A DNA stretch of 15,424 nt from Actinomyces sp. (GTDB lineage Bacteria; Actinomycetota; Actinomycetes; Actinomycetales; Actinomycetaceae): positions 1-15,424 of the forward strand of contig JAHACW010000056.1 of assembly GCA_018375675.1 (NCBI GenBank), in the 5' to 3' direction. The stretch's first letter is position 1. Each line of letters starts with the position of its first letter. Made by a program: the position numbers and the translations under genes. Below, piece after piece: positions 1-15,424 of this stretch. The notes beneath the pieces were generated by a model. That model did not search any database, was not told where the DNA came from, and worked only from the letters and a program-made list of their open reading frames with translations.

Positions 1-155
1 CGGCCGCCCGCGAGGCTAGGGCCTCACTTCGTTCGGCGCCGCGCCTCGAAGCCCGCCCGTGCCCTCCGGTCCCTCCGGCGCCCTCCACACCAGTGGGGCT
101 AGGTCGCTGTAAATTGCCCGGCCAGGCCCCGCCACCGCCCACGGGCACCGCAGCC
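1..155 (+). repeat. Modular GC-rich intergenic repeat, copy A
   Basis: Three conserved blocks can be recognised by comparison with an inverted copy at 2120-2302. Block 1 (1-14, CGGCCGCCCGCGAG) matches 2289-2302. Block 2 (45-109) matches 2187-2251 at 61 of 65 positions by eye. Block 3 (117-155) matches 2120-2158 at 36 of 39. The stretches between the blocks (15-44 and 110-116) are unrelated to those in the other copy and differ in length. The unit probably begins upstream of the window. No coding potential is supported; a small open frame running through it only reflects GC-rich sequence. The layout recalls modular intergenic repeats such as BOX elements, but the sequence is not one I recognise. 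Confidence 0.8.
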
Positions 156-223
156 GGGTTCTCCGGACCCCCAATGTGGTCTGGTCTGTCGTGCTGGAAT
201 TTTGGGGCGCTCCTCTGTGTGCT

Positions 224-407
224 GTTACAAACGTCGTCAATCGGAGGTGTTTTTCGTGTGGATTTCTGATCCGTTGTTACAAACGTCGTCAATCCGAGGG
301 CTTTTTCGCTGAAAATCAAGGTTTTTGGACGCAGATTGACGACGTTTGTAACATGAGCACTCGCAAGGGGGGGGTTCAAACTGCTCCGGTTTGACGACGT
401 TTGTAAC
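224..407. repeat. Hairpin module M1: two direct then two inverted copies of a 19-bp repeat
   Basis: GTTACAAACGTCGTCAATC occurs at 224-242 and 276-294. Its exact reverse complement is at 334-352, and a copy lacking the outermost base match is at 390-407. Copies start 52, 58 and about 56 bp apart. Each copy is followed, reading inward, by a loosely conserved extension (about CGGAGG then a T-rich run). The innermost pair can form a 19-bp stem around a 39-nt loop and the outer pair can pair around it. The loop holds an AT-rich core at 309-333 that resembles one at 4695-4720. Base composition is clearly less GC-rich than the neighbouring genes. No protein is supported here. Confidence 0.85.
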
Positions 408-409
408 GT

Positions 410-465
410 CGGCCGCCCGCTGGTTGCTCGGTCAGGCCCCGCCGCCGCCCACGGGCGCCGCAGCC
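410..465 (+). repeat. Modular GC-rich repeat, copy C (block 2 missing)
   Basis: Block 1 is present in shortened form (410-420, CGGCCGCCCGC). It is joined through ten unrelated bases (421-430) directly to block 3 (431-465), which matches copy A at 32 of 35 positions. The 65-bp block 2 of copies A and B is absent, so blocks appear to be gained or lost as units. It lies between hairpin modules M1 and M2. Confidence 0.7.
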
Positions 466-495
466 AGGCCCTGTCGGCCAGGTGGGCCGGTTGTC

Positions 496-658
496 TGAAA
501 CCCCCATCGCCTTTGCGGGCGCCGACCGAGCCTCAACTGAAACCGCCATCGCCTTTGCGGGCGAGAAATAGGCGTTTTGGGTGCGTTTTTCGGTTGCAGA
601 GGTGATGGTGGTTTCACGTTGGTCTGCATCAGCGGTCGCTGTGGTGATGGCGGTTTCA
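496..658. repeat. Hairpin module M2: two direct then two inverted copies of a 16-26-bp repeat
   Basis: Two direct copies start at 496 and 538 (TGAAACCSCCATCGCC followed by TTTGCGGGCG, one mismatch over 26 bp). Two inverted copies of the outer 16 bp follow at 601-616 and 643-658 (GGTGATGGYGGTTTCA). Copy spacing is exactly 42 bp in both arms, with 63 bp between the starts of the two inner copies. The central part contains GAAATAGGCGTTTTGG (565-580) and a T-run. The architecture equals that of the modules at 224-407 and 692-840, but the repeat itself is a different sequence. No gene is supported. Confidence 0.82.
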
Positions 659-691
659 ACGTCGTCACGTCACAGCTGCCTGTGCGCGAAT

Positions 692-840
692 AAGTTCGCC
701 CTGCTCGACCTGATGTGCGTGCGAGCGTGAAAAAGTTTGCCCTGCTCGCTCACAACACCCCAAATTCTGCGTTTTTGCGCTTGCTGGGCGAACTTTTTCG
801 TGGTGCAGCACGGAAGGGAGGGGTCGTGCTGGGCGAGTTC
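692..840. repeat. Hairpin module M3: two direct then two inverted copies of a 13-16-bp repeat
   Basis: AAGTTYGCCCTGCTCG occurs at 692-707 and 733-748. Inverted copies follow at 783-795 (GCTGGGCGAACTT) and 828-840 (GCTGGGCGAGTTC). Similarity extends outward by about 10 bp (a GTGCG..GAA-like stretch). Starts are 41, 50 and 45 bp apart. The loop between the inner pair contains AAATTCTGCGTTTTTG (763-778), resembling the cores of the other modules. The third repeat sequence is unrelated to the first two. The module ends about 100 bp from the tRNA-Arg terminator. Short open frames crossing it are not credible genes. Confidence 0.78.
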
Positions 841-938
841 TGTCGCACCACCAGTCAGGTACGCCCGCTGCTGGGCGGCCGTCATCTCAGATCGAACAGG
901 GAACCGACTCACTGAGACCACCACGAGCGGATGGGCAT

Positions 939-965
939 GAAAAAAGCACTCCCGAAGGAGTGCTT
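939..965 (-). terminator. Rho-independent terminator of tRNA-Arg
   Basis: On the minus strand a perfect 9-bp stem (957-965 with 944-952) closes a UUCG tetraloop and is followed by a run of U (the A-run at 940-945 on the plus strand). Position and orientation fit the end of the tRNA-Arg transcript. It also insulates the repeat region further downstream. Confidence 0.9.
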
Positions 966-980
966 GGTAGAAATGCAGAA

Positions 981-1009
981 CCCCCACCGGTGGATCGCAC
1001 CGAGGGGGG
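981..1009 (-). other. Extra hairpin between tRNA-Arg and its terminator
   Basis: The arms 981-992 (CCCCCACCGGTG) and 998-1009 (CACCGAGGGGGG) pair over 12 positions with a single mismatch and one wobble, around a 5-nt loop. It lies in the 3' trailer of the tRNA-Arg precursor. It could protect the trailer or be a second termination or pausing element; no U-run follows it. Confidence 0.55.
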
Positions 1010-1015
1010 CCGCTG

Positions 1016-1088
1016 CGCGCCCGGAGGGACTCGAACCCCCAACCTTCTGAACCGTAATCAGATGCTCTATCCATTGAGCTACGGGCGC
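1016..1088 (-). tRNA. tRNA-Arg (anticodon ACG)
   Basis: Read on the minus strand, a full cloverleaf is visible: 7-bp acceptor stem GCGCCCG/CGGGCGC, D-arm GCTC..GAGC, a 5-bp anticodon stem TCTGA/TCAGA around the loop TTACGGT, and a T-arm with GGTTCGAGTCC. The loop gives anticodon ACG, read as ICG in bacteria, for CGU/CGC/CGA arginine codons. The discriminator base is G. CCA is not encoded, so it must be added after transcription. A terminator lies about 50 nt downstream. Confidence 0.97.
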
Positions 1089-1108
1089 TTGCCGTTTGGC
1101 TGGGTATA

Positions 1109-1136
1109 AGCTTACACGCTCTTCGCCGGGATGCAA
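1109..1136 (-). promoter_or_regulatory. Candidate promoter of tRNA-Arg
   Basis: On the minus strand TTGCAT (1131-1136) and TAAGCT (1109-1114) are separated by 16 bp, about 20 bp upstream of the mature tRNA 5' end. Spacing and position fit a vegetative sigma promoter; the match to consensus is only moderate. Confidence 0.45.
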
Positions 1137-1177
1137 AATCAAGCGCTATGGCCTGAACCACATCGAAGAAATGCATC

Positions 1178-1201
1178 CTGCAGTCGATCAAGATCGAGCA
1201 G
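1178..1201. repeat. 24-bp near-perfect palindrome in the tRNA-Arg/ybaK gap
   Basis: TCGATC and GATCGA (1184-1189, 1192-1197) flank AA, and CTGC/GCAG (1178-1181, 1198-1201) extend the symmetry outward. It sits in the 376-bp gap 1089-1464, which otherwise shows only the tRNA promoter at one end and a possible -10 element at the other. It could be an operator or chance; nothing else links it to a regulator. Confidence 0.4.
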
Positions 1202-1452
1202 CACATACAAAGATCCTCCGCGCACCCGGCAGCGCACCCTTATCCTTGCTGCATTCCTGCCCTGGGGAGGTTCGGATGATACCGTCACGCGGAGGACCGG
1301 CCCCCAGCATACACGTTTTCGCCCCGCGCGCGCAGCTGCGAATACCGCAACTCGCCAGCCTCACACAAACACCCCACGCGCAACGCACACACCACGATCG
1401 TTACACACGCTTAAGGACTGACCAGGCACCACCACCCCACGGCGAGCAGACC

Positions 1453-1464
1453 TACCCTGAGACC
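1453..1464 (+). promoter_or_regulatory. Candidate -10 element for a leaderless ybaK transcript
   Basis: TACCCT (1453-1458) matches the actinobacterial TANNNT -10 pattern and ends 6 bp before the ATG at 1465. This places the expected transcription start at or next to the start codon. No purine-rich ribosome-binding site precedes the ATG, which is consistent with leaderless translation. No good -35 is visible. Confidence 0.4.
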
Positions 1465-2028
1465 ATGAGCGACATCATCATTCCCGGCATCGGCTCACTG
1501 GAGCCGGCACCCGCACTGGACCACCTCGACTTGCTCGCCCCACCCGTCGCCGCCTCACTGACCGCGCTGGCCGAGCGCGGGGTGGCCACTGCCTCGTCGG
1601 CACTGATTGTCGCGATCGACCCGGAGCTCGCGGACACGGAGGTCATGACGCGCGAGTTCGGCATGGACCTGGCACTGTCATCGAACTGCATTCTCGTGGC
1701 CGGCAAGCGCGCAGGCGAAGAGCGGATCGCGGCGTGCGTCGTGCGCGCGACGACGAACGCAGACGTCAACCACGTCGTGAAGAAGCGCCTCGACGTGCGC
1801 AAGGCGAGTTTCTGGCCGCAGGAACGCGCGGTCGAGGCGTCAGGCATGGAGTACGGCGGCATCACACCGGTGGGCGTACCCGGCTCATGGCGGCTCCTTA
1901 TCGACTCGGCGTGCTCGGTCGGATGGAGCTGCATCGGCTCGGGCCTGCGCCGATCGAAGCTCTTTGTGACGGGCGAGGTCCTGGCTGCACTCCCGGGCGC
2001 AGAGATCGTCGAAGGCCTCGGAGTCTAA
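1465..2028 (+). CDS. ybaK: YbaK/EbsC-family aminoacyl-tRNA deacylase homologue
   Basis: The 187-residue protein matches the YbaK/EbsC fold, whose characterised members hydrolyse mischarged tRNAs (for example Cys-tRNAPro) in the cytoplasm. Visible signatures are the ILVAGKR strand (76-82), the ADVNHVVKKRL segment (99-109), RKASF (112-116) and the family hallmark GMEYGGITPVG (127-137). A GSGLRRSKLFV segment near the C terminus is also typical. The base-specific deacylase activity of Escherichia coli YbaK depends on a lysine just before the first core strand. At that place this protein has Ser-Asn-Cys (73-75), so its substrate, or whether it is catalytic at all, is open. The ATG at 1465 is chosen because the family similarity starts soon after it; the open frame upstream to 1096 runs through the tRNA promoter region and is not credible. 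The flanking genes are tRNA-Arg and tRNA-Ser, both on the other strand; it appears monocistronic. Confidence 0.88.
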   Translation: MSDIIIPGIGSLEPAPALDHLDLLAPPVAASLTALAERGVATASSALIVAIDPELADTEVMTREFGMDLALSSNCILVAGKRAGEERIAACVVRATTNADVNHVVKKRLDVRKASFWPQERAVEASGMEYGGITPVGVPGSWRLLIDSACSVGWSCIGSGLRRSKLFVTGEVLAALPGAEIVEGLGV

Positions 2029-2119
2029 GGGGGACGAGGCCTGGGCTCAGCAGCACGGGACCGCCCGATTGCCGGCCACCACAGAACCCCGAGGCTTGGC
2101 GGCGAGGGCTGCATGGCCT

Positions 2120-2302
2120 GGCCGCGGTGCCGGTGGGCGGCGGCGGGGCCTGGCCGGGCTTCGAGACGACGCGCCGAGCCACACATCAGCGACCAGGCGC
2201 CACTGGTGTGGAGGGCGCCGGAGGGTCCGGAGGGCACGGGCGGGCTTCGAGATCGACACTTCCGAGCCGCAGGCTCGCGTGTGGCGATCTCGCGGGCGGC
2301 CG
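2120..2302 (-). repeat. Modular GC-rich intergenic repeat, copy B (inverted)
   Basis: This is the inverted copy of 1-155. Block 3 lies at 2120-2158, block 2 at 2187-2251 (61 of 65 bases as in copy A) and block 1 at 2289-2302 (identical). The spacer between blocks 2 and 3 is 28 bp here against 7 bp in copy A. The spacer between blocks 1 and 2 forms a hairpin unrelated to the corresponding stretch of copy A. It fills much of the gap 2029-2395 between ybaK and tRNA-Ser. Open frames through it encode similar peptides in copies A and B only because the DNA is repeated. Confidence 0.8.
2248..2292. repeat. Long hairpin occupying the variable slot of repeat copy B
   Basis: CGAGATCG (2248-2255) pairs with CGATCTCG (2285-2292). 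ACAC (2256-2259) pairs with GTGT (2279-2282), and CGAGCC (2263-2268) with GGCTCG (2272-2277) around a GCA loop. It replaces a different sequence in copy A while the flanking blocks are unchanged. Confidence 0.65.
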
Positions 2303-2359
2303 GGCCCGACGGCGCCCGGAACACCAGCGGAGCCCACAACACGCGGCGCCACAGGCAAC

Positions 2360-2391
2360 AAAAACCCCGGAACCTGAAGCGGTCCCGGGGT
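2360..2391 (-). terminator. Rho-independent terminator of tRNA-Ser
   Basis: On the minus strand ACCCCGG (2385-2391) pairs with CCGGGGT (2364-2370). The stem continues through a G-U wobble into ACC/GGT (2381-2383 with 2372-2374) and is followed by a U-run (A-run at 2360-2364 on the plus strand). It starts a few bases after the encoded CCA of the tRNA. Confidence 0.85.
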
Positions 2392-2395
2392 CCGG

Positions 2396-2483
2396 TGGCG
2401 GAGGATGGGGGATTCGAACCCCCGAGGGCTTGCACCCAACACGCTTTCCAAGCGTGCGCCATAGGCCACTAGGCGAATCCTCC
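2396..2483 (-). tRNA. tRNA-Ser (anticodon GGA)
   Basis: On the minus strand the acceptor stem GGAGGAT/ATCCTCC, a class II long variable arm (after GCGTG, TTGGGTGCAAGCCCTC) and a T-arm with GGTTCGAATCC are visible. The anticodon stem CACGC/GCGTG holds the loop TTGGAAA, so the anticodon is GGA and reads UCC/UCU serine codons. Discriminator G is followed by an encoded CCA (2396-2398), unlike the tRNA-Arg in this window. A terminator follows at once. Confidence 0.97.
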
Positions 2484-2502
2484 GTGCACATCGTGCCGAA
2501 CA

Positions 2503-2533
2503 ATCATAAGCGACAAAAGGCCCTCAGCGCCAA
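2503..2533 (-). promoter_or_regulatory. Candidate promoter of tRNA-Ser
   Basis: On the minus strand TATGAT (2503-2508) is a near-consensus -10 about 20 bp upstream of the tRNA 5' end. TTGGCG (2528-2533) is a possible -35 at a rather long 19-bp spacing. The -10 is the convincing part. Confidence 0.45.
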
Positions 2534-2573
2534 TCCTGGCCAATGGAGCAGGTCACAGCACGGCACGACACCC

Positions 2574-3020
2574 TTAGAAGAGTCCAGAGAGGCCAATCAG
2601 ATAGAAGATCACGGCGCCGAGGATCAGGATGCCGTCGAAGACGAGGGCTGCGATGGCTTCGCGCGCACCGACGCGGCCGGGCAGGTTTTGCGCCTGCACG
2701 AGGGCGATAATCGCGAGGACGACCGAGACGATCACCGGAATGCCGAAAAGTCCGAAGACGCTGATCCACAGGGCAACCTTCGCGAGGGGATTCCCAATCG
2801 GCTTGGGCGAGTTGTAGCCGCCGTCGGCGAAGATCGCGGCAACGTCCACGTACTGCGTCCCGGGGAACGTGGGGCCCGAGAGGTCGGCACTGGGGACGCG
2901 AAGGCGGCCCGGCGCGTATCCAAAGCGGTCGCCCGGCGCATCCATCGACGAGGTCGCATCCGGGGTCGCCCAGGGCACGCTCGAGACGGCGGGGGCGATG
3001 TTCGAGGACGGCTGACTCAT
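2574..3020 (-). CDS. Small DUF4190-like membrane protein of unknown function
   Basis: The 148-residue protein has a long polar N-terminal half rich in Pro, Ser and Asp with no recognisable domain. Two C-terminal hydrophobic segments follow, about VALWISVFGLFGIPVIVSVV and IAALVFDGILILGAVIFYLI, separated by a short polar loop with a Gly-Arg motif. This resembles DUF4190-type proteins of actinobacteria (two transmembrane helices, soluble N-terminal tail), which have no assigned function; the family assignment is tentative. The ATG at 3020 is preferred, with GGAG three bases upstream. A GTG at 3029 in the same frame is an alternative that would add three residues. The gene diverges from the uracil permease and reads toward tRNA-Ser. 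No separate terminator is seen before the tRNA promoter. Confidence 0.7.
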   Translation of the reverse strand: MSQPSSNIAPAVSSVPWATPDATSSMDAPGDRFGYAPGRLRVPSADLSGPTFPGTQYVDVAAIFADGGYNSPKPIGNPLAKVALWISVFGLFGIPVIVSVVLAIIALVQAQNLPGRVGAREAIAALVFDGILILGAVIFYLIGLSGLF

Positions 3021-3179
3021 GTGCTCCACTATTCCATAACGGGAGGGGCATGCACCACACTTTGCCCACTGAAGGGGTTTAGGCGTGGCGAAACCTGCGG
3101 GGACGGGGGCGGACGCGCTACCCTGTTATTCCGACCGGTACGGCCATCCTGCCCATCAACTGATCGGATTTTTACGCTC

Positions 3180-4553
3180 ATGAGCGAAACGAAGACCTCG
3201 CTGTTCCGTTGGAAGCTTCACGGCGACGGCGCGTCCATTAACCCCGGCAACATCGTCCTTCCCGGTGAGCGACTTTCGTGGCCGCGCACTATCGGCATTG
3301 GCGCCCAGCACGTGGTCGCAATGTGCGGCGCGACCTTCCTGGTTCCGATGGCGACAGGTTTCCCCCCGTCAACAACGCTTTTTTTCACTGCGATCGGCAC
3401 CCTGCTGTTCTTCCTGATTACGGCGGGCCGTCTGCCCTCGTACCTGGGGTCCTCGTTCGCGTTGATCGCGCCGATCCAGGCGGTCACCGCCTCCATGGGA
3501 GCTCCCTACGCGCTCGGCGGCATCATCGCGACGGGCGCGACGCTCGCGCTCGTCGGCCTGATCGTCCACTTCGCGGGCGTGCGCTGGATTGACGCGGTCA
3601 TGCCGCCCGTGGTGACGGGCGCGATCGTGGCACTCATCGGCCTCAACCTGGCGCCCGCAGCGTGGAACTGGGTCCAGAAAGGCCCAATCACGGCCGTCGT
3701 GACGATCGTGTCGATCTGCCTCGTGACCGTCCTCTTCAAGGGCATCCTCGGCCGCCTCTCCATCCTGATTGGCGTGCTGATCGGCTACGCTGCCGCGATC
3801 TACCAGGGCGAGGTCAACTTCTCTGGCGTCAGCGAGGCCGCTTGGTTCGGTTTCCCCGAGTTCCACACCCCCGCCTTCTCGATCTCGACCCTCGGCCTGT
3901 TCCTTCCGGTCGTGTTCGTTCTGGTCGCCGAGAACGTCGGCCACGTGAAGTCCGTGTCCGCAATGACGGGCGAGAACCTCGACGACGTCACTGGCCGCGC
4001 GCTCATGGCGGACGGCCTCTCCACGATGATCGCCGGCAGCGGCGGCGGCTCGGGTACGACCACCTACGCCGAGAACATCGGCGTCATGGCGGCGACCCGC
4101 GTGTACTCGACGGCGGCGTACATCATCGCGGCGTGCGTCGCGCTCGCCCTGTCGATGGTCCCGAAGTTCGGCGCCCTCATCGAGGCGATCCCCCTTGCCG
4201 TCCTCGGCGGCGCGGGCACGGTCCTGTACGGCATGATCGGCATGCTGGGCGTTCGCATCTGGGTGCAGAACCGCGTGGACTTCTCCAACCCGGTGAACCT
4301 GAACACCGCCGCGGTCGCCCTGATCGTCGCGATCGCGAACTTCACGTGGAGCGTCGGCAACATGACCTTCGGCGGCATCGCACTGGGCACGGCCGCCGCT
4401 CTGCTGATCTACCACGGCATGCGCCTGACCTCGAAGCTGCGCGGCACGAACCTGGAGGCGGCGACACCCGCGTCCGCGCCGTCGGGTTCGGAGCTGGAGG
4501 GCGAGGCGTACTCGAAGCGCCACCGCTCCTCCGCGCCGCAGGCTGACGCCTGA
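3180..4553 (+). CDS. uraA: NCS2-family uracil permease (UraA/PyrP-like)
   Basis: A 457-residue inner-membrane transporter of the nucleobase-ascorbate (NCS2) family, expected to import uracil with protons; the length is normal. The N-terminal half carries the conserved QHVVAMCGATFLVP stretch (residues 43-56). The core shows VAENVGHVKSVSAMTG (from about 249) and GTTTYAENIGVMAATRVYS (from about 292). Glu251 and Glu298 lie where UraA has its two substrate-binding glutamates (Glu241, Glu290), and the TTYAENIGV motif is typical of uracil rather than xanthine/urate members. The ATG at 3180 is used because similarity starts directly after it; the upstream open frame crosses unrelated sequence. The ribosome-binding site is weak (GGAT). 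TACCCT at 3119-3124 is a possible -10. A strong hairpin terminator follows at 4569. It stands alone, without pyrimidine genes nearby. Confidence 0.93.
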   Translation: MSETKTSLFRWKLHGDGASINPGNIVLPGERLSWPRTIGIGAQHVVAMCGATFLVPMATGFPPSTTLFFTAIGTLLFFLITAGRLPSYLGSSFALIAPIQAVTASMGAPYALGGIIATGATLALVGLIVHFAGVRWIDAVMPPVVTGAIVALIGLNLAPAAWNWVQKGPITAVVTIVSICLVTVLFKGILGRLSILIGVLIGYAAAIYQGEVNFSGVSEAAWFGFPEFHTPAFSISTLGLFLPVVFVLVAENVGHVKSVSAMTGENLDDVTGRALMADGLSTMIAGSGGGSGTTTYAENIGVMAATRVYSTAAYIIAACVALALSMVPKFGALIEAIPLAVLGGAGTVLYGMIGMLGVRIWVQNRVDFSNPVNLNTAAVALIVAIANFTWSVGNMTFGGIALGTAAALLIYHGMRLTSKLRGTNLEAATPASAPSGSELEGEAYSKRHRSSAPQADA

Positions 4554-4568
4554 TCTCAGGTATTCACG

Positions 4569-4634
4569 AACGAGGCCGGGGCTCGGTCACTCGCTCACCG
4601 CACGGTGAGGGGTGGGTCGGGCCCCGGCCTCGTT
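4569..4634 (+). terminator. Terminator between convergent permease and ion-channel genes
   Basis: AACGAGGCCGGGGC (4569-4582) pairs perfectly with GCCCCGGCCTCGTT (4621-4634). The loop holds a second hairpin, CTCACCG/CGGTGAG (4594-4600, 4603-4609). The stem starts 16 bp after the permease stop. The stem sequence reappears in the terminator at 9297-9344. There is only a short U-run, so it may act in both directions. Confidence 0.82.
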
Positions 4635-4648
4635 TGTCCCCACAATTC

Positions 4649-4752
4649 CGCACGTAATTCCCCCAACGCCTGACACATCACGTCAGCGCGATGCCTGAAA
4701 TTCCAACGTTTTTGGACACACCCACAAAATGACCGGGTGAGAATTACGTGCG
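4649..4752. repeat. Element E4: 12-bp inverted repeat pair with an M1-like core
   Basis: CGCACGTAATTC (4649-4660) and its exact reverse complement (4741-4752) are 80 bp apart. Inside, CTGAC/GTCAG (4670-4674, 4682-4686) forms a small dyad. The segment 4695-4720 matches the core of module M1 (309-333) at 22 of 26 aligned positions, sharing CTGAAA and GTTTTTGGAC. It lies between the 3' ends of two convergent genes and codes for nothing recognisable. Confidence 0.7.
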
Positions 4753-4811
4753 AGTTTTCAGAGGAGGGCGCAGGCAGCACGGATGCACGCGGCCACAAAA
4801 GTCCCTGCGCA

Positions 4812-5519
4812 TCAGTCGCCCACCCCACCGCCGCGCAGCTCGTCGAGCATGCCTGCCGTGATGATGCCCGAGGGCAGGGCGACGACGGCGACGCCCATGA
4901 GCGAGGAGATCATGGCGATGGTGCGCCCCACGTCGGAGGAGGGGTAGAGGTCGCCGTAGCCGACGGTCGTCAGGGAGACAACCGCCCAGTACACGGCATC
5001 GAAGAAGGTGTTGAAGGTTTCCGGCTCGACGTTGAAGATGACGAGGGCGCTGACGAGGATATAGCCGATGGCCAGGCAAAGAACAGCGAGCAGCGCCTCC
5101 CTCTGCTTCTCGAACACGGCGGCGATGGCGGACGCGCTCTTCGAGTAGCGGATGAGCTTGAAGGCCCGCAGCGCGCGAAACAGGCGGAGAACTCGCAGCG
5201 TGCGCAGCGCGTCGTTGAAGGCATTGAAGACAGGCAGGATCGACAGTAAGTCGATAATGGCCATGGGGGTGAAGGGATAGATCAGGAACGACAGGGCGCC
5301 CTTGTCGATCTTCAGGTCCGCCGTCGCCCACCGGGCCAGGTAGTCGACGATGAATACGAGGACGCACACGTATTCAATCGACTCAAGGACGGGGCTGGAC
5401 CCCTTGAAGCACAGGGGAAGGAGGCTGGCAACGATAAGCGCGGTCATGACGCGCCCGTACCACATTGCTGCTCTCCCATCACCATTGAGCAGGGAGTAGA
5501 GACGTTCCCGCATCCGCAT
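4812..5519 (-). CDS. Voltage-gated-type potassium channel, six transmembrane segments
   Basis: The 235-residue protein has the S1-S6 layout of an ion_trans channel subunit. S1 is at about 20-38, S2 at 48-63 and S3 at 82-98. S4 has basic residues every third position (R106, R109, R112, R115, R118, K121, R124), and S5 is at about 142-162. The pore helix FFDAVYWAVVSL leads into the selectivity filter TTVGYGD (184-190), followed by S6. The filter means potassium selectivity, and the S4 pattern suggests voltage sensing. It would assemble as a tetramer in the cytoplasmic membrane. No RCK/TrkA-N ligand-binding domain follows; the protein ends about 20 residues after S6. The ATG at 5519 is chosen because GAGG lies 7 bp upstream; ATGs at 5522 and 5513 are alternatives, and an upstream in-frame start at 5570 lacks such a site. 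It is monocistronic, converging on the permease and diverging from the marR-type gene. Confidence 0.9.
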   Translation of the reverse strand: MRMRERLYSLLNGDGRAAMWYGRVMTALIVASLLPLCFKGSSPVLESIEYVCVLVFIVDYLARWATADLKIDKGALSFLIYPFTPMAIIDLLSILPVFNAFNDALRTLRVLRLFRALRAFKLIRYSKSASAIAAVFEKQREALLAVLCLAIGYILVSALVIFNVEPETFNTFFDAVYWAVVSLTTVGYGDLYPSSDVGRTIAMISSLMGVAVVALPSGIITAGMLDELRGGGVGD

Positions 5520-5655
5520 CATCCTTCCTCGATGCGCACGTGCCACTCCGCTATGTGCGCCGCCGCGCATCCGCCGAGGCTCGAAACGAGCACACGATCA
5601 CGCCTCTCGCCTCCACGACGCACTGTAGCACTGGGCTTGAGCGGCTTTGGCGGGA

Positions 5656-5738
5656 CCGGCGCACAGCCAGATTTCCGCTGACACTCACGTCTCAGACCTG
5701 CACATATGTCCTCCTCCGGCGCACAGATTTCCGCTGAC
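5656..5738 (+). repeat. 23-bp direct repeat, exactly 60 bp apart, upstream of the marR-type gene
   Basis: CCGGCGCACAG followed by ATTTCCGCTGAC occurs at 5656-5682 and at 5716-5738. The first copy carries four extra bases (CCAG) between the two parts. It lies in the 261-bp divergent gap 5520-5780. A duplicated activator or repressor site is possible; no inverted partners are seen nearby. Confidence 0.6.
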
Positions 5739-5746
5739 CAAAACCA

Positions 5747-5770
5747 TACGTGTTAATTATTTACGTGTAA
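5747..5770 (+). promoter_or_regulatory. Candidate promoter/operator of the regulator-osmoprotectant operon
   Basis: TACGTGTTAA (5747-5756) and TACGTGTAA (5762-5770) form a direct repeat of 15-bp period, flanking an AT-rich TAATTA that could serve as a -10. It ends 10 bp before the ATG of the MarR-type gene, which suits autoregulation. No clear -35 was found. That the downstream regulator binds here is inference. Confidence 0.5.
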
Positions 5771-5780
5771 GGTAGTGAAC

Positions 5781-6218
5781 ATGGCAACATGTGCACCCTC
5801 GCTATTCACGGCGCTGATTCACACGGAATTGGGCGCGTGGAACGCGGTCGAATCCGCCCTTTCCGAGGAGGGAAACGCGCTCACACTCGGCCGCTTCCTC
5901 GTCCTGCGCACAGTCCGCGACACCCCCGCGTGCCGCATCCAGGAGGTCGCGGCGAGCCAAGGCATCACCCTGGGAGCGGCCTCGCGCCTCGTCGATCGCC
6001 TCCACCGCGACGGACTACTGCACCGCACCCCGTGCGAGCACGACCGGCGCGCGACCATCCTGACGGTGACGGACCAGGGCCTGGCGCACCTCGAGGAGGC
6101 CTGCATGATCGTCGATAAGGAGCAGGAGCACCTCTTCGCCCCACTCTCCACAGCCCAGCGCGAGGAGCTGACGCGCAGCCTCACGCTCATCGCCGAGGCC
6201 AGCAGGGGGCGCGCATGA
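5781..6218 (+). CDS. MarR-family transcriptional regulator
   Basis: The 145-residue protein has the MarR winged helix-turn-helix layout. Helical dimerisation segments flank a DNA-binding core with the helix-turn-helix at about 51-75 (RIQEVAASQGITLGAASRLVDRL). The wing carries the conserved D-R motif in HDRRATILTVT (87-97). The ATG at 5781 is preferred, with AAGG 8 bp upstream; a GTG at 5775 is an alternative adding two residues. The stop overlaps the start of the ABC ATPase by 4 bp (ATGA), so regulator and transporter are one transcript. MarR-type regulators (GbsR, OpcR) are known to control choline/betaine uptake in Bacillus; a similar repressor role here is inferred from context. The effector cannot be told from sequence. 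Confidence 0.88.
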   Translation: MATCAPSLFTALIHTELGAWNAVESALSEEGNALTLGRFLVLRTVRDTPACRIQEVAASQGITLGAASRLVDRLHRDGLLHRTPCEHDRRATILTVTDQGLAHLEEACMIVDKEQEHLFAPLSTAQREELTRSLTLIAEASRGRA

Positions 6219-7042
6219 TTCGCTTCGATCACGTCTCCAAGACCTACCCGGGCGGCACACGCGCCGTCGAGGACTTTTCCCTCACCGTCGAGCAGGGTTC
6301 CACGACCGTATTCCTGGGCACCTCTGGCTGCGGCAAGACAACGCTCATGCGGATGGTGAACGCGATGGTCACCCCGACCTCGGGCAGGGTATTCGTACGA
6401 GACCAGGACGTCGCAGGCGAGGACCCCGTGCGCCTGCGCCGCTCGATCGGCTACGTCCTGCAGGAGGGCGGCCTCTTCCCCCACCGAAGCATCGCAGACA
6501 ATATCGCGACCATCCCGCGCCTGGAGGGTGCCACGAAGCAGGCCTCCCGCGAGCGCGCGCTCGAGCTCCTCGAGCTGGTGGGCCTGGATCTCGAGATGGC
6601 CGATCGCTACCCCGCCCAGCTGTCGGGCGGCCAGCGTCAGCGCGTGGGCGTGGCCCGGGCGCTGGCCAATCGTGCGGACATCCTGCTGATGGACGAGCCC
6701 TTCGGCGCGTTGGATCCAATCGTGCGCGCGGAGCTCCAGTGCGAGCTGAAGGAGATCCAGCGGGCCCTGGGCACGACGATTCTCTTCGTGACGCACGACG
6801 TGGACGAGGCGTTCACGCTGGGCGACCAGGTCGCCGTCCTCTCGACGGGCGGCCGCATCGAGCAGGTGGGAACGCCCACCGAGCTGCTCTCCTCTCCCAC
6901 GTCCCCCTTCGTCGCGGAGTTCGTGGGCGCCTCGCGCGCGGCACGCCCGGTGCGCGTCGCCGGGCCGGACGGCCTGGTCGTCGACGACGCAGGCACCCCC
7001 GTGGGCACGCTGACGACCGACGAGGCCGGGGACCGCCCGTGA
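6215..7042 (+). CDS. opuCA: Osmoprotectant (betaine/choline-type) ABC transporter, ATP-binding protein
   Basis: The 275-residue ATPase would power import of quaternary-ammonium compatible solutes with the two permeases that follow. Motifs in order: Walker A GTSGCGKTT (35-43), Q-loop Gln83 in VLQEGGLFPH, signature LSGGQRQR (136-143), Walker B ILLMDE (156-161), D-loop GALD (164-167) and H-loop His194 in VTHDVDEA. The sequence is closest in style to OpuCA/ProV-like members. The C-terminal part is only about 40 residues long and lacks the tandem CBS domains that sense ionic strength in OpuA/OpuCA. The ATG at 6215 overlaps the regulator stop, and the stop overlaps the GTG of the next gene by 4 bp. 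The substrate is inferred from the binding protein and the operon layout, not from this gene. Confidence 0.9.
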   Translation: MIRFDHVSKTYPGGTRAVEDFSLTVEQGSTTVFLGTSGCGKTTLMRMVNAMVTPTSGRVFVRDQDVAGEDPVRLRRSIGYVLQEGGLFPHRSIADNIATIPRLEGATKQASRERALELLELVGLDLEMADRYPAQLSGGQRQRVGVARALANRADILLMDEPFGALDPIVRAELQCELKEIQRALGTTILFVTHDVDEAFTLGDQVAVLSTGGRIEQVGTPTELLSSPTSPFVAEFVGASRAARPVRVAGPDGLVVDDAGTPVGTLTTDEAGDRP

Positions 7043-7677
7043 CCTGGCTGTCCTCGAACTGGGGAGTCATTGGCTCCCTGACGCTCGCGCACCTGTGGAT
7101 CGCCCTTCCGGCGATCACACTGTCGGTGCTGATTTCCGTGCCGATCGCGCGCTGGGCGGCGTTTTCGCGCCGCGGCGGCTGGGTTTTGTCTGCCCTGTCG
7201 GCGCTGTACGCGGTGCCGTCGCTGCCACTCCTGATTGTCATTCCGGTGATCGTCGGGGTGGCGCTGCGCTCGCCCGCCAACATGGTGATTGTCCTGACGC
7301 TGTACGGCGTGGCGGTGCTGGTGCGACAGGTGGCGGAGGGCTTCCGCGCGATTCCTCGCGCGACCCTGCAGGCCGCGAACGCGTGCGGCTACCCGCTCTT
7401 TCGACGCTTCGTCGAGGTGGAGCTTCCCCTGGCGACGCCCGTCATTGTCGCGGGCACGCGCGTGGTCGCCACGTCGACGGTGTCGCTCGTGACGGTGGGC
7501 GCGTTCATCGGGGTGCGCTCGCTGGGGACGCTGTTCACTGACGGTTTTCAGCGCGGACTCATCGCCGAGGTCGTGGCCGGCTTGGTCGCAACGGTTCTCC
7601 TTGCGCTCGTCATCGATGCTCTGATCCAGGGAATCGGCTGGGCACTCACCCCGTGGACGAGGAGGGGGCGAGCATGA
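7039..7677 (+). CDS. opuCB: Osmoprotectant ABC transporter, permease 1
   Basis: The 212-residue membrane protein has about five to six hydrophobic segments and the binding-protein-dependent permease fold (OpuCB/YehW type). The cytoplasmic coupling region is visible as GFRAIPRATLQAANACGYPL, the usual EAA-loop position for this family, followed by an ELPLATPVIVAGTR stretch. It starts at a GTG (7039) overlapping the ATPase stop by 4 bp; a GGGGA purine stretch lies just upstream. The open frame extends further 5' inside the ATPase gene, but that part is a shadow. The stop overlaps the next ATG by 4 bp, which suggests coupled synthesis with permease 2. Which permease corresponds to CB and which to CD cannot be settled by eye. 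Confidence 0.9.
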   Translation: MTWLSSNWGVIGSLTLAHLWIALPAITLSVLISVPIARWAAFSRRGGWVLSALSALYAVPSLPLLIVIPVIVGVALRSPANMVIVLTLYGVAVLVRQVAEGFRAIPRATLQAANACGYPLFRRFVEVELPLATPVIVAGTRVVATSTVSLVTVGAFIGVRSLGTLFTDGFQRGLIAEVVAGLVATVLLALVIDALIQGIGWALTPWTRRGRA

Positions 7678-8369
7678 ACATTCTCCTCGACGCCCTGAAT
7701 TGGTTGGCGGTTCCCGCCCACTGGATGGGCGAGTCCGGGATCCTCGTGAGGGCCACCGAGCACTTGGGCCTCACCCTCCTGATCGTGGCGCTCGCGGCCC
7801 TCATCGCGCTGCCGCTAGGCACCTGGATCGGACACACGGGCAGGGGCCGATGGCTAGTGAGCGCGACGGGCGCGGCCCGTGCGGTTCCGACGCTCGGCGT
7901 CCTGACGCTGGCGGGCCTGTGGCTGGGTATTGGACTGGCGGCACCCACGCTCGCACTCCTCGTCCTGGCGATTCCACCGCTCCTGTCGGCGACATACTCA
8001 GGCATCGCCTCGACACCGCGCGCGACCGTGGACGCGGCACGAGCGATTGGACTCACTGAAAAACAGGTCCTCGCCCAGGTCGAGGCCCCACACGCGGCCG
8101 GCCTCGTCGCGGCGGGCGTGCGGTCGGCGACGCTCCAGGTGATCGCGACGACGACACTGGCTGCCTACACAGCAAACTACGGTCTCGGCCGTTTCCTCTA
8201 CGAGGGGCTGAAGACCCGCGACTACGCGGAGATGATCGGGGGTGCGATCATCGTCGTCGCCCTCGCACTGGCGACCGACATGCTCCTAGCGCTGGTCGCG
8301 CGACGCCTTCGGGCCCGCACCCATTCTTTCTCAGACAATGAGGACAACACACTCAAGGAGTCACTATGA
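7674..8369 (+). CDS. opuCD: Osmoprotectant ABC transporter, permease 2
   Basis: The 231-residue membrane protein is homologous to permease 1. It has a longer N terminus that includes an amphipathic stretch before the first helix. The coupling region is STPRATVDAARAIGLTEKQVLAQVEAPHAA, with the Ala-Ala-Gly core of EAA loops. The C-terminal hydrophobic segment ends in an Arg-rich tail (ARRLRARTHSF). The ATG at 7674 has a strong GGAGGGGG site and overlaps the previous stop (ATGA). The stop again overlaps the start of the binding-protein gene by 4 bp. Two different permease genes in one operon point to a heterodimeric channel, as in OpuB/OpuC and OsmU systems. Confidence 0.9.
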   Translation: MNILLDALNWLAVPAHWMGESGILVRATEHLGLTLLIVALAALIALPLGTWIGHTGRGRWLVSATGAARAVPTLGVLTLAGLWLGIGLAAPTLALLVLAIPPLLSATYSGIASTPRATVDAARAIGLTEKQVLAQVEAPHAAGLVAAGVRSATLQVIATTTLAAYTANYGLGRFLYEGLKTRDYAEMIGGAIIVVALALATDMLLALVARRLRARTHSFSDNEDNTLKESL

Positions 8370-9283
8370 AACGCACGATGATAACGATGGCCACCATCGC
8401 CGCTTCCGCCCTGGCGCTGGCCGCCTGCGGTTCCGCAGAGTCGGTCAGCGGGAACGCGAGCACCGAAAGTTCGGAGAATGGCCAGACGACGCTCGTCGTG
8501 GGGTCGCAGGACTACTACTCGAACGAGATCATCGCGGAGGCCTACGCGCAGGCGCTCGAGGGTGCCGGGTTTACGGTCGACCGCCAGATGCGGATCGGCC
8601 AGCGCGAGGTCTACATGCCCGAGCTTGAGGCCGGCTCGATCGACGTCTTCCCCGAGTACACGGGCAACCTGCTGCAGTACCTGGATCAGAACGCGACCGC
8701 ACGTTCCTCCGAAGAGGTGTATTCAGCCCTGCAGACCGCGCTCCCCTCGGGCCTGCGCGCCCTCGAGCAGGCTGGCGCAACCGATCAGGATTCCTACGTG
8801 GTGACGGCCGACTTCGCGGCCACCCACTCACTGACGTCGATCGGCGACCTCGCGAACGCGGGCGCGCTCACCCTGGGCGGTAATTCGGAGCTGCGCACGC
8901 GCCCCTACGGCCCGACGGGGCTGTCCGACCTGTACGGCGTGACCGTCAACTTCACCCCGATTGAGGACTCGGGCGGCCCCCTGACGGTCAAGGCCCTGAA
9001 GGACGGCGACATCCAGCTGGCAAATATCTATTCCTCGGATCCGGCGCTTGCGGACGGGACGCTGACGGTCCTGACGGACCCGAAAGGCCTGTTCCTGGCC
9101 TCGCACGTGGTGCCCCTGGCCTCGTCGAGGGTGAACGATGACGCTGCCGCGGTCATCAACCGGGTGAGTGAGGCGCTGGACGCACAGGATCTCATCGAGA
9201 TGAACCGGGCGTCGACGGTGGACCAGAAGTCCGCATCTCAGATCGCCCACGACTGGCTGATCTCGGAGGGTCTGCTTTCCTGA
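8366..9283 (+). CDS. opuCC: Osmoprotectant-binding lipoprotein (OpuAC/OsmF family)
   Basis: The 305-residue substrate-binding protein has a lipoprotein signal peptide (MKRTM, hydrophobic stretch, LAAC lipobox with Cys21), so it should be anchored on the outer face of the membrane. A Ser/Glu/Asn-rich linker follows. The mature part begins with TLVVGSQDYYSNEIIAEAYA. The hallmark IDVFPEYTGNLLQYL is the OpuAC/ProX-like segment that closes over quaternary-ammonium ligands, and GDIQLANIYSSDPAL is the later conserved turn. Tyrosines in QDYYSNE and PEYTGN are candidates for the aromatic cage. It is the last gene of the operon: an AAGGAG site lies 5 bp before the ATG, and a strong terminator begins 14 bp after the stop. 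Glycine betaine, choline, carnitine or another solute cannot be distinguished. Confidence 0.9.
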   Translation: MKRTMITMATIAASALALAACGSAESVSGNASTESSENGQTTLVVGSQDYYSNEIIAEAYAQALEGAGFTVDRQMRIGQREVYMPELEAGSIDVFPEYTGNLLQYLDQNATARSSEEVYSALQTALPSGLRALEQAGATDQDSYVVTADFAATHSLTSIGDLANAGALTLGGNSELRTRPYGPTGLSDLYGVTVNFTPIEDSGGPLTVKALKDGDIQLANIYSSDPALADGTLTVLTDPKGLFLASHVVPLASSRVNDDAAAVINRVSEALDAQDLIEMNRASTVDQKSASQIAHDWLISEGLLS

Positions 9284-9296
9284 GTGCTCCTCAATG

Positions 9297-9344
9297 GACG
9301 AGGCCGGGGCCGGGTGTGTGCGCACGCTCAGCCCCGGCCTCGTC
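9297..9344 (+). terminator. Terminator of the osmoprotectant operon
   Basis: GACGAGGCCGGGGC (9297-9310) pairs perfectly with GCCCCGGCCTCGTC (9331-9344) around a 20-nt loop that itself contains GTGCGCAC. The stem is nearly the same sequence as that of the terminator at 4569-4634. No U-run follows. Confidence 0.82.
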
Positions 9345-9356
9345 GCATGAATACTT

Positions 9357-9385
9357 GGTCACAACGGTCCCACTTTTATGTGACC
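9357..9385 (+). promoter_or_regulatory. Candidate promoter with overlapping dyad upstream of oppA
   Basis: GGTCACA (9357-9363) and TGTGACC (9379-9385) form a perfect 7-bp inverted repeat 15 bp apart. TTGGTC (9355-9360) and TATGTG (9377-9382) at 16-bp spacing could be -35 and -10, so the dyad would overlap the promoter like an operator. The leader to oppA would be about 150 nt. Confidence 0.45.
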
Positions 9386-9396
9386 CACACCATCAT

Positions 9397-9431
9397 TTGA
9401 CCTACTTTTTACATTTGTAACCAAAATGTAA
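9397..9431 (+). promoter_or_regulatory. AT-rich dyad region with a -35-like box upstream of oppA
   Basis: TTGACC (9397-9402) resembles a -35. TTACATTT (9409-9416) and AAATGTAA (9424-9431) form a perfect 8-bp inverted repeat around 7 bp, and TTACA/TGTAA (9409-9413, 9416-9420) gives an overlapping shorter dyad. No well-spaced -10 partner is clear. It may be a second regulator site or a hairpin in the oppA leader. Confidence 0.4.
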
Positions 9432-9540
9432 TGCGCACATGATGGACATCTTTCATGAATTCCACGCGGCACGGGTTAATCTCGAACCATACCTGAGGGC
9501 ACCGCCCCCAGTTCCACCCATCAACCAGGAGGAAGAATCC

Positions 9541-11136
9541 ATGAACCTGAAGAAGGCATGGCTCGTCATCCCCGCGGCTGCCGCGCTCGCTCTGACCGCC
9601 TGCGCCGGCGGCGGCACCTCGTCGTCCGGCTCCGGCGACAAGGTCATCACGGCCAACGGCAACGAGCCCCAGAACCCGCTCCTGCCGGGCCTGACCAACG
9701 AAAACGGCGGCGGCAGGATCCTGACCGTCCTGTTCAGCCAGCTCGTCCGCTACGAGACCGACGGCACGGCCGTCCTCGACGTCGCCGAGTCCATCGAGCC
9801 CAACGAGGACGCGTCCGAGTGGACCATCAAGCTCCACAACGACCGCAAGTTCTCCGACGGCACCCCCGTCCAGGCCCACAACTTCATCAAGGCTTGGAAC
9901 CTCATCACGTCGAAGCAGCAGCAGCAGGCTGCGTTCTTCAGCATCTTCGAGGGCACCGACGATGAGGGCAACGGTGAGATCACCGGCCTGACCGAGATCG
10001 ACGACTACACCTTCACCGCGAAGCTGAAGAACCCCACCTCTGACTTCATGTCGCGCCTGGGCTACGTCGCCTACGCGCCGCTCCCGGACTCGACCCTCGC
10101 TGACCCCGACGCCGGCGGCCAGAACCCCGTGGGCAACGGCCCCTACAAGATGGCCTCGGCCGACGCGTGGGAGCACAACGTCAAGTTCAGCACCGTTCCC
10201 AACGAGCACTACGTGGGTGACACCAAGGCTCAGAACGACGGCGTGACCTTCGTCTTCTACACGAGCCTCGACGCTGGCTACCAGGACCTGTCTTCCGACT
10301 CCCTCGACATCCTCGACGGCGTCCCGGCCTCCGTCTTCAAGACCTTCGAGTCCGAGCTGCCCGGCCGCACCGTGAACCAGCCCTACGCTGGCGTCCAGTA
10401 CTTCACGATCCCGCAGTACCTGCCCCACTTCTCCGGTGAGGAAGGCCGCCTGCGCCGCCAGGCCATCTCCCTGGCCGTCGATCGTGACACCATCACGAAG
10501 ACCATCTTCAACGGCACCCGTACCCCCGCCAAGGACTTCACTGCTCCGACCCTCGAGGGCTACGACGCCAACATCTCCGGCAACGACGTCCTGACCTACA
10601 ACCCCGACAAGGCCAAGGAACTGTGGGCACAGGCCGACGCCATCTCCCCGTGGGACGGTACCTTCACCATCGGCTACAACTCCGACGGTGGCCACAAGGA
10701 ATGGGTCGACGCGACCGCTAACTCCATCAAGAACACCCTGGGCATCGCCGCTGAAGGCAACCCCTTCGCCGACTTCAAGTCGCTGCTCGATGCTGAGGAC
10801 AAGGGCGAGATGACCGGCGCGTTCCGTAACGGCTGGCAGGGCGACTACCCGGCGCTGTACAACTTCCTGCAGCCCCAGTTCGCCACCGGTGCCGACGCCA
10901 ACAAGGGCGGCTACTCCAACAGCGAGTTCGACTCCCTGATGGTCCAGGCGTCCTCCGCCACCACCACCGCGGACGCCGTCAAGACCCTCCAGAAGGCCCA
11001 GACGATCCTGCTCCAGGACCTGCCGGCCGTCCCGCTGTGGTACCCCAACGTCAGCGGCGGTTGGTCGAAGAACGTCGACAACGTCCAGTTCGACTGGAAG
11101 GGCCAGCCCGTGCTGTACAAGGTCACCAAGAAGTGA
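9541..11136 (+). CDS. oppA: Oligopeptide-binding lipoprotein (SBP family 5, OppA-like)
   Basis: The 531-residue extracellular solute-binding protein is of normal length for family 5. It has a lipoprotein signal (MNLKKAW, hydrophobic core, LTAC lipobox with Cys21) and a Gly/Ser-rich linker. Typical features are SEWTIKLHNDRKFSDGTPVQAHNFIKAWN (the family signature, about residues 99-127), NPVGNGPYKM, RRQAISLAVDRDTITKTIFNGTRTPAKDF and the C-terminal AVPLWYPN. Family members bind peptides of several residues outside the cell and deliver them to the OppBC channel. The ATG at 9541 follows a strong GGAGGAA site. Third positions are almost uniformly C or G, and more so than in the preceding genes, as expected for high expression. 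A 15-bp hairpin separates it from oppB, so it is likely made in excess. Dipeptide, nickel or other ligands cannot be excluded by eye. Confidence 0.92.
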   Translation: MNLKKAWLVIPAAAALALTACAGGGTSSSGSGDKVITANGNEPQNPLLPGLTNENGGGRILTVLFSQLVRYETDGTAVLDVAESIEPNEDASEWTIKLHNDRKFSDGTPVQAHNFIKAWNLITSKQQQQAAFFSIFEGTDDEGNGEITGLTEIDDYTFTAKLKNPTSDFMSRLGYVAYAPLPDSTLADPDAGGQNPVGNGPYKMASADAWEHNVKFSTVPNEHYVGDTKAQNDGVTFVFYTSLDAGYQDLSSDSLDILDGVPASVFKTFESELPGRTVNQPYAGVQYFTIPQYLPHFSGEEGRLRRQAISLAVDRDTITKTIFNGTRTPAKDFTAPTLEGYDANISGNDVLTYNPDKAKELWAQADAISPWDGTFTIGYNSDGGHKEWVDATANSIKNTLGIAAEGNPFADFKSLLDAEDKGEMTGAFRNGWQGDYPALYNFLQPQFATGADANKGGYSNSEFDSLMVQASSATTTADAVKTLQKAQTILLQDLPAVPLWYPNVSGGWSKNVDNVQFDWKGQPVLYKVTKK

Positions 11137-11157
11137 TCGCACGAGGTTAACCTCTCC

Positions 11158-11191
11158 CGCGGGGCGGGCGGCACAAGCCGCCCGCCCCGCG
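11158..11191 (+). terminator. Strong intercistronic hairpin after oppA
   Basis: CGCGGGGCGGGCGGC (11158-11172) and its exact complement (11177-11191) form a 15-bp GC stem with an ACAA loop, 21 bp after the oppA stop. The bases after it are pyrimidine-rich (CACATCTCTTTT), giving moderate terminator character. It probably attenuates read-through into oppB or stabilises the oppA mRNA 3' end. Confidence 0.85.
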
Positions 11192-11439
11192 CACATCTCT
11201 TTTCGGCAGCCCCACACAGATCAACGCAGCTCAGCGACGCACTGCGCACCCGCATTGACGCGGCACACACTTTCACCTCAAAACAGCACCGCGGGTTTGA
11301 TCCGGCATACAAATTGAGAGACTGATGCGCCATTTGCCCATTCTTTACCCTATGATGAGACCATAGTCGGCCTCGCCCGCGAGGCACCGCCAGGGATCGG
11401 AACCTCCCCTCCCACGACACGAACACTAAAGGATTGTCC
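11192..11439 (+). promoter_or_regulatory. oppB upstream region with possible weak internal promoter
   Basis: The 303-bp gap between oppA and oppB holds no gene. Besides the hairpin at 11158 it shows TATGAT (11352-11357), a good -10 without a well-spaced -35 (TTGCCC at 11335 is too close, TTGAGA at 11315 too far). A small hairpin GCCTCG/CGAGGC (11371-11376, 11381-11386) follows. AAAGGA at 11428 is the ribosome-binding site of oppB. An independent weak promoter for oppBC-DF is possible. Confidence 0.35.
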
Positions 11440-12366
11440 ATGCTCCGCTACATCGGACGGCGACTCCTCCAGACCATCCCGGTCTTCTTCGGAGCCACCT
11501 TTCTGATCTTCGCGATGGTCTACCTGATGCCAGGTGACCCCGTCGCCGCACTCGGTGGCGACCGCGGCCTCTCCGAGACCGCCGCCGCGCAGATCCGCGC
11601 CCAGTACAACCTGGACAAGCCCTTCTGGATGCAGTACCTGCTGTACCTCAAGGGAGTCTTCACACTCGACTTCGGCACCGCGTTCAACGGCCAGAAGGTT
11701 ACGTCCATCATGGCGACCGCCTTCCCGACGACCGCGAAGCTCGCCATCTACGCGCTCGCCATCGAAACCATCCTCGGCATCGGCCTGGGCGTCGTCGCGG
11801 GCATGCGCCGCGGCAAGTGGTTCGACTCCACCATCCTCGTGGTCTCCCTGCTGCTGATTTCGGTCCCCACCTTCGTGCTCGGCTTCGTCCTCCAGTACGT
11901 CCTGGGTGTTCAGCTCGCGATCCTACCGACCACGGCCTCGGCCTCCGTCGACCTCAAGAGCCTCACCATGCCAGCCATGGTGCTCGGCGGCGTCTCCCTG
12001 GCCTACGTCATTCGACTGACCCGCCAGTCCGTCTCTGAGAACGTCTCCGCGGACTACGTGCGCACCGCGCGCGCCAAGGGCCTCTCCGGCGGCGTCGTCA
12101 TGACGCGCCACATCCTGCGCAACTCCCTCATCCCCGTCGCCACGTTCATTGGTGGCGACCTCGGCGCCCTCATGGGCGGCGCGATCATCACCGAGGGTAT
12201 CTTCAACATCCACGGCGTCGGCGGCACCCTGTGGAACGCCATCATCAAGGGCGAACCCCAGACCGTCGTGTCAGTGACAACAGTGCTCGTGCTGGTCTAC
12301 ATCATCGCGAACCTGATCGTCGACCTCCTGTACGCCGTGCTCGACCCGAGGATCCGCTATGAGTGA
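11440..12366 (+). CDS. oppB: Oligopeptide ABC transporter permease OppB
   Basis: The 308-residue membrane protein is of the normal size for the OppB/DppB family, with six predicted transmembrane helices. It opens with the typical MLRYIGRRLLQTIPVFFGATFLIFAMVYLMPGDP, and QYNLDKPFWMQYL follows in the first periplasmic loop. The coupling loop is YVRTARAKGLSGGVV (about 205-219), with Ala-Lys-Gly as in this family, and RNSLIPVATFIG comes next. DLLYAVLDPRIRYE is the usual C terminus. The ATG at 11440 is chosen because AAAGGA lies 6 bp upstream and similarity starts there; an in-frame TTG at 11434 would sit against that site. The last 8 bp overlap the start of oppC. It forms the translocation channel with OppC. 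Confidence 0.95.
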   Translation: MLRYIGRRLLQTIPVFFGATFLIFAMVYLMPGDPVAALGGDRGLSETAAAQIRAQYNLDKPFWMQYLLYLKGVFTLDFGTAFNGQKVTSIMATAFPTTAKLAIYALAIETILGIGLGVVAGMRRGKWFDSTILVVSLLLISVPTFVLGFVLQYVLGVQLAILPTTASASVDLKSLTMPAMVLGGVSLAYVIRLTRQSVSENVSADYVRTARAKGLSGGVVMTRHILRNSLIPVATFIGGDLGALMGGAIITEGIFNIHGVGGTLWNAIIKGEPQTVVSVTTVLVLVYIIANLIVDLLYAVLDPRIRYE

Positions 12367-13327
12367 CCAGATTCCTTCCGCCAACATCACCCGCACCCGC
12401 GCGGGCCAGGACCACTACGTCTCCGACATCGACGAGACCGGCCTCGGCGCCGTCGACGCGGTCGCCGACGAGGGCGCACCCTCGTCCATGTGGGGCGAGG
12501 CCTGGAAGCGCCTGCGCCACCGCCCGACCTTCTGGATCGCCGCGTTCATCATCGCGCTTGCCGCGCTCCTCGCACTCTTCCCGTCGCTCTTCACCGCGAC
12601 CGACCCGAAGTTCTGCGAGCTCTCCTCGTCCCTGGCCGGCCCCTCTGCGGGTCACCCCTTCGGCTTCGACAAGCAGGGCTGCGACATCTACGCCCGCGTC
12701 GTCTACGGCGCCCGCGCATCCGTGTCCGTCGGCATCCTCACGACCATCGCGGTCGTGCTGATCGGCGGCACCATCGGCGCACTCGCCGGTTACTTCGGCG
12801 GCTGGTTCGACGCCCTGCTCTCGCGCGTCACCGACGTGTTCTTCGCGATCCCGCTGCTCCTCGCCGCGATCGTGTTCATGCAGATGTTCAAGGGCTCGCG
12901 CTCCATCTTCATGGTCGTCATCGTCCTGTCCATGTTCGGCTGGACCTCCATCGCGCGTATCACCCGCGGTTCGGTCCTGTCCGCCAAGAACGAAGAGTTC
13001 GTCACCGCGGCCCGCGCGACCGGCGCATCCCGCGCGCGCATCCTGCTGAGCCACATCATCCCGAACTCGATGGCCCCGATCATCGTGTACGCAACCGTCG
13101 CGCTGGGCACCTTCATCGTGTCCGAGGCCTCCCTGTCTTTCATGGGCATCGGCCTGCCGACGTCGGTCGTTTCCTGGGGCGCTGACATCTCGTCCGCTCA
13201 GACGTCCCTGCGCACCAACCCGATGGTCCTGTTCTACCCGGGCGCGGCCCTGGCCATGACCGTCCTCAGCTTCATCATGATGGGCGACGCCGTGCGCGAA
13301 GCCCTCGACCCGAAGGCACGCAAGTGA
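12359..13327 (+). CDS. oppC: Oligopeptide ABC transporter permease OppC
   Basis: The 322-residue partner permease of OppB has a cytoplasmic N-terminal tail of about 50 residues, then the OppC_N-type first helix (RPTFWIAAFIIALAALLALFPSLF). A periplasmic loop with HPFGFDKQGCDIYARVVYGARASVSVG, the family signature, follows. The coupling loop is EEFVTAARATGASRARI (212-228), and AAIVFMQMF and GIGLPTSVVSWGADI are also typical. It ends in EALDPKARK as expected. The ATG at 12359 overlaps oppB by 8 bp and is preceded by GAGGAT. The stop overlaps the GTG of the ATPase by 4 bp. All three genes are therefore likely translationally coupled. Confidence 0.95.
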   Translation: MSDQIPSANITRTRAGQDHYVSDIDETGLGAVDAVADEGAPSSMWGEAWKRLRHRPTFWIAAFIIALAALLALFPSLFTATDPKFCELSSSLAGPSAGHPFGFDKQGCDIYARVVYGARASVSVGILTTIAVVLIGGTIGALAGYFGGWFDALLSRVTDVFFAIPLLLAAIVFMQMFKGSRSIFMVVIVLSMFGWTSIARITRGSVLSAKNEEFVTAARATGASRARILLSHIIPNSMAPIIVYATVALGTFIVSEASLSFMGIGLPTSVVSWGADISSAQTSLRTNPMVLFYPGAALAMTVLSFIMMGDAVREALDPKARK

Positions 13328-15237
13328 GCGAAACGAACACCCCCCAGCTCTCCGACAAGGAGATGGAAGAGATCGTCGAACGAGCCGTCGCCCCCAGCGC
13401 GGCCCCGGCCTCGTCCGACGTCCACCCGGACGACGCGCAGCCCCTGCTCAAGATCACGGACCTGGAGGTCACCTTCACCTCCTCGACCGGCGTCGTCCCC
13501 GCCGTACGCGGCGCGAACCTGACCATCTACCCCGGCCAGACCGTCGCCATCGTCGGCGAGTCCGGCTCCGGTAAGTCCACGACCGCCGCCGCCGTCATCG
13601 GCCTGCTGCCCGGCACCGGCAAGGTCGCGGGCGGAAAGATCGAGTTCGACGGCCGCGACATCACCCACCTGACCACCAAGCAGTGGGTGGAGCTGCGCGG
13701 ATCCGGCATCGGCCTCGTCCCCCAGGACCCGATGAGTAACCTCAACCCCGTGCTCCGCGTGGGCACGCAGGTCAAGGAGGCTCTCCTCGCGAACAACGTC
13801 GTGCCCCGCTCCGAGGCCGGCCAGCGCGTGACCCAGCTCCTCAAGGAAGCCGGCCTGCCCGACGCGAAACGCCGCGCCAATCAGTACCCGCACGAGTTCT
13901 CCGGCGGCATGCGCCAGCGCGCCCTCATCGCCATCGGCATGGCCGCGCACCCCAAGCTGCTGATCGCCGACGAGCCGACCTCCGCCCTGGACGTCACCGT
14001 CCAGCGCCGCATTCTCGACCACCTCGGCAAGCTCACCTCTGAGATGGGCACCGCCGTGCTGTTCATTACGCACGACCTCGGCCTGGCCGCCGAGCGCGCC
14101 GAACAGCTCGTCGTCATGCACCGCGGCCGCATCGTCGAGTCCGGCCCCGCCCTCGAGATCCTCCAGCACCCCCAGCACCCCTACACGAAGCGCCTCGTGT
14201 CCGCCGCGCCCTCCCTGGCCTCGGCGCGCATCGAGTCCGCTCACAAGCAGGGCATCAAGGTCACCGACGAGGAGCTCGTCGGTGCCGGCAAGGGTTCGAC
14301 CTCCACGGACGCCATCATCCGCGTCGAAAACCTCACCAAGAAATTCGACATCCGCGGCGCCAAGAAGGGCCAGGACACCTTCCTGGCCGTCGACAACGTG
14401 TCCTTCGAGCTGCGTCGCGGCACGACCCTCGCGGTCGTCGGCGAGTCCGGCTCCGGTAAGTCCACCGCCGCGAACATGGTGCTCCAGCTCCTCAAGCCCA
14501 CCAAGGGCAAGGTCTACTTCGACGGTGAGGACACCTCGCAGATGAGCGAGGCGGAGCTCTTCCGCCTGCGTCGCCGCCTCCAGGCCGTGTTCCAGAACCC
14601 CTACGGCTCGCTGGATCCCATGTTCTCGATCTACCGACTGATCGAGGAGCCCCTGAAGATCCACGGCTACGGCACCCTGGAGTACGCGCGCGCCGAAATC
14701 AAGCGCGCCGAGGCCGCGGGCCGTGAGCCCGAGGAGTGGATGCGCGTCCTCGTCGAGGCCGCCGACGCGAAGCGTTCGCTGACCGCCGCCGAGAAGCGCA
14801 AGTTCAACCCGAAGAAGCTGCGCATCGCGCGCGCTTCCGAGCTGCTCGACATGGTAGCTCTGCCGCGTAGCGCCATGCGCCGCTACCCGAATGAGCTCTC
14901 CGGTGGCCAGCGCCAGCGTGTGGCCGTGGCCCGCGCCCTCGCGCTCAACCCGGAGGTCATCGTCCTGGACGAGGCCGTGTCCGCCCTGGACGTGCTGGTG
15001 CAGAACCAGATCCTGTACCTGCTCAACGACCTGCAGGCGCAGCTGGGCCTGTCCTACCTGTTCATCACGCACGACCTGGCCGTTGTCCGCCAGATCGCCG
15101 ACGACGTGATCGTCATGGAGAAGGGCAAGCTCGTCGAGGCCAACTCGACGGACGAGCTGTTCAACAACCCGGTCCAGGACTACACGCGCGAGCTGATCGA
15201 GGCCGTCCCCGGCCGCAACATCCAGCTCAACCTGTGA
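13324..15237 (+). CDS. Fused oligopeptide ABC transporter ATPase (OppD-OppF)
   Basis: The 637-residue protein carries two complete nucleotide-binding domains and would replace separate OppD and OppF. Domain 1: Walker A GESGSGKST (78-86), VPQDP Q-loop, signature FSGGMRQR (192-199), Walker B LLIADEPTSALD (Asp216, Glu217) and ITHDLGLAAE. Domain 2: Walker A GESGSGKST (373-381), FQNPYGSLDP, signature LSGGQRQR (525-532), Walker B VIVLDEAVSALD (Asp549, Glu550) and ITHDLAVVRQ. Both sites look catalytically intact. Each domain has the peptide-transporter tail (HPYTKRLVSAAPSL after the first; YTRELIEAVPGRNIQ at the end). Domain 2 has an unusually long, charged insert of about 65 residues before its signature (EYARAEIKRAEAAGREPEEW onward). 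The first 40 residues are polar and probably disordered. GTG 13324 overlaps oppC by 4 bp. Confidence 0.94.
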   Translation: MSETNTPQLSDKEMEEIVERAVAPSAAPASSDVHPDDAQPLLKITDLEVTFTSSTGVVPAVRGANLTIYPGQTVAIVGESGSGKSTTAAAVIGLLPGTGKVAGGKIEFDGRDITHLTTKQWVELRGSGIGLVPQDPMSNLNPVLRVGTQVKEALLANNVVPRSEAGQRVTQLLKEAGLPDAKRRANQYPHEFSGGMRQRALIAIGMAAHPKLLIADEPTSALDVTVQRRILDHLGKLTSEMGTAVLFITHDLGLAAERAEQLVVMHRGRIVESGPALEILQHPQHPYTKRLVSAAPSLASARIESAHKQGIKVTDEELVGAGKGSTSTDAIIRVENLTKKFDIRGAKKGQDTFLAVDNVSFELRRGTTLAVVGESGSGKSTAANMVLQLLKPTKGKVYFDGEDTSQMSEAELFRLRRRLQAVFQNPYGSLDPMFSIYRLIEEPLKIHGYGTLEYARAEIKRAEAAGREPEEWMRVLVEAADAKRSLTAAEKRKFNPKKLRIARASELLDMVALPRSAMRRYPNELSGGQRQRVAVARALALNPEVIVLDEAVSALDVLVQNQILYLLNDLQAQLGLSYLFITHDLAVVRQIADDVIVMEKGKLVEANSTDELFNNPVQDYTRELIEAVPGRNIQLNL

Positions 15238-15255
15238 GCAACTGACACACGCGAG

Positions 15256-15288
15256 GGGCCCGAGGCGCTGCGGCGCTTCGGGCCCTTT
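15256..15288 (+). terminator. Rho-independent terminator of the opp operon
   Basis: GGGCCCGAGGCGC (15256-15268) pairs with GCGCTTCGGGCCC (15273-15285) through one G-U wobble around a 4-nt loop, and TTT follows at once. It begins 18 bp after the ATPase stop. Confidence 0.9.
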
Positions 15289-15306
15289 GCTGTGTGCTGC
15301 CGGGTT

Positions 15307-15424
15307 GCTTGTGGCCCCACGGGTCTTCCGGGCGCCGGAGGCCCCGGCCGCCCGCGAGCCGTCCGCGCGGCATGGTGTGGCTTGTGGCCCCACGGGTGTT
15401 CCGGGCGCCGGAGGCCCCGGCCGC
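15307..15424 (+). repeat. Tandem repeat, 45-bp unit at 73-bp period, running off the window end
   Basis: The 45-bp unit 15307-15351 recurs at 15380-15424 with a single difference (C to G at the middle TCTT/TGTT). It contains GGCCCCACGGGT and GGGCGCCGGAGG. Between the copies, CGGCCGCCCGCGAG (15345-15358, overlapping the first unit) is identical to block 1 of the modular repeat at 1-14 and 2289-2302. The array probably continues beyond 15424. No gene is visible. Confidence 0.75.

Follow-up and report, generated by a model that had tools for sequence, protein, structure and literature searches.

The first ~850 bases of a 15,424-nucleotide stretch from Actinomyces sp. (contig JAHACW010000056.1, here called the window) harbor three arrays of short sites, A, B, and C, that share one plan, in which two direct copies of a site are followed by two inverted copies. 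Together they belong to a composite element that is confined, among the genomes searched, to one Schaalia clade (the S. odontolytica group). The best explanation, which is tentative and held with somewhat less than even confidence, is that these are composite exchangeable intergenic elements whose arrays are putative dsDNA-protein platforms with a BIME-like role. No description of the arrays was found in the literature searched, most of which lay outside subscription journals.

Arrays, sites, and spacing

The arrays occupy positions 225-846 of the window and take on the segment order G-A-G-B-C when two GC-rich elements (G) are included. Each site has a 16-bp core, which is TTACAAACGTCGTCAA in A, TGAAACC-N5-CRCC in B, and GCGA-N6-TCGCCC in C. 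The initial annotation had described modules of the same plan with unrelated repeats, which agrees with the three sites being mutually unlike as judged by eye. It had placed the third module at 692-840; an array is present there, but its extent was slightly short, as the C sites span 686-846. The features are as follows:

120..146, plus strand: G element, GC-rich, upstream of array A; core of a ~130-bp dispersed repeat
225..240, plus strand: A site 1, TTACAAACGTCGTCAA
277..292, plus strand: A site 2, 52 bp after A site 1
336..351, minus strand: A site 3, inverted, 59 bp after A site 2
391..406, minus strand: A site 4, inverted, 55 bp after A site 3
430..456, plus strand: G element, GC-rich, between arrays A and B
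496..511, plus strand: B site 1, TGAAACC-N5-CRCC
538..553, plus strand: B site 2, 42 bp after B site 1
601..616, minus strand: B site 3, inverted, 63 bp after B site 2
643..658, minus strand: B site 4, inverted, 42 bp after B site 3
686..701, plus strand: C site 1, GCGA-N6-TCGCCC, 43 bp after the last B site
727..742, plus strand: C site 2, 41 bp after C site 1, two mismatches
786..801, minus strand: C site 3, inverted, 59 bp after C site 2
831..846, minus strand: C site 4, inverted and degenerate, 45 bp after C site 3, placed by eye

The start spacings in the window are therefore 52/59/55 for A, 42/63/42 for B, and 41/59/45 for C. The spacing of 55 in A, which is 52 elsewhere, contains a run of 8 G. 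C site 4 has four mismatches and was taken from an eye reading and repeat family D8, having been missed by the motif scan. The C array of the window is counted as a third array of this kind because intact C arrays are present in relatives. To the right of the arrays, the minus strand encodes two tRNAs and, between them at 1206-1301, the small SRP RNA. A 65-base inverted repeat (45-109 and 2187-2251, 94% complementary) surrounds this tRNA/SRP segment, and GC-rich sequence resembling it also flanks arrays at other loci.

The spacing is rigid in the relatives (A 52/59/52, B 42/63/42, C 41-42/59/41-42). It was counted in three genomes (G029, G035, and G024) from sites with at most three mismatches, at loci obtained from genome-wide matches with at most one mismatch and from 800 kb of G029 that were read whole. 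Neighboring sites on the same strand keep a distance of 52 bp in A (21/21 cases), 42 bp in B (107/118), and 41 or 42 bp in C (77/82). The facing centers are 58-59 bp apart in A (10/10), 62-63 bp in B (43/49), and 58-59 bp in C (39/50), and those that depart from the rule are mostly one period longer. Outward neighbors, in which an inverted site precedes a direct one, are rare among pairs within 150 bp (A 0/31, B 7/174, C 3/135). The step of 43 bp from the last B to the first C site is the commonest and was found in 25 of the 40 B/C neighbors within 130 bp. Many A arrays start with TGTTAC and finish with GTAACA.

The number of copies had initially been taken as fixed at 2+2, which does not hold, as 2+2 is only the commonest state (A 8/10, B 14/43, and C 19/39 arrays in the three genomes) and states from 1+1 to 9+2 occur, among them 1+2, 2+1, 2+3, 3+2, 3+3, and 2+5. 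The 9+2 array (L024) is a C array whose nine tandem copies are near-identical units of 42 bp. A B-like array in G026 (L193, 394 kb) has 14 sites (11 direct and 3 inverted, at most three mismatches) over ~970 bp. Some A arrays are split by inserts of ~1.4 kb (L142) and ~2.1 kb (L128), and L001 is cut beside foreign DNA; at these loci, the arrays may have been targets for insertion sequences.

Distribution among genomes and along the chromosome

A blastn search with positions 200-860 of the window gave matches in 12 of 98 related genomes. Two of the twelve lie outside the genus and show short matches in the GC-rich part. Within the genus, 10 of 35 genomes carry the arrays as dispersed families, with 4 to 18 matches each, so that the pattern of direct and inverted repeats, for which the initial annotation had proposed a check in related genomes, does recur there. 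Counts of sites per genome place A in 8/13 genomes and C in 8/13; the B pattern is loose and matches 13/13, with reversed-pattern controls at 0-2. In a collection of 84,980 genomes, an exact facing pair of A cores was found in 14 stretches, namely five in S. odontolytica FDAARGOS_732, two in Schaalia sp. ORNL0103, and seven in JVKM01. The JVKM01 records are titled Xylanimonas cellulosilytica 352_XCEL, bear Schaalia-type arrays, and are probably misnamed. Viral contigs contributed 15 stretches, each containing a single exact A site. A plasmid origin was considered and rejected: among the 20 listed of 121 matching plasmid records, all matched over the tRNA gene and none over the arrays. For S. 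odontolytica, a saturated transposon library has been published (PMC12369343).

In the genomes examined, arrays of the types A, B, and C are concentrated near the origin of replication. In G029, the GC skew turns near 1.46-1.48 Mb, and dnaA is therefore taken to mark the origin region; the gene is located at 262.5 kb (G029), 784 kb (G035), and 819 kb (contig 1 of G024). Within 440 kb of dnaA lie 21 of the 23 A, B, or C array loci of G029 and 21 of the 22 of G035, against an expected share of ~0.36-0.37. The corresponding binomial values (6e-8 and 1e-8) are descriptive only, as the 440-kb limit was set after the data had been seen. Both genomes apparently belong to one species with loci in common, so that the two counts depend on each other, and degenerate arrays may have escaped these counts outside the regions that were read whole.

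The orientation of the arrays mostly follows replication. The B-to-C order, or the arm type in the case of a lone C array, runs from origin to terminus in 15/16 arrays of G029 and 12/13 of G035, and the exceptions (57 kb in G029, 984 kb in G035) are one orthologous locus, which is that of the window. In contig 1 of G024, 12 of 17 decided arrays run from origin to terminus, five run against it, and one more is unclear, with three loci on contig 2 left out of the count. The arm type contradicts the B-C order in three of 27 cases. The arrays are intergenic and, according to a simple gene finder, mostly located behind the 3′ ends of genes. One orthologous pair among the B-C loci (325 kb in G029, 721 kb in G035) and, from a reading of the table, one A-only locus (725 kb in G035) are exceptions that lie between divergent genes. 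As the arrays tend to sit behind the B-side gene, the directions of genes and of replication are partly confounded. At convergent-gene loci, which were counted by hand, all six arrays of G035 (795, 806, 826, 959, 1031, and 1197 kb) point from origin to terminus, and the ten on contig 1 of G024 comprise six with replication, three against it, and one unclear; the three contrary ones are among the five contrary arrays of this contig.

The content of orthologous intergenic loci differs between genomes. One locus between convergent genes carries array A in G029, G035, G001, G021, and G032. Arrays of a further family, E, are found there in G021, G013, G012, and G011, and a degenerate E array in G032. 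The spot is empty in G024 and G026, where the presumed stop codons are just 22 bp apart, which demonstrates that the arrays are dispensable at single loci. A comparison of 10 genomes at this one locus revealed neither a clean insertion junction nor a target duplication. The locus of the window, beside the tRNA and SRP genes, holds A-B-C in the window and B-C in three genomes (G029, G035, and G013); G026 has B there, and G024 has E-like sites with two weak C sites. G021 and G032 have weak B sites only, G012 and G011 have no sites, and G001 gave no match. At this locus, the B-C segment of the window is 65% identical to that of G029 (shuffled ~60%), whereas the flank is 95% identical; arrays at a different locus (G029, G035, and G024) match the segment at 83-84% identity. 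Being closer to another locus than to its orthologue in G029, the segment is read as having been exchanged between loci. Such differences could also arise by gain and loss, and the array of G013, which is 78% identical to that of the window (248 bp compared), indicates that not every difference at this locus needs a swap.

Site conservation and a putative protein platform

The sites are better conserved than the spacers between them. The mean information is 1.78 bits in the sites versus 0.72 in the spacers of 14 A arrays and 1.46 versus 0.96 bits in 36 B arrays, counted on arrays of exact spacing with orthologous copies included. At an orthologous A locus of G029 and G032, 1 of 68 site bases differs, while the spacers are identical at 28/35, 27/37, and 25/35 aligned bases. 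Among the closer genomes G029, G035, G001, and G021, 0-1 of 72 site bases and 3-8 of 109 spacer bases differ. The arms of the B arrays do not covary. The test was performed on 36 B arrays with spacings of exactly 42/63/42, oriented by the adjoining C array and including orthologous copies. At the six variable positions, the identity between first and fourth site (R1-r4) is 2.56 versus 2.54 after shuffling, and that between second and third site (R2-r3) is 2.92 versus 2.91. The tandem pair R1-R2 is homogenized (4.39 versus 3.43 shuffled, of 6). Differences fixed between the arms are found at position 14 of B (G versus A) and positions 9-10 of C (GT versus AC).

The absence of covariation between the B arms and the persistence of sites whose spacers diverge make protein-binding sites the most likely nature of the arrays, rather than hairpins, and the former label of hairpin modules was overstated. 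A, B, and C would each be an array of ~16-21-bp sites for a different putative sequence-specific dsDNA-binding protein. The tandem sites, which are separated by near whole helical turns (52, 42, and 41-42 bp), are opposed, across a center of fixed length, by a second tandem set, and the bound protein would consequently build a roughly symmetric nucleoprotein complex with two arms. Between intergenic sites, the elements would be gained, lost, or swapped. Their role may be that of a BIME-like architectural or insulating platform that acts on DNA topology, fork traffic, or transcription traffic, mainly in the origin-proximal chromosome. Of the three candidates put forward initially (mobile hairpins, structured RNAs, and multi-site protein platforms), the last one fits best.

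Several known systems resemble the arrays in part. The sites of ParB, Noc, and SlmA are origin-biased, and the parS motif is the palindrome TGTTTCACGTGAAACA. The arrays share the origin bias and the putative binding of proteins with parS and nucleoid-occlusion sites as these are generally known. In 800 kb of G029, however, seven parS-like sites (at most two mismatches) form a separate cluster beside dnaA (268566-288433) and none coincides with an array, whereas the arrays are multi-site and spread over ~±440 kb. The NIME/dRS3 repeats of Neisseria are intergenic mosaics of several repeat families, a likeness to the arrays; they differ in their dRS3/RS plan, both points following the general description of these repeats.

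The arrays appear to work most like BIMEs, although they lack three defining features that were tested, namely a palindromic unit (in A and B), alternation, and a RAYT. According to PMC2817692 and PMC3733652, BIMEs bind gyrase and IHF. In the same accounts, REP/BIME elements are dispersed, extragenic mosaics whose copy number varies and which lie behind coding regions, mostly where the neighboring genes are in tandem or convergent, as do the arrays. In contrast, A and B lack palindromic units (no dyad by inspection; C does have GCGA...TCGC), the arrays run all-direct and then all-inverted instead of alternating, and several unrelated site families follow one plan. A Y1 transposase/RAYT (PF01797) was found in 0 of 19 genus genomes, including all ten array carriers, and a RAYT/IS200 origin was rejected on this basis. 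The REP-like mobile hairpin of the initial annotation is therefore borne out by the differing content of orthologous loci but not by its transposase or, in A and B, by its palindromes.

Competing explanations and further families

The strongest rival, which is rather unlikely by our estimate, regards the arrays as MITE-like non-autonomous transposons. The sites would be putative transposase-binding sites, several per end, with both ends joined and moved in trans by transposases that differ in specificity. Elements with iterated ends include Tn7, Tn402, Mu, IS21, and those of the Sleeping Beauty IR/DR type, and tandem sites that face tandem sites would correspond to two such multi-site ends joined together, a likeness that draws on general knowledge of these named ends. 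As in MITEs, the element is short and non-coding and carries terminal inverted repeats, to which the frequent TGTTAC and GTAACA termini of A can be added. Orthologous spots that hold A, E, both, or nothing, the poor match of the window's array to its orthologue inside a conserved flank together with its better match elsewhere, and the very different site counts of the families between genomes are also consistent with mobility. On the other hand, the one locus compared has neither a clean junction nor a target duplication, and no cognate transposase was found, the genome-wide search having covered Y1_Tnp (PF01797) only. Dead copies should lose their sites as fast as their spacers, which the copies examined do not, and a bias in origin proximity and orientation is not expected of an ordinary MITE. 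Both explanations may coexist, as the protein on the preferred platform could itself be a transposase.

An improbable alternative is a replication by-product without function, in which facing repeats would fold in the single-stranded lagging-strand template and slippage or template switching would multiply the units. Copy numbers that change in period-sized steps (the nine near-identical C units of L024 included), the homogenized tandem neighbors, and the B-C orientation that mostly follows replication all point in this direction. Slippage would homogenize the spacers too, yet these diverge while the sites persist, and the B arms are not kept complementary at their variable positions.

Structured RNAs, such as 3′-UTR elements or small RNAs that fold R1 onto r4 and R2 onto r3, are very improbable. 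Arrays mostly lie behind genes, and the fixed arm differences of B and C are G-U compatible in the A-B-C strand and thus usable by this reading. Nevertheless, ~25-45 bases would separate the stems, and the structured-RNA candidate of the initial annotation is unsupported by the 36 B arrays, whose variable positions lack covariation. An Rfam search (E up to 1) likewise gave no match at curated level over the arrays, the lone weak one being to an animal miRNA model far below its cut-off.

Chance or sequence composition is already refuted as a source of the patterns, in line with what had been claimed from the sequence at the outset. An agnostic scan for the R-R-r-r pattern catches A and B of the window at a threshold of at least 11 of 14 matches, below which the degenerate C array of the window falls, and at this threshold 0 of 100 dinucleotide shuffles of window positions 1-1100 gave a match. 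At the laxer threshold of 10 of 14, the 100 shuffles gave one match, but real DNA of high G+C content gives many (68 in 400 kb of the G029 terminus, 259 in 200 kb of G037), so that only thresholds of 11 and above are informative. At threshold 11, 400 kb around dnaA of G029 contain 13 matches, 11 of which are A, B, or C, as opposed to none in 400 kb at the terminus and none in one shuffle. No match at 11 of 14 was found near dnaA in G006 (200 kb), G045 (100 kb), or G017 (80 kb). G037 still shows six matches at threshold 11 and six more at shorter spacing in 200 kb near dnaA; they have no common spacing and are attributed to chance, whereas the spacing of the arrays is fixed over dozens of loci.

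The agnostic scans led to two more families of the same plan, E with a 19-bp and D with a 20-bp period, neither of which corresponds to whole helical turns. E consists of CTGGATAGG units at 19 bp and is present as 3+3 arrays in G029 at 128951 and 153051. Its arrays are ~110 bp long and number dozens in G012, G021, G011, and others (L064, L195-L202, L253-L272). Of the 213 genomes of the family, ten show the tandem E pattern, and these are exactly the ten genus genomes that match window positions 200-860 (controls 0). E is spread over the chromosome although it shares its plan with the origin-proximal A, B, and C. D consists of GCACGTNNNCCC units at 20 bp, with a 4+3 array in G026 (1133274-1133439, L178) and a degenerate one in G029 near 1648997 (L098); D-like sites also adjoin the C array of G029 at 191 kb.

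Five sites that are unrelated by eye follow one plan in one clade, which would mean that either a single protein family reads them or a single process writes them, and either case would be new as far as the literature searched shows. A more far-reaching form of the platform reading, which we consider quite unlikely, is that this one Schaalia clade has its own private set of architectural DNA-binding proteins, paralogous to one another and each reading arrays with a particular site, period, and center as their grammar, and that these proteins mark the origin-proximal chromosome with platforms that follow fork direction. If true, this would be an origin-domain organizer or traffic barrier of an undescribed kind.

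An autonomous element flanked by E arrays was also considered and rejected, as the 10 proteins scanned include no common carrier. The genes between or beside E arrays encode a HepT-like/MNT-HTH pair, a Mutator-family transposase, a SIR2 protein, and others. In G012, the gene for the Mutator-family transposase (Pfam PF00872; L254, 2653-4002) is located among E arrays. The HepT-like/MNT-HTH pair, which is toxin-antitoxin-like, is found between E arrays in G012 and G035 (L253, 4034-5013; L259, 3462-4324), and genes of similar size sit between E arrays in G011 and G013.
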